In this document: in pieces, positions 1 to 64,000 of the stretch | How positions within the stretch are numbered: the stretch's first letter is position 1 | Layout: each line of letters opens with the position of its first letter | From: Gemmatimonadaceae bacterium | Lineage (GTDB): Bacteria > Gemmatimonadota > Gemmatimonadetes > Gemmatimonadales > Gemmatimonadaceae | Reading direction: 5' to 3' | Assembly (NCBI GenBank): GCA_019752115.1 | Contig: JAIEMN010000002.1 | Coordinates: forward strand, 124,001-188,000 | Length of the DNA: 64,000 nucleotides | Notes under the pieces: generated by a model | Told to the model about the DNA's origin: nothing | What the model saw: the letters and a program-made list of their open reading frames with translations, nothing else | Databases searched by the model: none | Made by a program: the position numbers and the translations under genes

Positions 1-435
1 GTGTGCGCGCTCGACGGCTCGTCGTTCGCCGAGGCCATGCTGCCGCACGCGCGCGCCTTCGCCGAGGCCACCGGACTGCCGCTGCACTTCGTGGGCGTCA
101 GCGTGCCGCACGCGGTCCCCATGGCGCCGTTTGGCACCGACACACTGCTCGTCGATGATACGGCGCTGCAGGCCGAACGCGGCGGGCGTCAGGAGTACCT
201 CGCGCGGCTCGCGGCGAACGCTCCAGTCGGGACCACGTCCGCCGCGCTCGACGACATGAGTGTGTCGAGCGCCCTCCTCGGCGAAGCGACGCGGTTGCAC
301 GCCGGCGCCATTGCCATCGCCACGCATGGCCGTGGCGGCTTCGCGCGGTTCATGCTGGGCAGCACCACCGATGAGCTCATCCGGCACACCCACGTGCCGG
401 TGCTGGCGTATCGACCACACGCGGCTGGGCATTAG
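1..435 (+). CDS. Universal stress protein (UspA domain), 5' end cut by the window
   Basis: Only 144 codons are visible; the true start lies upstream of base 1. UspA-fold proteins bind ATP or AMP in the cytoplasm and support survival under stress. The strand-1 motif ALDGS sits at residues 3-7. The nucleotide-binding signature near the C-terminus reads A-T-H-G, nine residues (RGGFARFML), then G-S, so the usual first Gly is Ala, as in many family members. The protein ends HVPVLAYRP, the usual last strand. A single-domain Usp is about 145 aa, so either very few residues are missing or this is the second half of a tandem Usp protein. I cannot tell which. Confidence 0.85.
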   Translation: MCALDGSSFAEAMLPHARAFAEATGLPLHFVGVSVPHAVPMAPFGTDTLLVDDTALQAERGGRQEYLARLAANAPVGTTSAALDDMSVSSALLGEATRLHAGAIAIATHGRGGFARFMLGSTTDELIRHTHVPVLAYRPHAAGH

Positions 436-461
436 CGCGCCGCGCGTTCCCACGCGGTGCA

Positions 462-1022
462 CTACCGCGCGGCGAAGAACTCCGGCGCGAGCCAGGGCGC
501 CAACGCATAGGTGACCAGCGGCTCGTAAGCGCCCTGTCGATCAATCAGGCCGGCGGTGAGGATCCCGACCGCGCCACGACCATGCTTCGTGCCGACCGTG
601 TTGGCGACCGCGTCCATCGCGTAACCCAGCTCCTCGCCGGCGCGGATGCGGGCGGCCACGACCGCCGGCAGGGGCATGGCGAGCGACCCGCCAACCCCCT
701 CGCGTCCGTCGGCATCGACGACGACCGCCCAGGCGCAGCTGCGCATGCTGCCGTCGGGCAACTCTACCACGCCGCCCTCCAGGCCGACACCGAGCGTGCC
801 CTGTCCGTTCGCCAACGCGGCGCGGGCGCGCTGTCGGGCCCCGGCCTGTGTCTCCGCATCTCCAAACGGCTGCGCCGGCACCCCGCTTTCAACGGCGAGC
901 CCCTGCACGGTGGCGTCCGGGGCCAGACGCGCCACAACGGCGCGCACGGCCGCGATCTTCACCGGGTTGGTCGAGCCCACGATGACGCGGGAAAAGCGAT
1001 CGTTGCTGGGGTACAATGTCAC
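462..1022 (-). CDS. yjjX: Inosine/xanthosine triphosphatase, YjjX/DUF84 family
   Basis: Likely house-cleaning NTPase that hydrolyses ITP/XTP to keep deaminated purines out of nucleic acid. Near the N-terminus is the family signature VIVGSTNPVKIAAVRAV. GLEGGVVELPDG and a later GTKHGRGAVGILT segment are also typical of DUF84 proteins. The start is uncertain. The frame opens at a TTG (1046) with no Shine-Dalgarno, and a GTG at 1022 leaves only about a dozen residues before the signature, so I use it. It is convergent with the stress protein at 435 and lies alone on its strand. No unusual residues are seen. Confidence 0.8.
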   Translation of the reverse strand: MTLYPSNDRFSRVIVGSTNPVKIAAVRAVVARLAPDATVQGLAVESGVPAQPFGDAETQAGARQRARAALANGQGTLGVGLEGGVVELPDGSMRSCAWAVVVDADGREGVGGSLAMPLPAVVAARIRAGEELGYAMDAVANTVGTKHGRGAVGILTAGLIDRQGAYEPLVTYALAPWLAPEFFAAR

Positions 1023-1110
1023 GCGAGGTAACCGGGAAAAGGGCAAAACGCTTGCTCGCAGCCACGTAGACGAGTAAGACTAGGGACTGCCTGAGACCTT
1101 CATCACACTA

Positions 1111-1764
1111 ATGCCCGCTTCCACCGCCATGCGACGGGCCGATGCACGGGAACGGCCGCTCGGCGCCGAGCGCCCCCGGACGCGGCTCTGGCTGGATTTC
1201 GTGAACACCGACGCGGCGGCGCAGACGCCCGGCGGCGATCTGCTGCGCGACTTCGAGGCACTCCTGACGTGGCTGCAGCAGCATGCCGCCGTGGATGACG
1301 AGCGCGCGGCAGGGATCCGTCGTCGCGCGGTGCTGCAGCCGGCGGCCGCGGCGGCCACGCTGGTGGATGCGCGGCGCGTTCGCGCGGCGCTTCGCGCCCT
1401 CGCCGAGCGCGGGACCAGCACGGATCGGGTGCGCGACGACGCGGTGATCGAGATCAATCGCGTGCTGGGGCGCAGCGCCGGGACGCGCCGCCTCGAAGCG
1501 GCGCCCGACGGCGGCTTTACGCGCAGCTTCGTGCCGACGGGCGATGCGTTCGCGGGCCTCATGATCCCCATTGTGGAGTCCGCCGCCGACGCGCTCGTCT
1601 TCGACGAGCTTTCGCGCGTGCGCCGCTGCGCCGATCCGCGCTGCCATCGCGTGTTCTTCGACGGGACCAAAAATGGTCTGCGTCGCTGGTGCGACATGGG
1701 TACCTGCGGCAACCGCGCCAAGGCGGCGCGCCATCGGGCCCGTGTCGGGAGCAGCGGCGCATGA
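1111..1764 (+). CDS. CGNR zinc-finger protein with ABATE-type N-terminal domain
   Basis: Putative stress-responsive transcription regulator of 217 aa. The N-terminal half (about residues 25-120, opening RLWLDFVNTDA) matches the ABATE domain that precedes CGNR fingers. The C-terminal zinc ribbon has Cys pairs in RRCADPRCHRVFF and RRWCDMGTCGNRAKAARHR, including the CGNR signature and a basic tail suited to DNA contact. The ATG at 1111 is about 65 bp after the divergent yjjX start, so this gap probably holds both promoters. No target is visible. The family is usually assigned to one-component regulation, but experimental knowledge is thin. Confidence 0.82.
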   Translation: MPASTAMRRADARERPLGAERPRTRLWLDFVNTDAAAQTPGGDLLRDFEALLTWLQQHAAVDDERAAGIRRRAVLQPAAAAATLVDARRVRAALRALAERGTSTDRVRDDAVIEINRVLGRSAGTRRLEAAPDGGFTRSFVPTGDAFAGLMIPIVESAADALVFDELSRVRRCADPRCHRVFFDGTKNGLRRWCDMGTCGNRAKAARHRARVGSSGA

Positions 1765-1795
1765 TGGCCAGGGTGCACCGGACCGCCCGCCTGGC

Positions 1796-2428
1796 ATGAC
1801 CACCCCGCGCACCCCCTCCAGCGCGATCGAAGCCATCGCCGACCCCGATCTCACGCTTGAGCGGGGGTTCGTGGCGTCGCTACGATGGCTGGTCGCCGAA
1901 GGGGACGTGCGTGGCGTGCGGCGCATTGCCGTTGAACTGCGCGCGCTGCGCGAGGCGCTGGCTACGCTCGACGAGACCCGGCGCGCGCGCGATGAATACG
2001 CGCGGCGCGCGGCCGAACTCGATCGCGAGCTGCAGGCCGCGCTGGCCATTCTGGGGCCGGCGACGTCGGTGAACGGGAACGGCACGCTCGTACAGCGGCT
2101 GGTCAAGTTGCGCGAGAAGCTCGCCGAAGACACGGCGGCGCGGCAGCAGCTGGTCCTCGAGCGTGATGCGTGGCGATCGATGTGCACGCTGCTCACCCAA
2201 ACCCGTGCGCGGGTGCACGAACTCCTCGACGAAACGGAGCGCGACCGCAATCATCTCGCGGCCGAAGTCGCGGTCATGCGCGATCGGCTGAATGAACTGA
2301 TGTCGCTACACGACGACGCGGCGCAGCAGGCTACCGATGCACGAAGCGAGCTGGCGGCCTTGCGGCGCCAGCTCGCCAGTTGGAGCGACACGGTGGAACG
2401 GGCGCTGGTCGAGCTGAAGCAGCTCTGA
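1796..2428 (+). CDS. Coiled-coil protein of unknown function
   Basis: I do not recognise this 210-residue protein. From about residue 35 to the end it is Arg/Glu/Leu-rich with heptad-like spacing (for example RALREALATLDETRRARDE, then RDEYARRAAELDRELQAAL), which predicts long coiled coils broken by a Gly/Asn turn (PATSVNGNGT). There is no signal peptide or membrane segment, so it is probably cytoplasmic. The frame is open further upstream, but that part overlaps the CGNR gene. The ATG at 1796 comes 31 bp after the CGNR stop, so the two may be co-transcribed. It could be a structural or scaffolding protein. Confidence 0.6.
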   Translation: MTTPRTPSSAIEAIADPDLTLERGFVASLRWLVAEGDVRGVRRIAVELRALREALATLDETRRARDEYARRAAELDRELQAALAILGPATSVNGNGTLVQRLVKLREKLAEDTAARQQLVLERDAWRSMCTLLTQTRARVHELLDETERDRNHLAAEVAVMRDRLNELMSLHDDAAQQATDARSELAALRRQLASWSDTVERALVELKQL

Positions 2429-2442
2429 CCAGCGCGTAGCGC

Positions 2443-3114
2443 TCAGGCGCTACCGACCATGGTGACGGGGCTCAATACCGCCCGTACGACCGACTCCTTC
2501 AGGTAGCCCATCTCTACGGCGTAGTTCGCCAGCTTGCGCTGCAGCAGGCGACGACCGCGGAACAGGCGCGACTTGACGGTACCCTCCGGCACGCCGAGCA
2601 CGTTCGCGATCTCGGCGTAGCGCAGCCCCTGCAGGTCGCTCAACACGACCGCCGAGCGATACTCCTCGGGAAGACCACGGATGGCCGCGGTGATCTCGTC
2701 GTCGAGGAAGGAATCGTAGAACCGGCCTTCCGGATCCGCTTCACCGACCGCCTCGAAGAGCGCCCACCCCTCGGTGTCTTCCGGCTGCTGCACTTCGCGC
2801 GCGTCGATGCGCCGCTTCCGGCTCACGAACACGTGATAGAGAATCGTGAAGAGCCACGCGCGGATGTTCGTCCCGAGGTGATACTGCTCCCAGCGCTCGA
2901 AGGCGCGCAGGAGGGTGTCCGACACGAGATCCTCGGCGTCGTCGCGCGAGCGCGCGAGTTTGAGCGCAAACGAGTACATCGCATCGAGGTGCACGAGCGC
3001 CTCGCGCTCGAACTGCGCCCGGCGTGCGGCGCGATCCTCGGGGCGCCCTGCCGGCTCCTCGGCGTCCAGGCGCGACACCGCCTGAGCCATCGTCGTCTCG
3101 TCCATGCTCACCAT
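2443..3114 (-). CDS. ECF-type RNA polymerase sigma factor (sigma-70 family)
   Basis: Alternative sigma factor of 223 aa. Region 2 is clear (ALVHLDAMYSFALKLARS, DAEDLVSDTLLRAFERW, then NIRAWLFTILYHVFV) and region 4 has the helix-turn-helix segment LRYAEIANVLGVPEGTVKSRL. The start is supported by an AGGAGA at 3121-3126, six bases before the ATG at 3114; this is one of the few strong ribosome-binding sites in the window. It starts 22 bp after the tetR stop on the same strand, so the two probably form one transcript. No anti-sigma gene is adjacent, which suggests that control is through TetR-dependent transcription or an unlinked partner (inference). Confidence 0.92.
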   Translation of the reverse strand: MVSMDETTMAQAVSRLDAEEPAGRPEDRAARRAQFEREALVHLDAMYSFALKLARSRDDAEDLVSDTLLRAFERWEQYHLGTNIRAWLFTILYHVFVSRKRRIDAREVQQPEDTEGWALFEAVGEADPEGRFYDSFLDDEITAAIRGLPEEYRSAVVLSDLQGLRYAEIANVLGVPEGTVKSRLFRGRRLLQRKLANYAVEMGYLKESVVRAVLSPVTMVGSA

Positions 3115-3136
3115 GTTCGCTCTCCTGTGGACCGCG

Positions 3137-3751
3137 CTATTCGACCGCGCGGCTCGCCTGCGCCGCCCCTTCCCGCACGTGCATCGCAATGAACCGCTTC
3201 AGATCGGCCGCGATCCCCTCCAGCACGGAGAGATCGCGCTTCACGCGCGTCATCAGGACCGCGCCCTCGAGCGCCGCAATGATGAAGCGGGACAGCCGCA
3301 CCGCATCGACATCGTCCTGCAACTGCGGACGGGCTTCCCAGAGCAGCGAGCGGATCTGGCTCGCCCAACGCTCGAACACCGCCTCGATACGCACGCGGAA
3401 CCCTTCGTGCGCGTCAGCGAGCTCCGCCGCCAGGTTCCCGAACGGCGACCCACGGCGGCCGCCGCTTTCCGACTGCAACGCCACCACGGCGTCGATGAAC
3501 AGGTACAGGCGCTCGAGCGGATCGATCATCGGCTCGCGCAGGATCGCCAGACCGCGCTCGGCGAAGCGCTCGAACTGCCGATTGAGCACTTCGTAACCCA
3601 GCTCTTCCTTGGACTTGAAGTAGTGGTAGAAATGACTCTTACCACTGAGCTTCGCGCCCTTGATCACATCGTCGACGGACGTGGACGTAAATCCGCGTTC
3701 GGAGATGAGCGTGGCGGCAGCGTCGAGGATTTGCGTGCGGCGGTCTGACAT
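3137..3751 (-). CDS. TetR-family transcriptional regulator
   Basis: Ligand-responsive repressor of 204 aa. The N-terminal helix-turn-helix spans roughly residues 5-50 (ILDAAATLISERGFTSTSV, then KLSGKSHFYHYFKSKEEL). The remaining helical part is the ligand and dimer domain, with the FIDAVVALQSESGG segment seen in TetR proteins with this type of C-terminal domain. The frame extends upstream but MSDRRTQILDAA at 3751 is the natural start. A promoter and a GGACC-N4-GGTCC palindrome lie directly upstream, so autoregulation is likely. It is followed by the ECF sigma gene and is divergent from the FIST and GGDEF-EAL genes. The ligand is unknown. Confidence 0.92.
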   Translation of the reverse strand: MSDRRTQILDAAATLISERGFTSTSVDDVIKGAKLSGKSHFYHYFKSKEELGYEVLNRQFERFAERGLAILREPMIDPLERLYLFIDAVVALQSESGGRRGSPFGNLAAELADAHEGFRVRIEAVFERWASQIRSLLWEARPQLQDDVDAVRLSRFIIAALEGAVLMTRVKRDLSVLEGIAADLKRFIAMHVREGAAQASRAVE

Positions 3752-3763
3752 TATGCCTGATGA

Positions 3764-3781
3764 TAGGACCGTGTGGTCCAA
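3764..3781. promoter_or_regulatory. Putative TetR operator A (imperfect palindrome)
   Basis: TAGGACC, four bases, then GGTCCAA. The arms and the 4-bp spacing match the perfect palindrome at 3890. It lies 13-30 bp upstream of the tetR ATG, downstream of the tetR promoter, which is a typical place for an autorepressor site. Binding is inferred. Confidence 0.6.
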
Positions 3782-3807
3782 AGCGCAAGAGGGGGGATGT
3801 GGAAATA

Positions 3808-3834
3808 CTAAGACTATACAAATCAACAACTTAG
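3808..3834. promoter_or_regulatory. Dyad shared with the hemH upstream region
   Basis: An imperfect inverted repeat beginning CTAAG and ending CTTAG. Bases 3809-3834 align without gaps to 37038-37063 at 20 of 26 positions, in the same orientation relative to the downstream minus-strand gene. The common right half reads ATCAAC, one variable base, ACTTAG. It overlaps the -10 and spacer of the tetR promoter, so a protein bound here would affect initiation. The binding factor is unknown. Confidence 0.55.
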
Positions 3835-3843
3835 TTTTTTCAA
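3815..3843 (-). promoter_or_regulatory. Predicted tetR-sigma promoter
   Basis: On the minus strand TTGAAA (3843-3838) is followed by a 17-bp spacer and TGTATA (3820-3815). This is a good sigma-70-like arrangement. It would start transcription near 3808, giving a leader of about 57 nt that carries operator A before the tetR ATG at 3751. Confidence 0.55.
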
Positions 3844-3889
3844 CCCACAAACGCGCCGACAGCAGCCCGGATCCTCGATTCCGGACGGC

Positions 3890-3907
3890 TAGGACCGATC
3901 GGTCCTA
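3890..3907. promoter_or_regulatory. Putative TetR operator B (perfect 18-bp palindrome)
   Basis: TAGGACCGATCGGTCCTA is a perfect inverted repeat. Its core GGACCGATCGGTCC recurs exactly at 37078-37091 upstream of hemH, and its GGACC-N4-GGTCC form recurs at 3765-3779. It lies between the divergent tetR and FIST genes, as expected for a TetR-family operator. Binding by the adjacent TetR is inferred. Confidence 0.7.
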
Positions 3908-4069
3908 TCAAACAGGCACACCAACTGTAAATCTGCGACTGACAACATTTTGGGCCACGATGCGCGTCCGGCGCACGATGAATACACGTTCAGATGCGGG
4001 ACGAGCTGCCGATACTTGCTACGGCAGTCGATGACGGCCCTAGGCCTCCCCCCTCTCTCGTGCGCGCTC

Positions 4070-5212
4070 ATGAAAGCCCGAAGCCTCTCCTGGACCCCCG
4101 CCGCGGGATGGTCCGCTCCACTCGGCCCGGATGAGGCCTCCGCTCACCTGATCCTCAGCTTCGGCCCCGTGGATGCGCCCGGCGCCTGCTGGTTCCACGA
4201 GATCGCCGCACACTGCCCGCAGGCCCAGCACGTCTACGCCTCCGGTGGCGGACAGATCGTCAATGGCCTGGTGCAGGACACCCCCACGGTGGTGGCGTTT
4301 CTGACCTTCGAGCAGGCCACCACCGTCCATCCGGTGGTGGTCGACGGCGTGACGATCGAAAGCAGCGCCGCCCTCGGCCACGAGTTGGGCGAGCGCCTGC
4401 GCGCCATCGACGAACTGCGCCACGTCCTGATCTTCGCCGAGGGGATCACCTTCAACGCCGCGGCGTTTCTGGAGACGCTGAACACGCATGTTGGGGCGGA
4501 CGTCCGCATCAGTGGCGGGTTGGCGTCGAATGGAACCCTGCTCTCGCGATCAGTGGTCGGCCTCAACGGACCACCCACCGAGAAGCGGCTGGTCGCCGTT
4601 GGACTCGCGGGCGCGCACATCGACATCGGCACGGGCTCGGTCGGCGGCTGGGATCTCTTCGGCCCGGAACGCGTCGTGACCGCAGCCGGCATCGCCTCCG
4701 TACACGAACTCGACGGCGAACGGGCGCTCGACGTCTACAAGCGATACCTCGGCGATTTCGTCGCCGAGCTCCCAGGATCGGCCCTGCTCTTTCCGCTGGC
4801 GGTGCGCCCGGCTCCCGACGCCCCCATCGCGGTGCGCACCATTCTCGGCATCGACGACGCCACCGGCACCCTGAACTTCGCCGGTGACATTCCCGTCGGG
4901 AGCAAGGTCCGGCTGATGCGCACCACCAGCGACAAACTGCTCGATGGCGCCGCGCGCGCCGCCGAGATCGCCAAGCCCGCGGGCTCGGCGGGCGACAGCT
5001 TCGCGCTGTGCATCTCCTGCATCGGGCGGCGCGCGGTGCTCCGCACGCGCGTCGACGAGGAAATCGACGAAGTGGCGCGCGAAAGCGGTGCCTCGGTGAT
5101 CGCCGGGTTCTATAGCAACGGCGAAATTGCGCCGCCCTCCGACGGGCGCGAGTTTGCGCACGCGGTGCTGCACAATCAGACCATGACCGTCACCACCATC
5201 CGCGAGCGTTGA
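4070..5212 (+). CDS. FIST-domain sensor protein (NosP-like)
   Basis: A 380-aa cytoplasmic protein with FIST N and FIST C halves, the architecture of the NosP family, members of which bind haem and sense nitric oxide. The N half runs from MKARSLSWTPAAGW through the SGGLASNGTLLS and GTGSVGGWDLFG segments. The C half includes AVRTILGIDDATGTLNFAGD and ends with SVIAGFYSNGEIAPP, a usual FIST C-terminal signature. An upstream ATG at 4031 is possible, but homologues usually begin near MKAR. The gene ends 7 bp before a GGDEF-EAL enzyme, so the sensor probably controls that enzyme. I cannot identify the haem ligand, so haem binding remains inference from family. Confidence 0.85.
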   Translation: MKARSLSWTPAAGWSAPLGPDEASAHLILSFGPVDAPGACWFHEIAAHCPQAQHVYASGGGQIVNGLVQDTPTVVAFLTFEQATTVHPVVVDGVTIESSAALGHELGERLRAIDELRHVLIFAEGITFNAAAFLETLNTHVGADVRISGGLASNGTLLSRSVVGLNGPPTEKRLVAVGLAGAHIDIGTGSVGGWDLFGPERVVTAAGIASVHELDGERALDVYKRYLGDFVAELPGSALLFPLAVRPAPDAPIAVRTILGIDDATGTLNFAGDIPVGSKVRLMRTTSDKLLDGAARAAEIAKPAGSAGDSFALCISCIGRRAVLRTRVDEEIDEVARESGASVIAGFYSNGEIAPPSDGREFAHAVLHNQTMTVTTIRER

Positions 5213-5219
5213 ACCCGTC

Positions 5220-7511
5220 GTGAGCGAGCAGGGGCCACTGCACCCGTTCATTCAGCGTCAGCTGCGACGTCACTTCGGCGGGCAGGAGCCAGCCGGGGGG
5301 CTCGCGCCTGTGTTGCGGGCCGTGAGCGAACTGCTGCGCGATGTCGATCGTGAGCGCGATCTCAATGCCGCCGCGATGGACGCGCTGTCGCGTGAACTCG
5401 AAGAGCGGTATGAGCGCATCGAACAGAGCGAGAAGCGCTACCGGGCCATGTTCGATGAAAGCCCGCTCGCGGTCTTTGCCATTGATGCCAGCGATCGCTC
5501 CGTCCGCGCGTGGAACAAGCAGGCCGAGCGCCTGTTCGGATGGACCGCCGACGAGGTCCTCGGCCGGAACATCGATGCGCTCGACCTGCGCGGGCCGGGA
5601 TCGCTCGAGATGCCCGCGCTCGTCGGGCTGGGCGCGGCGCTGCCGCCGGAGGGAGTCACCACCGAACTGCCCATGTTCACGCGTGATGGACGCCGCCTCG
5701 AGATCGAGCTGACGATCCACTCCGTGGCGCTCGACGGACAGATGGTCTTCCTCAGCCACGCGCGAGACCGTACCGCCGAGCGCGAATCGCAGCGAGCACA
5801 GGCCGAGACCGAAGCGCGCTTCCGCGCGTTCTTTGATTATGCCGGTATCGCCATTCACGTGCTGTCGTTCGAGGGCGAAATCCTCGAGGCCAATCCGGCG
5901 TCGCAAGCGCTGCTGGGATGGCTGCCGGAGGATATCATCGGCCGGCCGGCCACCTCGCTCTCACCCGAGGAAGATGTCGAAAGCACACGCGATCTCGCCG
6001 TCGAACTCCGGGCTGGTGCACGCGACGCCGTCACCGTGGAACGGCGCTTCTTCCACAAGGAAGGGCATCTGGTGTGGGGGCAGCTGACGGTTTCCCGCGT
6101 CAGTATCGGGGCGTCCACGCGCCTGATTGGCATGATTCAGGACATCTCCGAGCGGAAGCGCATGGAGAGCCAGCTCGTCAAGCAGGCCTTTCAGGACGAG
6201 CTCACTGGGCTTGCCAATCGAGTGCTCTTCCGTGATCGCCTGCGCCATGCGCTCGAACGGCGGAGCCGCGGCGGCACGCACGTGGCCGTCATTCTCCTCG
6301 ACCTTGACGGCTTCAAGCGCGTCAATGACTCGTTGGGCCACGCGGTGGGCGACGAGCTGCTGCAGATCGTGGGCCGCCGCATTGCCAGCACGGTGCGCGC
6401 CGGCGAAACGGTAGCACGTCTGGGAGGCGACGAGTTCGCGGTGGTCATCGAAGTCGTGGAACAGGGCGACGATCCGCGGATGCTCGCCGAGCGCCTGCTC
6501 ACGTTACTCCGCATGCCCATGCGCATCCGCGGGCGCGAAGTCGTGGTGGGCGTCAGCATCGGCATCGCGATTGCGGAGCCCGAGGAAGACGAAGAGAGCG
6601 TGCTGCGCAACGCCGATGTGGCGATGTATGCGGCGAAGACCTCGGGACGCGCCTGTGTCAAGCAGTTCGATCGCAGCATGCACGTCGAGGCGATGGCCTG
6701 GCTGGAGCTGGAATCCGACCTGCGCCTCGCCATCGACCGGCGCGAGTTCCTGCTCGAGTTCCAGCCCCTCATGCAGATCGCCACCGGGCAGGTGCAAGGG
6801 TTCGAGGCGCTGGTGCGCTGGGAGCACCCCACCAAGGGGCTGATCAATCCGACGCAGTTCCTCACCATCGCCGAAGAGACCGGCATGATCGTCTCGATCG
6901 GGCGCTGGGTGATGCAGGAGGCCTGCATTCAGGCGGCGCGCTGGAATCGCCTGGGGCTCGAAGCGATGTCGATCAGTGTCAACGTCGCCGCCAGACAACT
7001 CGACGGCGAGGCGCTGGTGGACGACGTCCGGACGGCGCTCCAGATCTCGGGCCTCGACCCGCGGCGCCTCGTCCTCGAGATCACCGAGAGCGACGTGATG
7101 TCGGATCTCGACGAGGCGCTCCGCAAGCTGAACGCCCTCAAGACGCTCGGCGTACGGCTCGCCATCGACGACTTCGGCACCGGCTACTCCTCACTCAGCC
7201 AGCTCCAGTTCTTCCCGGTCGACGAACTCAAGATTGACCGTTCCTTCGTTTCGCGCATCGAGCAGGGCGATCGCGAGGCGGCCTTTGTCCGAACGATCGT
7301 CTCGCTCGCCAAGTCGCTGTCGATGGAAGTCGTCGCCGAGGGCGTCGAGAGCGACGAACAGCAACAGTTCCTGCACAGCATCGGCTGTGATCTGGGCCAG
7401 GGGTATCTCTACAGCCGGCCCATCGGCGCGAGTGAAGTGGAGCGGTTCGTTGACGACGCGCGCCAGGTGCGGCCGCTGTTCCCCAGCAACGCCCCGCGCC
7501 GCTTGGCCTGA
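5220..7511 (+). CDS. PAS-PAS-GGDEF-EAL c-di-GMP turnover protein
   Basis: A 763-aa signalling enzyme. A short coiled coil (about residues 40-75) leads to PAS 1 (about 75-185) and PAS 2 (about 195-310), then GGDEF (about 325-485) and EAL (about 500-755). The cyclase site is intact (DELTGLANR, then RLGGDEFAVV). The allosteric I-site reads RAGE where RxxD is expected, so product inhibition may be weak. The phosphodiesterase motifs EALVRW, NVAARQL, EITESD, IDDFGTGYSS and KIDRSFV are all present, so it could be bifunctional. There are no membrane segments. It starts with GTG 7 bp after the FIST gene, which fits a sensor-effector pair. Confidence 0.93.
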   Translation: MSEQGPLHPFIQRQLRRHFGGQEPAGGLAPVLRAVSELLRDVDRERDLNAAAMDALSRELEERYERIEQSEKRYRAMFDESPLAVFAIDASDRSVRAWNKQAERLFGWTADEVLGRNIDALDLRGPGSLEMPALVGLGAALPPEGVTTELPMFTRDGRRLEIELTIHSVALDGQMVFLSHARDRTAERESQRAQAETEARFRAFFDYAGIAIHVLSFEGEILEANPASQALLGWLPEDIIGRPATSLSPEEDVESTRDLAVELRAGARDAVTVERRFFHKEGHLVWGQLTVSRVSIGASTRLIGMIQDISERKRMESQLVKQAFQDELTGLANRVLFRDRLRHALERRSRGGTHVAVILLDLDGFKRVNDSLGHAVGDELLQIVGRRIASTVRAGETVARLGGDEFAVVIEVVEQGDDPRMLAERLLTLLRMPMRIRGREVVVGVSIGIAIAEPEEDEESVLRNADVAMYAAKTSGRACVKQFDRSMHVEAMAWLELESDLRLAIDRREFLLEFQPLMQIATGQVQGFEALVRWEHPTKGLINPTQFLTIAEETGMIVSIGRWVMQEACIQAARWNRLGLEAMSISVNVAARQLDGEALVDDVRTALQISGLDPRRLVLEITESDVMSDLDEALRKLNALKTLGVRLAIDDFGTGYSSLSQLQFFPVDELKIDRSFVSRIEQGDREAAFVRTIVSLAKSLSMEVVAEGVESDEQQQFLHSIGCDLGQGYLYSRPIGASEVERFVDDARQVRPLFPSNAPRRLA

Positions 7512-7521
7512 GCGCGCTGCC

Positions 7522-10185
7522 CTAGCGTCGCCGACGTCCCTTGGCGGGATGACGGCGACCACCACCGGACTTGCCGCCGCGGCCCCCCCCGTGGCTGCCA
7601 CCGGGCCCGCCGCGATCCCGATCCTGCGGCCGCCCGCGACCACGCTCGCGATCGCGGTCACGATCACCGCCGCGCCGTTCGAAGTCGGTGAACGGCTCAT
7701 CGAGCTTGTCCTGCACCTCGAGGAGCGTGTCGGCGCGGACCGAGCCGCGCTGCCCACGCGGCACCACGAACCGCAGCGGTCGATCGAGCACCGGAAGTTC
7801 TTCCACCACCAGCGTGCGCGCGAGCTTCTCCGGCAAACGCAGCCGCACCACCGGCACGAGCCGCGAATCGTGTTCCTCGATGTCGTACTCGAGCCCCACG
7901 GTGCGGTCGCGGATCTCCACCGCATCCGGCAACGCCGCCGCGGCGTCGCGCTGCGCCTCGGTGAGGAAGTCGCGGCGATCGAGCAGCAACGGCAACGCGC
8001 GAATGGTCTCCCAATCGGTCGCGTCGCCCATCCGCTGCTCGTACCAGGCGGTGAGCTCAGCCTGCCCGAGCCGCGGTGTGGTGCCGCCGAGCCGGCGATA
8101 CACCTCGCGGACCTCGTCCACAATCGGCTGGTTGCGGCGGACGCCCGCGTGGCGCAGCTCCCCGCGCGCTGCCGCTTCCGCGAGCAGATGCCGCGCGCCC
8201 GCCGCCAGCTCCGGCGGAAAGACCGGTAGCGGCTCCGTTTCGCGTGAGAGCTCGAAGCCGTAGTAGGTGACGCGCCGCCGCAGCTGGACCGGCGCGTGCT
8301 TGCGCTCCGGATCGAGCGTCAGCTCCGGCTCATGCCGATGCGCGTACTGCTTGACGAGCTCCATCGAGAGCTGCGTTCCCTCGATGCTGGCGCGCGGCAC
8401 GCCGAAGCGGTCGGCGAAGTAGCGCAGCGTGCCGGCCACCGCGCCCCACGACCCGCACACGCTCGTCTTGCTGACGCGCGCTTCCTGACCGTCGGCGGTG
8501 GACTCCTCGATCACCAGATCGAAGGGCATGTAGCGCGCGAGCAGATCCCCGAACTTGCGATACGTCGCATGGCCGGCGATCGGCAGCGTGGACGGCAGCG
8601 GCAACCCCACCGAGCGATAGACGCTGGCCATCGCCAGCGCGGCGTCCTCAAGGGCTTTCACGAGCACGCCGCGCTGCTCCGCCCAGTGCGCGATGCGCTC
8701 CGCCTCGAACAGGTGGCGCGGCAATCCGTACACATCGCCGATGTACCCGGCGACGCGGAATCCCTCGGCGTACACGTTGTACGCAGTGAGATGATCGCTG
8801 CCGCGCACCACCAGCCCTTCCAGATCACGCCCCTCGCGTGTCATGCGGTGCAGCGACTCCACGCCGCTCATCACGGCCAGCACGGGCAGGAGCTCGTCGT
8901 CGCCATTGACGATGAGCTCGCCCCACGCCCGCTCCACCGGCAGCGCCTCCACCGCGCGACCATAGGCCGTCAGGCGCCCATTCTCGACCAGCCCGCGCGA
9001 TTCGAGATGGCTGATCGCCTTGCGATACGCCACCCGGTCGAGCGGCACCGGCAGATCCAGCGTATCGGCCCGCACGCCGAGATCGGCGCAGGTGAGGGCC
9101 ACGCGCTCGGAATCGCCCGCCAGCTGAAAGTCGGGCTCGGTGGGGCGCAGCGCTTCGAAGCGGATGTCGCGATCGCTGAGAATGAACACGCGCCCGCCGG
9201 CGACGCGGCCGTGCACGCGGCCGGCCATCTGCAGGATTTCATTGGCGCCGAGGTGCACGCGCGTGAGCACGTTGCGCCCCTTGTCGATCACGTTGGTGAA
9301 GCGCGTGTCGTCGATGATGACCGTATCGAGCCCGGGCACATTGAGCGCACTCTGTCCGGCGGCGGTCATCGCGAGAAAGAACGGCTTGGGGACCTCCCCC
9401 TCGAGAAACGGCCGGATGACGCGAATGGGCTCGCCCCCGTGATAGTGCGCCGCCGAGATGCGCGGAGAACGGCTGCGCACCCATTCGGCCGCCTCTTCCA
9501 CGCTCGCGCGCGTCGGCAGGAAGATGCCCACGCCCCGTTCGGAGCGCGCGAGCTTCTGCAGAAACCGATCGTCGAGGAAGGTCAGTGGCTGCTTGCGCTC
9601 CACCTCGACCTTGGCCGCCTTGCTCTCGTCGAAGGCGTACACCTCGAGCACCTCGGCGCTGTTGAGATAGCGCGCGTAGAAGCTCGGATCGACGGTCGCC
9701 GAGAGCCAGATGAAGCGACAGCCCACCCGCTTGCCCAGCGCGAGACAGAGCTCGAGCTCCGCACTCGTCTGGTGGATCTCGTCGACAATGAGGGTGTCAT
9801 TCGGCAGGATGTCGCCGTCCTGAAACCAGCGGCGCGCGATCCCGGTGGTGATGATCACCACGTTCCAGGTCGGCGTCTCGGGGGTGGCCTCGCGTTCGCG
9901 ATTCACCACACCGACGCGCAGATCGGTGGTGCCAAGGATCGTTTCGGCGATCGGGCGAATGGCGAGCGTCTTGCCGCTGCCGGTTCCGGCCACGATACCA
10001 AACCCTTCGCCGCTGGCGGCCAGCCGCCGCACATCGGCGCCGCGGGTTCGCTCGAGGTAGGTCTCGAGGTGCAGGCCGACCGCGAGCTCGATCGTCTCGC
10101 AGGCCGCGCGGGTGGGGGCGATGACGAGGACGCGGCCGGAGGTCGGCGGGCCGGGCGGCAGGAAGCGGTCCGTAGGTGAGCGCAC
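7522..10185 (-). CDS. DEAH-type ATP-dependent RNA helicase with basic disordered tail
   Basis: An 887-aa superfamily 2 helicase related to HrpA/HrpB. Walker A is AGTGSGKT (about residues 66-73), motif II is DEIH (135-138), motif III is SAT (162-164), and motif VI is a divergent QMAGRVHGR. A winged-helix and ratchet-like region follows. The last 60 or so residues are an Arg/Asp/Gly-rich low-complexity tail (repeats of DRDR, RGG and GGGR) suited to RNA binding. It is probably cytoplasmic with a role in RNA remodelling or ribosome work. The start is a GTG at 10185 without a clear Shine-Dalgarno site. It is convergent with the GGDEF-EAL gene, 10 bp away. Confidence 0.83.
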   Translation of the reverse strand: MRSPTDRFLPPGPPTSGRVLVIAPTRAACETIELAVGLHLETYLERTRGADVRRLAASGEGFGIVAGTGSGKTLAIRPIAETILGTTDLRVGVVNREREATPETPTWNVVIITTGIARRWFQDGDILPNDTLIVDEIHQTSAELELCLALGKRVGCRFIWLSATVDPSFYARYLNSAEVLEVYAFDESKAAKVEVERKQPLTFLDDRFLQKLARSERGVGIFLPTRASVEEAAEWVRSRSPRISAAHYHGGEPIRVIRPFLEGEVPKPFFLAMTAAGQSALNVPGLDTVIIDDTRFTNVIDKGRNVLTRVHLGANEILQMAGRVHGRVAGGRVFILSDRDIRFEALRPTEPDFQLAGDSERVALTCADLGVRADTLDLPVPLDRVAYRKAISHLESRGLVENGRLTAYGRAVEALPVERAWGELIVNGDDELLPVLAVMSGVESLHRMTREGRDLEGLVVRGSDHLTAYNVYAEGFRVAGYIGDVYGLPRHLFEAERIAHWAEQRGVLVKALEDAALAMASVYRSVGLPLPSTLPIAGHATYRKFGDLLARYMPFDLVIEESTADGQEARVSKTSVCGSWGAVAGTLRYFADRFGVPRASIEGTQLSMELVKQYAHRHEPELTLDPERKHAPVQLRRRVTYYGFELSRETEPLPVFPPELAAGARHLLAEAAARGELRHAGVRRNQPIVDEVREVYRRLGGTTPRLGQAELTAWYEQRMGDATDWETIRALPLLLDRRDFLTEAQRDAAAALPDAVEIRDRTVGLEYDIEEHDSRLVPVVRLRLPEKLARTLVVEELPVLDRPLRFVVPRGQRGSVRADTLLEVQDKLDEPFTDFERRGGDRDRDRERGRGRPQDRDRGGPGGSHGGGRGGKSGGGRRHPAKGRRRR

Positions 10186-10241
10186 GCGAGAAAGCTAATG
10201 GCGCGTGCACCCTCGCGGGCGACCACGGCCCATCATAGCTT

Positions 10242-11072
10242 TTGTGTGTGCAACGCCTCGACATTTTCCGGAGCGGGCTGCCCACCATCGTTGCGGGCAT
10301 CGGTCTGCTCGTGTTCACGTATCTGGCGACCGTACGCCGAGATCGTCTGGCCCGGTATTGGGCGCTGGCGTGGGGGCTGCTGCTGCTCCGCTATGTCGGC
10401 AACGCCCTGTACACCGATGCGCAGCCGCTCCCGGATTATGTGAAGTCGGTGTTGCGGACAGGCTTTGCCGTGACACTGCTGGCCGGAGTCTGGTCGCTGC
10501 AGCGCCCGCCGCTGCGCACCCGATGGATACTGGCCGCTGCGACCGCGATCCCCGCCGTGAGCCAAGCCATCGTGGCCGTGCTACACGACTGGCATGTCGG
10601 CACAACAATCACGCTCGCGGTGCAAGCGCTCGTGTTGCTGCCCACCGCTTTCCTGCTGGCGCGCACCCCCTCGTTGCCGATGGCCGAGCGCAGCGGCACC
10701 GCGGTCGCCCTGGCGGCGTACGCCCTGATTTCCACGGTCGCGCCGCTGCTGCCCAACGGCTCCCCCATGCTGGTGGTCGCCGTTGCCGCGAGCTCGGTGT
10801 TCCTGCTGCTCATCGCCTTCGGCCTCTTTGCGATCTACTTCCGCAAGGCATACGCAACGGAGTTGCAGGCGATCACCACCACGTCATCGCAGCTCGCCAG
10901 CGCCCTTGGCACTTTCGTCTCGGTCTGCATGCACTGCCGCGCGGTGCAGGACGAGCAGCAGCAGTGGCAGCCGCTGGAGGTATTCGTCAGCCGCCAGCGC
11001 GGGACCCGGCTGTCGCATGGCCTCTGTGATGCCTGCGTGGAGAAGCACTATGGCGACCTCCAACCCGGCTGA
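10242..11072 (+). CDS. Multi-pass membrane protein with C-terminal Cys-rich tail
   Basis: A 276-aa protein with about seven hydrophobic helices from residue 12 to about 215 (for example TIVAGIGLLVFTYLA and AVAASSVFLLLIAFGLFAIY). A short linker (ELQAITTTSSQLASALG) leads to a soluble tail with CMHC, then W-x-PLEVFVSRQ, then SHGLCDACVEKHY. The same C-x2-C ... W-x-PLE ... SHGLC-x2-C pattern often ends response regulators and sensor proteins. It looks like the membrane input part of a sensor with no kinase. The start is TTG at 10242 or GTG at 10248. Its 3' end overlaps tag by 23 bp. Function unknown. Confidence 0.65.
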   Translation: MCVQRLDIFRSGLPTIVAGIGLLVFTYLATVRRDRLARYWALAWGLLLLRYVGNALYTDAQPLPDYVKSVLRTGFAVTLLAGVWSLQRPPLRTRWILAAATAIPAVSQAIVAVLHDWHVGTTITLAVQALVLLPTAFLLARTPSLPMAERSGTAVALAAYALISTVAPLLPNGSPMLVVAVAASSVFLLLIAFGLFAIYFRKAYATELQAITTTSSQLASALGTFVSVCMHCRAVQDEQQQWQPLEVFVSRQRGTRLSHGLCDACVEKHYGDLQPG

Positions 11073-11637
11073 CGCAGCACCGAGCGTCGTGCGCTGCAGC
11101 TGGGCCGTCAAACCGCTCGACATCGTGTACCACGACACCGAGTGGGGCGTGCCGGTACACGATGACCGGGTGCTCTTCGAGTTTCTCACGCTCGAAGGCG
11201 CGCAGGCCGGCCTCAGCTGGAGTACGGTGCTGGCCAAGCGTGAGCACTATCGCGAGGCCTTCCTCCACTGGGATGTCGCCGCCATCGCGCGCTTCACGCC
11301 GGCCCGGATCGACACGCTGATGCAGAACGCCGGCCTCGTGCGGCACCGCGGCAAACTCGAGAGCACCGTCACCAACGCGCGTGCCTTTCTCGCCATTCAG
11401 GCGGAGTTCGGCAGCTTTGACACGTGGCTCTGGCGGTTCGTCAACGGCACGCCCATCGTGACGCCGCGTGCGCGCATGCGCGATGTGCCCACGAGCACGC
11501 CCGAGAGCGACGCGCTCTCCAAGGCGCTCATCAAGCGCGGCTTCAAGTTCGTCGGCACCACCATCTGCTACGCGTACATGCAAGCGGTGGGGTTGGTGGA
11601 TGATCACTTGGCAGATTGTGTCGCGAGAGCGCGTTGA
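11050..11637 (+). CDS. tag: DNA-3-methyladenine glycosylase I
   Basis: A 195-aa base-excision repair enzyme that removes 3-methyladenine from alkylated DNA. The Tag signature is complete: the zinc-site Cys in RCSWAVK, His in VYHDTEWGVP, and the C-terminal His and Cys in DDHLADC. The segment EGAQAGLSWSTVLAKREHYREAF contains the conserved helix-hairpin and the catalytic-pocket residues of the family. The ATG at 11050 overlaps the membrane-protein gene by 23 bp, which suggests translational coupling. It is followed by a strong palindrome at 11687 that probably ends the transcript. Confidence 0.93.
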   Translation: MATSNPADAAPSVVRCSWAVKPLDIVYHDTEWGVPVHDDRVLFEFLTLEGAQAGLSWSTVLAKREHYREAFLHWDVAAIARFTPARIDTLMQNAGLVRHRGKLESTVTNARAFLAIQAEFGSFDTWLWRFVNGTPIVTPRARMRDVPTSTPESDALSKALIKRGFKFVGTTICYAYMQAVGLVDDHLADCVARAR

Positions 11638-11686
11638 CGCATGGTGGTGCGTCCGCCGGGGCGTGCCGGTCACGCACACTGCACTT

Positions 11687-11751
11687 CAGGGGTCAGGGGG
11701 GAGACGTCAGGGAGGAGTTACTCCCCCCTGACATCTCCCGCCTGACCCCTG
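11687..11751. repeat. Large palindrome between convergent genes
   Basis: Two 32-bp arms (11687-11718 and 11720-11751) are inverted copies with about three mismatches, separated by one base. The left arm starts CAGGGGTCAGG and the right arm ends CCTGACCCCTG. It lies between tag (+) and the 11816 gene (-), so it may act as a bidirectional terminator, although there is no T-run. Its words resemble the ends of the repeat at 13048. Confidence 0.75.
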
Positions 11752-11815
11752 GAATGCGGTGCCGGTGACCAGTACCAACCGTCGGTTCGCTCGATGAGCG
11801 TCGAAGCGCTCTCCC

Positions 11816-12808
11816 TCAGCGCTGTATGAGCTTGACGCGCTGCCCATTCTTGAAGATCTCGATGCGATCTGCGCGCCCGTCGCGGTTCTGATCGGTCCAC
11901 ACCTGCAGCAGCTGGTTGTTGGTGTCGAGGAAGATCGCGCGCCAGGGTACGCCACCGCGCCCCTGATCGGGGATGCGCACGATGAATTCGTTGGTGCCCA
12001 GCCACTGCATGATCTCCTGGCTCGGACGCCCCTGAATCACATCGAGCGCCGAACGCATGGCCGGCAGTACCTGCGGGAAGGCGCGGGAGGCGTACTCCGG
12101 CAGATCGTCGCACCGGCCATCCTTGTCGAGATCCTGGCACACCGGCGGACCGTAGCGCAGATCATCGCACCAGCCATCGCCATCGCGGTCAAGGCACACC
12201 GACGAGCCCGTGCCCGGTGGCCGCTGCCCCTGATTGAAGTAGCGGGGATCGATCGCCGCGCCAGGCACGATCACGCCGCCCGGCGTGACATAGCCGTTCC
12301 CGTTTGGGTTCCCGCCGTATGACCCCATGGGCCCCGACGGTGACGATGCGCCGCCTGGATACGACGAAGCCGGCGAGGATTTCGCCGGCTGGTCTCCGAA
12401 CAGCTGTTCGTCAGTGATCTTCTTCGATTCAAACGCATCCCGTGCCCGTGGATCCATCTGCGCGACGGGTGGAATGAGCGGCGGCCCCTTCTTCTCGCCC
12501 GCCTTGAGGCTCTTGATCGGGAGCTCGTCGACCTTCTTCCCCTTCGACTTGTCCTCGCCGTAGATCACGCGCGCATTGGCCGGCTTGTTCTTCACGGCCG
12601 TCGCGCAGTCGGTCGGCGCCGGCTGCTGATTGGCCGGCACGCCATCGACCCACACGCGACACATCCCCGCCGGTGGCAGATACTCCTTCGGGACTTCGCC
12701 CTTGGCGTCCTTGTCGCTCTTCGATGACTGCGCCCACGCCCGATCCGCCGTCGCTGTCGTGAACAGCGCCGCGATCGTTGCCAGGAGCCGCCAGGATGTA
12801 CGCATCAT
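11816..12808 (-). CDS. Secreted protein with calcium-loop-like motifs
   Basis: I do not recognise the family. This 330-aa protein has a signal peptide (MMRTSWRLLATIAALF, likely cleaved after AWAQ), so it is exported. A Pro/Gly/Ser-rich low-complexity middle (about residues 140-200) is followed by three EF-hand-like or thrombospondin-3-like acidic loops, DRDGDGWCDD, DLDKDGRCDD and DQNRDGRADR, which suggest Ca2+ binding. The C-terminal part resembles secreted repeat-like domains (FIVRIPDQGRGGVPW). The start at 12808 is supported by GGAGG seven bases upstream; the open frame extends further but without such a site. Role unknown, possibly cell-surface or stability related. Confidence 0.7.
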   Translation of the reverse strand: MMRTSWRLLATIAALFTTATADRAWAQSSKSDKDAKGEVPKEYLPPAGMCRVWVDGVPANQQPAPTDCATAVKNKPANARVIYGEDKSKGKKVDELPIKSLKAGEKKGPPLIPPVAQMDPRARDAFESKKITDEQLFGDQPAKSSPASSYPGGASSPSGPMGSYGGNPNGNGYVTPGGVIVPGAAIDPRYFNQGQRPPGTGSSVCLDRDGDGWCDDLRYGPPVCQDLDKDGRCDDLPEYASRAFPQVLPAMRSALDVIQGRPSQEIMQWLGTNEFIVRIPDQGRGGVPWRAIFLDTNNQLLQVWTDQNRDGRADRIEIFKNGQRVKLIQR

Positions 12809-13047
12809 GCTCCAACCTCCACTAAGACCCGAACCCGGTGCGATGCCGCGTCGGTCCGCACCGTTGGTATCGAGAAGGGCATCCGCCGTGCCAGTGCGTG
12901 CCACAGGGCGTCAAGGCCAGGGGCAGCCCCGTAAGTATCGGCAGTTCGGTACCCTAGGGACAGGGGGAAGGTCCGGGAGGTCACGGAGGGGGTGTCCGTG
13001 GCGGGGGACAGCGGTCGGTTTTCTGAGGACAGCGGTGAGCGATGAGG
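12809..13047. other. G-rich intergenic stretch upstream of the secreted-protein gene
   Basis: The left part of the 371-bp gap before pfkA. It contains many short G-runs on the + strand (about 12960-13020), but I see no gene, clear promoter or terminator. It should contain the promoter of the minus-strand gene that starts at 12808. The right part of the gap is the palindromic repeat at 13048. Confidence 0.4.
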
Positions 13048-13157
13048 AACCCCTCAGGGGTCAGGGGGGAGGACCAAAGGGAGTGGGCGTCAGGACTGCC
13101 GTTCGGCTGTCCTGACGCCCACTCCCTCTATCCCTTCCCCCTGATGCCTCGGGGGTT
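13048..13157. repeat. Interspersed palindromic repeat, copy 1
   Basis: A 110-bp element bounded by AACCCC and GGGGGTT. Its core is a perfect 19-bp inverted repeat (13078-13096 and 13109-13127, AGGGAGTGGGCGTCAGGAC). It is clearly homologous to 25183-25287 along its whole length. It lies just downstream of the pfkA stop on the minus strand and could also act as a terminator. It has no coding capacity. Confidence 0.8.
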
Positions 13158-13179
13158 CAGGTCATAAAACCCCAGCCCT

Positions 13180-14259
13180 TCAATCCCCGAAGCTGATCCC
13201 AATCATCCGCGCCGTCTGCACAATGTCGTGCTTGGGGTCCACGCGCTTCGTTTCGCGCAGCACCTCGGCGATCGGCACCGTGACCAGGTGCGGCGACTGC
13301 AGGGCGACCATGTGCCCCCACTTCTTGTCGGCAACGGCCTGCACGGCGGCAGCGCCGAAGCGGGTGGCGAGCAGACGGTCGTAGCCGGTCGGGGAGCCAC
13401 CGCGCTGGAGGTGCCCCAGCACCATCGAGCGGGTCTCCTTGCCGGTCAGTCGCTGGATGTCGAAAGCGAGCCGCTCGGCGACACCGCCGAGGCGACGCTC
13501 CTGGCCCGGGAGCGAGGCGCCGATGATCGACTCCTGACCACCCTTGGCCTTGGCGCCTTCGGCGACGACCACGATGCTGGAGCGCTTTCCGCTCGCATCA
13601 CGGGCCATGATCTTCTCGCAGACCTTGTCGATCTCCCACTCGATTTCGGGGATCAGGATCACGTCGGCGGTGCCGGCGACACCAGCGTGCAGCGCGATGA
13701 AGCCCGCTTCGCGTCCCATCACCTCGAGGATCATCACGCGATCGTGCGACTCGGCGGTGGTGTGCAGCTTGTCGATCGCTTCCATCGCCGTGTTGACGGC
13801 GGTGTCGAACCCGAACGTGGTGATCGTGCACGCCACATCGTTGTCGATTGTCTTGGGCACGCTCACGACACGCACGCCTTTCTCGGACAGCTGCTTCGCA
13901 ATCGCGAGCGACCCGTCGCCCCCGATGGAGATGATCGCTTCGATGCCGAGATTGCGCGCGTTCTCGACGAGCTCGTCGGAGCGATCGATGTGCGTCCACG
14001 TGCCATCCGGCTTCTGCACGGGATAGGCGAACGGACTGCCACGGTTCGTGGTCTTGATGATCGTGCCGCCCTGACTCGCGATGCCACGCACGCTGTCGAC
14101 GGTGAGCGGTACGATTTCGTCTTCGCCAAGGAGGCCGGCAAAGCCGCGCTTGATGCCCAGCACATCCCAACCGCGAGTACGAGCTGACAGGACCGCAGCC
14201 CGGATGACCGCGTTGAGGCCCGGGGCGTCACCGCCGCCCGTGGAGATGGCAATCCGCAT
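13180..14259 (-). CDS. pfkA: 6-phosphofructokinase
   Basis: A 359-aa glycolytic enzyme that phosphorylates fructose 6-phosphate. Conserved features are STGGGDAPGLNAVIRA at the N-terminus, ISIGGDGSLAIA at the phosphoryl-donor site, PKTIDNDV at the catalytic Asp, and LGHLQRGGSPTGYDR. The donor site has Gly after GGD (ATP type) while PKTIDND has Lys where E. coli ATP enzymes have Gly. This combination is known from mixed-substrate group III enzymes, which include ATP users. ATP is the likely donor, but this needs assay. The ATG at 14259 is unambiguous. The gene stands alone. Confidence 0.93.
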   Translation of the reverse strand: MRIAISTGGGDAPGLNAVIRAAVLSARTRGWDVLGIKRGFAGLLGEDEIVPLTVDSVRGIASQGGTIIKTTNRGSPFAYPVQKPDGTWTHIDRSDELVENARNLGIEAIISIGGDGSLAIAKQLSEKGVRVVSVPKTIDNDVACTITTFGFDTAVNTAMEAIDKLHTTAESHDRVMILEVMGREAGFIALHAGVAGTADVILIPEIEWEIDKVCEKIMARDASGKRSSIVVVAEGAKAKGGQESIIGASLPGQERRLGGVAERLAFDIQRLTGKETRSMVLGHLQRGGSPTGYDRLLATRFGAAAVQAVADKKWGHMVALQSPHLVTVPIAEVLRETKRVDPKHDIVQTARMIGISFGD

Positions 14260-14321
14260 GTTTCTGAAAATGAATCAGGTGGTGGGGGGGAGTTACTGAA
14301 ATGTACCCCCGTGGTCAGCCA

Positions 14322-14645
14322 TTACGGGATAGGGACCGCTGGCGGACGCATCGGCACGTTCGCGCCGGCGGCCAACTGCCGCAGGATGGTGTCCTGATAG
14401 GCCACCGCCCCCCGGAGGGAGTCTATCTGGGCCTGCAGCAACGCGTTATCCTCGCGAAACTGGGCCAACTGGGCGTTCAGATCCACCAGCGCCTGCCCAG
14501 AGGTCAGATCGGACGTCGGGGTGGGGATGGCCGTGTTGCAGGCGACCAGGGAGGCGGCAACGCCCCCCAACATCAGCAGGACCCGCCTCCGGCGTGAAAG
14601 CGGCCGTGAAACAGAATGATCCAACGCGCGACGATTTGGTGACAT
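14322..14645 (-). CDS. Small lipoprotein with short coiled coil
   Basis: A 107-aa protein with a basic N-terminus (SRPLSRRRR), a hydrophobic stretch and a lipobox ending SLVAC, so it is likely lipid-anchored. Residues after the Cys are Thr/Pro-rich, then a coiled-coil segment (LVDLNAQLAQFREDNALLQAQIDSL written in shorter form: LNAQLAQFREDN, LLQAQIDSLRG), and a Pro-rich end (MRPPAVPIP). Homology is not recognised. It resembles small envelope lipoproteins that make helical bundles. It is divergent from a pseudopilin-like gene with only about 31 bp between the starts, so the promoters must overlap coding sequence. Confidence 0.6.
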   Translation of the reverse strand: MSPNRRALDHSVSRPLSRRRRVLLMLGGVAASLVACNTAIPTPTSDLTSGQALVDLNAQLAQFREDNALLQAQIDSLRGAVAYQDTILRQLAAGANVPMRPPAVPIP

Positions 14646-14676
14646 GGTCTGCGGGTCACGGGGCAAGGTTGTGGCC

Positions 14677-15156
14677 ATGGCTCAACATCCCGCCCCTCAC
14701 CGGCCGCCGCAATTGCCGCCCCGCGCTCCCGGAGCGTCCGCACGCGCTGGCCGCACGCTCCCCGAACAGCTCGCCGTGCTGGCAGTCACCGGCCTGCTGC
14801 TCGCGCTCGCCGTCGCGCCGGGGTTGCCACTCCTCGACCGTATCGCCGTCGCCAGCGCGTCGCAGGAGCTCGTGGATCTCATCGGGACCGCCCGCGACAT
14901 CGCACTCGCGCGCCAACAACTCACCGCCGTCCGCATCGAAGCGAGCGCCCGCCGCGCCGTCGTCCACAGCGGGAGTGACACGCTCGCGCGCACCGTGCTC
15001 CCCGACGGCGTCCGCCTCGAGAGCAGCCGCGACTCCCTGGCGTACGCGCCGACCGGCCTGGGCTACGGCGCCGCCAACCTCCGCCTGATCGTCCGGCGTG
15101 GCCAGGCCGCTGACACCATCACCGTGTCGCGTCTGGGCCGCGTCAGCCGCCAATAG
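14677..15156 (+). CDS. Prepilin-like protein (GspH/FimT type)
   Basis: A 159-aa protein with a basic, Pro-rich leader and the prepilin-type motif GRTLPE (Gly at -1, Glu at +5), followed by a hydrophobic helix (QLAVLAVTGLLLALAVA). The rest (RIAVASASQELVDLIGTARD, then VRIEASARRAVV) fits the globular beta-domain of GspH/FimT minor pseudopilins of type II secretion or type IV pilus systems. It is divergent from a small lipoprotein gene. No other secretion or pilus gene is in the window, so it is an orphan here. The ATG at 14677 is preferred over an upstream codon that would overlap the divergent gene's start. Confidence 0.7.
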   Translation: MAQHPAPHRPPQLPPRAPGASARAGRTLPEQLAVLAVTGLLLALAVAPGLPLLDRIAVASASQELVDLIGTARDIALARQQLTAVRIEASARRAVVHSGSDTLARTVLPDGVRLESSRDSLAYAPTGLGYGAANLRLIVRRGQAADTITVSRLGRVSRQ

Positions 15157-15171
15157 CGCACGGAAAGCGCC

Positions 15172-16332
15172 TTACGTCCCGAAGTCGAACCCCGGCACGC
15201 TGATGCGGGGAATCTCCTGCCCGATCGTCCGTTCAATCGTGCGCACCATCCCGATCTCTTCGGCACTCATGAACGTGTAGGCATCGCCGGTGCTCGCCGC
15301 GCGCCCCGTGCGCCCGATGCGGTGCACGTAGTCTTCAGGCTGCTGCGGCACGTCGAAGTTGATCACGTGCGAGATGCCCGAGATATCGAGTCCGCGCTGG
15401 GCGATATCGGTCGCCACGAGCACGCGCAGCTTCCCAGACTTGAAGTCTTCGAGCGCGGCCATGCGCTCCTTCTGCGACTTGTCGGCGTGCATCGCACCGG
15501 CCTTCACGCCGGCCTGCGACAGATCGCGGACCACCCGATCGGCGCCGCTCTTGGTGCGGGTGAACACGAGCACCGAGTCGTGGTCATCGGCCTTGAGCAG
15601 GTGCACCAGCAGGTCATTCTTGCGGTGACGCGGCACCGGATAGACGGCGTGCGTGACCGTCGTGGCCGCACTCGAGCGACGCCCCACCTGCACCACCACC
15701 GGCTTGCGCAGGTACTTGCGACCGAGCGCTTCGACTTCGGGGGGCATCGTGGCACTGAAGAGCAGCGTCTGCCGATAGCGTGGGATCTGCTCCACGATGC
15801 GGTTGATCTGCGGCGCAAAGCCCATGTCGAGCATGCGGTCGGCTTCGTCGAGCACCAACGTCTCGAGATAGGTGAAGTCGACGTTGCGCTTCTCAAGATG
15901 ATCGAGCAGGCGACCGGGCGTGGCGACGACCACATCGACGCCACGGCGCAGCGCCTTCTCCTGCGGTTCGTAGCCGACGCCCCCGTAGACCGGAATGCAG
16001 TCCACCGGCGCGTGCTTGGAATACTTCCGCACGCTCTCCTCCACCTGGAGGCAGAGCTCGCGTGTTGGCGTCAGGACGAGGACGCGGGTGCGTCGCGGCC
16101 CGCCCAGCAGGCGATGGACCACCGGGAGCGTGAAGCTCGCCGTCTTGCCGGTCCCGGTCTGGGCGAGGCCGATGAGGTCGCGGCCCTTAAGCGCGAGCGG
16201 AATCGCTTCGCGCTGGATCGGCGTGGGCCGTTCGTATCCGGCATCCCGCAGGGCGTCGAGCAGGGGCTGGGCCAGCCCCAAGTCAGCGAAGGTCACATCG
16301 CCGACGAGCGTATCTGGATCGATGACAGTCAT
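15172..16332 (-). CDS. DEAD-box ATP-dependent RNA helicase (RhlE-like)
   Basis: A 386-aa helicase with the full motif set: Q-motif YERPTPIQREAI, Walker A AQTGTGKT, PTREL, TPGRLLD, DEAD (in LVLDEADRMLDMGF), SAT, and motif VI HRIGRTGR. The domain arrangement and MGFAPQINRI resemble RhlE-type helicases involved in ribosome assembly or RNA turnover. There is no C-terminal extension, and the protein is a short minimal core. The ATG at 16332 (MTVIDPDTL) is preferred over an upstream start. It is convergent with the pseudopilin gene, 15 bp away. Confidence 0.93.
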   Translation of the reverse strand: MTVIDPDTLVGDVTFADLGLAQPLLDALRDAGYERPTPIQREAIPLALKGRDLIGLAQTGTGKTASFTLPVVHRLLGGPRRTRVLVLTPTRELCLQVEESVRKYSKHAPVDCIPVYGGVGYEPQEKALRRGVDVVVATPGRLLDHLEKRNVDFTYLETLVLDEADRMLDMGFAPQINRIVEQIPRYRQTLLFSATMPPEVEALGRKYLRKPVVVQVGRRSSAATTVTHAVYPVPRHRKNDLLVHLLKADDHDSVLVFTRTKSGADRVVRDLSQAGVKAGAMHADKSQKERMAALEDFKSGKLRVLVATDIAQRGLDISGISHVINFDVPQQPEDYVHRIGRTGRAASTGDAYTFMSAEEIGMVRTIERTIGQEIPRISVPGFDFGT

Positions 16333-16397
16333 GTGTGTCCCGAAACCTAACAAGGTCCCGGGCGGGCAAGGCTACCGGATCGGCCTGATTCCCCGGA

Positions 16398-17582
16398 TCA
16401 GACGAACTCGAGCGTCCGGCCGGCGAGCTGCGCGATCAGGGCGAGGCGGAAGGTCACGTCCACCGAGAGTGCTGCCGGGTCGCCGCTGGCGCCGCCGTCG
16501 GTCAGGGGCAGCAGCGGCCAGCTCCACGCCGGGACCGACGCCGGCATCACGACCGACCGGGGAGGCGTCCACACCCCGCGGCGATCGCGGTCGTCGAGGG
16601 TCCGGTCGAGCAGCCGCTGCCACCCCTCGTGCCGCCCCAGGAAGCCCAGGCGAGCCATGAGCTCCAGCCAGGCGAGCGCGCTGGGCATATCCCCGTCGAG
16701 GTCGCCCCGCGTTGCCAGGAAGTCGCCAGGGACCAGATGCGTCTGCTCGACGATATGCGGCCCGATGTGCTGCACGATCGCCTGGCGGGGCCACGCCTCG
16801 GTCAGGTACGTGTACAGCCGTTCCATGAACTCGCTGTGCTCGCTGCGGAACTGCGGCATGTAGGCGAGCATCTGGAGCAGGTGGAAGCTCGGCGGCGCCG
16901 CGTCGGCGTGGAGGACATGCTGATTCCCCACGCGCACCCACGGCTTGAGCGCCAGCGGAGAGCGCAGGAACCCGTACACGCGATCGATGAGCCGGCGCGC
17001 CGCCCCGCGCAGGCGCGGATCGGCTTCGTAGCCGGCCTGCGCGAGCGCCGCCGCCGACGCCTCGCGCAGCAGAAGGCGCCCCCGCAGCACCAGCTCTTCG
17101 TCGTCACCGGGCGGGCGGAGCTCCGCTAGCACCGTCGGATCGTCGTCCTGCGCCAGCAAGCGAAAGAGCAGCCGCTTGGTGTGGGCGAGCGCGGGCGAGT
17201 CGGCGTCCCAGCCCAGCTCGAGCAGCCGCCGGTAGGCGGGAATGGTGCCGACGCCAACCAGAGAGGTCCCTGCGGGGATGGCGAGCATCCGATCGTTCCA
17301 GGTGCCATCGCCGTCCTGTTGCCCCAGCAGGTGCCACCCCTGGCGGCTCGCATACGGCAGGAGCGGCCACGACGACGACGCCGGCTCCCGGTGGAGGAGC
17401 TCTCGGAGCACCCGGTACACGATGACCGGCGCGCCCTGCTCCACCAGCCAGGTCGCCGGCACCGTCACCGGTGGGGGCGGCGGGGGCGGCGGCGGCGGAA
17501 CGACGCGCGGCACCAGCAGCTCGCCGGGGACCGGCAGCATGCCCGTCTCGGAAGGGGGCGTCGGCACAGGAGGGACAGTCAC
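16398..17582 (-). CDS. Helical-repeat protein of unknown function, possibly alpha-toroid
   Basis: I do not recognise a family. This 394-aa protein begins with a Pro-rich low-complexity region (a run of ten prolines near residue 30) and then is almost entirely alpha-helical. The segment GQQDGDGTWNDR resembles the QW motif of terpene-cyclase/prenyltransferase alpha-toroid folds, and hydrophobic helices recur at intervals, but this is weak. There is no signal peptide. The GTG at 17582 lies 10 bp downstream of a TACAAT -10-like box (17597-17592), so the message may be leaderless or nearly so. It is divergent from the small secreted-protein gene at 17810. Confidence 0.55.
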   Translation of the reverse strand: MTVPPVPTPPSETGMLPVPGELLVPRVVPPPPPPPPPPVTVPATWLVEQGAPVIVYRVLRELLHREPASSSWPLLPYASRQGWHLLGQQDGDGTWNDRMLAIPAGTSLVGVGTIPAYRRLLELGWDADSPALAHTKRLLFRLLAQDDDPTVLAELRPPGDDEELVLRGRLLLREASAAALAQAGYEADPRLRGAARRLIDRVYGFLRSPLALKPWVRVGNQHVLHADAAPPSFHLLQMLAYMPQFRSEHSEFMERLYTYLTEAWPRQAIVQHIGPHIVEQTHLVPGDFLATRGDLDGDMPSALAWLELMARLGFLGRHEGWQRLLDRTLDDRDRRGVWTPPRSVVMPASVPAWSWPLLPLTDGGASGDPAALSVDVTFRLALIAQLAGRTLEFV

Positions 17583-17809
17583 AATGACGCTATTGTATGC
17601 CCAGCCGCCGACTTCGCCAGAGGTTTGGGGTACGCGTCACCCCACGAATTTGCGAAAGTGACGGGTCGCACCACGGGGTTTCCCGAACCGGGCAAGATTT
17701 CAGACGTCCCCCAACACCCGGGACGGGACACCGGTATAGCATCGTGGTGTCCTGCCCTCGCTGGCGCGAACGCGCCGCGTGCGTTGAACCTCCCCACCGG
17801 ATTCCCCCC

Positions 17810-18214
17810 ATGAAGAACACGCTTCGCCTGATCGCCGCCGCTGCGGTCCTCGCTGTTGCTGCTCCCGCGTACGCCCAGGGTGGCGGTGGCGGTGGCGGTG
17901 GCGGCATGCAGATGTCGCCCGAGCAGCGCATGGCCCGCCAGAAGGAGCAGCTGTTCGCCGGCATCACGCTCTCGCCGGCGCAGTCGGCCAAGGCGGACAC
18001 AGTGCTCATGAACGGCATGAAGAAGCAGCAGGAGATGATGCAGGCCGCGCGCAGCGGTGGCGGTGACATGTCCGCGATGCGCGAGCAGATGGGCAAAATG
18101 AACGAAGAGCGCAACGCGGCGCTCAAGGCGATTCTCACGAGCGACGCCGACAAGGCCAAGTTCGACGAGAACGTCAAGAACATGCCGCAGGGCCGCGGCC
18201 GCGGCGGCGTCTAA
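17810..18214 (+). CDS. Small secreted Gly-rich protein (Spy/CpxP-like pattern)
   Basis: A 134-aa exported protein: MKNTLRLIAAAAVLAVAAPA is a standard signal peptide ending YAQ, followed by a run of nine glycines. The mature part (QMSPEQRMARQKEQLF, ITLSPAQSAKADTVL, then MSAMREQMGKMNEERNAAL) is helical and Met/Gln-rich, like periplasmic Spy/CpxP proteins (LTxxQ repeats), which act as chaperones or stress sensors. The similarity is by pattern only. A strong intrinsic terminator follows at 18240. The ATG at 17810 is the first codon of the signal peptide. It probably has its own promoter. Confidence 0.7.
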   Translation: MKNTLRLIAAAAVLAVAAPAYAQGGGGGGGGGMQMSPEQRMARQKEQLFAGITLSPAQSAKADTVLMNGMKKQQEMMQAARSGGGDMSAMREQMGKMNEERNAALKAILTSDADKAKFDENVKNMPQGRGRGGV

Positions 18215-18239
18215 ACCACGCGCACGGTCCGGTTGTGCA

Positions 18240-18270
18240 GCGGGGACGCCCTACGGCGTCCCCGCTTTTT
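18240..18270 (+). terminator. Rho-independent terminator
   Basis: GCGGGGACGCC (18240-18250), a four-base loop, the exact complement (18255-18265) and then TTTTT. It lies 26 bp after the stop of the small secreted-protein gene. Confidence 0.92.
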
Positions 18271-18328
18271 ATATTGTGGGCGCCATGTGGCCCCTTGTGC
18301 GCGTCCGCGCCTGCCCTGAGCGTCGCTG

Positions 18329-19183
18329 ATGCGCGGCGAATTCGTGGACCTCGATGGGGTCCGCCTCTACTGCTATGCCTTCGGGCAGCGGGGCGCCGGA
18401 CATCCGCTGGTGCTCGTGCATGGGGCCTTCACCTCGTCGCACCTCTGGCAGGATGTGCTCCCTCGCCTGCCCAAGGGGCATCGCGTGCTGGTGCTCGATC
18501 TGCTGGGCCATGGCCGCTCCGATCCGCCGGGTGCGCATGCCATGACCGTGGCCGCTCATGCGCAGCGGCTGTCCCAGCTCCTGGATGTCATGGGCGTCCG
18601 CCAGGCGATGCTCATTGGCCACGGCATGGGCGCGGCCATCGCCGCCCGCGTGGCCCATGAGCAACCGCAGCGCGTGGCGCACCTCATGTGCGTCAACCCG
18701 TTGCTGCTGGCCGCCGATCCGCGCGATGCGACCATCACGCGCCGGCTACGCCGACTCACCTGGTTGCTGCCGCTGTGGCGTCGTTTGTCGCCGGGCTGGC
18801 TGGCGTCGGCGCTGCACGCCGCGCTCCTCCCCTGCTTTGCGCATCGCGACGTGGGCGCGCGCTCCCTCGATGTGTATCTCAAGCCCTTTCAGCTGCGCGA
18901 TGGACGCCAGGCGGCGTGTGCGCAGCTCGCCGCGCTGGGCGCGTCGCGTGGCGATACCGTGGCGGCCCTCGCCCCCGGTGCCATCGCCTGCCCCACGGCG
19001 CTCGTGCTGGGGGCGACGGATCCGTTCCTGTCCACCAGTCGCGCCCAGCGGATCGCGGCCGCGCTGCAGCAGGCAACCAGCGGCCGCCTGACGACGCTTA
19101 CCCTCGCCGGTGCCGCACACGTGGCCCCCGAGGAAGCCCCCGACCGCCTCGGCACCGCCGTGGCGGATCTTCTCACGCGTTGA
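18329..19183 (+). CDS. Alpha/beta-hydrolase fold protein lacking the nucleophile Ser
   Basis: A 284-aa cytoplasmic alpha/beta-hydrolase. The oxyanion region (LVLVHGAFTSSHLWQDV), the Asp (VLGATDPF) and the His (AGAAHVAPEE) positions are normal. The nucleophile elbow, however, reads GHGMG where the family has GHSMG, with the codon ggc at the Ser position. With Gly there, ordinary serine hydrolysis is not possible, so it is either a pseudoenzyme or uses unusual chemistry. The fold is otherwise intact and the frame has no interruptions. The start at 18329 follows a terminator by 59 bp, and a TPR-like gene starts 13 bp after its stop, so they may be co-transcribed. Confidence 0.85.
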   Translation: MRGEFVDLDGVRLYCYAFGQRGAGHPLVLVHGAFTSSHLWQDVLPRLPKGHRVLVLDLLGHGRSDPPGAHAMTVAAHAQRLSQLLDVMGVRQAMLIGHGMGAAIAARVAHEQPQRVAHLMCVNPLLLAADPRDATITRRLRRLTWLLPLWRRLSPGWLASALHAALLPCFAHRDVGARSLDVYLKPFQLRDGRQAACAQLAALGASRGDTVAALAPGAIACPTALVLGATDPFLSTSRAQRIAAALQQATSGRLTTLTLAGAAHVAPEEAPDRLGTAVADLLTR

Positions 19184-19196
19184 ACCGACCGACCTC

Positions 19197-19505
19197 ATGA
19201 CCGCGCCTTCCCGCCTCGATGCCATGCGAGCCATGGCCGCCAAGCAACCGAACAACGCGCTCGTCCGCTTCGGGCTCGCCAACGAACTGCTCAAGGCCAA
19301 CCTGCTCGACGAAGCGGCCGCCGAGCTCGCGTCGTACCTCGCCAGCTACGACGACGAGGGCAATGGATGGCTGCGCTACTGCGACACCCTCGTGGCCCTC
19401 GGGCGGCACGACGAAGCCCGCGCCGCCGCCGTCAAAGGACAGGATGCGGCCCGTCGCTACGGGCATGGGACACTCATGCAGGAATTCGAGGAGCGGGGGT
19501 ATTGA
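19197..19505 (+). CDS. Short TPR-like helical protein
   Basis: A 102-aa protein with two or so TPR-like helix pairs (NNALVRFGLANELLKANLLDEA, given in part: LVRFGLANELLKANL; then LRYCDTLVALGRHDEARAAA). TPR modules mediate protein-protein contact. There is no signal peptide or membrane helix. It starts 13 bp after the alpha/beta-hydrolase stop and ends just before a long palindrome, so it is probably the last gene of that transcript. Function unknown. Confidence 0.65.
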   Translation: MTAPSRLDAMRAMAAKQPNNALVRFGLANELLKANLLDEAAAELASYLASYDDEGNGWLRYCDTLVALGRHDEARAAAVKGQDAARRYGHGTLMQEFEERGY

Positions 19506-19520
19506 TGCGTATCCATCGCG

Positions 19521-19618
19521 TTGAGAACCGAGAGCCGAGCGGTGCGCATCGAGCGATGAGCGATGAGACCGCTCATGTCGCACATCTCGCTGCTCACCGC
19601 TCGGCTCTCGGTTCTCAA
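19521..19618. repeat. Perfect 24-bp inverted repeat around a 50-bp loop
   Basis: The arms 19521-19544 and 19595-19618 are exact inverse complements, beginning TTGAGAACCGAGAGCC. The loop contains short repeats of GCGATGA. It lies between two co-directional genes, so it could terminate the first transcript or form a structured element in the leader of the cyclase mRNA. There is no T-run. Confidence 0.85.
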
Positions 19619-19627
19619 AGGAAATCC

Positions 19628-20458
19628 ATGCCCTCGACGACTCCGTCGCTCCTCCTCGCCGCCGCGCTGCTGAGCGCGTGCACCACGACCGCGCCGGCTC
19701 CGGCAGCCACCGCCGCCGCGACCGCGCCGGCGTTCGACCTGGCGCGCCTGCGCCTCATCGATCTCTCGCATCCCTTCAACGCGAAGACGATCTACTGGCC
19801 CAACTCACCGACCAGTTTCGCGCTGAAGAGTCAGGCAAACGGCAAGACGCCCGGCGGGTGGTACTATCGCGCGAACAGCTTCTCGTCACCGGAGCACGGC
19901 GGCACGCATCTCGACGCGCCGTCGCACTTCGCGGAACAGGGCTACGCCAGCGACCAGATCCCGCTCACGCAGCTCGTGGCGCCGGCGGTGGTGATCGACA
20001 TCAGCGCCGCGGCCTCACAGAACGCCGACTATCTGCTCACTCGCGATGATGTGCTCGCATTTGAAAAGACGCATGGCGTGATCCCCGCCGGCAGCATGGT
20101 CCTGCTGCGCACCGGGTGGAGCAGCAAGTGGCCCGACAAGAAAGCCTATCTGGGCGATGATACGCCGGGGCGCACCGATCATCTGCACTTCCCGAGCTTC
20201 AGCCCCCAGGCGGCCACGCTGCTGGTGGATGAACGCAAGGTGGCCGTGCTGGGCGCCGACGTCGCCTCCATCGACTATGGTCAGAGCGCCGACTTCCAGG
20301 TGCATCGCCTCGCGATGGCCAAGAATGTGGCGGGGCTCGAGAACCTCACCAATCTCGATTCGCTGCCGCCCACCGGCGCTTTCGTCGTCGCGCTGCCGAT
20401 GAAGATCGAAGGCGGCTCAGGCGGGCCGCTGCGCGCGATCGCGCTGGTGCCGCGATAA
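19628..20458 (+). CDS. Cyclase-family lipoprotein (kynurenine-formamidase fold)
   Basis: A 276-aa metal-dependent hydrolase of the cyclase/KynB type. The N-terminus MPSTTPSLLLAAALLSAC is a lipoprotein signal with Cys at the lipobox, then a Thr/Pro/Ala linker, so it should be anchored to a membrane outside the cytoplasm. The metal-binding signature HGGTHLDAPSHF is complete, and the family hallmark RLIDLSHPF opens the domain. Substrates in the family include N-formylkynurenine and other amides or carboxylates; the substrate here is unknown. It starts 10 bp after a long palindrome. The stop codon lies inside a short tandem repeat. Confidence 0.83.
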   Translation: MPSTTPSLLLAAALLSACTTTAPAPAATAAATAPAFDLARLRLIDLSHPFNAKTIYWPNSPTSFALKSQANGKTPGGWYYRANSFSSPEHGGTHLDAPSHFAEQGYASDQIPLTQLVAPAVVIDISAAASQNADYLLTRDDVLAFEKTHGVIPAGSMVLLRTGWSSKWPDKKAYLGDDTPGRTDHLHFPSFSPQAATLLVDERKVAVLGADVASIDYGQSADFQVHRLAMAKNVAGLENLTNLDSLPPTGAFVVALPMKIEGGSGGPLRAIALVPR

Positions 20459-20486
20459 CGCGAACGCGATAACGCGAACGCGATAA
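20451..20486. repeat. Short tandem repeat, 14-bp unit, about 2.6 copies
   Basis: The unit CGCGATAACGCGAA is repeated twice exactly, followed by a partial copy (20479-20486). The first copy contains the TAA stop of the cyclase gene. It separates two convergent genes and may reflect slippage. Confidence 0.85.
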
Positions 20487-20496
20487 CACCACCGCG

Positions 20497-22815
20497 CTAC
20501 AGCGACCGCGTTTCCTTGGCGGCGTCGAGGACGTATCCCAGGTCGCGCGAAAGCGCACGCGCTTCCTGGGTGGCGCTGGTGACATCGTTCACGGCAGCAT
20601 CCACGCCCATGGTGCGGAGCTTCACGATGTCGAAGCGCAGCGACCGCAGCGCCAGCGACGCACTCTCGAGCTGACGCGCCATCGTGTCGCGGCGCTCGGC
20701 GAGTTCGCGCAGGGAATCGCGCTGACGGGTGAGCAGCGACAAGCGCCGCTCCCGATCGGGCGCCGATTCGGGCTCGGCCTCGGCCGCCTGCACGCGCGCC
20801 TCGAGCTGCGGCAACGCATCACCGGGGAGATCGCGATCGAGACGCTCGAGCCCCTGCGCCAGCGCCCCGACGCGCTCGAGCAACGCTTCGGCGGTGGGCT
20901 CCACGTCGGGGATCAGCGCCTTGTCGGCGTCGCCCAGCTTGGTGAGCACATCGGTGATCGTGACGCGATCCTCCACGGCATTGCGCACCATCTCACCGTA
21001 GCGTGAGGCGAGCACGCTGTCGCCCGCCAGGAGGGCGAGTCGTTCCTTGGCCTTCTGCTCCACGGTGCGCGTATCGGCGCGCGCCGCGATCGGCTTCCAG
21101 CCGTCGCCGAGGGCATCGCCGGCGGAGATCCCGGCCCGACGCAGTTGCAGCCAGTCGACGAGCGACCGCTGCGCACCGATCATCGTGCCGATGACACCGA
21201 GACCGAACGGAATCACCATCGGATCGATGTGGAACGTGCTGCCGATCGCGAAGCTGGCCATCGCGCCAGCGGCCGAGCCGGCAAGCCACGTCAGATGCCG
21301 GCGGAAGCCCTTCACCAGCTTCGCGAGCCCTTCCGGAGACTGTGGCGCAGACTTGGCCGGTTCTCCGCCAAAGATCTGCCCCCAGGTGATGCCGCGGCCA
21401 CGCAGCTTGGCGTAGCGTCCCACCACGCCGAGCATGATGCCGCCGGCGGGGAAGATCGCCCACGGGAATTGCGGGCTCGTGACCGCGTTGACGAGGCCGA
21501 GAAAGCCAATCGTGGCGAAACTCGAAATCATCTGCCCCTTGAAGCGGGCGATGAGCTCGTCGTCGCTTCGCGCGGGCATCCACGGGGCCTGCCCGTCGCG
21601 CCAGTCGCTCATCATGTCGCGCCGCTGCTCGCGGACCTGCGCGCGCCAGTCGCGCATCGCTTCGCGATAGTCCGACTTCCACTCGCGCATCGCGTGGCGG
21701 TCGCCGTTGATCGGCACGGGCGGCAGTTGCGGCATCGGCGGCAGCACGCCGGGCGCCGGCAGCTGTCGCGGCGCGGGTGCCGGCTCGGCCACGCGCCGGG
21801 GCGCCCAGTCCTCACTGCGATGGCCGTACTTGTCGTCGCGCGCGAGCGACGGCGGACCGGCGGGCGCCGCCGCTCGCGCGGGCGCCTGCGGGTCCACCGT
21901 CCCCGGGATGGCGAGTGAGCCGTCGCGCTGCGCCCGGCGCAGCGCGTCACGCAGTTGCAAGGCACTCTCGAAACGATCCTGCGGCCGCTTGGCGAGGCAG
22001 CGTTCAAGAATATCCACCAGCACCCGCGGCGCGTCGGGACGCAGGGCGCGCAGCGGCGGCGGCGAATCGCTCACATGCTTCATGAGCATTGCCGGCGTGC
22101 TGCTCGCTTCGAAGGGGAGCTTACCGGCCACCATGAGATAGCCGACGACGCCGACTGAATAGACATCACTCCGCCCGTCGACTTCGCGATCGCCCATCGC
22201 CTGCTCGGGGCTCATGAACGCCGGCGTGCCCACGGCAATGCCGGTCTGCGTGAGCCGCGAGCCCCCTTCGGCCGCGCGTGCAATGCCGAAGTCGGTCACC
22301 ATCGCGCGTCCGCTGTCCTGATCGATCAGCACATTGTCGGGCTTGATGTCGCGATGGACCACGCCACAGGCATGCGCATAGGCGAGTGCGTCGGCCACCT
22401 GTTCGAGCATGCGCGCGATGAACTCGAACGACGGCTTGCCCTCACGCAGCACGCGGGCCGCCAGGCTTTCGCCACGCACGAGGGCCATGGCGAAACAGAC
22501 CATCCCGCCGACTTCGTGCACCGCGTAGATGGGCACGATGTGCGGATGATTGAGACGTGCCGCCGTTTGCGCTTCACGTACGAAGCGCTCGCGCACGTCC
22601 GGTCGAAACGCCAGCTCGGGGGGCAGCACCTTGAGCGCCACCGGGCGCTGGAGCCGCACATCTTCGGCAGCGTAGACCACGGCCATGCCGCCGCGGCCCA
22701 CTTCCTCGCCGATCAGATAGACATCGCCAATGGCCGCCGTGACCCGATCGCGCAGCAACGCGGCGTCGGCCCCGTGCGCGCCTTCGGCACGCGTCGGAAT
22801 GGGAGTACCGGCCAT
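20497..22815 (-). CDS. Membrane Ser/Thr protein kinase with C-terminal coiled-coil region (kinase 1)
   Basis: A 772-aa Hanks-type kinase. The catalytic domain (about residues 30-300) has GEEVGRGGMAVVY, the VALKV Lys, HRDIKPDNVLI, VTDFGIARA and GTPAFMSPEQ, all intact. A Pro/Ala-rich linker follows, then two hydrophobic hairpins (about 420-480 and 510-570, for example FATIGFLGLVNAV and MVIPFGLGVIGTMIG), and a long coiled coil to the end (LPQLEARVQAAEAE, then RRLSLLTRQRDSLRELAERR). The hairpins resemble 2TM domains. There are no PASTA or sensor repeats. It follows kinase 2 by 10 bp, so the two are co-transcribed paralogues. Targets unknown. Confidence 0.92.
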   Translation of the reverse strand: MAGTPIPTRAEGAHGADAALLRDRVTAAIGDVYLIGEEVGRGGMAVVYAAEDVRLQRPVALKVLPPELAFRPDVRERFVREAQTAARLNHPHIVPIYAVHEVGGMVCFAMALVRGESLAARVLREGKPSFEFIARMLEQVADALAYAHACGVVHRDIKPDNVLIDQDSGRAMVTDFGIARAAEGGSRLTQTGIAVGTPAFMSPEQAMGDREVDGRSDVYSVGVVGYLMVAGKLPFEASSTPAMLMKHVSDSPPPLRALRPDAPRVLVDILERCLAKRPQDRFESALQLRDALRRAQRDGSLAIPGTVDPQAPARAAAPAGPPSLARDDKYGHRSEDWAPRRVAEPAPAPRQLPAPGVLPPMPQLPPVPINGDRHAMREWKSDYREAMRDWRAQVREQRRDMMSDWRDGQAPWMPARSDDELIARFKGQMISSFATIGFLGLVNAVTSPQFPWAIFPAGGIMLGVVGRYAKLRGRGITWGQIFGGEPAKSAPQSPEGLAKLVKGFRRHLTWLAGSAAGAMASFAIGSTFHIDPMVIPFGLGVIGTMIGAQRSLVDWLQLRRAGISAGDALGDGWKPIAARADTRTVEQKAKERLALLAGDSVLASRYGEMVRNAVEDRVTITDVLTKLGDADKALIPDVEPTAEALLERVGALAQGLERLDRDLPGDALPQLEARVQAAEAEPESAPDRERRLSLLTRQRDSLRELAERRDTMARQLESASLALRSLRFDIVKLRTMGVDAAVNDVTSATQEARALSRDLGYVLDAAKETRSL

Positions 22816-22825
22816 GGGCGGGCCG

Positions 22826-24976
22826 TCAGGCCGTGCCCGAACGCGCGGTGGTCAGGTCGCGAACTTCACTCGCCGCCTGCACGGCGATGTCGACCTCGCG
22901 CGCCATGGCCATCGCCTGTTCGGCGACGAGGGTGACACTCTGCACCGAGCTGTTGCCCGTCCGCAGCCGGACCAGATCGAGGCGCACGTTCTCGAGGGCA
23001 AGGCGGCAGCTTTCCAGCTGGCCGCGGCGCGTGGTGATCTTCTGCTGGGCGTCCACGTGCGCGCGACGCTCGCGACGCAGCTGCGCCAATCGACGCACCC
23101 GGGCTTCGCTGCGGGAGGTATCGAGCGGATTGGCCTCGGCCTCGAGCGCGGCGATTTCGGCCTCGACGCGCTGTAGCATGGCCGGCCCCTGCTCGAGCTC
23201 GAGGCGCGCCAGATCGCGCGCGATCAGCTCGACCTTGTTCACGAGATCGATTGCGGTACCGGCGACATCCGGAATCCGCGAACGCTCGTTGGCCGGTACG
23301 GTGGCCAACAGGCGCGCGATCTCTTCGCGGTCGGCCCGCGCACCCTGCACCAGCGGCAGATAGGCCCCCAGCTCATCGTCACGCACCGGTGCCTGCGGCT
23401 GCATCATCAGGCCGCGGGCGACGGGCACCATGCCGGGGAGCGGCGTGCCCGGGCGGAGCACGGCACTCAGCGTATTGCGATTGCTCCGGCCCTGCGCGCG
23501 GAGCTCATCGCGCTTCTTCCGGCTGAAGACCGAGGTCACGCTGTCGACGAGGTCGGAGAGGACTTCCCCGAACATGCGATCCTTCGGCTGCCGCAGCACA
23601 TCGCGCCAGTCGTAACCGTCGGACCAGAGCTTCGCGTACTTCCAGCCGATATAGACGCCCCACAACGTGGGGATGGAGCCGATCTCGGAGTTCGTGACGA
23701 GCGAAATGCCGGCGAGTGGGAGACCGAAGAAGATGAACGGCCCGAGCTTGCGGCGATACGCGACCACCTGCGGCGCGTTCCAGCGCGCGAGCTCCGACGC
23801 CGTGGGCGTGTACATGCCATCCGGCGTGTACGTGCCACGGAAATCGTTCCCAGCCATGTACGCCGGATCGCCGCCGCGATTCACCGTGGCGTCCATCCCA
23901 AAGCCCAACGGGCGCGGCATGGGCGCGGCCGGCTCGCTGGTGAGCGTGCGCGGCGTGTACGCCGGTGGGGCGTACCCGGGCGCCGCCGATTGATTGCCGG
24001 GCATGCCGGCCGACATCCCGCTCATCGGCATCCCGCCAATGGGGGCGCCGTTGAAGTTCACCGGCGACGTGGGATTGATCGCGGCGCGCGAGGCCCCGTT
24101 GACCACACCCGTCTTGAGCGCCTGTACCATCTCGGTGGCGCTCTGAAAGCGATGATCGGGGTTCTTCTCGAGCAGCCGCATGACGATGGCGGCCAGATCG
24201 GGCGGCACATCGTGGCGGCGCTGCGAGATGGGGATCGGCGCTTCGGCCAGATGCTTCACGAGCAGCGCCGGCGTCGTGTTGCCGGTGAACGGCGGCTCGC
24301 CGCAGAGCATCTGGTACGCCACGACGCCCAGCGAATACAGATCGCTCCGGGCATCGAGATCGCGATCGCCCGACGCCTGCTCGGGGGACATGTACGCAGG
24401 CGTGCCAATCGCCATGCCGGTCGCCGTGAGGCGGCCGCCATCGGCGCTGTCGGTCGCGGCGCGCGCAATGCCGAAGTCGGTGACCAGCGCGCGCCCGTCG
24501 ATGCCGTCGAGCAGGATGTTGTCGGGCTTGATGTCGCGGTGCACGACGCCACGCGCATGGGCGTAGGCAAGCGCCTCGCCGACTTCGAGCAGCCAGCGGC
24601 GCACATCCTCGATGGGGAGCGGACCGCGGGTGGCGAGCTTCTTGGCGAGGTTGTCGCCATCAATGCACGCCATGACGAAGAAGACGAGATTCCCCACCTC
24701 ATCGACCGAGTAGATCGGCACGATGTTGGGATGGCTCAGCTGCGCCGCGGTTTCCGCCTCGCGCAGGAATCGCGAGCGGACATCCCGCCGGAACGACAGC
24801 TCGGGCGGCAACAACTTGATCGCGACAAAGCGCTTGAGCCGCCGGTCACGGGCCCGGTAGACGATGCCCATTCCCCCGCGGCCGATCTCACAGTCGAGCT
24901 CGTAGGCGGCGCTCAGCGCCTGCTCTACGTGGGCTCGGAGTTCAGCGTCTTCAGATGGGGCGAAGGGGTCGGACAC
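22826..24976 (-). CDS. Membrane Ser/Thr protein kinase with C-terminal coiled-coil region (kinase 2)
   Basis: A Hanks-type kinase of 716 aa from the GTG at 24976. Its catalytic motifs are intact: IGRGGMGIVY, the VAIKL Lys, HRDIKPDNILLD, VTDFGIARA, GTPAYMSPEQ. A Met/Gly/Pro-rich linker leads to a 2TM-like hairpin (GPFIFFGLPLAGISLV, then WGVYIGWKYAKLWSDGYDW) and a coiled-coil tail (ALEAEANPLDTSRSE, then RRERRAHVDAQQKITT). The open frame continues upstream to 25363 through a palindromic repeat and low-complexity sequence, which I do not believe is coding. The GTG is the best start but has no clear Shine-Dalgarno site; an ATG at 25045 is an alternative. Confidence 0.9.
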   Translation of the reverse strand: MSDPFAPSEDAELRAHVEQALSAAYELDCEIGRGGMGIVYRARDRRLKRFVAIKLLPPELSFRRDVRSRFLREAETAAQLSHPNIVPIYSVDEVGNLVFFVMACIDGDNLAKKLATRGPLPIEDVRRWLLEVGEALAYAHARGVVHRDIKPDNILLDGIDGRALVTDFGIARAATDSADGGRLTATGMAIGTPAYMSPEQASGDRDLDARSDLYSLGVVAYQMLCGEPPFTGNTTPALLVKHLAEAPIPISQRRHDVPPDLAAIVMRLLEKNPDHRFQSATEMVQALKTGVVNGASRAAINPTSPVNFNGAPIGGMPMSGMSAGMPGNQSAAPGYAPPAYTPRTLTSEPAAPMPRPLGFGMDATVNRGGDPAYMAGNDFRGTYTPDGMYTPTASELARWNAPQVVAYRRKLGPFIFFGLPLAGISLVTNSEIGSIPTLWGVYIGWKYAKLWSDGYDWRDVLRQPKDRMFGEVLSDLVDSVTSVFSRKKRDELRAQGRSNRNTLSAVLRPGTPLPGMVPVARGLMMQPQAPVRDDELGAYLPLVQGARADREEIARLLATVPANERSRIPDVAGTAIDLVNKVELIARDLARLELEQGPAMLQRVEAEIAALEAEANPLDTSRSEARVRRLAQLRRERRAHVDAQQKITTRRGQLESCRLALENVRLDLVRLRTGNSSVQSVTLVAEQAMAMAREVDIAVQAASEVRDLTTARSGTA

Positions 24977-25090
24977 GCGTGTGGAATAGGGGAGTCGAGG
25001 CCGGTACTCCCCATTGTAGCACCGAGGAGATACCGACAACAGCATCGGGTGGCGTCCGAAGGCCGAGGGAACCGTGGAACACCGGACGGA

Positions 25091-25116
25091 GGGCCCTACG
25101 GGGGGAGGGGGCGGGG
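25091..25116 (+). other. Potential G-quadruplex motif
   Basis: Four G-runs on the + strand, GGG, GGGGGG, GGGGG and GGGG, separated by loops of six, one and one bases. This meets the usual G3+N1-7 rule. It lies in the shared upstream region of the kinase operon and lon. Confidence 0.6.
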
Positions 25117-25182
25117 AGTTGCAAAGCGACACGCGGGGATGGTCTGAGGTCGGACCCGGGAGGTCAGACGACCGATGTGGGT

Positions 25183-25287
25183 AACCCCTCAGGCATCCGG
25201 CGGGAGGAGCACAGGAGGTGGGCGTCAGGACCGCGGCGGTCCTGATGCCCACTTCCTCTTTCCCTTCCACCTGAAGCCCGAGGGGGT
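25183..25287. repeat. Interspersed palindromic repeat, copy 2
   Basis: A 105-bp element homologous to 13048-13157. It begins AACCCCTCAGG and has a central hairpin (25214-25232 and 25238-25256) with the shared core GTGGGCGTCAGGAC. Paired changes in the two arms (for example the T in GATGCCCAC against G in the other arm) show some decay. It lies between the divergent kinase and lon genes. Confidence 0.8.
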
Positions 25288-25463
25288 ACTCGCGTCTGAC
25301 CTCCCACCTCCGGTCCCTCTCCCGCCAATCCGGCACCTCCCCGCCAAGCCGGCGCCAGCGCACGGGTGCACATTCCCCAGACCTGCCGGGATGGCGGCTC
25401 CCGCACGGTGCGAATCGTGCCGGAAGATGGTCGCCTCATCTCTCTGCTCAGGATTTGTCGATT

Positions 25464-28016
25464 ATGGGTCAGCGCCTCACGCTTCCGGTCCTGCCACTGC
25501 GCGGGACGGTCATGTTCCCCGGGATCACCGCCCTTATTGCGGCGGGCCGCCCTGGCACCCTGCGCGCCATCGAAACGGCGCTCAAGGGTGACCGGCTGGT
25601 CTTTGCTGTCGCGCAGCGGGACAACACCGAGGAACCCACGTCGGACATTCTCTTCACCACCGGCGTGATTGCCCGCATCGGGCAGATCCAGCGCGGGCTC
25701 GGCGGCGTGCAGCTGCTGTTGCAGGGTGAACAGCGCGCCACGGCACTGCAGTACGGGGAAACCGACGGCTATCTCACCGCGGTCACGGTGCAAGCCGAAG
25801 AAATGCTGCCGCTCAACCTCAAGGACCCGGCGTTCGAAGCGCTCCATAAGGAAGCGCGCGAGCGCGCGGCCGAGTTGGGTGAGAAGCGCGGGCTCCCCGA
25901 GGAAGTGGTGCACCAGGTGCTCGACTCGGTCGAGGACGCTGGCCGCTTCTCCGACCTCGTGGCCGGCTACATCGAACTCACCGTGCCCGAGAAGCAGGGG
26001 CTGCTCGAAACGCTCAGCGTGGAAGAGCGCCTCCGCCGCGTGCTGGTGCACGTGCAGCGCCAGATTGGCCTGCTCGAGGCGCAGGAAGACATCAAGAGCC
26101 AGGTGCAGGAAGAGCTCGGCGAACGCCAGCGCGAGATGTTCCTGCGCGAGCAGCTCAAGGCCATTCAGAAGGAACTCGGCGACGACGACTCCTCCAAGGA
26201 GATCGCCGAGCTGCGGGAGAAGCTCAACAAGCTCGTCCTCTCCAAGGAGGGGCGCGCCGAGGTGGAGCGCGAACTGGGGCGCCTGGAGCGTGCCGGTCGC
26301 GAAAGCATGGAAGCGCAGGTCATTCGCACCTACCTCGAGTGGATCGCCGAGCTGCCGTGGAACACGCGGAGCGACGATCACCTCGAGCTGGCGCGCGCCG
26401 GTGAGATCCTTGATGAGGATCACTATGGCCTCAAGGATGTGAAGGATCGCGTCCTCGAGTTCCTCGCGGTCCGTCAGCTGCGGGCCCAGCAGGTCGCCGC
26501 GGAAGTCGCCACGACCGGCGAATTCCCGGTCTCCAAGCTCAAGGGCGAAGCGACGGATGCGACGCCGACGCTGAACAGCGCCGACGACGACCGACCGATC
26601 ACCGACACCAAGGAAGCCAAGGCGCGCGCGATGGCGCGTGGCCCGATCCTCCTGTTCAACGGCCCGCCGGGTGTGGGCAAGACGAGCATCGCCAAGTCGA
26701 TCGCGCGCGCGCTCGGCCGCGAGTACGTGCGCGTGGCCCTGGGTGGTGCCCGCGACGAAGCCGACATCCGGGGCCATCGCCGCACGTACGTGGGCGCCAT
26801 GCCCGGCCGCATCATCCAGGGGATGAAGCAGGCCGGCACCAAGAATCCTGTGTTCCTGCTGGACGAAGTCGACAAGCTCGGACAGTCGTACCAGGGCGAT
26901 CCGTCGAGCGCGCTGCTGGAAGTGCTCGATCCGGCCCAGAACGACTCGTTTACCGATCACTATCTGGGCGTGCCGTTCGACCTGAGCGAAGTGCTGTTCA
27001 TCGCCACGTCGAACTTCATTCAGAACATTCCGGGGCCACTGCTCGACCGCATGGAAGTCGTGGAGTTCAGCGGCTACACCGAGCGGGAGAAGGCGGAGAT
27101 CGCCAAGACGTATCTGATCCCCCGCCAGCTCGAGGAGAGCGGTCTCGCCAAGCGCGAGCTCTCGTTCACCGACGAGGCGGTCATGAAGGTCATCAGTGAA
27201 TACACCCGCGAAAGCGGCGTCCGCCAGTTGGAGCGCCAGCTCGGTGCCGTCGCCCGCAAGGTGGCGCGTCGTGTGGCGATGGGTGATACCACGGCCATCG
27301 ACGACAAGCAGATCGACAGCGACGAGGTGCGCGATCTCCTCGGCCGCCCGAAGGTCCATCCGGAGCGTGCCAACGAACACGACGAGGTGGGCATCGCCAC
27401 CGGCATGTACTACACGCCGATGGGCGGCGACATCATGTTCGTGGAAGCGAGCATCCGGCGCGGCGCCACGCGGCCGAAGACCTCAGAGGGCGACGACGTG
27501 GTTCGCGTGGGACCGATCTCGTTGATTCTGACCGGCCAGCTCGGCGACGTCATGAAGGAAAGCGCGCGGGCGGCGCTGACGTACGCGACCAACAACGCCG
27601 AGGCGCTGGGGATCCCGCTCGACCGCGTGGCGAGCGCGAGCGAAGCGCATATTCATGTGCCCGCTGGCGCAATTCCGAAGGACGGTCCGAGTGCCGGCAT
27701 CGCGATCGCGACCGCGCTGGTTAGCGAAATGTCGAACCGCAAGGTGCGGCGCGATGTGTCGATGACCGGCGAGATCACGCTCCGCGGCCGCGTGCTCCCG
27801 ATTGGTGGCGTCAAGGAAAAGGTGCTCGGCGCCCACCGCGCCGGCATCAAGGACGTCATCATCCCGAAGGCCAACGAGGCCGATCTCGAGGACGTGCCGG
27901 ACGAGGTGCGCGAGCAGCTCACCTTCCACCCGGTCGAGACGCTGCGCGACGTGCTCAAGATCGCGCTGGTCGACGCGTCGACCGCCGCGGCAGTCGAGGA
28001 GCTGGTCGGCGTCTAG
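25464..28016 (+). CDS. lon: ATP-dependent Lon protease
   Basis: An 850-aa cytoplasmic AAA+ serine protease that degrades misfolded and regulatory proteins. The order is LON N-terminal domain (TLPVLPLRGTVMFPG, about residues 5-200), coiled coil (about 200-300), AAA+ with Walker A GPPGVGKT (400-407) and FLLDEVDKLG, and the protease domain with the Ser743/Lys786 dyad (PKDGPSAG, then GGVKEKVLGAHRAG). Length matches the family. A TTG at 25455 is in frame, but an AGGA at 25450-25453 is better spaced for the ATG at 25464. A terminator follows at 28078. It probably forms a single-gene transcript. Confidence 0.95.
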   Translation: MGQRLTLPVLPLRGTVMFPGITALIAAGRPGTLRAIETALKGDRLVFAVAQRDNTEEPTSDILFTTGVIARIGQIQRGLGGVQLLLQGEQRATALQYGETDGYLTAVTVQAEEMLPLNLKDPAFEALHKEARERAAELGEKRGLPEEVVHQVLDSVEDAGRFSDLVAGYIELTVPEKQGLLETLSVEERLRRVLVHVQRQIGLLEAQEDIKSQVQEELGERQREMFLREQLKAIQKELGDDDSSKEIAELREKLNKLVLSKEGRAEVERELGRLERAGRESMEAQVIRTYLEWIAELPWNTRSDDHLELARAGEILDEDHYGLKDVKDRVLEFLAVRQLRAQQVAAEVATTGEFPVSKLKGEATDATPTLNSADDDRPITDTKEAKARAMARGPILLFNGPPGVGKTSIAKSIARALGREYVRVALGGARDEADIRGHRRTYVGAMPGRIIQGMKQAGTKNPVFLLDEVDKLGQSYQGDPSSALLEVLDPAQNDSFTDHYLGVPFDLSEVLFIATSNFIQNIPGPLLDRMEVVEFSGYTEREKAEIAKTYLIPRQLEESGLAKRELSFTDEAVMKVISEYTRESGVRQLERQLGAVARKVARRVAMGDTTAIDDKQIDSDEVRDLLGRPKVHPERANEHDEVGIATGMYYTPMGGDIMFVEASIRRGATRPKTSEGDDVVRVGPISLILTGQLGDVMKESARAALTYATNNAEALGIPLDRVASASEAHIHVPAGAIPKDGPSAGIAIATALVSEMSNRKVRRDVSMTGEITLRGRVLPIGGVKEKVLGAHRAGIKDVIIPKANEADLEDVPDEVREQLTFHPVETLRDVLKIALVDASTAAAVEELVGV

Positions 28017-28029
28017 ACGAGGCGTTCGC

Positions 28030-28066
28030 GCGCGGCGTGGCGTGGCGCGGCGCGGCGCGGCGCGGA
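28030..28066. repeat. GGCGC-type simple repeat after lon
   Basis: About seven copies of a five-base GGCGY unit (GGCGT/GGCGC) in tandem between the lon stop and the terminator hairpin. Non-coding, probably slippage-prone. Confidence 0.7.
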
Positions 28067-28077
28067 GGCCGGCTATG

Positions 28078-28145
28078 AAAAAGACCGCAGTCTCCGGGGT
28101 TGGGAACCCTTCGGCTTCCCAAGCCCAGAGACCTGCGGCCTTTTT
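28078..28145. terminator. Bidirectional terminator between convergent genes
   Basis: A-run AAAAAG (28078-28083), a long imperfect hairpin (CCGCAG ... CTGCGG, with inner TTGGGAA and TTCCCAA arms) and T-run CTTTTT (28140-28145). It can terminate lon on the + strand and the permease-aminopeptidase gene on the - strand. Confidence 0.88.
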
Positions 28146-28178
28146 CACACCCGGCCCCCGCGCCAGCCAGATTGATCG

Positions 28179-31100
28179 CTACCGCGCGTCCTTGGAATTG
28201 TCGCTCGGTACGCGGTCGATCAGGAGATTGTACGGATCGATCCCCGCGCGCGCCGGCTTGCGAGGAACGGTGAACTCGGCGCGTACCGTACCGCCGGTCA
28301 CCTTGATCTTGCGGATCGCGATCACATCGCCGAGGCGCGCGCCCGACTTGGGCGCGTCGAACAGGCCCACGTCGATATAGTCGTTGAGCGGCGCGGGCGT
28401 TTCGGTACCAAGCGAGTCGGCACGGAACTTCACGGCCGTGCCGATCACCGTGACCTTGAACTGCCCGCCTGGCAGCGGCGTGGCAACCACGCTGTCGGTC
28501 TTCACGTCCCACAGCGTGATCGCTTCGAAGTAATCGTCCACCGCCTGCTGCAGGGAGTCTGGCGTGGCCGCGCGAATATGGCGCATCAGGTCGAGCGACG
28601 TCGCGTACGGCGGCCCCGGGTGTTGACGTCCTTCGTCTAGATAGGCCCGGAGCGCGCCATGCAGCGCCTTTTCGCCGATGAGATCGCGTAGGGCGAACAA
28701 CGCCAGCGACCCCTTCTGATACCAGATGTAGCTCTGCAGGTCCACGCGCGTGAGCGGATGCTCGCCCTTCGTCTCGCCCGCCCGACCACGGAGATACCGC
28801 TCAAGCTCGGCCCGCAGGAACTTCTGCGTGAATGGCCGCCCGTGAGCACGATCGGTGATCACGAGCGCGGCGTACTCCGACAGCGACTCGGAGAGCATCT
28901 GCGAGCCTTCCACGTCGGCGGGCATGCGCTGGTACGGGAACCACTGGTGCGCGATCTCGTGCGCGGTGACGAAGTACGGCAGGTCCGTATCTTCGATGTT
29001 GGTGGTGTCCACCCGGGCCACGAAACCGATGTCTTCCGAATAGGGCACGGTATTCGGAAACGACTGCGCGAAGCCGGCATAGCGCGGAAACTCCAGGATG
29101 CGCAGCTGCCGGTGCTGATACGGCCCGAACTCATGCGAGTAAAACGCCAGACTCGCCTTGGACGCCTCGATCATGCGCGGCACGTTGAACGTGTGCGTCG
29201 GATGGTGATACACCTCGATACTCACGTTCTGCCACTGCGCCTTGGTGACCGTCCACCGGGCCGACAGCACCGAGAAAAAGTTGTCGATCGGCGCATCCAT
29301 CGTGTACGTGAAGTAGCGCCGCCCGCTCTGCGTCCACTCGCGCTGCAGATAGCCCGGCGCCATCGCGATCTGATCGGGATCGGTACTCACGGTTGCCGTG
29401 AACGTGGCCGCGTCGGCGTCGGCCAGGAACGACTGCCGGTACAGCGAGGCACTGTCGGTGCGTGGCTTACCGCGGCGCTGGAGTGCCAGCTTGTACTTCC
29501 GGCGCAGTTCGTCGCTCTGCAGCTCCTTCTGGTTGTCGTAGAAGAAGGTGGGAAATTTGTCTCGATTGAAGAACGTGCCATTGGCCACCAGCGAGCGATC
29601 AGGCTGTCCGCTCGGATACCCGCGCACGCGGAAGCGCTGCACCGAGCGCACGCGCACCGTATCCCCAGCCAGGAGCGGCGAGCCGAGCTTGATGAGCTGC
29701 ACGCCGAAGACCGTGTCGGTCTTGAGCACGGTGAACGGGCGATCGAACGCCAGTGAGTCGAGCGACACCGCCAGCCCCGGCGCATCGGCAGCGACGTTGA
29801 CGAGCACGGTGTCGATTGGCGTGGCCTGTCGATTGATCAGGGTGAACCGGCTGCCAACCCGCGCGCGACCCGCCGTCGGCTCGAAGTCCACGTCGAGCGC
29901 GATGCCCACCACATGCGGAGCGGTGAGCGTCTCATAGCGCCGCCACGTCTGCTCGTAGGCCGCCTGCCGTCGCTCACTTTCCTTCCGGGTGAGGTAGCGG
30001 TTCTCGATGCTCGCGTTGTAGTAGAAGACGCCACCGGCGGCCGTGGCACCGACCGAGCTGCCCATCGCCAGCCATACGGTACCTTGTGACAGGCGGTCCT
30101 TCAGTCGGGCGCCGAACGCGGCCATCTGGGTGCCGCGCTGCCATACGAGGTACGTGAGCGACAGGAACAGCAACGCCAGACACGCATTGAAGGCCTGCAC
30201 CGCGGGGAACGCGGCCAGATATGGCCCGGTCCCGTTGAGGTCCGACCAGCGCAACGCCGGAGATGTCCCAATCTGCAGCAGCCGGTAGTCGTACCCCATG
30301 TTGATCATGGCGACATTCCCGACCCACACGAGAATGATCACGACGTAGCCAATGGGTTTCCGGGGGACCACCGACTGCACCAGAAAGGCGATGGCCGTCA
30401 TCACCAGCCAGCCGGGGAAGTCGGCGAGATACACGTACAGCGCGTACACCGGCAGATCGATGTGCGGATAGCCCTTGAGCACCTGCACCATCATGCTGCC
30501 GAGCATGCAGACCGTGGAGAAAACGAGCAGCAGCACCACCATCGCGGTGTACTTGCCGCTGAGTATGCTCCAGGAGCGCACCGGCGCGGCATCGAGCACC
30601 TGATCGAGCTTCACCTGCCGCTCACGCCACACCAGTTCGCCCGCGTAGAACGTCAGCAGGACCACGATAAACAGCGACGCGCTGTTGATGGACGATTCGG
30701 CCATCAGCCAGCTCATCGGCCAGCTCTTGTTCTGCCCCGTCTGATCGGCATACCAGCCGTTCATCAGCACGTTGATGAAGCCGATGGCGGCGATGGCGAG
30801 GAACGGCACTGACCGGATGAGCGACTGCACGTGAAAGCGGGTCACACTCCACCAGCCGGCAAAGGCCGGTGTTGGCGGATACGCCCTGGCAGTCCGCCGC
30901 AGCGTGGCCGACGGCGCGAACGCCTTCTCCTCGGCCTTCTTCCGCTTGCGGGAGACCGTCATGCCATGCTTCTCGAGACGGACGAAGCGGAACGCCAGGG
31001 CCAGAAAGAGCGCCCCGATGCTTGCCCACAGCAGACGGTTTGCCCCGATGAAGCCCACGATCGGCAGCGTGCGAGCATTCTTCTCGACCGGCGTCCAGTA

Positions 31101-31763
31101 GCGCGTCACCAGATCGATCGAACGCAGCGCGAAGGGATCGATGAGATTGGCGAGCTGATCCTTGTCGAGCTGACGGACCAGATCGTCGCCGACCGAGTAG
31201 CCCACGAGCAGCAGAATACCGGCCACATACACCGAGAAGTTGCTGCGAGTCAGCGACCCGACCGCGAAGAGCAGACCACTCAGAAAGAAGACGCCCGGCA
31301 CCCCGATCAGCAGGAACGGTTGCCAATAGTGCCAGAACTGAAAGGGCTGGAGTGTGGTCGTGTCGACCCACGGCATGAATGTCCCCACCATTGCGCCGAC
31401 TGGAAGCGCGGCGAAGACGAGGAGCATCGCCAGAAACGCGGCCACGTACTTGGCACCCAGATATCCCCCGCGGGTGATCCGCGTACTGAAGAGGATCTCG
31501 TGCACGCCGGCGTCGTAGTCGCGCAGCACGGTGGTGCCGACCAGGGCACTGGTGATGATCTGGCCGACGGCCAGCAGGATGCCGTAGATCTGCGACAGAG
31601 AGTACGGACTGTTCTTCTTGACCTTCCCCAGCACCTGCCCTTGCAGGAAGGCATCGGTGCTCAGCGTGAAGAACGCCATGGCGAACATGATGGCCACATA
31701 CAGCCACGTGACCGGCCGCCGGAAGTGACTCCGGAGTTCAAAGCGAAAGAGCGGCCAGAACAT
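28179..31763 (-). CDS. ABC-2 permease fused to M1-family aminopeptidase
   Basis: A 1194-aa membrane protein. The first half has two ABC-2 permease blocks of six or so helices each (from FRRPVTWLYVAIMFAMAFF; then PFLAIAAIGFINVLMNGWY), separated by a cytoplasmic loop. The second half is a gluzincin M1 peptidase with HEIAHQW (the HExxH zinc site) and a downstream Glu in SESLSEYAAL, so metal binding looks intact. The peptidase probably lies outside the membrane. Such permease-peptidase fusions are known in Bacteroidota and Gemmatimonadota. The start overlaps the stop of the ABC ATPase gene by one base (TAATG), so the two make a transporter. The substrate is unknown. Confidence 0.9.
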   Translation of the reverse strand: MFWPLFRFELRSHFRRPVTWLYVAIMFAMAFFTLSTDAFLQGQVLGKVKKNSPYSLSQIYGILLAVGQIITSALVGTTVLRDYDAGVHEILFSTRITRGGYLGAKYVAAFLAMLLVFAALPVGAMVGTFMPWVDTTTLQPFQFWHYWQPFLLIGVPGVFFLSGLLFAVGSLTRSNFSVYVAGILLLVGYSVGDDLVRQLDKDQLANLIDPFALRSIDLVTRYWTPVEKNARTLPIVGFIGANRLLWASIGALFLALAFRFVRLEKHGMTVSRKRKKAEEKAFAPSATLRRTARAYPPTPAFAGWWSVTRFHVQSLIRSVPFLAIAAIGFINVLMNGWYADQTGQNKSWPMSWLMAESSINSASLFIVVLLTFYAGELVWRERQVKLDQVLDAAPVRSWSILSGKYTAMVVLLLVFSTVCMLGSMMVQVLKGYPHIDLPVYALYVYLADFPGWLVMTAIAFLVQSVVPRKPIGYVVIILVWVGNVAMINMGYDYRLLQIGTSPALRWSDLNGTGPYLAAFPAVQAFNACLALLFLSLTYLVWQRGTQMAAFGARLKDRLSQGTVWLAMGSSVGATAAGGVFYYNASIENRYLTRKESERRQAAYEQTWRRYETLTAPHVVGIALDVDFEPTAGRARVGSRFTLINRQATPIDTVLVNVAADAPGLAVSLDSLAFDRPFTVLKTDTVFGVQLIKLGSPLLAGDTVRVRSVQRFRVRGYPSGQPDRSLVANGTFFNRDKFPTFFYDNQKELQSDELRRKYKLALQRRGKPRTDSASLYRQSFLADADAATFTATVSTDPDQIAMAPGYLQREWTQSGRRYFTYTMDAPIDNFFSVLSARWTVTKAQWQNVSIEVYHHPTHTFNVPRMIEASKASLAFYSHEFGPYQHRQLRILEFPRYAGFAQSFPNTVPYSEDIGFVARVDTTNIEDTDLPYFVTAHEIAHQWFPYQRMPADVEGSQMLSESLSEYAALVITDRAHGRPFTQKFLRAELERYLRGRAGETKGEHPLTRVDLQSYIWYQKGSLALFALRDLIGEKALHGALRAYLDEGRQHPGPPYATSLDLMRHIRAATPDSLQQAVDDYFEAITLWDVKTDSVVATPLPGGQFKVTVIGTAVKFRADSLGTETPAPLNDYIDVGLFDAPKSGARLGDVIAIRKIKVTGGTVRAEFTVPRKPARAGIDPYNLLIDRVPSDNSKDAR

Positions 31764-32659
31764 TACGCCTCCACCGGCACGCGTCCGCCGGACACCTCCG
31801 CCAAGCGGTGGAAGTACACATCCTCGAGGTCCGGCTCCATCGCCGCGAATCCGTCACCGGGATTGGACTCAGCATAGACGTGCAACACCGTGTTACCGGC
31901 CGCCATGCGCGTGGAGATCACCTGATACTGCCGCTTGTAGTCATCCGCCTGCGCGCGCGGGATCGTGCGGCGCCAGATGCGGCCGCGCACTTCGTCGATA
32001 ATGCGCTCGGGCTCGCCCTGCACCACCACCTGCCCCTTGTTGATGATCGCCATCTGCGAGCACAGCTCACGCACATCCTCGACGATGTGCGTGGAGAGAA
32101 TCACGACGACATCCTCGCCGATGTCGGCGAGCAGATTGAGAAAGCGGTTGCGCTCGGTGGGATCGAGACCGGCCGTGGGCTCGTCCACGATGAGCAGCTT
32201 GGGGCTGCCGGCAAGGGCGATGGCGATCCCCAGCCGCTGCTTCATGCCGCCGGAGTAGCCGCCGACGCTCTTCTTGCGCACGTCGTACAGGTTGACCTGC
32301 TGCAGCAGCGTGCCCACCAGATCCTTGCGCTCGCCGGGGTTCACGACGCCCTTGAGGGTGGCAAAGTGATCGAGGATCGCCTCGGCGGGCATGTTGGGGT
32401 AGAGCCCAAACTCCTGCGGCAGATAGCCCAGCTGGGAGCGCAACCGCTCCGGCTCCTTGAGCACGTCGATGTCGCGGAAGGTGATGCTCCCGCTGTCGGG
32501 CGGCTGGAGGGTGGCGATCGTCCGCATCAGCGACGACTTGCCGGCGCCATTGGGCCCCAACAGCCCGAACATCCCCGGCGGGATCGTGAGCGAGATGTCG
32601 TGAAGGGCGCGGACCCCGTTGGGGTAGGTCTTCGCGATGCGGTCGATGCGGAGAGTCAT
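31763..32659 (-). CDS. ABC transporter ATP-binding protein
   Basis: A 298-aa ATPase. Walker A is GPNGAGKSS, the signature is GYSGGMKQRLG, Walker B is LLIVDEPTAGLDP, and the H-loop is LSTHIVED, all intact. The C-terminal 60 residues (RIIDEVRGRIWRRTIP onward) are the usual extension of ABC-2-type drug or lipid exporters. It partners the permease-peptidase fusion, whose start overlaps this stop. The gene is divergent from the GNAT-aminotransferase fusion. The ATG is at 32659. Confidence 0.94.
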   Translation of the reverse strand: MTLRIDRIAKTYPNGVRALHDISLTIPPGMFGLLGPNGAGKSSLMRTIATLQPPDSGSITFRDIDVLKEPERLRSQLGYLPQEFGLYPNMPAEAILDHFATLKGVVNPGERKDLVGTLLQQVNLYDVRKKSVGGYSGGMKQRLGIAIALAGSPKLLIVDEPTAGLDPTERNRFLNLLADIGEDVVVILSTHIVEDVRELCSQMAIINKGQVVVQGEPERIIDEVRGRIWRRTIPRAQADDYKRQYQVISTRMAAGNTVLHVYAESNPGDGFAAMEPDLEDVYFHRLAEVSGGRVPVEA

Positions 32660-32792
32660 ATGGCTCGCAGTTCAGGAATCGGACAAGCGTGGCCGCTACG
32701 ATGCGTTCCAACGGCGTGATGGGCAACTTTGTGTCAGCCCATCCGTCATCTGACGTATTCCGGGAATGCGAACCGCGGGGCAAGTTGACGCC

Positions 32793-34403
32793 ATGCCCTC
32801 AACGACCGCGGCCACGGCTGGCCGGGCGCGCCTCGCGACGCCCGACGACATGGAGGCGATCCACCGTCTCAACTACCGCACGTTCGTCGAGGAAATCCCG
32901 CAGCACCCGCCGAACGCCGAGCGTCGGCTGGTGGACCGGTTCCACGACGAGAATCTCTATGTCGTGTACGAGGTCGACGGTGAGGTGGTGGGCATGGTGT
33001 GCGGTCGGGCGCAGCGCCCCTTTTCGCTCGACCAGAAGCTGGGCCCCATCGATACGTGGCTGCCGCCGCACACACGCGCCGTGGAGATCCGTCTGCTGGC
33101 GGTAGACCCAGCGTATCGTGCCACCCGGGTCCTCGCGCGCCTGCTGCAAACGCTCATTGCCCACTTTGTCGGGCAGGGCTTCGACCTGGGTGTGCTCTCG
33201 GGTACCACACGGCAGCTTGCCCTCTATGGTCACATGGGGTGCGTGCCCTTCGCCCATCGCATCGGGACGCCCGGTGCCGAGTATCAGCCGATGTATCTCG
33301 AGTTGGAAACCGTGGCGGCGCGCGCGTCGCTGTGGCCGGATACCGCCTCACTGACATCGCGGGTGGCACGTCCGACAGGTGGACGCTTTCTGCCGGGACC
33401 CGTGGCGATGTACGACGCCGTGCGCCGCGCCTTCGCCGAGCCGCCGACCTCCCATCGCGCCACCGACTTCCTCGCGCAGCATGCGCGGGTCCGCGCGGCG
33501 CTGTGCGCACGCACCCACGCGCGTCACGGCTCGTTGCTGCTCGGCTCGGGGACCCTCGCGAACGATGTCGTGGGCGCGCAGCTGGCGCAGCTGCCGGGCC
33601 GCGGCGTCGTGCTCGCGAACGGCGAGTTTGGTCAGCGTCTGGTGGATCACGCACGTCGGCTCGGCTTGCGGCATACGGTGGTGTCCGCGCCGTGGGGCGA
33701 GCCCATGGATTGGGACGGCGTCGAGCTCGCCATGCGCGAAGCGCAGGCCACCTGGCTCTGGGCGGTCCACTCCGAAACGTCCACCGGGGTGGTGAACGAT
33801 CTCGACGCGCTGCGCCGCATCGCCAGTGCGCACGACGCGCGCCTCGCGCTCGATGCCATCAGCAGCCTGGGTGCGCTCCCGCTGTCGCTCGCCGGCGTGT
33901 GGATGGCGAGCGCCGTCAGCGGGAAGGCTATCGGCGCCTATCCGGGCATCGCGATCGTCCTGCACGAGGACACCCCGGCCCCCCACGCCAACATCCCGCG
34001 CTATCTCGACCTCGGCTACGCCGTGGCATCAGGCGGGGTGCCCTTCACGCAATCGTCCAACCTGCTCGCAGCGCTCGATGCCGCGCTCACAGCCAAGGAC
34101 TGGTCAGCTACGTACACGGAGCGCGTACGATGGAGCGCCTGGCTGCGACAGTCGCTCAGCGCCGCCGGTCTCACCGTGCTCGCTCCTGCGGCGGTCGCAT
34201 CACCCGTGGTGCATACCATCGCGTTGCCCCCGGAGGTGGATGCACAATGCGTGGGGGACGCCCTACGCGGGCAGGGATGGGACATCGCGTTCGAGAGCGA
34301 GTACCTCCGCGCGCGGAACTGGGTGCAGATCTGCCTGATGGGAGCGATCAGCGGGGGGCAGGTGCGGGGCGTGGTGCGGGCGCTGGTGACTGCACTGCGA
34401 TAA
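32793..34403 (+). CDS. GNAT acetyltransferase fused to class V-like aminotransferase
   Basis: A 536-aa two-domain protein. Residues about 10-180 are a GNAT N-acetyltransferase (ATPDDMEAIHRLNYRTF; RLLAVDPAYRATRVLARLLQ; LYGHMGCVPF). Residues about 200-530 are a fold-type I PLP enzyme of the class V group (serine-pyruvate or phosphonate-type), with the SGSGTLANDVVGAQ-like cofactor loop (written LGSGTLANDVVGAQ here), HSETSTGV, DAISSLGALPL and the Schiff-base Lys in AVSGKAIGAYPG. One enzyme may make an amine and the other acetylate it. The ATG at 32793 is preferred; the frame is open 27 bases upstream. A hairpin follows at 34407. Confidence 0.82.
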   Translation: MPSTTAATAGRARLATPDDMEAIHRLNYRTFVEEIPQHPPNAERRLVDRFHDENLYVVYEVDGEVVGMVCGRAQRPFSLDQKLGPIDTWLPPHTRAVEIRLLAVDPAYRATRVLARLLQTLIAHFVGQGFDLGVLSGTTRQLALYGHMGCVPFAHRIGTPGAEYQPMYLELETVAARASLWPDTASLTSRVARPTGGRFLPGPVAMYDAVRRAFAEPPTSHRATDFLAQHARVRAALCARTHARHGSLLLGSGTLANDVVGAQLAQLPGRGVVLANGEFGQRLVDHARRLGLRHTVVSAPWGEPMDWDGVELAMREAQATWLWAVHSETSTGVVNDLDALRRIASAHDARLALDAISSLGALPLSLAGVWMASAVSGKAIGAYPGIAIVLHEDTPAPHANIPRYLDLGYAVASGGVPFTQSSNLLAALDAALTAKDWSATYTERVRWSAWLRQSLSAAGLTVLAPAAVASPVVHTIALPPEVDAQCVGDALRGQGWDIAFESEYLRARNWVQICLMGAISGGQVRGVVRALVTALR

Positions 34404-34406
34404 CGG

Positions 34407-34510
34407 CGGAAGCCTGTACTGCGGAAGCTGAACCGCGGGAGCTGGACGGCGAGAACCGCAGTTCCCGATGTTCGGCTTCCGATGTTCAGCTTCCGATGTA
34501 CAGGCTTCCG
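34407..34510. terminator. Large hairpin between convergent genes
   Basis: Two arms of 27 bp (34407-34433 and 34484-34510) are inverse complements apart from a few bases and hold the words GGAAGCCTGTAC and GGAAGCTGAAC. A further nested pair lies inside. There is no long T-run, but its place between the aminotransferase fusion and hemA suggests bidirectional termination. Confidence 0.7.
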
Positions 34511-34523
34511 TCGTACCCGCCGT

Positions 34524-35663
34524 TCAGGCGCGCGTCAGCTCTCGCAGTACCAATCGCGCCACTCGTCGGGCGACTTCGTCGGCGGGCTCATCGCCGTGCG
34601 CGGTGGCGAAGGCGACCGCCTGCTCTTCGAGGGCGCCGAGACGCTGGCCGAGTTGCACGCGGTGGGTTTCGCGCGCGCAGCGGGCGAGTTCTTGCTGCAG
34701 CGCGATACTCGCGCGACGCGCGCGCGCCTCGCGAATGGCGGGCGCGGCGGCGTCTTCGAGCTGGTCGAGCGTCACCACCTCGATGCCGGGGGCCGCAAAG
34801 CCCACCGCGATCGCACCCGGTACGCCGAGATCGATCCAGAGGGCGCGATTGGCGCGGCGAGGCAGCGCCAGCGCCTGCGTCATCCCGCCGACCATGGGCG
34901 ATGTCACGTGCACCGCGAACACCACCACATCGGCCTTCGCCACCGCGTCATCCCGCGTGGCCCACGGTGCCACGGGCACGTGGAAGGTGTGCGCGAGGGC
35001 TTCCGCGCGCGCATCGGTGCGCGAGGTGACGGTCGCGCGCACGCCCGCCACTGGCTCAAGACGAAGCGCCTCGAGCACCGTGCGGGCCGCATCACCCGAC
35101 CCTACCACCAGCACTTCGCGCGGGCGGGTCGTGTCATACGACGCACCGACCTGGCGCGCTATGCAGTCGCGGACACGCTTGCCGAGCGATGGGTCCGCGT
35201 CGGTGCCCATCGCCGCGCGAATGTGGCGCGACGCGTCCACGGCCTGCCGGAAGAGGCGATCGATCGGCCCCTGCGCCATGCCTGCATCATGCGCCGCCTG
35301 CCACGCACGCTTGAGCTGACCGGCAATCTCCGGCTCGCCGAAGCGCGCCGAGCGCATACCGGCGGTCACGGCAAAGAGATGCCGCACCGCCAGGTCGGCG
35401 TCCGCGCGGTCCACGAACAACGCCTCGCCGCCGCGCACACGGCGGACGAGGGTGTCGTGGAACCACGCGCCGAGGTCGTCCTCACCCCACCAGTACAACT
35501 CGGTGCGATGACAGGTGCTGAGCAGCACCGCGTTGGCCCCCTGCCCCTGGAGCGCCACCAGCGCCTGCTCGAGCCGCTCCGGCGTGAGCCGCAGGCGACC
35601 GATCAGATCATGCTCATTGTGTTCGTGTGAGCAGCTGACGACGTGGAAGGGGAGCAGGAACAT
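34524..35663 (-). CDS. hemA: Glutamyl-tRNA reductase
   Basis: A 379-aa enzyme that reduces glutamyl-tRNA to glutamate-1-semialdehyde, the first step of haem synthesis by the C5 route. The catalytic Cys51 lies in LLSTCHRTELYWW (the family usually has TCNRxE). The NADPH domain has EVLVVGSGDAARTV and a C-terminal helical dimer domain. The N-terminus (FHVVSCSHEHNEHDL) diverges from the usual GLSHKTAP signature and the protein is a little shorter than the typical 420 aa. The start at 35663 lies 11 bp after the hemH stop, so hemH and hemA are co-transcribed. A hairpin follows. Confidence 0.88.
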   Translation of the reverse strand: MFLLPFHVVSCSHEHNEHDLIGRLRLTPERLEQALVALQGQGANAVLLSTCHRTELYWWGEDDLGAWFHDTLVRRVRGGEALFVDRADADLAVRHLFAVTAGMRSARFGEPEIAGQLKRAWQAAHDAGMAQGPIDRLFRQAVDASRHIRAAMGTDADPSLGKRVRDCIARQVGASYDTTRPREVLVVGSGDAARTVLEALRLEPVAGVRATVTSRTDARAEALAHTFHVPVAPWATRDDAVAKADVVVFAVHVTSPMVGGMTQALALPRRANRALWIDLGVPGAIAVGFAAPGIEVVTLDQLEDAAAPAIREARARRASIALQQELARCARETHRVQLGQRLGALEEQAVAFATAHGDEPADEVARRVARLVLRELTRA

Positions 35664-35674
35664 GGACGCCTCGA

Positions 35675-36910
35675 TCAGAGACCGGCCACCGACTCTTCCA
35701 GCGCCTCGTGATGCGCCGCGGACACACAGGCCGACGGCGTTGCCACCGTCGCCGCCATCGGGGAGGCCGCCGCGAGTCGTGACGGCACACCGCGGCAGGC
35801 CGCGTTGGTGCAGCCAGGGCACTTGCGACGGTAGTTCGGACCGAACGGCTTCCCCTCGGCGAGGTGCTCGAAGACGATATCGGCGAGCGCGTCGAGGAAC
35901 TCGGTGCGGCCGTTGAGGGCCGGCGCCCGCTTGTAGCCCGTCATGCCGAGATTGTGGGCCAACTCCCCGTATTCGAGGTCGAGCTCCGACAGCGTTTCGA
36001 TGTGATCGCTCGTGAAGGCGATCGGCACCACGAGCAGATTCTTCTCGCCGCGATGCCCGAGTTGCTCGATGACCGTTTCCGTGCTCGGCCCCAACCAACG
36101 GAGCGGGCCGACTTCCGACTGGTAGCTCACCATGTACGGATTGCGGAGGCCGATTGCCTCCACCACGCGGCTCACGGTGGCGCCGATCTCGGCGGGGTAC
36201 GCATCCCCGCGATCGATCACCTTGAGCGGCAGCGAGTGCGCACTGAACAGCACCAGCACGTCATCGCGTTCGGCCTCGGGATACTGCTCGAGGCCATCCT
36301 CCACCGCGCTGGCCATGGCGCGCACAAAGCCCGGGTGCTCGCCCCACCGGTCGATGATGCTCCACTCGAACGCGTCCTTGGTTCCCGTCCGCTCGGCGGC
36401 GCGCCACAGATCGTTCAGGCTCGAGCCGGTCGTGGAGCACGACCACTGCGGATACTGCGTGAAGGCCACCGCGCGCGTGATGCCGTCGGCCTTCATCTGC
36501 TGCAGCGCATCATCCGCGAACGGGTGCGTGTAGCGGAACGCCACGTAGAACTTGTGCGGGGCCGTCTCCGGCGACATTTCGTCGAGCCGCTTGCACATCG
36601 CTTCGCCCTGCAGCGAGGTCCACTTGAGAATCGGCGATCCGCCACCGATGCGCTCATACAGCTTGCGCACCTTGGGCGCGCGGCGCGTGGCGATGAACTT
36701 CCCCAGCACATCCTGCCAGGGGAGTTGGATGATCTCCCGGTCGGCGAAGAGGCGGAGCAGGAATGGCTCCACATCGTCGAGCGTGGCCGGTCCACCCAGG
36801 TTCATCATCACGATGCCGGTGCCACCCCGGGTCGAACCGGTCGTGGCGGGGGCCGCGGGGTGCGTCGTCGCAACAGGGCGGCGGAACGGGAGCACATCAG
36901 TGGGCGTCAT
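35675..36910 (-). CDS. hemH: Ferrochelatase with [2Fe-2S] cysteine set
   Basis: A 411-aa enzyme that inserts Fe2+ into protoporphyrin IX, the last step of haem synthesis. Family motifs are VMMNLGGPATLDDVEPFL, LFSAHSLPLKV and the VSYQSEVGPLRWLGP segment. It carries all four cysteine positions that bind a [2Fe-2S] cluster in human-type ferrochelatase: Cys in QWSCSTTGSS and C-x2-C-x4-C in RKCPGCTNAACRG. A 35-residue Ala-rich extension follows. The ATG at 36910 is chosen, but 36928 or 36991 could also start the protein. The upstream region holds a palindrome and a dyad also found at tetR. hemA follows. Confidence 0.92.
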   Translation of the reverse strand: MTPTDVLPFRRPVATTHPAAPATTGSTRGGTGIVMMNLGGPATLDDVEPFLLRLFADREIIQLPWQDVLGKFIATRRAPKVRKLYERIGGGSPILKWTSLQGEAMCKRLDEMSPETAPHKFYVAFRYTHPFADDALQQMKADGITRAVAFTQYPQWSCSTTGSSLNDLWRAAERTGTKDAFEWSIIDRWGEHPGFVRAMASAVEDGLEQYPEAERDDVLVLFSAHSLPLKVIDRGDAYPAEIGATVSRVVEAIGLRNPYMVSYQSEVGPLRWLGPSTETVIEQLGHRGEKNLLVVPIAFTSDHIETLSELDLEYGELAHNLGMTGYKRAPALNGRTEFLDALADIVFEHLAEGKPFGPNYRRKCPGCTNAACRGVPSRLAAASPMAATVATPSACVSAAHHEALEESVAGL

Positions 36911-37037
36911 GGACACATAGATCGGCATTGGAACCGGCGCAAACAATTCCGGTTCTCTACCAGTTCGCGTCCGTAATGCTCCGTAGGGCAAACTGTGCCT
37001 GGCGCACGATTCTCCCCGACATTCCGGTAGGGTTTTA

Positions 37038-37063
37038 TAAGTCGTTATATATCAACGACTTAG
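37038..37063. promoter_or_regulatory. Dyad upstream of hemH, shared with the tetR region
   Basis: Arms TAAGTCGTT (37038-37046) and AACGACTTA (37054-37062) are a perfect inverted repeat with a 7-bp spacer. Bases 37038-37063 align without gaps to 3809-3834 at 20 of 26 positions. It lies 128 bp or more upstream of the chosen hemH start and contains AT-rich hexamers where a promoter could form. Confidence 0.6.
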
Positions 37064-37073
37064 ATTAGATCGA

Positions 37074-39164
37074 TCATGGACCGATCGGTCCCATCCGGAA
37101 GAGGCTCCAGGGCCAGCTGAGCGCCCCGGGCTCGGTGCCGAGCAGAAACCACTCTGTATAGCGGTTTTCGGCGAGGGTTTTGGCGTCGGCGGGCTTGCCG
37201 GTGGTGCGGTCCATTTCCGCGGAGACGAGGCCCGGTGGCGGGGTCCATGCACCACTGGGTTTGCTCCCGTATGCGGCGGCGATGATCCGTCCAGCGATGG
37301 GGGCCGCCAGCGTGCCACCGGCAGCGCCGGGCGCGATCATCGCCGGCTTGTCGAAACCGAGCCAGACCCCGAGCACGAGCTCCGGGGTCATGCCCACGAA
37401 CCAGACATCGGTATTGTCGTTCGTTGTCCCGGTCTTGCCCGCAACGCGGACCTGCGGTGGAACGATCTTCCGGAGGGCCGTCGCGGTGCCGCGATTCACG
37501 ACGTCGGTCATGATGTCGCGCATGATGAACGCCACCCGCGGGTCCATGGCGGGGCGCGCCGGCGAGCCCGGCGGCGAGAACACGGCCTTGCCGGTGCGGT
37601 CATCGATGCGGGCAATGAAGCGCGGATCGACCCCGACTCCTCCGTTGTCGAAGCTGGCATAGGCCGCCACGAAGTCGAGCGGCTGCACGACGCTCGCACC
37701 GAGCGCACTCGACGGGTAGGGGGCGATCGGTGCGCGCAGGCCGGCGCGGCGCGCCAGCGCCGTCACCGAGTCCATGCCGACACTGAGTGCGAGTTGTACT
37801 GCCACCGGGTTGCGCGAGCGCGTCAGCGCCTCGCGCAGCGTGAGCATGCCGAGGAAGGTGTTGTCGGCGTTGTCGGGGCTGTAGATCTGCCCGTTGTCGA
37901 GCCGGAGATGCAGTGCCGTGTCGGCGACGAGGGCAGTGGGCGTGAGCCCCTGCGCGATGGCCTGCGCATAGACAAACGCCTTGAAGCTTGAGCCGGGCTG
38001 GCGGTTGCCGTCGACCGCACGGTTGAAGCTCGAGCGCGCGTAATCACGCCCCCCCACGAGCGCGCGGACTTCGCCGGTCGTTGGGTCGAGCACGACGGCC
38101 GCCCCCTCGAGGCAGGCGTCCACGCGCGGCTTCTTGCCGGCGGGCGGCGAGGAGTCGGCGCGCGCGGCACACCGCTGCCCACGGAAGCCGGGGCGCGATT
38201 CGATCTCGTCGATGCCGCTCGAGAGCGCCTGCTGCGCGGCGCGCTGCAGGCCGGCGTCGATGGTGGTATGAATGCGATAGCCACCCTGCGTGACGGGGAC
38301 GCCGGCGCGTTCGGCCTGCACGCGCACGACATCGGTGACCCAGGGCGCGACGGCGGCGCTCGGGGTGATCGTGCGAACCGGTTCCCGTTGCGCCGCGCTC
38401 GCCTGCGCGGCGGTGATGTACCCTTGGGCGGCCATCAGCGCGAGGACGGTGTTGCGTCGCTCGCGATTGCGATCGGGGTACTTGGCCGGATCGTACAGCA
38501 CCGGGCTCTTGGGCATCGAGGCCAGACTGGCCGCTTCGGCCAGTGTGAGCTCGGCGGCGCCTTTCCCGAAGTACTGGCGCGCCGCCATCTCGATGCCGTA
38601 GGCGCCGCGCCCGAAGGAGATCTGGTTCAGGAACGCCTCAAGGATCTGTTCCTTGTTGTAGTGACGTTCCATCTCGCGCGCCGCCTGCTGCTCGCGCAGC
38701 TTGCGCCCCGGCGACTTGTCCCGCCGGTCGATCACATCGGGGTGCATGTTGCCCACGAGGAGCTGCGTAATGGTGCTGGCCCCGCGCATTTCGCCCTTGG
38801 TCACGGCGTCCTTGAGCGCACCGGCGACGCCGACGAGGTCCACCCCATCGTGCTGGTAGAAGCGTTTGTCCTCGACCGCGATGAACGCCTGCCCGACGTA
38901 CTTGGGGAGGCTGCGGACCGAGATACTGATGCGCCGCTCGCGACCGAACTGACCGATGACGGCGCCATCTCGGGCGAGCACCACCGAGGCCTGCGGCGGG
39001 GTGATGATGCGCCACGGTTCACCGGTACCGGCACCGGGGGCGCTCGCCGCGGGCGCGCCCCCCTGCGCGGGGAGCACGCCGGGCAGGACGGGAACGGCCG
39101 ACATGGCCACCATCGCGGCGATGGTGGCGCGACGGGTGCACCAGGTCATGCGGAGAAAAGCCAT
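37074..39164 (-). CDS. Class A penicillin-binding protein (transglycosylase-transpeptidase)
   Basis: A 696-aa peptidoglycan synthase that polymerises glycan chains and cross-links peptides outside the cytoplasmic membrane. The glycosyltransferase domain has AVEDKRFYQHDGVD with the catalytic Glu, GASTITQLL and NQISFGRGAYGIE. The transpeptidase domain has SxxK in PGSSFKAF, SRN and KTGTTND. The N-terminus has only a short hydrophobic stretch (AAMVAMSAVPVLPGVL) ending in AQGG, so it could be a cleaved signal rather than a standard membrane anchor. Its last codons overlap the palindrome at 37078. It could be PBP1a-like, or a PbpC-type relative. Confidence 0.9.
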   Translation of the reverse strand: MAFLRMTWCTRRATIAAMVAMSAVPVLPGVLPAQGGAPAASAPGAGTGEPWRIITPPQASVVLARDGAVIGQFGRERRISISVRSLPKYVGQAFIAVEDKRFYQHDGVDLVGVAGALKDAVTKGEMRGASTITQLLVGNMHPDVIDRRDKSPGRKLREQQAAREMERHYNKEQILEAFLNQISFGRGAYGIEMAARQYFGKGAAELTLAEAASLASMPKSPVLYDPAKYPDRNRERRNTVLALMAAQGYITAAQASAAQREPVRTITPSAAVAPWVTDVVRVQAERAGVPVTQGGYRIHTTIDAGLQRAAQQALSSGIDEIESRPGFRGQRCAARADSSPPAGKKPRVDACLEGAAVVLDPTTGEVRALVGGRDYARSSFNRAVDGNRQPGSSFKAFVYAQAIAQGLTPTALVADTALHLRLDNGQIYSPDNADNTFLGMLTLREALTRSRNPVAVQLALSVGMDSVTALARRAGLRAPIAPYPSSALGASVVQPLDFVAAYASFDNGGVGVDPRFIARIDDRTGKAVFSPPGSPARPAMDPRVAFIMRDIMTDVVNRGTATALRKIVPPQVRVAGKTGTTNDNTDVWFVGMTPELVLGVWLGFDKPAMIAPGAAGGTLAAPIAGRIIAAAYGSKPSGAWTPPPGLVSAEMDRTTGKPADAKTLAENRYTEWFLLGTEPGALSWPWSLFRMGPIGP
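37078..37091. promoter_or_regulatory. Putative TetR operator upstream of hemH
   Basis: GGACCGATCGGTCC, a perfect 14-bp palindrome identical to the core of the tetR operator at 3890. It overlaps the last codons of the PBP gene (stop at 37074-37076) and lies about 15 bp upstream of the hemH dyad. Regulation of hemH by TetR is inferred. Confidence 0.65.
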
Positions 39165-39224
39165 AGCGGAATTTTACACGGTTCAGCCGGTACGGTTCGG
39201 GCGACTCGGGGCGTATTTTCCAGC

Positions 39225-41144
39225 ATGTCCGTCGAACCGATCCGACCGCTTACGATTGCGCTGTGTCAGTTTGCGCCCCGCAAGGGTGACACCGCCGCGA
39301 ACCTCGCCCGCGTGGGCCGACTGTGCGCGCAGGCCGCCGCATTGGAGCCGCGCCCGCAGATCGTGCAGTTCCCGGAAACGGCGCTCTCCGGCTACTTCGT
39401 CGAAGGCGGCGTCCGCGAGGTCGCGCTCACCGCCGGCGCGCTGGCCTACGAACTCGATGACGCCTACCGCACCGCGTGTGCGGCGGCGGGGATGGACGCG
39501 GTCCCCCTGGATGTCGTGATTGGCTTCTACGAACGGTGGCGGGATACGCTGCATAATGCTGCGGCGTACATCACCATCGGCCTCGACGATGGGCCACCGG
39601 TGCTGCGCCACGTGCACCGCAAGAACTTCCTGCCCACGTACGGCCTCTTCGACGAAGAGCGCTTCGTGGAGCGCGGTACCGACATCCGCGCGTTCGAAAC
39701 GCCGTGGGGGCGGGCCGCGCTGCTCGTCTGCGAAGATGCCTGGCACTCCATCAGCGGGACGCTTGCCGCCCTCGATGGCGCCCAGGTGGTCTTCGTGTCA
39801 TCGGCAGCGCCGGCGCGTGGCCCATGGCCGCGCACCGACGGCATTCCGGGGCCGAACAGCGCGGCGCGCTGGGAGCGGCTCATTCGCGATATCGCCGAAG
39901 AGCATGGCGTCTTCGCCAGCTTCGTGAATCTGGTGGGCACCGAAGGTGGCAAGCGCTTCTTCGGGACGTCGCATCTGGTAGGCCCCGCCGGCGACGTGCG
40001 CAGCCGCGCGCCGGTGTGGGACGAGTCTTTCGTATCGATCACCGTCGATCTCGACGATCTGGTGCGCGCCCGCGCCGACAGCCCGCTGCTCAGCGACCTG
40101 CGCGTGGCACTGCCGCATGTGCTCGAGAACGTGCGCCGGGTGACCGACGGCGTCCCGCCCGTCCTGGCATACGACGGCCCCGAACCGGCCGCCGCGGACC
40201 TGCTTCGACACGCGCGCGACTTCCACACCGGCGAGTTTGCCATTCCACCGGCGGCGCGCCCGGCGGCCCCCATCCGGGGCTTGCCGGAGCAGCTGCCGGT
40301 CATCCGGCAGGGGCTCAAGGATCACGGCGGCCCGCCGCCGCTCGCACTGGACGCGGAACTGGCTGAGGAGTGGCTGACCGGCTTCCTGCACGACGAAATG
40401 ACCCGTCGCGGCTTCGGCCGGGCAGTCATCGGCATCTCCGGGGGCGTCGATTCCGCGGTGACGGCGGCCCTCGCGGTGCGCGCGTTGGGCAAGGAGAACG
40501 TGATCGGTGTGCGGCTGCCGTACCGCACGTCCAGCGCCGAGTCACTGGCGCACGCGCAGCTGGTGATCGACGCCCTGGGGATCGAGTCCCGCACGATCGA
40601 CATCTCGCCGGCGGTGGATGGCTATCTGGCCAACGAGCCGGAGGCCGATGGCGCGCGTCGGGGCAACGTCATGGCACGCACGCGCATGATCGCGCTCTTC
40701 GATCTCTCGGCGCGCCATCGCGCCCTGCCTCTCGGTACGGGCAACAAGACCGAGCGCCTGTTCGGCTACTTCACCTGGCACGCCGACGATTCGCCGCCCG
40801 TGAATCCGATCGGTGATCTCTACAAGACGCAGGTGTGGCAACTCGCGCGCCACTTGGGGGTACCGGAGGTCATCGTGACCAAGGCGCCCACGGCGGATCT
40901 CATCGTCGGTCAGACGGACGAGGGCGATCTGGGGATCAGCTACCCGCGCGCCGACGACATTCTGAACCACATGCTCCACGGCTTTTCGCACGAAGCCCTG
41001 CGCGCGCGCGGGTTCACCCCCGACGAGATTCAGATCGTGTCGAAGCGGCTCAACGGCACGCACTGGAAGCGTCGGCCGCCCGCCACCGCGCTGGTGAGCC
41101 AGTCGGGGATCGGTGAATCGTACCTGCGCCCGGTGGACTACTGA
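39225..41144 (+). CDS. nadE: Glutamine-dependent NAD+ synthetase
   Basis: A 639-aa enzyme that amidates nicotinic acid adenine dinucleotide to NAD+, using ammonia from glutamine. The nitrilase-type glutaminase domain has the triad Glu51 (FPETALSGY), Lys133 (HRKNFLPTYG) and Cys169 (VCEDAW). The synthetase domain has the P-loop SGGVDS (405-410), GTGNKTERLFGYFT and the PTADLIVGQTDEGDLGI segment. Both halves are intact and the length matches the long two-domain form. The ATG at 39225 follows a TATTTT box by five bases, which suggests a leaderless message. The response-regulator gene begins 4 bp downstream. Confidence 0.95.
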   Translation: MSVEPIRPLTIALCQFAPRKGDTAANLARVGRLCAQAAALEPRPQIVQFPETALSGYFVEGGVREVALTAGALAYELDDAYRTACAAAGMDAVPLDVVIGFYERWRDTLHNAAAYITIGLDDGPPVLRHVHRKNFLPTYGLFDEERFVERGTDIRAFETPWGRAALLVCEDAWHSISGTLAALDGAQVVFVSSAAPARGPWPRTDGIPGPNSAARWERLIRDIAEEHGVFASFVNLVGTEGGKRFFGTSHLVGPAGDVRSRAPVWDESFVSITVDLDDLVRARADSPLLSDLRVALPHVLENVRRVTDGVPPVLAYDGPEPAAADLLRHARDFHTGEFAIPPAARPAAPIRGLPEQLPVIRQGLKDHGGPPPLALDAELAEEWLTGFLHDEMTRRGFGRAVIGISGGVDSAVTAALAVRALGKENVIGVRLPYRTSSAESLAHAQLVIDALGIESRTIDISPAVDGYLANEPEADGARRGNVMARTRMIALFDLSARHRALPLGTGNKTERLFGYFTWHADDSPPVNPIGDLYKTQVWQLARHLGVPEVIVTKAPTADLIVGQTDEGDLGISYPRADDILNHMLHGFSHEALRARGFTPDEIQIVSKRLNGTHWKRRPPATALVSQSGIGESYLRPVDY

Positions 41145-41148
41145 GCCG

Positions 41149-41859
41149 ATGACGGACGTGCGCCTGAACCTCCTGGTCGTGGAGGATGACCCGCATGTCC
41201 GCCACGCCCTGCGCGAGGTGTTGCGCGAGCATGCCGCCGAAGTGATCGAGGCGGCGACCGCACAGGAAGGGCTGGCGATCGCGTCGCGGCAGACGCTCGA
41301 CGCGATCGTGCTCGATCTCGGGCTTCCCGATCAACCCGGACTGGCGCTCTGTCAGGCGGTCCGGGGCATCTCCTCGGTCCCGATCATCGTGCTGAGTGCG
41401 GCGCATGATGAGCAGGACAAGGTGGCGCTGCTCGACGCCGGGGCCGACGACTACGTCACCAAGCCCTTCAGCAGCACGGAGCTGGTGGCCCGCATTCGGG
41501 CGCACGTACGTCGGGTGCGCGAACGCGTCACCGGGACGTCGCCGACGTTGCTGCAACTGGGCGCCGTCACGCTGGACCTGCAGCACCGCATCGCCTCGCG
41601 TGATGGCGAACCGCTGCGCCTCACGCCCACGGAGTGGACGCTCTTGCGCGTGCTGGTGGCCCAACGCGGTCGCACCATGACGCATCGGCAGCTGTTCATG
41701 GCCGTGTGGAATCGGGAGTACGGCGATGCGAGTCTCCATCTGCGCGTGCATCTGACCCACCTGCGTCGCAAGATCGAGGCGAATCCGGCCGAGCCCCGCT
41801 ATCTCGTCACCGACCCGGGTGTGGGCTATCGCTTCGAGCCCCCCGACGCCTCCTCGTGA
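41149..41859 (+). CDS. OmpR/KdpE-family response regulator
   Basis: A 236-aa regulator. The receiver domain has the acidic pair VEDD near residue 13, the phosphoacceptor Asp56 (VLDLGLPDQPG), the Thr/Ser switch (IVLSAAHDE) and Lys in TKPFSSTEL. The winged-helix output domain (about 130-236) includes LRLTPTEWTLLRVLV and VHLTHLRRKIEANP, and ends PGVGYRF. The last segment is very like KdpE. Its stop overlaps the kinase start (GTGA), so the two form a two-component pair. No kdpFABC genes are in the window. The ATG at 41149 is 4 bp after the nadE stop. Confidence 0.92.
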   Translation: MTDVRLNLLVVEDDPHVRHALREVLREHAAEVIEAATAQEGLAIASRQTLDAIVLDLGLPDQPGLALCQAVRGISSVPIIVLSAAHDEQDKVALLDAGADDYVTKPFSSTELVARIRAHVRRVRERVTGTSPTLLQLGAVTLDLQHRIASRDGEPLRLTPTEWTLLRVLVAQRGRTMTHRQLFMAVWNREYGDASLHLRVHLTHLRRKIEANPAEPRYLVTDPGVGYRFEPPDASS

Positions 41860-42998
41860 CGTCGGACGCCGCCCGGTGGCGCACGCCGGCGCTCTGGGTG
41901 CTCTGGTGCGCGGCACTCGCGCTTGTGCTGGGCATTCTGGTGCCCACCCGCGACGCGGTGGGGCAGACCCACGCGGCGCTCGCGATTCTGCTGGTGGTCC
42001 TCGGCGCGAGCGCCACCACCGGCTTCGCCGCCGGCATGACGCTCGCCGTCGTGGGCTTTGCCCTGCTCACGTACTTCTTCAAGACGCCATTCGATACCAT
42101 GCAGATCACGCGTGGGCTCGACTTTGTGGAGCTGATCGCGTTCCTCATCGTGGCGTTCGTCGCGGCGCGGCTGCTGACGGTGGCCCGCGCCCGCGCGCAG
42201 CTGGCCGAAGCGCGCAGCCGCGAAATTGAGCGGCTGGCGCGGGAGCGAACCGCCCTGGCGCTCGAAGCGGCACAGGCCCGCGGTCTGGCCGAAGCCAACC
42301 GCATGAAGGACGCCCTGCTGGCCACGGTCTCGCACGATCTGCGCACGCCGCTCACCACGATTCGCACGCTGGCCGAGCGTCGCTCCGTCTCGGCAGATGA
42401 CGACTGGCAACTCGTCGCCGACGAGACCGAGCGGCTGAGCCATCTGGTACGCGAGCTGCTGGACTACTCACGCATCCGCGGCGGAGCGCTGCCGGTGCGC
42501 GTGGAGACCTATCCGGCGGAAGATCTGGTGGGGGCTGTGTCACGCGAGTGTGCGGGGCGGCTCGAGTCCCATACACTGCACGTGGATCTCCCGATGGGCG
42601 AGGAGGTGCTGGCCGGGCGCTTCGACCTGCTGCTCACGACCCGCATACTCGTGAATCTCGTGGAGAATGCCGCGAAGTACGCAACCGAGCACACCGACAT
42701 CACGCTGGCGGTGCGACGCCGGGACGCGGCGCTATGCTTTTCGGTGGAGAACATCGGCCCGGGGATCGCGGCCGCCGATCGCGAGCGCATCTTTGAACCG
42801 TTCACGCGCGCCGGGACGCCGCTCGCGCAGTCGCGTGTCGTGGGCGTGGGCCTCGGACTGGCGATTGCCCGGGCCCTCGCCGAGGCGCAGCACGGTACGC
42901 TCACCCTGCTCGATAGCCCCGCCGGCACCACGCAGTTTGTGCTCGCCCTCCCCGCCGCGGAGTGGAGCGAAGCGCTGGGCGAGCCCGACGACGAGTAG
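41856..42998 (+). CDS. Membrane histidine kinase, short KdpD-like form
   Basis: A 380-aa sensor kinase. Four hydrophobic segments in residues about 10-115 (for example ALWVLWCAALALVLGILV and GLDFVELIAFLIVAFVAARLL in part: VELIAFLIVAFVAARLL) form the DUF4118 membrane part of KdpD proteins. A coiled coil leads to the dimerisation domain with TVSHDLRTPLTTI (His phosphorylated) and an ATPase domain with NLVENAAKYA, GPGIAAADRERIFEPF and GVGLGLAIA. The large KdpD N-terminal sensor and Usp domains are absent. It starts with GTG overlapping the response-regulator stop. The signal is unknown; potassium control is only suggested by homology. Confidence 0.9.
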   Translation: MTSDAARWRTPALWVLWCAALALVLGILVPTRDAVGQTHAALAILLVVLGASATTGFAAGMTLAVVGFALLTYFFKTPFDTMQITRGLDFVELIAFLIVAFVAARLLTVARARAQLAEARSREIERLARERTALALEAAQARGLAEANRMKDALLATVSHDLRTPLTTIRTLAERRSVSADDDWQLVADETERLSHLVRELLDYSRIRGGALPVRVETYPAEDLVGAVSRECAGRLESHTLHVDLPMGEEVLAGRFDLLLTTRILVNLVENAAKYATEHTDITLAVRRRDAALCFSVENIGPGIAAADRERIFEPFTRAGTPLAQSRVVGVGLGLAIARALAEAQHGTLTLLDSPAGTTQFVLALPAAEWSEALGEPDDE

Positions 42999-43013
42999 AC
43001 GCCTGCGCGCCGG

Positions 43014-44177
43014 TCAGGCCGTCACGAGCGAACCGGCGCGTCCCCCACGCGCGTGCTCCACCTTGCGGGTGAGCACGTCGGCGACGGCGATCTCGCGGCA
43101 CCCGGCGCGACTCGAGGCATAGGCGGCCTCGATGACCGCAATGCACTGATGCGCATCCCGCGCCGTCTCGCTCACGAAGTCGCCGGCGAGCACCGCGTCC
43201 TTGAAGCGCGAGAAGAGCGCATCGAACCACGTGGTGTGACTCGCATCGCCCCAATGCGACGCGATCGACCGGCGGTCGACATCCCAGCGCACGGCGCCCT
43301 GCGCGATATCCGGCCCGGCCGTGCGACGCATCTGCGACAGCTCGAGATTATCGTCGTCGACCGTGATGGCGCCGGCCTCGCCGTGCAGCGCGTACTGGAC
43401 CTTGCGCACGCCGCACGTCCAGGAAAGCTGCACGTTGGCCATGCCGTTCGGAAAGGTGAGCACGATGTTCGCGTTGTCTTCCGTGTCGAACTGCCCATCG
43501 AGCGTGTTCACCTTGGCGGTCACTGATTCCGGATAGGCGCCGAACCAGTCGAACAGCAGGTAGAAGCTGTGGCTCCCGTGATCCATCACGATGCCACCTC
43601 CACTGTACGCCTCGTGCCGGCGCCAGTGCGTGTTCCATTCGGTCACACCCTTCGCATGCGTGTTGCGCATGGTGTTCATGGCCACGGTCCGCAGACGGCC
43701 GATGAGCGACTCATCGAGCAGGCTGCGAATGGCCCGCACCACCGGCGCATGCAGGTAGTTGTGACAGGGATACAAGACGCGACGACGGCGCGCGGCATGG
43801 GCGAGCAGCTCGTCGGCCTCCGCGAAGCTGGTGGTCAGCGGCTTTTCGCAGAGCACATGACACCCCGCATCGAGCGCCTCCCGCGCAATGCGCGCGTGAT
43901 CGCACGGCGGCGTGCAGATGTCCACGAAATCGAGGCCCGCCGCTTCGGCGTCGAGCAGCGTCCGATGGTCCGGATACAGCCGCAGATCCGGATAGCGCGC
44001 CGCCGCATCGGCGAGGCGCGCCGGGCAGCTGTCGGCCAGCGCCACGATCTCCACATCGCCGCGGGCCGCCGTGCGCGCCCGATAGGCGGGGAGATGCCCC
44101 AGTCCGCCAATGAAGCCGTACCCGATGAGGGCGCCCCGCAACGGGCGCGGTGAGGACGCGAGGGAGCCCGGCGTCAT
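43014..44177 (-). CDS. Gfo/Idh/MocA-family oxidoreductase
   Basis: A 387-aa NAD(P)-dependent dehydrogenase that probably acts on a sugar, inositol or similar polyol. The Rossmann fold begins RGALIGYGFIGG (nucleotide loop), followed by DICTPPCDHA and the hallmark EKP in HVLCEKPLTTSF. The C-terminal domain has GGGIVMDHGSHSFY, typical of the substrate side, and an intact catalytic His region. The start at 44177 overlaps the aminotransferase stop (ATGA). It ends a four-gene operon with CDP-alcohol transferase, GtrA and aminotransferase genes. The substrate cannot be assigned from sequence alone. Confidence 0.9.
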   Translation of the reverse strand: MTPGSLASSPRPLRGALIGYGFIGGLGHLPAYRARTAARGDVEIVALADSCPARLADAAARYPDLRLYPDHRTLLDAEAAGLDFVDICTPPCDHARIAREALDAGCHVLCEKPLTTSFAEADELLAHAARRRRVLYPCHNYLHAPVVRAIRSLLDESLIGRLRTVAMNTMRNTHAKGVTEWNTHWRRHEAYSGGGIVMDHGSHSFYLLFDWFGAYPESVTAKVNTLDGQFDTEDNANIVLTFPNGMANVQLSWTCGVRKVQYALHGEAGAITVDDDNLELSQMRRTAGPDIAQGAVRWDVDRRSIASHWGDASHTTWFDALFSRFKDAVLAGDFVSETARDAHQCIAVIEAAYASSRAGCREIAVADVLTRKVEHARGGRAGSLVTA

Positions 44178-45514
44178 TGCCACCGTCCGCTGCGAGAGAG
44201 ATCGGCGAACGAGGCCTCGAGGAGGTCGAGCCCCTCGTCCGCCGCGTCCTGCGTGATGTTCAGGGCCGGCTGCAGGCGAATGCGTGCGGTGTACAGCATG
44301 GCGAGCAGCCCGCGACGGACTGCGCCTTCGAAGACTTCGCGCATGACACTGTTCGGGATCGGTTCGCGGGTCTTCCGGTCGCGGACCACGTCGATGCCGA
44401 TGAACAGCCCCTCGCCGCGCACGTCGCCAATGAACGGATACCGCTCCTGCATGGCCCGCAGGCGCTGCACCATGTGCGCGCCCACACGCTTGGCATTCTC
44501 GGCGAGGTGGTCATCGCGAATGGTGCGAATGGCGGCGAGCGAGGCCGCCGCCGCCAGGGCGTTCCCGCCATAGCTCGAGCTGGCCCCCGAGGGCTTCGCC
44601 CACGGCTCACTGAACGCGATGGCACTCGTGGTCAGCACGCCACTCACGGGGTAGCCACCGCCGAAGGCCTTCCCGAGCGTCACCACATCCGGCTGCACGC
44701 CGGTATGGTCCACGCCCCAGAGCGTACCCGTGCGCCCCATGCCGGTGATCATCTCGTCGGCGATCAGCAGCGCACCGGCTTCCTTCGCCGCTTCGGCCAC
44801 GATCGGCAGGAACTCGCGCGGCGGCACCACGTTGCCGGCCGTCCCCTGCATCGGCTCGATGATCACCGCGGCCACCGGCCCCTGTGGCTGCTGCTTGATC
44901 GCCTTGCGCGCAAACTCCCCGCAGGCGATGCCGCAGGAGCCGTACTGCAGACCGAACGGGCAGCGATAGCAGTCGGCGTACGGGATCTGCGTCGTGCCGA
45001 CCGGGAACGGCCCGAGACCATGGCGAGCCTCAGAGCCCATGAGCGCCATCGCGCCGGCGGTCTTGCCGTGGAAGCCACCCCAGAAGCCCACGATGTCCTG
45101 ACGCTTGGTGGCGCAGCGGCTCAGGCGAATCGCCGATTCCACCGCTTCGGCGCCCCCCGAATACAGCTGCAGCCGATCGAGGCCCGCCGGCGCGAGCGCC
45201 GTGAGCTCGTTGACGAGCGCGGCGCGCGGCTCGGAGGTGAAACTGCCGACCGACAGTTTGGCCACCTGGGCCTGCATCGCCGCCACGAACTTCGGATGCG
45301 AGTGGCCGAGCGCGTTGACGCCGATGCCGCCAATCAGGTCAACGAACGTGTTGCCATCGACATCGGTGATATGGCTGCCCTGCCCGTGGTCCATCGCGAC
45401 ACCGGCCCAGAGCGCAAAGCTCTGCAGCCCCGGCGCGAGGTGCTGCTGCTCGGAGGCAACGATCGCCTGAGAACGCGGCCCGGGAATGGCCGTCTGCAGG
45501 TGAACGCGATTCAT
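44174..45514 (-). CDS. Class III aminotransferase
   Basis: A 446-aa PLP enzyme of the 4-aminobutyrate/ornithine aminotransferase group. Typical segments are LIGGIGVNALGHSHPKFV, LYSGGAEAVESAIRL, GFWGGFHGKTAGAM, IIEPMQGTAGNVV, ADEMITGMGRTG and the Schiff-base Lys in TLGKAFGGGYP. The DCYRCPFG segment is found in GABA-transaminase relatives. The amine donor and acceptor are unknown. It overlaps the GtrA stop at its start and the oxidoreductase start at its stop, both as ATGA, so translation is coupled. The context suggests the amine goes to a lipid head group or glycan rather than to GABA catabolism. Confidence 0.9.
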   Translation of the reverse strand: MNRVHLQTAIPGPRSQAIVASEQQHLAPGLQSFALWAGVAMDHGQGSHITDVDGNTFVDLIGGIGVNALGHSHPKFVAAMQAQVAKLSVGSFTSEPRAALVNELTALAPAGLDRLQLYSGGAEAVESAIRLSRCATKRQDIVGFWGGFHGKTAGAMALMGSEARHGLGPFPVGTTQIPYADCYRCPFGLQYGSCGIACGEFARKAIKQQPQGPVAAVIIEPMQGTAGNVVPPREFLPIVAEAAKEAGALLIADEMITGMGRTGTLWGVDHTGVQPDVVTLGKAFGGGYPVSGVLTTSAIAFSEPWAKPSGASSSYGGNALAAAASLAAIRTIRDDHLAENAKRVGAHMVQRLRAMQERYPFIGDVRGEGLFIGIDVVRDRKTREPIPNSVMREVFEGAVRRGLLAMLYTARIRLQPALNITQDAADEGLDLLEASFADLSRSGRWQ

Positions 45515-45966
45515 GCGGAGTGCCCCGAGACCGGGGAGGAAGCGGTCACCGGCGAGAAGACGAAGAAGCGATGCAAGGGATAGTTCCAGAAGATTCCCAC
45601 CAGCACGGAGCCGCCGACGACGGCCACGGGGAGGTGCCAGTGGAGGAGATCGACAAGCAGATAGACCGCGGCGCCATACAAGAGTGCAGAGGCGCCGCTG
45701 ACGGCTGCATAACGGATGGCCTCGCCGCCGGTCAGGGCGAGTGCGGACGCCGGCGACGCGGCCGGCTCAGCCCGATGGGTGCTGAAGACCCACCACTTCT
45801 TGATCGCGAAGTCAGTCACGCCACCGGCGACCGCGCCGGCGACGGCCGATCCGACGTACCAGAGGCCGAGCCGCGTGAGGAGCAGCACCAGCCCCCACTC
45901 GAGCAGCGTGGCGATGCCCGTGGAACACTGCGCCTTCACGAAGCGCACGACTTCCACCGGCGACAT
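45511..45966 (-). CDS. GtrA-like membrane protein
   Basis: A 151-aa protein with four predicted helices (about residues 15-35, 37-57, 85-110 and 115-135). GtrA-family proteins help move polyprenyl-linked sugars or similar intermediates across the membrane. Family features are VRFVKAQCSTGIATLLEWGL, GVTDFAIKKWWVF and a C-terminal FWNYPLHRFFVF. It starts 11 bp after the CDP-alcohol transferase stop and overlaps the aminotransferase start. In this operon it could flip a modified lipid. No glycosyltransferase is adjacent. Confidence 0.88.
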   Translation of the reverse strand: MSPVEVVRFVKAQCSTGIATLLEWGLVLLLTRLGLWYVGSAVAGAVAGGVTDFAIKKWWVFSTHRAEPAASPASALALTGGEAIRYAAVSGASALLYGAAVYLLVDLLHWHLPVAVVGGSVLVGIFWNYPLHRFFVFSPVTASSPVSGHSA

Positions 45967-45977
45967 CAGGTGGCGGA

Positions 45978-46754
45978 TCACCGCTGCCGCAGTTGCTGAC
46001 GGATGAAGCGCGTGCGCACCATGCCGGTGACGTTCGCCAGCACGGCAATGCACGTCAGCGCCGCCAGCACCAGCCAATGCCGCGGCGGATCACCCGACGG
46101 CCACCACGTTTCGATCAGCGTGGAGAAGATCGTGGAGACGATCAGGTAGGTCGCCCGTTCGTGGCGCTGCATGAGCCCCATCTTGGCATCCACCTGCACC
46201 GTCTCTCCCTTGGCGCGCGTGTAGCTCACCATCACCGCGCCCGCGCACGCCGCCACCGAGACCACGAAGCCGAACGGGTCGTTCCGGTAGTACCAGGCGT
46301 AGCCGAAGAACACGACCATCTCGGCCCAGCGGTCGATCACCGCATCGAGCACCTCGCCCGCGTCGCTCGAAAGCCCGCGCGCGCGCGCCACGCCGCCATC
46401 GAGCGAATCACAGATTGCCCCGAACAGGAGCACCCAGCCGGCGACGCCGAATCCGCCGGCGGCAAGTGCCAGCGCGGCGAGCAGATGCAGCCAAAGTGAA
46501 GCCCACGACACGTGATCGGGGTGCACCCCGAGCCGCACCAGCCACCGGATGGCCGGGCGGAACATCCAAAGGCCGTACTCCACGAAGAAGCGGCTCAGGA
46601 CGACGCTGTCCCCTAACTGCGCGGCGCGCGCGGAGGTGACAAGGCCATGGCGCGCGGTCTGCACCGCGAACACCGCCAGCGCGCCCAGGAACAGTACGAG
46701 CACGGCGATGAGAGGCCCCCACATCAGCAGGGGCGAATGCAGCCAGAATTGCAC
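45978..46754 (-). CDS. CDP-alcohol phosphatidyltransferase
   Basis: A 258-aa integral membrane enzyme that transfers a phosphatidyl or CDP-linked group to an alcohol. The full signature D-x2-DG-x2-AR-x8-G-x3-D-x3-D is visible from CDSLDGGVARARG through the GEVLDAVIDRW segment. There are about six hydrophobic helices. It starts at a GTG (46754) with no clear Shine-Dalgarno site. It is the first gene of the operon with GtrA, aminotransferase and oxidoreductase genes. Which alcohol it uses is not visible; PgsA and PssA substrates are alternatives to inositol-type ones. Confidence 0.88.
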   Translation of the reverse strand: MQFWLHSPLLMWGPLIAVLVLFLGALAVFAVQTARHGLVTSARAAQLGDSVVLSRFFVEYGLWMFRPAIRWLVRLGVHPDHVSWASLWLHLLAALALAAGGFGVAGWVLLFGAICDSLDGGVARARGLSSDAGEVLDAVIDRWAEMVVFFGYAWYYRNDPFGFVVSVAACAGAVMVSYTRAKGETVQVDAKMGLMQRHERATYLIVSTIFSTLIETWWPSGDPPRHWLVLAALTCIAVLANVTGMVRTRFIRQQLRQR

Positions 46755-46866
46755 AGACGGAGACCAGGGAGGCGGGAGGAGTGGCGTCCCTCGTTTTTAG
46801 CGCGAGGTACGAACGCCAGTCACCTTAGCCCTCCGTTCTTATCAGGGGCTTAACAGCCCCGCCCGG

Positions 46867-47661
46867 TCACCCGTCGCGGTAGAGGGCCGCCGGGTCCGCG
46901 GTGGCCAACTCCTCGCAGAACTGCGCAATGCGGGCTACCGCCTGGGCGATGAAGGCCGCGCCCTTATCGGCTGTGGCTTCGTGCGGCCGCCCCACGCCGG
47001 TATCGTCGGTCACCTGCGTCCAGCGCCGCGGGATCCACGCCCACCCGCGCTGCACCCCCTCGAAGCGGCTGGGCCGCGCCTTTCCCTCCCCCCACGTGGT
47101 GCGGTCGGGGACCACGAGCTGGGGCGCCACATGCTGCACCGCAGCCGTCTCGAGTTCGCCCGCATGATCGCCCGCCTCGGCGAATGTGGCATGATCGCCG
47201 GCCTGCCACCAGTTCACGATGGCGAGGAGCAGCGGCGTCTCCGGCTGCAGCTCGCGCACGAGGGCGCGCAGTTCGTTGCCGCCGTGCGCGTTGAGCAACA
47301 CGAGTGCCTTCACGCCGTGCGGCTCCAGACTGCGGATCACGTCGCGCAGCAGCGCCAGCTGCGTACTGGGCATCACGTTGATCGTGAAGCGCAGATCGAG
47401 CTGCGTGGTATTCACGCCGAAGGGAATCGCGGGGAGCGCCACGACACCGGTGCCGTTGGCCACACACGCGGCGGCGACCCGCGCGGCGACTTCGCCGCCA
47501 AGGATGGTATCGGTACCGTAGGGGAGATGCGTGTTGTGCGGCTCGGTAGCGCCGAAGGGCAGCAACGCCACCGGCCACGCCCCCTCACGCATGGCGGGCC
47601 AGGTCTGCTCCTGCAGTACCCCGGGGCGCGGCGCGTAGCTGCTTGGCATGGGCGCGCTCAT
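46867..47661 (-). CDS. Creatininase-family metal-dependent amidohydrolase
   Basis: A 264-aa hydrolase of the creatininase family, whose members hydrolyse creatinine or similar cyclic amides, and in riboflavin or PQQ-type pathways other amide substrates. The metal-binding set is present: ATEPHNTHLPYGTD, LLNAHGGNE, and the later DHAGELETA. The start at 47661 overlaps the metallopeptidase stop (ATGA), so the gene is the last of a coupled three-gene set. The actual substrate is unknown. No riboflavin or cofactor gene is nearby. Confidence 0.9.
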   Translation of the reverse strand: MSAPMPSSYAPRPGVLQEQTWPAMREGAWPVALLPFGATEPHNTHLPYGTDTILGGEVAARVAAACVANGTGVVALPAIPFGVNTTQLDLRFTINVMPSTQLALLRDVIRSLEPHGVKALVLLNAHGGNELRALVRELQPETPLLLAIVNWWQAGDHATFAEAGDHAGELETAAVQHVAPQLVVPDRTTWGEGKARPSRFEGVQRGWAWIPRRWTQVTDDTGVGRPHEATADKGAAFIAQAVARIAQFCEELATADPAALYRDG

Positions 47662-48521
47662 CGGCTGAGCGCCGTGAAGGTGTCGCACGACCGCGCATCG
47701 CCGGAGTCGAAACCCTGCCGGAACCACTTGCGCCGGTCGGCCGAGGAGCCGTGGGTGAACGACTCCGGGCTCACCGCCCGGCCCGCCATCCGCTGCAGCC
47801 GATCATCCCCCACGGATTCGGCCGCCGAGAGCCCTTCGTCGATATCGCCCGGCTCGAGGATCCCCTGCCGCGCCGCCTCATGCGCCCACACCCCGGCGTA
47901 GCAATCGGCCTGCAGCTCCATCGCCACCGAGAACTGATTCTTCCGCCCGGGATTGCGCGACTGCAGCTGCCGCAGCTGTTGCTCGGTGCCGAGCAGATTC
48001 TGCACGTGATGACCGATCTCGTGCGCCAGCACATACGCCTGCGCAAAATCGCCGGGTGCGCCGAACTTGGTGTCGAGTTCGTTGAAGAAGCTGAGGTCGA
48101 GATAGACCTTCTGATCGCCGGGGCAATAGAACGGGCCACTCGCCGCCTGCCCCGTGCCGCAGGCCGTGGCGGTGACATCGCGATAGAGCACGAGCTTGGT
48201 GCGCTGGTACTGCGACATGGTGTGCGTCCAGGTGGACTGCGTGCTGTCGAGCACCATCGAGACAAACTGCACCATCTGCTCTTCGCGCGGATCGTTTAAC
48301 GGAGCCACGGCGGCCGATGGCGCCGGCCCCACGCCACCACCGCCCAGGAACGGTGTGATCAGGTCGCGCTTGAACACGATGCTGAGCACCACCAGTACGA
48401 GCATGCCGCCGACGCCGAGGCGCATGCCACCGCCTCCGCCGCCGCCGAACCCCATGCCACCGCCGGAGCTCCCGCGGCGATCTTCGAGATCGTCGCTCCG
48501 CCCACCGGGACTCCACCGCAT
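47658..48521 (-). CDS. Neutral zinc metallopeptidase (YpfJ-like)
   Basis: A 287-aa membrane-anchored protease-like protein. It begins with an acidic/Gly-rich cytoplasmic part (runs of glycine about residues 20-32), one membrane helix (MLVLVVLSIVF), then the catalytic domain with HEIGHH (HExxH zinc site) and the downstream Glu in ELQADCYAGVWAH. Members of this family are poorly characterised. The ATG at 48521 overlaps the transglutaminase-like gene's stop by one base (TGATG). The creatininase-family gene overlaps its 3' end. Confidence 0.88.
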   Translation of the reverse strand: MRWSPGGRSDDLEDRRGSSGGGMGFGGGGGGGMRLGVGGMLVLVVLSIVFKRDLITPFLGGGGVGPAPSAAVAPLNDPREEQMVQFVSMVLDSTQSTWTHTMSQYQRTKLVLYRDVTATACGTGQAASGPFYCPGDQKVYLDLSFFNELDTKFGAPGDFAQAYVLAHEIGHHVQNLLGTEQQLRQLQSRNPGRKNQFSVAMELQADCYAGVWAHEAARQGILEPGDIDEGLSAAESVGDDRLQRMAGRAVSPESFTHGSSADRRKWFRQGFDSGDARSCDTFTALSR

Positions 48522-50575
48522 CAGCGTGCTCCTTCCGGGGCGCGCGTCGCCACCGGCTTCATCGTAAGAAATTCCTGATCGTCGGCGCCCACGGTGCGCA
48601 GCCAGACGAGCACTTCGATCATGCGCTCCGGCCCCACCACGCCGCGCTGCCCGGAGAGGCGCCGCACGAGCACCAGCTCCCGACCGCGCACGCTCCACTG
48701 GCTTTCATAATGCCCAAAGAAGCTGCGCGTATCGACCGGCGCCGGCAGGTCGACCGTCCACCCCTCGGGGAGCGTCACACGCCACTCGAGGGCGGTGGTC
48801 ATGGTGGGCAGGATCCGCGCCCCGTCGATCGGCAGGCGCCGTGGGCCCGCCCCCTCCAACTCGCGCACGGCCGCGCGGAACTGGCGCGCCGGGCCGCGCA
48901 TCACCAGCGGAATACTCAGCACCCGCGTGGTGCCCACGCGGCGCGCCGCATCGGTCACCCGAAGCGTGTAGCGCACATCCGGCGCCGCGGTGAGATCACG
49001 GCCATCGAATCCCACCAGCGAGTCAATACGCGCGTCGACGCCGCCGTCGGTGCCAATGATCGTCTGCGCAATCTGACGCGCCACGGCGGCGCGACGCACA
49101 TCGTCGAGCGGCGTGGCGAACAGGGCCCGCGTACCGAGCGCGGGCGTCCCGGCGGCGCGCTCGCGCCCGCTCCCCACTGCGGTGCCGCTGGAGTCCATGC
49201 GATAGACCAACTGCAGCGATGCCGTGGTGGTAGTGGCGCTGCTGGCCGGCAGCGTAACCAGTTCGCCGTCGCCGGAAGCGGTGAGCCGTAGCGCCCGCCC
49301 GCCCTGATATGAGGGCGGCAGCTCGCCGTACGGCACGAGGTTGGCGGTGAGATCGGTGAACGTCCACGCGGCGCCATCCCGCACGGCGGCGATGGCATGA
49401 TTGAACTGCGCGATGCTGGGCGCGCCCTCGATCACGCGCCCCGAGAGATGCAGCAGCACGGGCTGCGCCTCGATGCGGGCCCGGCGTAGCAGCGCCACAA
49501 ACAGCGTCGCCTTGTCCTTGCAGTCTCCCACGCCCGACGCGAGGACCTCCTCGGCGCTGCGCGGCTGGTAGCTCCCCATGCCGAGCGCGACGCTCACGTA
49601 GCGAATGTCCTGCGCCACCCAGCGATGCCACGCCCGGATGCTGTCGGCGCGGGTCGCGGCTCGACTGGCGCTGATCACCGAATCGGCGGCGCGCTGTACT
49701 GCGGGCGGCAGCGCGTACCGACTGCGGGCGAGACTGTCGTACCAGCGCGCGAGATCGTTCCAGCTCGCCGGGCCGGCGACCGCGACCACTTGCTGCAGGT
49801 CGTTGGAGTCGGGCGCGAACGCCTCAGCCGGCACGGGATCCTGATCGGCGCTGCGCCAGATGAAGCGCCGGCGATTGCCGATCACCGGTTCCTGCCGGCG
49901 CACTACGAGATTGCGTTCCACGATGCGCGGCTCGTAGCCCACGGGCGCATCGACCACCAGCTGCGCACGACGCAGCGGGACCGGTCCGTTGAGCCCCCAC
50001 TGCACGAAGAAATCGCCCGGGCGACGCGGGGCCCGTTCCTCGAGCGTGTAGGCCATGTCCACGATCACGCCGGCGGCGACGCCGGCGAGTGACACGCGCC
50101 GCACGCGCTGATCGCTGTAGACGGGATTGTTGAGCGCCGCCGCGAGATCCCCTTCCTGATCCTGCGCCGGCCGATCACTCACCACGCGCCCATCGGGGCG
50201 CAGCACGCGCGTCCAGTCCAGGCGCAGCGTCTGATGATCACGTGCGTACCCCAGCGCACGCTCGGCCACCTGCGGCGCCATCGCGGCATCGAGCAGTTGC
50301 ACCACCTGACGCACCTGCTGGGTCCAGCGCCCATCGGGCTCTACGCGCAACACGCTTTCGTCGAGCAGGACCACTACGCCGCGCGCGCCAGCGCGGGCCG
50401 GATCGATGGCCAGCCGCACGATGCTGTCCGACGGCTGCGAGGCCAGCGACTGCGCGGCCGCGGTCGTGGCTGCGGTCGTGGTCACAGTCATCGCCACGCC
50501 GCCCAGCCGCGGGATGGAGCGCAGGAGCGGCCGCAGCGAACCCATCATGCACGAAAGCCAACGAGAACGGCGCAT
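48521..50575 (-). CDS. Exported DUF3857 / transglutaminase-like protein
   Basis: A 684-aa protein with a leader (MRRSRWLSCMMGSLRPLLRS) and a hydrophobic stretch, so probably exported. The N-terminal 250 residues have the DUF3857 pattern (VLRPDGRVVSDRP, QWGLNGPVPLRRA). A transglutaminase-like core follows with the catalytic Cys in GVGDCKDKATLFVALL, His in FNHAIAAV and Asp in FTDLTAN, so a cysteine-protease fold is likely. The C-terminal part is beta-rich. The function of such proteins is unknown. Its stop overlaps the metallopeptidase start. The start could be a later Met, but the basic leader favours 50575. Confidence 0.85.
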   Translation of the reverse strand: MRRSRWLSCMMGSLRPLLRSIPRLGGVAMTVTTTAATTAAAQSLASQPSDSIVRLAIDPARAGARGVVVLLDESVLRVEPDGRWTQQVRQVVQLLDAAMAPQVAERALGYARDHQTLRLDWTRVLRPDGRVVSDRPAQDQEGDLAAALNNPVYSDQRVRRVSLAGVAAGVIVDMAYTLEERAPRRPGDFFVQWGLNGPVPLRRAQLVVDAPVGYEPRIVERNLVVRRQEPVIGNRRRFIWRSADQDPVPAEAFAPDSNDLQQVVAVAGPASWNDLARWYDSLARSRYALPPAVQRAADSVISASRAATRADSIRAWHRWVAQDIRYVSVALGMGSYQPRSAEEVLASGVGDCKDKATLFVALLRRARIEAQPVLLHLSGRVIEGAPSIAQFNHAIAAVRDGAAWTFTDLTANLVPYGELPPSYQGGRALRLTASGDGELVTLPASSATTTTASLQLVYRMDSSGTAVGSGRERAAGTPALGTRALFATPLDDVRRAAVARQIAQTIIGTDGGVDARIDSLVGFDGRDLTAAPDVRYTLRVTDAARRVGTTRVLSIPLVMRGPARQFRAAVRELEGAGPRRLPIDGARILPTMTTALEWRVTLPEGWTVDLPAPVDTRSFFGHYESQWSVRGRELVLVRRLSGQRGVVGPERMIEVLVWLRTVGADDQEFLTMKPVATRAPEGAR

Positions 50576-50626
50576 GCGCGGAAGATACCGCGCTGCGCCG
50601 TTTCGGTGTCGCCGCCGGTGAGGCGG

Positions 50627-50710
50627 TCAGATCTCGAGCAGAATGACGGTGGTCAGCAGGACCAGCAGCAGCAACGGCACGAGGGCGATGGGTTTGACGA
50701 CGCGGGGCAT
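50627..50710 (-). CDS. 27-residue single-span membrane peptide
   Basis: A very small gene: MPRVVKPI, then a Leu-rich hydrophobic run to the end (ALVPLLLLVLLTTVILLEI). It starts 9 bp after the HNH gene stop on the same strand with a weak AGG-type site, and ends before the DUF3857 gene's upstream region. It has the length and composition of small membrane proteins and toxins of type I systems. Because it is so short, coding is not proven, but the position and clean hydrophobicity are notable. Confidence 0.4.
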   Translation of the reverse strand: MPRVVKPIALVPLLLLVLLTTVILLEI

Positions 50711-50719
50711 AATGGTCGC

Positions 50720-51253
50720 CTACGCTGCCAGATCGGTCTCGCGCGCGCAGGCGAGACTCACCGCCCGACGCGCCCCACGCTTGAGTGCGCGGTGCACGTT
50801 GCGCGCAAAGCGCACGAAGTTGAGCCCGGCCCACGGATGCCGAGCGAAGAACTCGAACGGCAGCAGGTCACCCTTGAGCCGGTTGCACGGCCCGCAGGCG
50901 GCCACGACGTTGCCCGGATCGTGCGCCCCACCGCGTGCCAGCGGCACGACATGATCGAGCGTGGCCGTGTGCTGGTCGAGGGGGGTGGCGCAGTACACAC
51001 AGCGCTGGCTGCAGTCGCGGAGCGCCCCTTTGCGCAGCGCGCGCTTCATCGCGACATGCAGCATGACGCCGCGGGCCACCTGGGCCTGTCGGGAGCGCGG
51101 CGCCGTCTGCTTGCGGCCACGCGCATCGCGGGTCGCCCGCGTGCGCACGGCGGCGCGTCGGGAAGGGCGTCCGCCGCGGGCGGTGCCCCCGCGGTCGGTG
51201 CCGCTGCGGTCGGTCCCGCTGCGGCTGAGCTTGAGCGTCGGTCGTTTCGCCAT
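50720..51253 (-). CDS. HNH endonuclease-domain protein
   Basis: A 177-aa protein. The N-terminal 75 residues are basic and contain imperfect repeats of SGTDR/GGTARGG and then Arg-rich sequence, suggesting nucleic-acid binding. The C-terminal HNH/zinc domain is complete: CVYCATPLDQHTATLDHVVPLARGG, then CGPCNRLKGD (Cys pairs for zinc, and His-Asn-type catalytic residues). Function unknown; such genes occur as homing, restriction or phage-related nucleases and as housekeeping DNA-processing proteins. The ATG at 51253 is preferred. A strong hairpin lies just upstream in the leader. Confidence 0.8.
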   Translation of the reverse strand: MAKRPTLKLSRSGTDRSGTDRGGTARGGRPSRRAAVRTRATRDARGRKQTAPRSRQAQVARGVMLHVAMKRALRKGALRDCSQRCVYCATPLDQHTATLDHVVPLARGGAHDPGNVVAACGPCNRLKGDLLPFEFFARHPWAGLNFVRFARNVHRALKRGARRAVSLACARETDLAA

Positions 51254-51275
51254 GCCTATGCCCCTCGCAAAGACG

Positions 51276-51313
51276 ACGCCCCGGCGGAGATCAGCGATCT
51301 CGCGTCGGGGCGT
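51276..51313 (-). promoter_or_regulatory. Strong hairpin in the HNH mRNA leader
   Basis: Arms ACGCCCCG (51276-51283) and CGGGGCGT (51306-51313), with an inner GAGATC/GATCTC pair closing a three-base loop. It ends 23 bp before the HNH ATG and could affect translation or RNA stability. No ligand class is suggested. Confidence 0.5.
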
Positions 51314-51504
51314 TGAGGAGCGAAGGCGGCGGAGGGAGCGACCGGTGCCGACAGACGCGGCGACCGGTGGAGCGCCCGGCCCGCGACCGCATGGTCGCCG
51401 GTGCCGAGGAGCGCAGGGGTGCTGCCGCGAGTGGAACGCATCATCCTCCAGAAGGACTGGGTGGACCACGCAAACCGCTGTCGCGAGTATTGATCACGGA
51501 TCTG

Positions 51505-51545
51505 CTCCCGTCAAGTAGCTTTGTGATGCCGCTACGTCACGGGAG
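51505..51545 (-). terminator. Hairpin downstream of the HIT gene
   Basis: CTCCCGT (51505-51511) pairs with ACGGGAG (51539-51545), extended by inner GTAGC/GCTAC. It lies 13 bp after the HIT stop on the minus strand. No T-run follows, so termination is uncertain. Confidence 0.5.
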
Positions 51546-51557
51546 TGTCCGGCCGGC

Positions 51558-52031
51558 TTAGCTCCGCTTCATCGGATCCCGAAGCATTGAGCCGATCCGG
51601 GCGGCCATGGCGTCGAGTTGCTGCCGGTTCGGCATCTCGGACCCCGGGAACGGCAGCGGCACATCAAAGCCGTCGCCATCCTTTCGTGGGATCAGATGGA
51701 TGTGGTAGTGCATCACGTTCTGGCCGGCCGCCTGCCCCGAGTTCACGACGATGTTCATGTCGCTGGCGCCCGCCGCCGTCTGCACGACCGGAATGAGCTT
51801 CACGGCCGTCTGGTACAGATGGAGCCCGACGTCCCCGGGGATGTCCTGCAGGGTCTCGTAGTGCTCCCGCGGGACCACCAGCACGTGACCCGGGTTGACC
51901 GGTTGGATGTCGAGGAAGGCGATCGCCGTGGAGTCTTCATAGCAGATGGAGACTTCGGCGGCGCCGCGGATCAGGTCACAGAAAATGCAGTGGCCAGTGG
52001 ACGGCTTCATCGGTGCGGTGGGCGCTTGCAT
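51558..52031 (-). CDS. HIT-family nucleotide hydrolase/transferase
   Basis: A 157-aa protein of the histidine-triad group, which hydrolyse AMP-linked compounds such as adenosine 5'-phosphoramidates. It has the N-terminal zinc Cys pair (HCIFCDLI), the conserved FLDIQPVNPGHVLVVPR strand and the triad motif HYHIHLIPR (H-x-H-x-H). Physiological role unknown. The start is taken as the ATG at 52031; MKPSTGHC at 52010 would also work. It is divergent from the fused E1 gene. Confidence 0.93.
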   Translation of the reverse strand: MQAPTAPMKPSTGHCIFCDLIRGAAEVSICYEDSTAIAFLDIQPVNPGHVLVVPREHYETLQDIPGDVGLHLYQTAVKLIPVVQTAAGASDMNIVVNSGQAAGQNVMHYHIHLIPRKDGDGFDVPLPFPGSEMPNRQQLDAMAARIGSMLRDPMKRS

Positions 52032-52250
52032 GCGTGCAATTGGGGAGGAACGAGTAGGCAACGTGCGTTCCGGACCAACGCGCGGCAAGCGGCGGCTGAT
52101 CCCGTCGGCGGAATACGCACCGGCGGCCAGCACCCCGGGGCGGCGGGACGTATCCCAGCGGGCTGGCCGGCCGTCAAGCCCTGTGGTTCGCCGGCCGCGC
52201 CGCTAATTTCCGCCCGTTAGCATTTCCGCCGCTTTTTCCCAGGGTTTTCG

Positions 52251-54392
52251 ATGGCTACGTCCACCCGTCCGAGCCGCGTCCGCAAGGGCGCCGGCGCCGA
52301 GTCCGCCGGCAGCGCGCCTGCGCTCACGCCCGAGCAGCTGCTGCAGGCGTACCGCACCATGTACACGTCGCGGCGCCTCGACGACAAGGAAATCCAGCTG
52401 AAGCGGCAGAACCGGATCTTCTTCCAGATCTCCGGCGCCGGCCACGAAGCGCTCGCCGCGGCCGCCGGCCACGTGCTCCGCCCGGCGCACGACTGGTTCT
52501 ATCTGTACTACCGTGACCGCGCCCTCATGCTGCAGCTGGGGATGTCGCCGGCCGAGATGCTGTACAGCGCCGTCGGCGCCGCGATCGACCCGAACTCGGG
52601 CGGCCGCCAGATGCCCAGCCACTGGGGCAAGAAGGAGCTGAACGTCGTGTCGGTGAGCTCCCCGACCGGGACGCAGTTCCTCCAGGCGGTCGGCGCCGCC
52701 GAAGCGACGCTACGGGCCAGCCAGCTCGGCATCACCGATGGCTTCCCGGGCGATGAAGTCGTGCTCGTCACCACCGGCGACGGCACCACGTCGGAAGGCG
52801 AGTTCTGGGAGTCGCTCAACACGGCGACCAACCTCAAGCTGCCGATCGTCTACCTCGTCGAAGACAACGGCTACGCGATCTCGGTGCCGGTCGAGGTGAA
52901 CACCGCCGGCGGCTCGATCTCCAAGGTCGTCTCCGGCTTCCCCGATCTCTACATCCAGGAAGTCGATGGCTGCGACTTCCTCGCGTCGTACGAGGTCCTG
53001 CACCGCGCCGTCCAGCATGCCCGCGAGCGGAAGGGCCCGGCGTTCGTGCACGCCAAGGTGATCCGCCCGTACTCACACTCGCTCTCGGACGACGAAGTGT
53101 TCTATCGCCCGCCCGAAGAGCGCGACGCCGACGCGGCGCGTGATCCGCTCAAGACCTTCCCGGCGTTCCTGCTGGCCGAAGGCTACGCGACCGAAGCTGA
53201 GCTGCAGGCCATCCGCGACGAAGCCGACGCCGAGATTCTGGCGGCCACCGACGACGCGCTCGCGCAGCCGATGCCGGGCGCCGACACGGTCATGTACGCG
53301 GTCTACTCGCCCGATGTGGATCCGACCTCGGAGCGCTTCGACACCGAGGACGATCCGCAGTTCAGCGGTGAGCCCACCACGATGGTGGACCTGCTCAACG
53401 CCTGCATGCGCGACGAAATGGCGCGCGACGAACGCATCCTGGTCTTCGGCGAAGATGTGGCCGACGTGTCGCGCGATCAGTACCTCGGCAAGGTCAAGGG
53501 CAAGGGCGGCGTATTCAAGGTGACACACGGCCTGCAGACCAAGTACGGCAGCGCGCGCGTGTACAACTCGCCGCTCGCCGAAGCCAACATTCTGGGCCGC
53601 GCGATCGGTCTCGCGCACCGCGGCTACAAGCCGGTGGTCGAAATTCAGTTCTTCGATTACATCTGGCCGGCGTTCATGCAGATCCGTGACGAGCTCGCCA
53701 CCATGCGCTGGCGCTCGAACAACGCGTGGGCGAGCCCGGTGGTGGTGCGCACCACGTACGGCGGCTACATCCGCGGCGCCATCTATCACTCGCAGACCGG
53801 CGCATCGCTTTTCACACACAACCCCGGACTCCGGGTCGTGTGCCCGAGCAACGCACTCGACGCGAACGGCCTGCTCCGCACGGCCATCCGCTGCGACGAT
53901 CCGGTGATCTTCCTCGAGCACAAGCACCTGTATCGCCAGACGTACAACAAGGCGCAGTATCCCGGCCCGAACTTCATGATCCCGTTCGGCAAGGCGAACA
54001 TTCTGCGCGAAGGCAGCGACGTCACGCTCGTGACGTACGGCGCCACGGTGCAGCGCGCGCTGGTGGCGGCCAAGCAGCTGGCCGAAGAAGGGGGGCCGAG
54101 CGTGGAAGTGATCGACCTTCGCACGCTCTCGCCGTGGGACAAGGAAACGGTATTCGCCAGCGTGAAGAAGACCGGCCGCGTGATCGTGGGCACCGAAGAC
54201 TCGCTCTCCTGGGGCTACGGCGCCGAGATCGCCGCCGCGATCGCCGACGAGTGCTTCGCGTGGCTCGACGCCCCGGTGAAGCGCGTTGCCAGCGCCGACA
54301 CCTGGGTCGGCTACGCGCCGAGCCTCGAAGACGCGACGCTGCCGCAGGTGAGCACGTTCCGGGAGGCGTACCTGGACATCGTGAAGTTCTAG
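52251..54392 (+). CDS. Fused alpha-beta E1 component of a branched-chain 2-oxoacid dehydrogenase
   Basis: A 713-aa thiamine-diphosphate enzyme that decarboxylates a 2-oxoacid and passes the acyl group to the lipoyl E2. The alpha half (about residues 20-360) has [14 protein letters not shown] and the ThDP site [15 protein letters not shown] with the closing Asn in [11 protein letters not shown]. The beta half (about 375-710) has [25 protein letters not shown] and [11 protein letters not shown]. In most bacteria these are two subunits. No E2 or E3 gene is in the window. The ATG at 52251 follows AGGG. A terminator follows at 54416. Confidence 0.92.
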
Positions 54393-54415
54393 GCGCCCGA
54401 ACACCCACGACCCAG

Positions 54416-54469
54416 AACCAAAAACCCGAAGCCCTGAACTGATCGGTTCAGGGTTTCGGGTTTTTGGTT
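54416..54469. terminator. Bidirectional terminator between E1 and chemoreceptor genes
   Basis: 24-bp arms (54416-54439 and 54446-54469) are inverse complements with one mismatch. The outer part is an A-run/T-run pair (AACCAAAAACCC / GGGTTTTTGGTT), so the hairpin terminates both convergent genes. Confidence 0.9.
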
Positions 54470-54481
54470 GTGCGTTCTGTG

Positions 54482-56455
54482 TTAGGCCACCCGCTTCAGC
54501 GTTCGCCCCCCCGCTGCACTCAGCTTGAACTCCCCCACCAACGCCGCCAGCATCTGGCTCTGCCCGGCCAGCTCTTCGCTGGCGCTGGAGCTCTCTTCGG
54601 CGCTGGCCGCCACGCTCTGGGTGACGGCGTTCATCTGCCCCATCGCCAGGTTGACCTGACCGACGCCTTCGCGCTGGCCTTCGGAGGCGGTGGTGATGTC
54701 GCCCACGGCGTCGTAGACGCCCTCGACCTGTTTGTCGATCTGCGTGAGGCGCCCTTCGACCTGCCGCGTCAGCTCGGCGCCGCGTTTGGCGCTGGTGACG
54801 CTCTGTTCGATGAGCGCGGCGGTCTGGCGGGCGGCATCGGCGGACCGAATGGCGAGCGCGCGGACCTCCTCCGCCACGACCGCGAAGCCCTTGCCGGCGT
54901 CGCCCGCGCGCGCCGCTTCAACGGCGGCGTTGAGCGCCAGCAGGTTGGTCTGGAACGAAATGCTGTCGATGCTCTTCACGATCTGCGCCGTTTCGTTGGC
55001 CGAGCGGCCAATCTCTTCGACCGCCGTGAGCAACTGCTGCATGGCCTGCACGCCGGCTTGCGTGGTCTCACGGGCCTGCGTGGCCTGCACCTGCACAGCG
55101 CGTGACGAGGACGCATTGCGCTCGGCGGAGCCTCCGAGTTCCGCCAGGCTCGCGGAGGTCTCTTCGAGCGACGCCGCCTGTTCGCTCGCGCCCTGCGCCA
55201 GCGACTGACTGGTCGTAGCGATCTGGTTGGCGGCGCTCGCGATCTGCGAGGTGGAGGCCGCCACATTCTCCATGGTGGCGCGCAGCGCGTCGATGGCGCG
55301 GTTGAGCGCGTCCTTGATCTGTGCGTGATCGCCGCGATACTGCCCGTCGACATGCACCGTCAGGTCGCGATCGGCCAGCCGTTGCAGCACGGCAGCCGCT
55401 TCCTGGACCGGCTGGATCACCGCATCAAGCGTGGCATTGAAACCGCCGATCAGTTCCTTGAACGCGCCATGGAACTTGGCGGCGTCCCCACGCGTGCTCA
55501 GCTGGCCGTCGGTACCCGCCTTGGCGAGCCGAAGGCTTTCATCGATCAGCCCCTGCAGCGTGTGCTGCAGCGCGCCAAAGCTGCGTCCGAGTTCGTCGCG
55601 CTCACTGCGCGCCTGCACCGGCATCGAGAGATCACCTTGGGCAATGCGCGTGGCGGCGGTGGCCAGTGCCTGCTGCGCCGTAATCATCTCCACGAAGGCC
55701 TGCGACAGCACACCCGTCTCGTCCTTGCGGGCGATGGGCGTGATCATGGTGATGTCGCCAATGGCGAGCTGACGGGCCGACTGTGCCATGGCCTGGAGCG
55801 GACGGCCAATGAGCCGCGCCAGCGATATCCCCGCACTGATCGCCACGAACACCGAGAAGATCACCAGCCCCACGATGAGCCACGTGGATTCACTCGCGGC
55901 GGCGGCGTTGGTAGTGGCGACCGTATCGGCATCCAGCACCTTCGCGTCCATCACGTCCTCGAAACTCTGTTCGACGCGCTTGGCGGCCGCGAGCGCGTCG
56001 CCGTTGAGCACGGCCACCGCGGCGGCCTGCTTCCCGGCGCGCGCGAAGGCGAGGATGCTGTCCTGATAGGGCAGGAAGGCCTGTCGATTCTGCTTGAGCG
56101 TATCGAACTCGGCGCGGATCTGCGCATCGATCAGTGACGGCTCGAACTTGGCGAGAATCGAGTCGATCGCCCGATTGAGCGACGCCAGCGTTGCGACGCG
56201 CTCGTCCAGCTTGGCGGGCGTCGGCGAGTTGTAGATCGCATCGCGCAGATTCACGCGCGTGCGCTGGAAGTTCTTGGCGGCGTTACCAATATCACCGAGC
56301 GGCACGGTGATGTCGCGGTACAGCGTTGCGTCGGCCTGCGACATCTGACGCATGGTGCGAATGCTTTCGACACCGGCGACGGCGGCACTCAGCGCGACGA
56401 TCGCAAAAGCGATCAGCAGTTTCGCACTGATAGAGCGATCCAAATACCACTGCAT
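54482..56455 (-). CDS. Methyl-accepting chemotaxis protein
   Basis: A 657-aa transmembrane receptor. A first membrane helix ([18 protein letters not shown]) is followed by a periplasmic four-helix-bundle region (about residues 35-190, 4HB_MCP type), a second helix ([20 protein letters not shown]) and one or more HAMP domains ([16 protein letters not shown] and [13 protein letters not shown]). The C-terminal signalling hairpin includes [19 protein letters not shown], the tip that contacts CheA/CheW. The last residues do not form an NWETF pentapeptide. It starts at 56455 with its own promoter region to the right. Ligand unknown; no che genes are adjacent. Confidence 0.95.
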
Positions 56456-56601
56456 AACAGTTCCCCGGACGGGACTGACACTGACCGAGCGCTGTGAACT
56501 ACGTCGCCCAGCAGACGCTTCGGCGCATCACTCGGTTGTGTCGTCCCGTCCGGGGCCGGGCTATATAAAGGAAACCCTGACGCCGTGCGCGTGCCGAATG
56601 C

Positions 56602-57624
56602 TCACATCGGGGGCTTCTTTTTGAACATGCCGCCCAGTCCTTGCTTGAGCGCATCCTTCGCGCTGGGCTTCTCTTCCTTCTTCTTCTCGTCCTTCTTGCC
56701 GTCCTTCTCCTCGTCGGCTTTGGCGGCACTATCAGCCTGCGCCTTGACGCCGTTCACCACCTGCTGGAGATCGGTGACCTTGTAGTCGGCCGGGACTTCA
56801 TAAATGCTCATGTCGATGGCACCATTCGACAGCTCGGTCACTTCCATCGTGAGCGTATCGATCGTCGCCTTGCCCTTCTTGTCCACGGCGGTGCTGTAGG
56901 TGACCGTCTTGAGCGCCATGCCCGTCTTGCCGTACTCGTTCTGGTACTTGGCCATCTGCGCTGCGAGTTCGGGATTGGTGCTCTTCACGCCACTGGCAAA
57001 GCTCTTCGACCACTTCTCGAGCGACCCGGGATCCATCTTGATGCCGCTCGCGATCCACTGATCGCTGGTGTCGGTGGTGGTGACCTTGTTGTTCATCATG
57101 AGCACCTTGGTCTCCACCGTGCTGGTGTAGAAGGTGCGCACCTTGCGGGTCTTGTAGCCGAGGATCACTTCGCCCGCGCCCAGATCCTGGAAGCGGAACG
57201 ACTGATCGGAGTACGAGATCTTGAGCATCGGGTTGTTGGCCATCGCGCCCAAGCCGCTGCCCATGAGCTCGGCGCTCATGATCATGGCCTGCTTCTCGTT
57301 CGGGTCCACCATGATGAACTGCGCCGGATCGCCCTTCACGATGACGTACCCGCCCTTCTTGCCCATGGGCGTCGTCCCTTCGAGGTAGTCCATGCGGACA
57401 TTCCCCTCCGCAATGCGGACGGTGGCAAAGAAGCTCTTGGCTTCTCGCTGCTTCTTGTCCGACGCCGTGGAAGAGACGCGATACTTGAAGGTGAGGCCCG
57501 TCGCGCGCGGGGCGGCGACGGGGGAAGGCGTGACGGGCTTGGCCGGGCGCGGCGCCGGCTTGGCCGCGCTGAGGAGCGCCACGCCGGCGAGGGTGCCGGC
57601 GGCTATGCGAGCGAGCTGAACCAT
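56602..57624 (-). CDS. Exported protein of unknown function (DUF4412-like pattern)
   Basis: A 340-aa protein with a short leader (MVQLARIAAGTLAGVALLSAAK) and a Pro/Ala-rich stretch before the folded part, so it is probably exported. The body is beta-rich, with repeated short strands (KYRVSSTASDKKQR, VRMDYLEGTTPM, RFQDLGAGEVILGY) and a charged Lys/Glu/Asp-rich tail (ADEEKDGKKDEKKKEEKP). It resembles secreted DUF4412-type proteins by length and layout, but I cannot name a family with confidence. The ATG at 57624 is preferred; the frame extends further upstream. It is isolated. Confidence 0.55.
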   Translation of the reverse strand: MVQLARIAAGTLAGVALLSAAKPAPRPAKPVTPSPVAAPRATGLTFKYRVSSTASDKKQREAKSFFATVRIAEGNVRMDYLEGTTPMGKKGGYVIVKGDPAQFIMVDPNEKQAMIMSAELMGSGLGAMANNPMLKISYSDQSFRFQDLGAGEVILGYKTRKVRTFYTSTVETKVLMMNNKVTTTDTSDQWIASGIKMDPGSLEKWSKSFASGVKSTNPELAAQMAKYQNEYGKTGMALKTVTYSTAVDKKGKATIDTLTMEVTELSNGAIDMSIYEVPADYKVTDLQQVVNGVKAQADSAAKADEEKDGKKDEKKKEEKPSAKDALKQGLGGMFKKKPPM

Positions 57625-57756
57625 GCGGAATCGACTCGGGGTGAGAGGATGCCGCAAAGGTATGGGTTGATGAAGAAGAGGCAACCTCGGCGGGAAAGGC
57701 GGTTGAGGGTGCACCGCGCTCCTGAAGCCTCCTGTTGTTGTGGGGAACTGAGGCCC

Positions 57757-59280
57757 CTATCGCCGAACCGGCGGCTCGAAGTGCGCCGATGCGCGGTGCT
57801 CAAGCACATCGACAAGCTTCCATTCGCGCAGAACCAGCCTCATTTCGTCAGCGGCAAAGCGCGGCGGACCGTCGCCAAGCAGCGCCTTCTGGCGGATTCG
57901 CCGAATGCCCGGGAAAACAATGCCGCTTTCCTCGACCAAGGCGTATCTCGTCTCTAGTGGCGTGCAGCAGCCGTGCTGAGTACTCGCGACCGATAATTCG
58001 AGATACTGCAGGGGATTTAACTCGGCGGCCACCGGCATCTGTACGCCTCCGCTGAGGTCGCCCAGGAACAACCAAGTGTGTACCCGCTCGTGGGCATCGC
58101 CTCGACTTGAATCAAGCAGGAGACCAATTCGGCGAGACCGATGCTGAAACACGGTCCCGATTCTTAGTGGCGCGCTGATCGAATCGCCCAGACGGAATTG
58201 CGCCGCGAGGATCGAAGCATCGAGGCTTCCGCCCGATACCAGCGGGCGCGGCGACTGTAAGAGGAGCACCCCGGAGCGCACGAGCTTCCTGCGCAGCGAT
58301 CGCATATCCCCGCGATCCGTCAGGTCGCGCATCGCCCCTCTCGAATCGGCCGGCTCATTTTCACGAACTTCTCCGACGAAGTACGCGGTGTCGATCCGAT
58401 TGGTCCGCAAGAGGTACTGCCCTCGGGCGACCTCGGGTAGGATCCCGGTGCTGTCCGTCTGTCCGTTGACATGATAAGCCACCCGCAGTCGGATGGAGTC
58501 TTCAAGGCTGACGGAATCAATGACCCACGCGTCCCGCACCGCGCGAAGAGCGCCCGGGTCACCGCCACGCCCCAGCGTCAACAGCAACGTGAACACCCGA
58601 AAAAGCAATAGCAGAACGACAGCGCTTCGCGCCCACACAACACTCGGGCGCCGCAGGTAAACCCAGCCGACGATTGCAACCGGAGCGAGCAGACTGATCC
58701 GATACAGCGCAGTGAGCACCGCCGGATTCAGCGGCGCCCGCACGCCAACCGAAAACCCGAAGGCGGCGTTGTATAACAGCAGACTACTGAGTCCCGTGAA
58801 CAGCATGACGACGAGTGTGCCTACAACGATTCCGCGAATGCTGCGGGAGACGGCCCCGACCGCCATCGCAACGAGCAGCCAACTCAGGACCATCTGCGCG
58901 CTCAGCACGAGATCGCCGAAGGCCCGTTCGATCGGCACGCCTCCGCGCACCTGCACCACCCATTGCATAGCAAGCGGTACACCAAAGAAGCACACCAGCG
59001 CCGCAATCAATTTTGCCAGAAATAGGCTCGCGGCGTCGATTGGCCTGCCCACCCAATGCGCCGTCGCATCCAGCGGAGCGTCGCTGACCATCAGAACGGC
59101 AACGGCCACACCGGCGACGACCAGCACGAAGACCGGAATCACGGCGACTCCGGTGCCCCATACGTCGAACGCGGCGGCGCTTGCTGCGAGCACGGACAGC
59201 GCTCCAATGGCCGCGAGCCACCAAATGGCCCGTTTGAGTTCCCACCGCAGTAGGTGAAGCACGTGCCCAGGCGACGTCAC
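57757..59280 (-). CDS. ABC-2-like membrane protein with large ectodomain (copy 2)
   Basis: A 507-aa protein with six or so hydrophobic helices in residues 15-230 (LLRWELKRAIWWLAAIGALSV in part: RAIWWLAAIGALSVLAASAA; VFVLVVAGVAVAVLMV), followed by a beta-rich soluble part (about 235-507) that ends without another helix. The membrane part resembles the ABC-2 permeases. It starts at a GTG overlapping the stop of the next gene upstream (59277-60860), and its layout matches that gene, so the two are paralogous partners of the ABC ATPase at 60857. The soluble part matches no domain I recognise. Confidence 0.72.
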   Translation of the reverse strand: MTSPGHVLHLLRWELKRAIWWLAAIGALSVLAASAAAFDVWGTGVAVIPVFVLVVAGVAVAVLMVSDAPLDATAHWVGRPIDAASLFLAKLIAALVCFFGVPLAMQWVVQVRGGVPIERAFGDLVLSAQMVLSWLLVAMAVGAVSRSIRGIVVGTLVVMLFTGLSSLLLYNAAFGFSVGVRAPLNPAVLTALYRISLLAPVAIVGWVYLRRPSVVWARSAVVLLLLFRVFTLLLTLGRGGDPGALRAVRDAWVIDSVSLEDSIRLRVAYHVNGQTDSTGILPEVARGQYLLRTNRIDTAYFVGEVRENEPADSRGAMRDLTDRGDMRSLRRKLVRSGVLLLQSPRPLVSGGSLDASILAAQFRLGDSISAPLRIGTVFQHRSRRIGLLLDSSRGDAHERVHTWLFLGDLSGGVQMPVAAELNPLQYLELSVASTQHGCCTPLETRYALVEESGIVFPGIRRIRQKALLGDGPPRFAADEMRLVLREWKLVDVLEHRASAHFEPPVRR

Positions 59281-60860
59281 GGGAAGCGCCCTAGCTGGGT
59301 CGCAGGTGCAAACGTCGCGCGCACCTGAGCGCGTTGGGGCGCCGACAGTCGAAACACCTCGAGACTATCGACCGATCGGGCGGCAAGCGGCGGAGGGGTA
59401 AAGCTGAGAGTCTCCACACGCTTGTACAATCCCGGAAGGATCATGGCGCTGTACATGGAATTGGATCCATTCATGGATACCGCCTCTGCGTTCGCGCGTC
59501 CGTTCCTCCACAAGCGCGTCGCGTAATGTCCAAAGAAGAGAGGATCTTCTGACGATTCGTCGATCGGCGGAGCGGCTCCGATCGACGTGCGTACCAGTCC
59601 CCATTCCAGACGCCCCTCTGCGAGCTGCTGCTCAACGTGCCACTGCACTGGCCCACGGCTTGGCGCGGCACCGGCCCGCAAGGAGAGCCTCCCTTCGGGT
59701 GTGGCGGAGAACGTCGCGACTGTTCCGCTCAGTGAGAGCTTCTGGACTCTCGAGAGCGCGGTATCAACGGTCGCCACGACGAGAACACCCGTCGCGTGGC
59801 GCACGCCAGCGGCGTCAGGTGCCGAAAAGAACAGATCACGAGTCGTCGACGCACCACTTCCGGAGCTCGACATCCCGTTCATTCGAAACTCCACACGCCC
59901 TGCTCCCGACGCATCCGTGATTGAGATGGAATCAGCCGAGTGACGTGACGGCACGACTCGCGCCCCGGACACCTGATTTGCCCCGACCAGATTGAATACC
60001 GTGCTGAGGCCCTCGGTGCGCACGAACAGATTCGAGAGCCGAACACCATCAGCGCGACCGACGGTGGAAAGATGAAACGCGACGCGCAATACGTGCGGCT
60101 GTTCGAACGAAACCGAATCGATGGTCATCGGGAGCGAGTCGCGAATGATGGCACTTCTAGCGCTTCTGCTCATGCCGGGGCGGTACAGCTGTGACTTCGT
60201 GCTCACCAGACTTTCGAGCACTGTCACACACAGCATCGCCGTCGCCGCCGCCCGAGGTGACCACTTCCAGCGATAGAGCGCCGCAACAATGATCGTCAGC
60301 GCAAGCGAGGCGACCCACGGGACCTCAGGGTTGCTCCACCAAGCGGAGCTGTGCAGCGCCCAACTGGCAAGTGCATTGACCAGCAGCGACGCCAACCAAA
60401 CGGCTCCACACGCGACCAGACTGGTCGTCGCCGCGCCCCAACACAGCCAGCCGAACACGAGCGCACCGACTCCAACCACGATTCCGCCGAGGTGTGCGAG
60501 GCGCACGGGCATCGGCTCCTGGAACTGCGATAGCGGCCCAACAGCGAGAACCAAGGACGGGACGCCAATCGCGAGCGTCAGCACCATCATCTTGCTGACC
60601 GGCACGGCCCACCAGCGAATGGGCCGTCCACGGTAGAACGCGTCTGGTGACAGCGGCGCATCGCCTTGCACGGTCACAATCACCGAGAGCGGAATAAGTA
60701 GCCCTCCGAGCGCCGTGATCCAAAAGGTTGGATCAGTGGTCCACGTGCGCATCGAGACGCCCGTCTGGACGGCAAGCAGCACGCTCACACTCACGATCCA
60801 CCACCGCATCCGTACCAGATCCCACTTCGCCAGGTGCCAGACCATGCGCCACGCGTTCAT
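59277..60860 (-). CDS. ABC-2-like membrane protein with large ectodomain (copy 1)
   Basis: A 527-aa protein with the same layout as the gene that follows it: membrane helices in about residues 15-215 (WWIVSVSVLLAVQTGVSM; GGIVVGVGALVFGWLCWGA; WVASLALTIIVAALYRW) and a beta-rich soluble part after residue 230, rich in Ser, Thr and Val. The N-terminus (MNAWRMVWHLAKWDL) suits an ABC-2 permease start. Its ATG overlaps the ABC ATPase stop (ATGA) and its stop overlaps the start of the second copy. The large soluble part is unusual for such permeases. Function is inferred from context only. Confidence 0.72.
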   Translation of the reverse strand: MNAWRMVWHLAKWDLVRMRWWIVSVSVLLAVQTGVSMRTWTTDPTFWITALGGLLIPLSVIVTVQGDAPLSPDAFYRGRPIRWWAVPVSKMMVLTLAIGVPSLVLAVGPLSQFQEPMPVRLAHLGGIVVGVGALVFGWLCWGAATTSLVACGAVWLASLLVNALASWALHSSAWWSNPEVPWVASLALTIIVAALYRWKWSPRAAATAMLCVTVLESLVSTKSQLYRPGMSRSARSAIIRDSLPMTIDSVSFEQPHVLRVAFHLSTVGRADGVRLSNLFVRTEGLSTVFNLVGANQVSGARVVPSRHSADSISITDASGAGRVEFRMNGMSSSGSGASTTRDLFFSAPDAAGVRHATGVLVVATVDTALSRVQKLSLSGTVATFSATPEGRLSLRAGAAPSRGPVQWHVEQQLAEGRLEWGLVRTSIGAAPPIDESSEDPLFFGHYATRLWRNGRANAEAVSMNGSNSMYSAMILPGLYKRVETLSFTPPPLAARSVDSLEVFRLSAPQRAQVRATFAPATQLGRFP

Positions 60861-61750
60861 GCGCCCGCCTGCACCGCGAGATACAGCTCTTTCAGCGTCA
60901 GCGGTCGTGCGGGCTGCTCCAGGACTGCGCCAGCGAACAGGTCCGGTGTCAGCCTTTCACTGGCCGGCACCACCGCCATCAATCGCTGCCCCGCCCGCTC
61001 CACCTGCTTCCACGAATCCGGCACGCGCACGTCGCTCGCCGCCCCATTCAACGTGAACTCCACGCGCCGGTACATCTCCCGCAACTGCTCCACCGGCCCT
61101 TCCAGCTGCAGCTTCGCCCCCTTCAGGAACCCCGCGTAGTCCACCACCGTGTCCACCTCGGCGATGTCATGCGTGCTCATGAGCACACTCCACCCCTCGT
61201 CGCCGGCGACATCGAGCAGGCCTCGCACCAGCTCGTCCTTCACCGCGACGTCCATGCCGGTGAAGGGCTCGTCCATCAGCAACACCTTGGGACGCGGCGC
61301 GAGCGCGCAGAGCAGCGCCGCCTTCATGCGCTGCCCGCGCGACATCTTGCCGAGCTTCTGCTTGGGGTCGAGATCGAAGCGCTCACGCAGCGATGCCGCG
61401 AGCGCCGTGTCCCACGTGGGATAGAGCGGCGCGCAGTACGCCTCGAGCTGCTCCTCACGCATCCAGTCGGGGAGCTGCTGCCCTTCGGCCACGTAAGCGA
61501 TCTGCTGCCGCTGCGCGAGCGTGAGCTTGCTTACGGGTGTGCCAAAGATCTCCACCGACCCGGCACGCGCGCGCTCCACACCAATCAGCAGCCGCAGCAG
61601 CGTGGTCTTGCCGGCGCCGTTTGCGCCGAGCAGCACATACATCGCCCCCTCGGGGACGGTGAGGTCGAGCTGGTCGAGCACCACCTTGCGCCCGTAGCGA
61701 TGCGAAACGCCGCGCAACGCAATCGCGGCGCGCACTGACTCATTGGCCAT
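60857..61750 (-). CDS. ABC transporter ATP-binding protein (YtrB-like context)
   Basis: A 297-aa ATPase. Walker A is GANGAGKTT, Walker B LLMDEPFTGMD and the H-loop STHDIAE. The signature is KMSRGQRMK, with Arg replacing Gly in the usual SGGQ, seen in some exporters of this type. It directly follows the GntR regulator (3 bp) and overlaps the first permease-like gene (ATGA). The order GntR regulator, ATPase, membrane partners is the Ytr operon layout of Gram-positive bacteria, where it responds to cell-envelope antibiotics. The role here is inferred from that parallel. Confidence 0.9.
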   Translation of the reverse strand: MANESVRAAIALRGVSHRYGRKVVLDQLDLTVPEGAMYVLLGANGAGKTTLLRLLIGVERARAGSVEIFGTPVSKLTLAQRQQIAYVAEGQQLPDWMREEQLEAYCAPLYPTWDTALAASLRERFDLDPKQKLGKMSRGQRMKAALLCALAPRPKVLLMDEPFTGMDVAVKDELVRGLLDVAGDEGWSVLMSTHDIAEVDTVVDYAGFLKGAKLQLEGPVEQLREMYRRVEFTLNGAASDVRVPDSWKQVERAGQRLMAVVPASERLTPDLFAGAVLEQPARPLTLKELYLAVQAGA

Positions 61751-61753
61751 GCG

Positions 61754-62182
61754 TCACTCCAGTTCGTCCGCATCATCCGATGCGGCCCGTGAAGACGTGG
61801 ATCCGCCGGACAACTCCGCCCAGCGTGCCGACACCGCATCCAGGACATCCTGCTCACGCACGCCCAGTCGGCGCGCTTCCACTACCAACTGCTCCACCTG
61901 CGTGCTGAGCAGCGCGCGCCGCTCGGCTCGCGACGACCGGGCGGCTTCCGCCACGACCGTGCCAACCCCGGGGAGCACCTGCAGCACCCCGTTGCGCACC
62001 AGCTCCTGCACCACCTTGTGGGCGGTGTTGGGATTGATCTTGAGCGCCTGACTCAGCTCCCGCACCGACGGAAAGGGCGCCCCCGGCGGCATGACGCCAC
62101 TGACGACCGCCTTGGTGGCCGCGTAGACGACCTGCCGGTAGGGCGATTCGCCCGGAACGAGGGTGACCGGAAAGGGGAGCAC
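61754..62182 (-). CDS. GntR-family regulator of the YtrA type
   Basis: A 142-aa repressor with a winged helix-turn-helix (PSVRELSQALKINPNTAHKVV) and a short C-terminal dimer helix without a large effector domain, the YtrA layout. The start must be the GTG at 62182, since no other start precedes the DNA-binding domain. It sits right beside a perfect palindrome (62184-62208). A -10/-35 pair (62194-62189 and 62217-62212) places the predicted start site at or next to the GTG, so the message is probably leaderless. It heads the ABC operon. Confidence 0.9.
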   Translation of the reverse strand: MLPFPVTLVPGESPYRQVVYAATKAVVSGVMPPGAPFPSVRELSQALKINPNTAHKVVQELVRNGVLQVLPGVGTVVAEAARSSRAERRALLSTQVEQLVVEARRLGVREQDVLDAVSARWAELSGGSTSSRAASDDADELE

Positions 62183-62183
62183 G

Positions 62184-62208
62184 AGTGTACTATCTGTCCT
62201 AGTACACT
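62184..62208. promoter_or_regulatory. Operator of the YtrA-type operon, overlapping its promoter
   Basis: AGTGTACTA (62184-62192) and TAGTACACT (62200-62208) are perfect inverted arms with a 7-bp spacer. YtrA-type GntR proteins bind GTACTA-like palindromes. On the minus strand the -35 TTGCGT (62217-62212) and -10 GATAGT (62194-62189), with a 17-bp spacer, overlap it, so binding would block transcription. Confidence 0.82.
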
Positions 62209-62300
62209 AAAACGCAAGCACGGCGACCGAACCGCCCCCCGCAGCGCCGACCGCGGCCATCTCGTAGACTCCGGCGTCCCTCCTTTCCCCCGGAGTTTTC

Positions 62301-64000
62301 ATGACCCTCCGTCTGCATCTGACGCTGACCGCCTCCGCGCTCTGCGTCCTCTCCGCGTCCTCCGCGCCCCTCGCGGCGCAAGGCGCCGCCCCGCGCCCCA
62401 TCACCGCCGCCGACATCTCGGCCTGGAAGAACATTCGCAGCCAGCAGCTCTCGAACGACGGCAGCTGGTTCGCCTACATCCAGGCGCCCAATGAAGGCGA
62501 CGCCGAAGTGATCGTGCGCCAGACCACGGCCGCCGGCACCGTGCGCCGTTACCCCATCGGCGAGGCGCCCGCCGCCGGTGGTGGCCCGGGCGGTGGCGGT
62601 GGTGGTGGGCTGATCCTGTCCGGCGACGGCAAGTGGGTCGCCATGCTGGTCTATCCCAAGAGCGCCGAGCAGAAGCGGATGCGGCAGCAGCGCCGCCCCG
62701 TGCAGAGCAAGGCGCTGGTGGTGAACCTCGCCACCGGAGAGCAGCGCGAGTTCGAGCGGGTGCGTCGCATCGCCTTCGGCGGCGAGAGCCCCAAGTTCCT
62801 CGGCCTGCAGCTCTATGGCGCTGACGCCCCCGGTGGTGGTGGCGGCGGCGGTGGTGCTGGCGGCCCGCAGCCCGGTGCGCCGGGGATGGGCGGCAATCCG
62901 CTCGGCGGTGGCGGCGGCCGCGTGGATGGCACCGACATGCTCCTCTACGAGCTCGGCACGTCCAATGTGTTCAATGTCGGCAACGTCGCCGACTTCGCGT
63001 TCGACGAAAAGGGTCGCTGGCTCGCGTACGCGATCGATGCGCGCGAGATGGCCGGCAACGGCGTGCAGTTGCGTGACCTCGCCAACGGCACGGTGAAGGT
63101 GATCGACGCCAGCAAGGCGCTCTACCGTCGCCTCGCGTGGAGCGATTCGCTCGATGCGTTCGCGTTCCTCAAGGGCACCGCCGATAGCGCCGGCACCGAC
63201 ACCACGTGGGCCGCAATTGGCGTCAGCAAGGTCGCCACGCCGGCGATGCAGCAGGTGCAGGTCGGACTCGGTGGCAAGGCCACGCTTCCCACCGGGATGG
63301 AAGTCAGCCCCGACCGCGCGCCGCGGTGGATGGAGTCGCTCGATGGCCTGGTGATTGGCCTGCGCGTCGCCACGCCGCCAGTGCCGAAGAGCGAACTGCT
63401 CGAAGACGACGAAAAGCCCACGCTCATTCTGTGGCACCACAAGGACCCGCGTCTCCAGAGCATGCAGCTCGTGCAGGAGCAGGCCGACAAGGGCTTCTCC
63501 TTCCTCGCGACCTACTTCCCGGCCACGCAGCAGGTGGTCCAGCTCACCGACGACAAGGTGCGCACCGCCACCTTCGCCGGCCGTGACAGCAAGCTTCTGG
63601 GCACGGATGTCTCGCCGTACGAACGCCAGACGAGCGTGGACGGCATTCAGCGCCGCGATGTGTACGTGATTGACGCGCGCACCGGCGAGAAGACGCTGGT
63701 CAAGAAAGAGGCGCACTCGGTCTCGCAGCTCTCGCCCGACGGGCGCACGGTGCTCTTCTGGGATGACGGCCACTGGCAGGCGTACGACGTCGCCACCAAG
63801 GTGACGACGAACATCACCAAGGCCGCACCGGTGAGCTTTGTCGACACCGAAGACGACCACAATGTCGACCGGCCGCCCACGCAGGTCATCGGCTTCAGCA
63901 AGGATGGCAAGTCGGTGTTGCTGCAGGACAACTATGACATCTGGCGGGTCGGGCTCGCCGGCGGGTCGTACCTCAACCTCACCAGCGACGGCAAGGCCAA
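62301..64000 (+). CDS. S9-family (prolyl-oligopeptidase-like) exported peptidase, 3' end cut by the window
   Basis: About 566 codons are visible and the frame stays open to base 64000. MTLRLHLTLTASALCVLSASS is a signal peptide ending LAAQ, so the enzyme is exported. After the leader come beta-propeller-like repeats (ISAWKNIRSQQLSNDGSWFAY, given in part: SNDGSWFAYIQAP; then FDEKGRWLAYAID, LSPDGRTVLFWDD). The Ser-Asp-His catalytic domain should follow beyond the window. Two long glycine runs (about residues 90-105 and 176-205) are inserted in the propeller. The ATG at 62301 follows CGGAG by five bases. S9 peptidases are abundant in Gemmatimonadota. Confidence 0.85.
   Translation, partial: MTLRLHLTLTASALCVLSASSAPLAAQGAAPRPITAADISAWKNIRSQQLSNDGSWFAYIQAPNEGDAEVIVRQTTAAGTVRRYPIGEAPAAGGGPGGGGGGGLILSGDGKWVAMLVYPKSAEQKRMRQQRRPVQSKALVVNLATGEQREFERVRRIAFGGESPKFLGLQLYGADAPGGGGGGGGAGGPQPGAPGMGGNPLGGGGGRVDGTDMLLYELGTSNVFNVGNVADFAFDEKGRWLAYAIDAREMAGNGVQLRDLANGTVKVIDASKALYRRLAWSDSLDAFAFLKGTADSAGTDTTWAAIGVSKVATPAMQQVQVGLGGKATLPTGMEVSPDRAPRWMESLDGLVIGLRVATPPVPKSELLEDDEKPTLILWHHKDPRLQSMQLVQEQADKGFSFLATYFPATQQVVQLTDDKVRTATFAGRDSKLLGTDVSPYERQTSVDGIQRRDVYVIDARTGEKTLVKKEAHSVSQLSPDGRTVLFWDDGHWQAYDVATKVTTNITKAAPVSFVDTEDDHNVDRPPTQVIGFSKDGKSVLLQDNYDIWRVGLAGGSYLNLTSDGKA

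Follow-up and report, generated by a model that had tools for sequence, protein, structure and literature searches.

A palindrome of two inverted IHF half-sites recurs upstream of many genes in Gemmatimonadales and is a putative target of a homodimeric HU/IHF protein

Single HU-type proteins are usually held to bind DNA non-specifically, and IHF sites are normal parts of att sites. The IHF protein of Escherichia coli recognises the consensus WATCARNNNNTTR and introduces two intercalated (proline) kinks 9 bp apart (PMC8421141), and it is classically tied to RpoN promoters, where it acts between the enhancer and the promoter (PMC7962754). In the 1IHF structure, Arg46 of the beta subunit inserts into the minor groove. 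A limited literature search found no papers on HU/IHF sites in Gemmatimonadota. Here we describe a dyad found in a stretch of 64,000 nucleotides from a Gemmatimonadaceae bacterium (hereafter the window; GC 67.5%) and across the order, whose conserved letters form two inverted IHF half-sites (CARNNNNTTR). Judged from sequence, the dyad is probably an architectural site for the homodimeric HU/IHF (DNABII) protein that is the lineage's single one. Coordinates of the features are collected in Table 1.

Table 1. Features of the window and the associated DNABII protein
Feature	Position	Strand	Sequence or remark
26-mer before tetR	3809-3834		TAAGACTATACAAATCAACAACTTAG
26-mer before hemH	37038-37063		TAAGTCGTTATATATCAACGACTTAG
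IHF-type dyad before tetR	3809..3833		TAAGACTATACAAATCAACAACTTA; gene strand TAAGTTGTTGATTTGTATAGTCTTA
IHF-type dyad before hemH	37038..37062		TAAGTCGTTATATATCAACGACTTA; perfect 9-bp arms
Weaker dyad match (10/12 core letters)	3928..3952	.	upstream of divergent FIST-domain gene
tetR (TetR/AcrR-type regulator)	3137..3751	-	start codon 3751-3749
tetR promoter -35, TTGCGC	3783..3788	-	20 nt downstream of dyad; aligned in 28 orthologs
tetR promoter -10, TATCAT	3760..3765	-	from sequence and ortholog alignment
TetR operator	3766..3779	.	GGACCGTGTGGTCC; in -35/-10 spacer
Second TetR operator	3892..3905	.	GGACCGATCGGTCC; tetR-FIST intergenic region
hemH (ferrochelatase)	35675..36910	-	start ATG at 36910-36908; dyad 127 nt upstream of it
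DNABII protein of a Gemmatimonadota species			MTKADLVENVTARIARTAGP...

An earlier note on this DNA had reported a gapless match between the regions upstream of tetR and hemH, and direct reading reproduces it: the two 26-mers agree at 20 of 26 positions in the same orientation. Both copies had been called inverted repeats, which is exact for hemH, where the arms TAAGTCGTT and AACGACTTA are perfect, 9 bp each, around a 7-nt spacer; the tetR copy is a dyad too, but an imperfect one (outer TAAG/CTTA). On the plus strand the E. coli IHF consensus is matched exactly within each site, as AATCAACAACTTA at tetR and as TATCAACGACTTA at hemH, and a sigma-54 promoter was recognised at neither. Among the window's 155 AT-rich 26-mers the two sites make up the only non-overlapping direct pair with at least 20 of 26 identities, and none of 40 windows with shuffled AT-rich islands produced a pair of such similarity. 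A pattern derived from the two sites had no match in 100 shuffles of the window, a result to be read with the understanding that the pattern was built from the sites themselves.

The tetR site had been thought to cover the -10 element and the promoter spacer. The alignment relocates it: the dyad sits upstream of the promoter, TTGCGC-N17-TATCAT, an arrangement that is conserved in orthologs. Of 28 tetR orthologs, about half have a dyad (counted when at least 9 of 12 core letters match) in the corresponding place, with 19-21 nt separating it from the -35 element, so the absence from relatives that the earlier note had named as a refutation was not seen at this gene. The promoter spacer itself holds GGACC-N4-GGTCC, which has the form of a TetR operator, and a short palindrome GGAC[C/T]-N4-[A/G]GTCC overlapping the promoter, between -35 and -10, is conserved in orthologs; autorepression of tetR through this operator is likely. 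The dyad thus lies upstream of the promoter, and TetR's own operator is a separate element. An element similar to the second TetR operator is present at about -151 in four genus relatives. The TetR protein is 99% identical in several members of the genus, compared to about 85% for hemH.

At hemH, the comparison with relatives went against a conserved site. Upstream sequence could be read in 10 genus relatives, and none of them keeps the dyad; their best core score is 6-9 of 12 letters, i.e., background level, versus 11 here. No promoter was recognised at a favoured gap from the hemH dyad. Relatives within the genus share another dyad ahead of hemH, CCGTAA-N3/4-TACGG (36960-37000; L045-L055), which may be the real operator of this gene. 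A further connection between tetR and hemH through GGACCGATCGGTCC was considered and rejected: the copy at hemH (37078-37091) encodes the end (GPIGP) of the neighbouring penicillin-binding protein (PBP), and this coding accounts for its resemblance to the relatives' sequence. It is therefore no sign of a TetR operator at hemH.

The two sites belong to a lineage-wide family, TAAGTYGTTG-N5-CAAYRACTTA. When 250 genomes of the order were searched for matches to TAAGTYGTTGNNNTNYANNNNCTTA with at most one mismatch, about 140 distinct sites were found, compared to 4 matches to the control, which was the reversed, uncomplemented pattern in the same genomes. In the window's own genome, the pattern derived from tetR and hemH also picks out a site ahead of an ECF sigma gene, and a less biased pattern adds one ahead of gyrB, bringing the number to four; the bare core TAANNNNTTGNNNNNCAANNNNTTA with one mismatch occurs at 14 places versus 2 for the control, and the gyrA promoter of this genome is without the site. 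The genes downstream of sites, identified by inspecting the N-terminal part of each protein, include gyrA, gyrB, topA, groES, parA, parB, HU, Ku and an ECF sigma factor as well as protein kinases, pilins and flagellar genes. The flanks around sites are not conserved across the order, so the motif stands alone, and the positions of the sites are conserved while their letters drift. In family f3 the motif seems to be rare or missing. At parA (L008, L010, L131) the gap from the dyad to the start codon is just 2-5 nt; L008 has a parS-like sequence, TTTCACGTGAAAC, close by, and L010 a comparable one. The earlier note had held that many unrelated hits in a genome search would speak against a regulator site; the matches are indeed many, yet they are placed non-randomly at promoters, which favours a global DNA-bending protein over noise.

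Placement relative to promoters was assessed in a collection of 143 sites, which was selected by pattern and includes orthologous groups, so that its cases are not all independent. Recognised sigma-70 promoters peak at a gap of 16 nt (12 forward and 3 reverse of the 143 sites), and 16 nt is also the distance from the dyad to the -35 element at gyrA and gyrB; most of the 143 sites are without a recognised promoter at the favoured distance. For gyrA, the promoter was located first (TTGNNN-N17-TANNTT) and the 25 bases 16 nt upstream of the -35 element were then read. The gyrA upstream regions came mostly from a protein search, 9 of them being fetched by motif, and the motif was not used in the reading. 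The resulting base frequencies are T.78 A.89 A.86 ... T.78 T.81 G.70 N5 C.65 A.78 A.51/G.38 ... T.89 T.89 A.81, which corresponds to the consensus YAANNNNTTG-N5-CARNNNNTTR. The motif is not itself a sigma-70 -10/-35, ECF, sigma-28 or other core promoter element, as it lacks a conserved partner at promoter spacing and the real promoters lie downstream.

Promoters of the sigma-54 type (TGGCAY-N6-TGC) were also located: all 20 found within 60 nt lie at gaps of 15-18 or 25-30 nt downstream of the dyad, none was found at gaps of 61-250 nt from the 143 collected sites, and one lies upstream. The two gap classes are about one helical turn apart and occur on both motif orientations, as expected from the symmetry of the site. 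Starting from the promoters instead, a small test found a good dyad at 12-16 nt for roughly 3 of 11 sigma-54 sites, and when 39 genomes were scanned for the strict consensus the yield was 11 sites, which did not exceed the control, again a small sample. At five loci (L273, L275, L276, L280 and L127, the last a Gemmatimonadetes contig that holds the same gene with the dyad), the dyad before an ECF sigma gene is followed after 15 nt by a sigma-54-like promoter, which suggests that an ECF sigma factor is under sigma-54 control in several genomes.

The candidate binding protein is the one PF00216 protein encoded by the window's own genome (97% complete). At least one DNABII protein is present in 49 of 49 good-quality genomes of the family sample, and most have exactly one. 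All 31 DNABII proteins that were read carry IEVRGFG, the E44/R46 signature of IHF-beta; the segment matches IEIRGFG of IHF-beta and IEFRSFG of Borrelia Hbb. The motif is also found just upstream of the DNABII gene itself in L238 and L244. Within the dyad, the inner steps Y8/T9 and A17/R18 are 9 bp apart, equal to the IHF kink spacing, and presumably correspond to the kinked steps of the IHF structure.

We infer that sites of the form YAANNNNTTG-N5-CARNNNNTTR would be bound sequence-specifically by a DNABII homodimer, since a homodimer making beta-type contacts through each of its halves would be expected to prefer exactly this palindrome. With an IHF half-site in each arm and inner steps 9 bp apart, the DNA would be kinked symmetrically at the two TTG/CAR steps. 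The bend, 20 nt upstream of the -35 element at tetR and 16 nt at gyrA and gyrB, would probably assist RNA polymerase, whether by contacts upstream or via a bound activator, and tetR would then be switched by TetR on GGACC-N4-GGTCC between -35 and -10. At sigma-54 promoters the bend would lie between enhancer and promoter, in an IHF-like manner. The hemH copy would likewise be a strong site of this type, found here and missing from the relatives.

Other readings of the dyad have to be weighed against this one. AT-rich upstream stretches do resemble each other more often, but given that no such pair arose in the 40 shuffles and that the sites exceed the control across the order, a chance likeness between the two AT-rich promoter regions is extremely improbable. 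The claim of a shared regulator site rather than a coincidence consequently stands as far as the dyad itself is concerned, and fails in its restriction to tetR and hemH. A regulator dedicated to these two genes would account for the 20 of 26 identities between their sites; however, across the order the motif stands ahead of numerous unrelated genes, a distribution that largely refutes it, and the dyad is missing at hemH of the genus relatives, which leaves such a regulator a very slim likelihood.

We give equally little weight to the proposal that the dyads are mobile-element or recombination sites (integrase att sites, transposon ends) scattered in the genome, despite some suggestive cases. 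In Thauera relatives (L063, L082, L094, L116), P4-type integrases are preceded at 153 nt by perfect dyads, which are likely att-linked IHF-type sites; one relative has a dyad behind a tRNA gene; and the Verrucomicrobiae genome OX638380 has several near-identical dyads (L067, L098, L109, L111, L119, L120) 87 nt before a 401-aa IS-like ORF, which is probably an insertion element. Within this order, the repeated flanks of att or transposon sites are absent, the spacing to housekeeping promoters is fixed, and positions are kept while letters drift. The operators of FNR/CRP, LexA and CIRCE-like systems were dismissed, as their half-site spacing does not match. A dimeric activator acting in a class-I-like manner on housekeeping and sigma-54 genes of the order deserves more attention, because a palindrome at a fixed spacing from sigma-70 promoters is typical of class I activators, but we regard it as unlikely: the conserved positions fall on the IHF half-sites and reproduce the kink spacing, the two-phase placement just upstream of sigma-54 promoters is the arrangement of IHF and too close for usual enhancer sites, and the target genes have no single common theme.

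Binding by the DNABII homodimer is thus the reading we prefer, and it admits a bolder version that we advance only tentatively: one homodimeric HU/IHF protein of this phylum may serve as a palindrome-specific global transcription factor, seated at a constant distance ahead of the gyrase promoters and, in certain genomes, ahead of its own gene, thereby tying nucleoid architecture to the control of supercoiling. If the assignment is true, a full palindrome of two IHF half-sites, serving promoters of the sigma-70 as well as the sigma-54 class in a phylum whose regulation is almost undocumented, would show by what means a homodimeric DNABII protein recognises DNA specifically. The site collection is a ready list of testable promoters.

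Among known systems, the class I activator sites (CRP at -61.5) resemble the dyad in position, which is centred near -64 at gyrA and gyrB, whereas its sequence and its occurrence at sigma-54 promoters favour a bending protein. Borrelia Hbb (PDB 2np2) is likewise a single homodimeric DNABII protein with E/R at the IHF-beta E44/R46 position and similar sequence around IEFRSFG and ARNPQTG, although it comes from another phylum. The E. coli IHF site shares with the dyad the half-site CARNNNNTTR, the 9-bp separation of inner steps, the location just upstream of sigma-54 promoters and, at both window sites, the exact plus-strand consensus. It differs in that a second inverted half-site YAANNNNTTG, conserved in the promoter-first alignment, here replaces the A-tract, that WAT is not conserved at gyrA, where CARNNNNTTR alone of the E. 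coli consensus holds, and that a single DNABII gene leaves no alpha/beta heterodimer. Borrelia Hbb is not known to have a palindromic promoter-site family of this kind. The IHF-assisted sigma-54 promoters (nifH, Pu) have their bend site between the enhancer region and the -24/-12 promoter, as is proposed here, but in this lineage the same type of site also stands at a fixed distance from the sigma-70 promoters of gyrA, gyrB and tetR.

Follow-up and report, generated by a model that had tools for sequence, protein, structure and literature searches.

Heptad-armed palindromes in a Gemmatimonadaceae genome as probable empty members of elements carrying an rRNA intervening-sequence protein gene

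The window analyzed here, a 64,000-nucleotide stretch of a Gemmatimonadaceae genome, contains two palindromes that had been noticed as homologous and REP/MITE-like, and the locus raises the question of what kind of DNA they are and how they became dispersed. Copy 1 (13048–13157, no strand assigned, 110 bp) is composed of two arms of about 50 bp, each a series of degenerate heptads, around a small loop. It lies between the stop side of a gene on the minus strand, which we take from its sequence to be that of 6-phosphofructokinase (pfkA, 13180–14259), and an adjoining gene that is also on the minus strand. Upstream of the gene at 11816–12904, a motif, GTAAGTATCGGCA...GGTACCCTA.GGACAGGGG (12930–12967), was conserved in most relatives. 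Copy 2 (25183–25287, no strand assigned), whose inverted repeat reaches from 25158 to 25305, lies between divergent genes, a protein kinase gene on the minus strand and what is presumably, judging from its sequence, a lon-type ATP-dependent protease gene on the plus strand (25455–28016). Both palindromes were present at these positions and aligned over their full length.

The two copies are not isolated hairpins: the condition set for refuting a family, a lack of any other copy in the genome, was checked and does not hold. A 110-bp DNA query against the assembly (5.17 Mb, 83 contigs, 97% complete) matched 26 distinct genome places at E ≤ 1e-3, counted by hand from 41 rows because palindromes match on both strands; these places include both arms of a gene-bearing copy described below and two lone half-arms. 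A covariance model (R1) found 59 places in the genome, 43 of them strong (>58 bits), although it was built from 20 copies, so that 20 of the 43 are its training set. The underlying alignment (A1) omits the copies on contigs C22 and C42, which are cut near contig ends, as well as the two half-arms and both arms of the gene-bearing copy. The unit of about 110 bp ends in AACCCC...GGGGTT and, as expected of a MITE, the family has terminal inverted repeats, no coding capacity and many copies. When 100 genomes including its own were searched with the R1 DNA query, only two short weak matches were found outside its own genome, indicating that this sequence family is confined to its own species or near kin. 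The C22 and C42 copies (C22:190276–190496 and C42:57189–57365; L027 and L028) shared both an interrupting sequence and the position of the interruption, right at contig ends; this is possibly an insertion sequence targeting the hairpin.

Both window copies fold very stably, with energies of −94.5 kcal/mol (z −12.0) for copy 1 and −77.3 kcal/mol (z −8.3) for copy 2, each against 200 dinucleotide shuffles. The initial annotation had stated that differences in one arm are partly matched in the other, and this was confirmed: double-sided changes occupied 91 cells of the alignment, compared to 40 expected, none of 500 shuffles reached this number, and the signal collapsed once the partners were slid by one column. 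The two arms of one copy were also more alike than arms of different copies (0.83 vs. 0.74; on average, the own partner of an arm ranked 5.25 of 20), which could result from structural selection or from arm-to-arm correction of the DNA. The covariation suspected in the initial annotation is real, but DNA-level correction could yield it without selection on RNA. Flanks were no more complementary within a copy than between copies (5.90 vs. 5.75, 20 copies), and an extension of the palindromes by copy-specific pairing flanks was ruled out on average.

The suggested class is supported only in part. A dispersed palindrome family exists and is loosely MITE-like; it is not a strict REP family, and a classical MITE is not supported. 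REP palindromes are described, in the part of PMC3733652 available, as 20–40 bp long with a GTAG- or CGTC-type tag; the units here are about 110 bp, end in AACCCC...GGGGTT and lack such a tag. The profile of the REP-associated transposase (PF01797, Y1/RAYT) had no match in the genome and matched 5 of 14 control genomes. Given this absence and the heptad units of about 110 bp, the R1 palindromes are no strict REPs, and a REP/RAYT system was ruled out. Target-site duplications, for which a check had been proposed, were absent from 20 copies, where the longest direct repeat at the junctions was 3 bp. A terminator-like function had been considered for copy 1, and the scan of 12900–13300 found no consensus terminator (a GC hairpin followed by a T run). 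Together with the placement of copy 2 between divergent genes, this means that terminating transcription is no shared property of the family, and it was rejected as the common function.

What the family does enclose is a gene. At C32:138368–138902 (L040), two complete R1 arms stand inverted in a span of 535 bp, starting at C32:138368 and C32:138851 as half-matches of the 110-bp query. The sole open reading frame (ORF) between them, and the only gene found between R1 arms, matches PF05635, the 23S rRNA-intervening sequence protein (IVP), with 75.9 bits at a cut-off of 33.8, and also TIGR02436, a four helix bundle protein. It occupies the position that the small loop has in the other copies. Related structures have been solved (2gsc, which is XCC0516 of Xanthomonas campestris, and 2rld), and IVP is not known to have catalytic residues. 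A TA...T hexamer started 11–13 bp before the IVP ATG in 18 of 24 loci of the genus, suggesting that the IVP message is leaderless and starts from a promoter within the palindrome. Such a promoter would leave the left arm outside the IVP message, and a role of the arms as DNA, or within read-through transcripts, would be more likely. In their inverted repeats enclosing a PF05635 ORF, these elements agree with rRNA intervening sequences (IVSs), but no location in rRNA was seen: there was no Rfam match in the window, and none of seven 23S words occurred in the IVP loci scanned, L040 included.

Avd, a protein of diversity-generating retroelements (DGRs), is said in PMC10053308 to be homologous to PF05635. 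DGR-like retro-mobility was also considered. The single RVT_1 gene of the genome is a retron-like defence gene (RT-Protease_XI as best PADLOC match, E 4e-152; L204:1348–3015, at C7:116018). The genome thus yielded no DGR reverse transcriptase and no DGR helper, and this candidate was dismissed.

The genome holds seven PF05635 genes, and six of them had a clear flanking inverted repeat, with scores from 24 to 67.5 and a different sequence in each case; at the seventh (L042), the comparison of upstream with downstream sequence scored 10 and gave no such repeat. The arm of one of these elements, L043, had 28 matches in its own genome, including one IVP-bearing copy and empty hairpins with tiny loops (e.g., C19:259505–259611, C19:261833–261964, and C2:116179–116326). 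A further arm, L063 from genome G015, matched 12 of 30 genomes of the genus and had no match in the genome of the window. Among the matches listed for it, at least 28 close plus/minus pairs in at least eight genomes, counted by eye, were empty hairpins, and at least five wide arm pairs enclosed an IVP gene; the IVP ORF between L063-type arms was confirmed in G029, G015, G026, and G011. One full copy accompanied by many empty ones is thus the pattern in three arm families (R1, L043, and L063), and the arm families are clade-specific. At three other loci (L062, L096, and L097), IVP genes were located within extensive arrays in which a repeat of about 120 bp occurs in both orientations. The 23S rRNA IVP also appears among the figure labels in the accessible part of a CRISPR-discovery survey (PMC10910872), and our guess is that heptad arrays around IVP genes may have been picked up there as repeat arrays.

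The other hairpins of the window were compared with the same arms. Seven hairpins in the whole window had an inverted-repeat score of at least 18, compared to none in one block-shuffled window, and for six of the seven long hairpins the top lag was 7 or 14. Besides the two copies, a third, diverged hairpin with related heptads (11625–11813, with a weak covariance-model match at 11680–11758) was similar in its inner part to the arm of the IVP-bearing R1 copy. The hairpin at 34390–34527 resembled the arm of a second IVP element of this genome (L043, C19:246465; similarity 13.5, shuffle maximum 10.5), that at 54410–54475 the arm of another (L038, C62:23336; 15.5, shuffle maximum 10.0), and that at 19521–19618, weakly, the arm of L041 (11.0, shuffle maximum 9.5); no strand was assigned to any of them. 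Each of the six heptad hairpins was more similar to an IVP-element arm of its own genome than any of 100 shuffles, the arm in question being R1/L040 for three, L038 for one, L043 for one and, weakly, L041 for one. The seventh long hairpin (28059–28164), strong, GC-rich, located 3ʹ of lon and without a heptad period, is probably an ordinary terminator.

The association of IVP genes with inverted repeats extended beyond this genome. In the genus, 18 of 25 IVP loci with full flanks (11 of 36 had been dropped for short flanks) scored at least 18, compared to none of 1500 random window places, where the maximum was 17. When flanks of different genus loci were paired as a mismatched control, 33 of 600 pairs reached 18, which we attribute to many loci being orthologous with common flanking genes. 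Among loci of many phyla, 42 of 70 scored at least 18, whereas 5 of 135 did so at places 700 bp away, and in 58 of 70 the score was higher than in every one of 40 dinucleotide shuffles of the locus itself; this set comprised the best 80 of 529 relatives by similarity to the Gemmatimonas IVP rather than a random sample, and 10 of the 80 had been dropped for short flanks. No score threshold had been set ahead of the first run, and results were obtained at 18, 20, 22, and 25 for the genus and at 15 to 25 across phyla. The comparison places were taken from the loci themselves or from the window, rather than from matched small intergenic genes of other families. Two loci are shared in DNA between the sets (L087, from Gemmatimonas sp. 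UBA2094, is L051, and L093 is L049), so the two counts are partly dependent. As L051 comes from a genome assigned to the genus of the window's own genome, the latter can be described as Gemmatimonas-like. According to record titles, the 42 loci belonged to Gemmatimonadota (8), Acidobacteriota, Pseudomonadota, Cyanobacteria, Planctomycetota, Chloroflexi, Actinomycetota (Acidimicrobiia), Poribacteria, Hydrogenedentota, Methylomirabilota, Nealsonbacteria, and Balneolales. Seven of 25 genus loci and 28 of 70 others fell below the threshold, a number of these at a single syntenic position that is conserved, indicating that some IVP genes are resident without arms.

The heptad character of the arms was equally widespread. 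In IVP flanks from many phyla, self-similarity peaked at lags 7, 14, and 21 (z 12.9 at lag 7), and lag 7 ranked highest in 67 of 140 flanks, compared to 3 of 138 control pieces 670–800 bp away. The corresponding numbers in the genus were 15 of 50 flanks and 0 of 50 controls. For the arms of the R1 palindromes, the peaks were at lags 14 and 7 (0.43 and 0.38, respectively, vs. 0.27). IVP genes are thus associated with heptad inverted repeats in many phyla, and a complete element can be described as a long palindrome in which degenerate 7-bp units follow one another along the arms and a single PF05635 gene is held in the loop.

The orthologous sites revealed how these units come and go. The pfkA gene was used to anchor the site of copy 1 in 29 relatives, among which one locus (L198) was mis-anchored. 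From a conserved motif to the end of the gene, the genome of the window has 213 bp, with the R1 hairpin, and G016 has 56 bp and no hairpin. Different heptad hairpins, scoring 17.5 to 42, stood at this site in G018, G009, G006, G028, G029, G015, and G002, many relatives had no hairpin at all, and no clean insertion junction was found at the pfkA sites compared. At a second site, G029 had 168 bp with an L063-type hairpin, compared to 15 bp in G028; G006 and G018 carried a hairpin of another family, G003, G001, G022, G025, and G004 carried further ones, and G021 had what is apparently a plain terminator. Orthologous sites are therefore found empty, and their occupants are replaced.

IVP-bearing sites behaved similarly. 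At one site, two genomes with flanks 94% identical had IVP cassettes that point in opposite directions and encode proteins only about half identical (58 of 114 columns), and the R1 IVP element likewise had the opposite orientation, relative to the flanking genes, to its counterpart in G015. One syntenic site carried an IVP gene in many Gemmatimonas genomes (L038, L048, L050, L051, L058, L060, L064, L087–L089, L092, L093, and L135), with differing arms and with the opposite orientation in L092; such sharing of insertion sites may be a mere result of there being few intergenic places. Elsewhere, a 4-kb stretch between two hairpins of G029 (L227, G029:C1:5064400–5072200, at 1120–5145) was absent from G024, G026, G011, and G020, where a single hairpin was kept, apparently as a result of recombination between hairpin copies.

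Taken together, we consider it probable that the palindromes represent the empty, MITE-like form of IVP elements, which would be free-standing relatives of rRNA IVSs, and we infer that IVP drives the copying of the hairpins. IVP would bind the heptad hairpin, as a DNA cruciform or as a transcript, and host replication or repair enzymes, helped by IVP, would copy it into new intergenic places; acting in trans, the protein would also serve the empty copies. Under such a mechanism, the covariation of the arms would stem from arm-to-arm correction, and rRNA IVSs would be elements that landed in rRNA helices. A wider version of this idea, which we put forward tentatively and would sooner doubt than assert, is that IVP genes and heptad palindromes jointly make up a widespread, transposase-less class of mobile DNA, in which a non-enzymatic IVP recognizes hairpins of 7-bp repeats and recruits host copying, heptameric repeats are largely its footprints, and rRNA IVSs are landed copies.

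The palindromes might instead have arisen locally, the heptads by polymerase slippage, the palindromes by template switching (quasipalindrome correction) and their spread by gene conversion, with IVP genes merely surviving there. The greater likeness of arms within a copy fits such an origin, as do the absence of target duplication in 20 copies, the different occupants of one site in different species and the idea, put forward in the accessible part of PMC4679880, that a length of 7 nt favors polymerase slippage. However, empty orthologous sites of 9 and 15 bp suggest that entire units were gained or lost, IVP genes are flanked in this way far more often than other places, and an active spread is required for families with 43 or more similar copies. 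We ranked this account second, given that orthologous sites either have an entire unit or lack it and that the IVP association is strong, and consider it unlikely.

A classical MITE or REP family with an undetected transposase, for which the IVP gene would be cargo, appears less likely still. Inverted-repeat termini, many copies and intergenic sites are what it predicts, but the genome has no Y1 gene (Y1 and RVT_1 being the enzymes searched genome-wide), the 20 copies show no target duplication, and PF05635 was the only ORF found between family arms, in three families. Least probable, and in our view very improbable, is that the hairpins are RNA elements, terminators or RNase III targets tuning mRNA ends, in which the hairpin is kept while its sequence drifts. 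The very stable folds, the compensatory changes and the recurrence of hairpins beside pfkA in several relatives agree with this, whereas copy 1 lacks a consensus terminator, the genes on either side of copy 2 are divergent, the pfkA site is without a hairpin in many relatives, and the families are clade-specific.

That IVP genes lie inside hairpins in rRNA, and that heptameric repeats, including inverted pairs in Xanthomonas, exist, is already known. In the open-access literature, with most subscription papers and bioRxiv outside this scope, we found neither a link between IVP genes and heptad inverted repeats nor free-standing IVP elements with empty copies; the terms 23S and helix-bundle have no occurrence in the accessible text of PMC4692102 and PMC4679880. 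According to these and related papers, the origin, movement and protein role of rRNA IVSs had not become clear within 25 years of their discovery (PMC4990558), heptameric intergenic repeats are over-represented and hardly studied (PMC4692102), and, in a 2024 survey of rRNA insertions in CPR, the IVP domain is called functionally uncharacterized (PMC11270868). If rRNA IVSs and heptameric repeats are one class of element, the question becomes testable in cultured Gemmatimonas, and a widespread and unexplained small protein family gains a setting and a candidate substrate.

Among known systems, REP/REPIN sequences with their RAYT, as described in the accessible parts of PMC2817692 and PMC3116915, are alike in forming many small intergenic palindromes with non-autonomous copies and a helper in trans, but the R1 genome has no Y1 transposase, and its units are about 110 bp with heptad arms. 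Like MITEs, the R1 palindromes are short, do not code for protein and correspond to the inverted-repeat shell of an element that bears a gene; unlike them, they lack target duplication (20 copies), and the enclosed gene (PF05635) is no transposase. Avd and IVP share a related fold, according to the available part of PMC10053308. Heptameric intergenic repeats, as far as the accessible parts of the sources go, are also built of 7-bp units: GGGAATC in Xanthomonas, with 70 and 75 inverted pairs in two genomes (PMC4692102), and TAACTGA in Beggiatoaceae (PMC4679880). The 23S rRNA IVSs of Coxiella and Leptospira likewise consist of a hairpin with one PF05635-type gene (S23p/IVP) in the loop, and that of Coxiella has tandem GACAGAT heptamers before the S23p ORF (PMC4990558, in the part available). 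In contrast to these IVSs, the IVP elements described here are free-standing and intergenic, with an apparent promoter of their own, are accompanied by many empty copies, and have arms that are heptad runs of genome-specific sequence.
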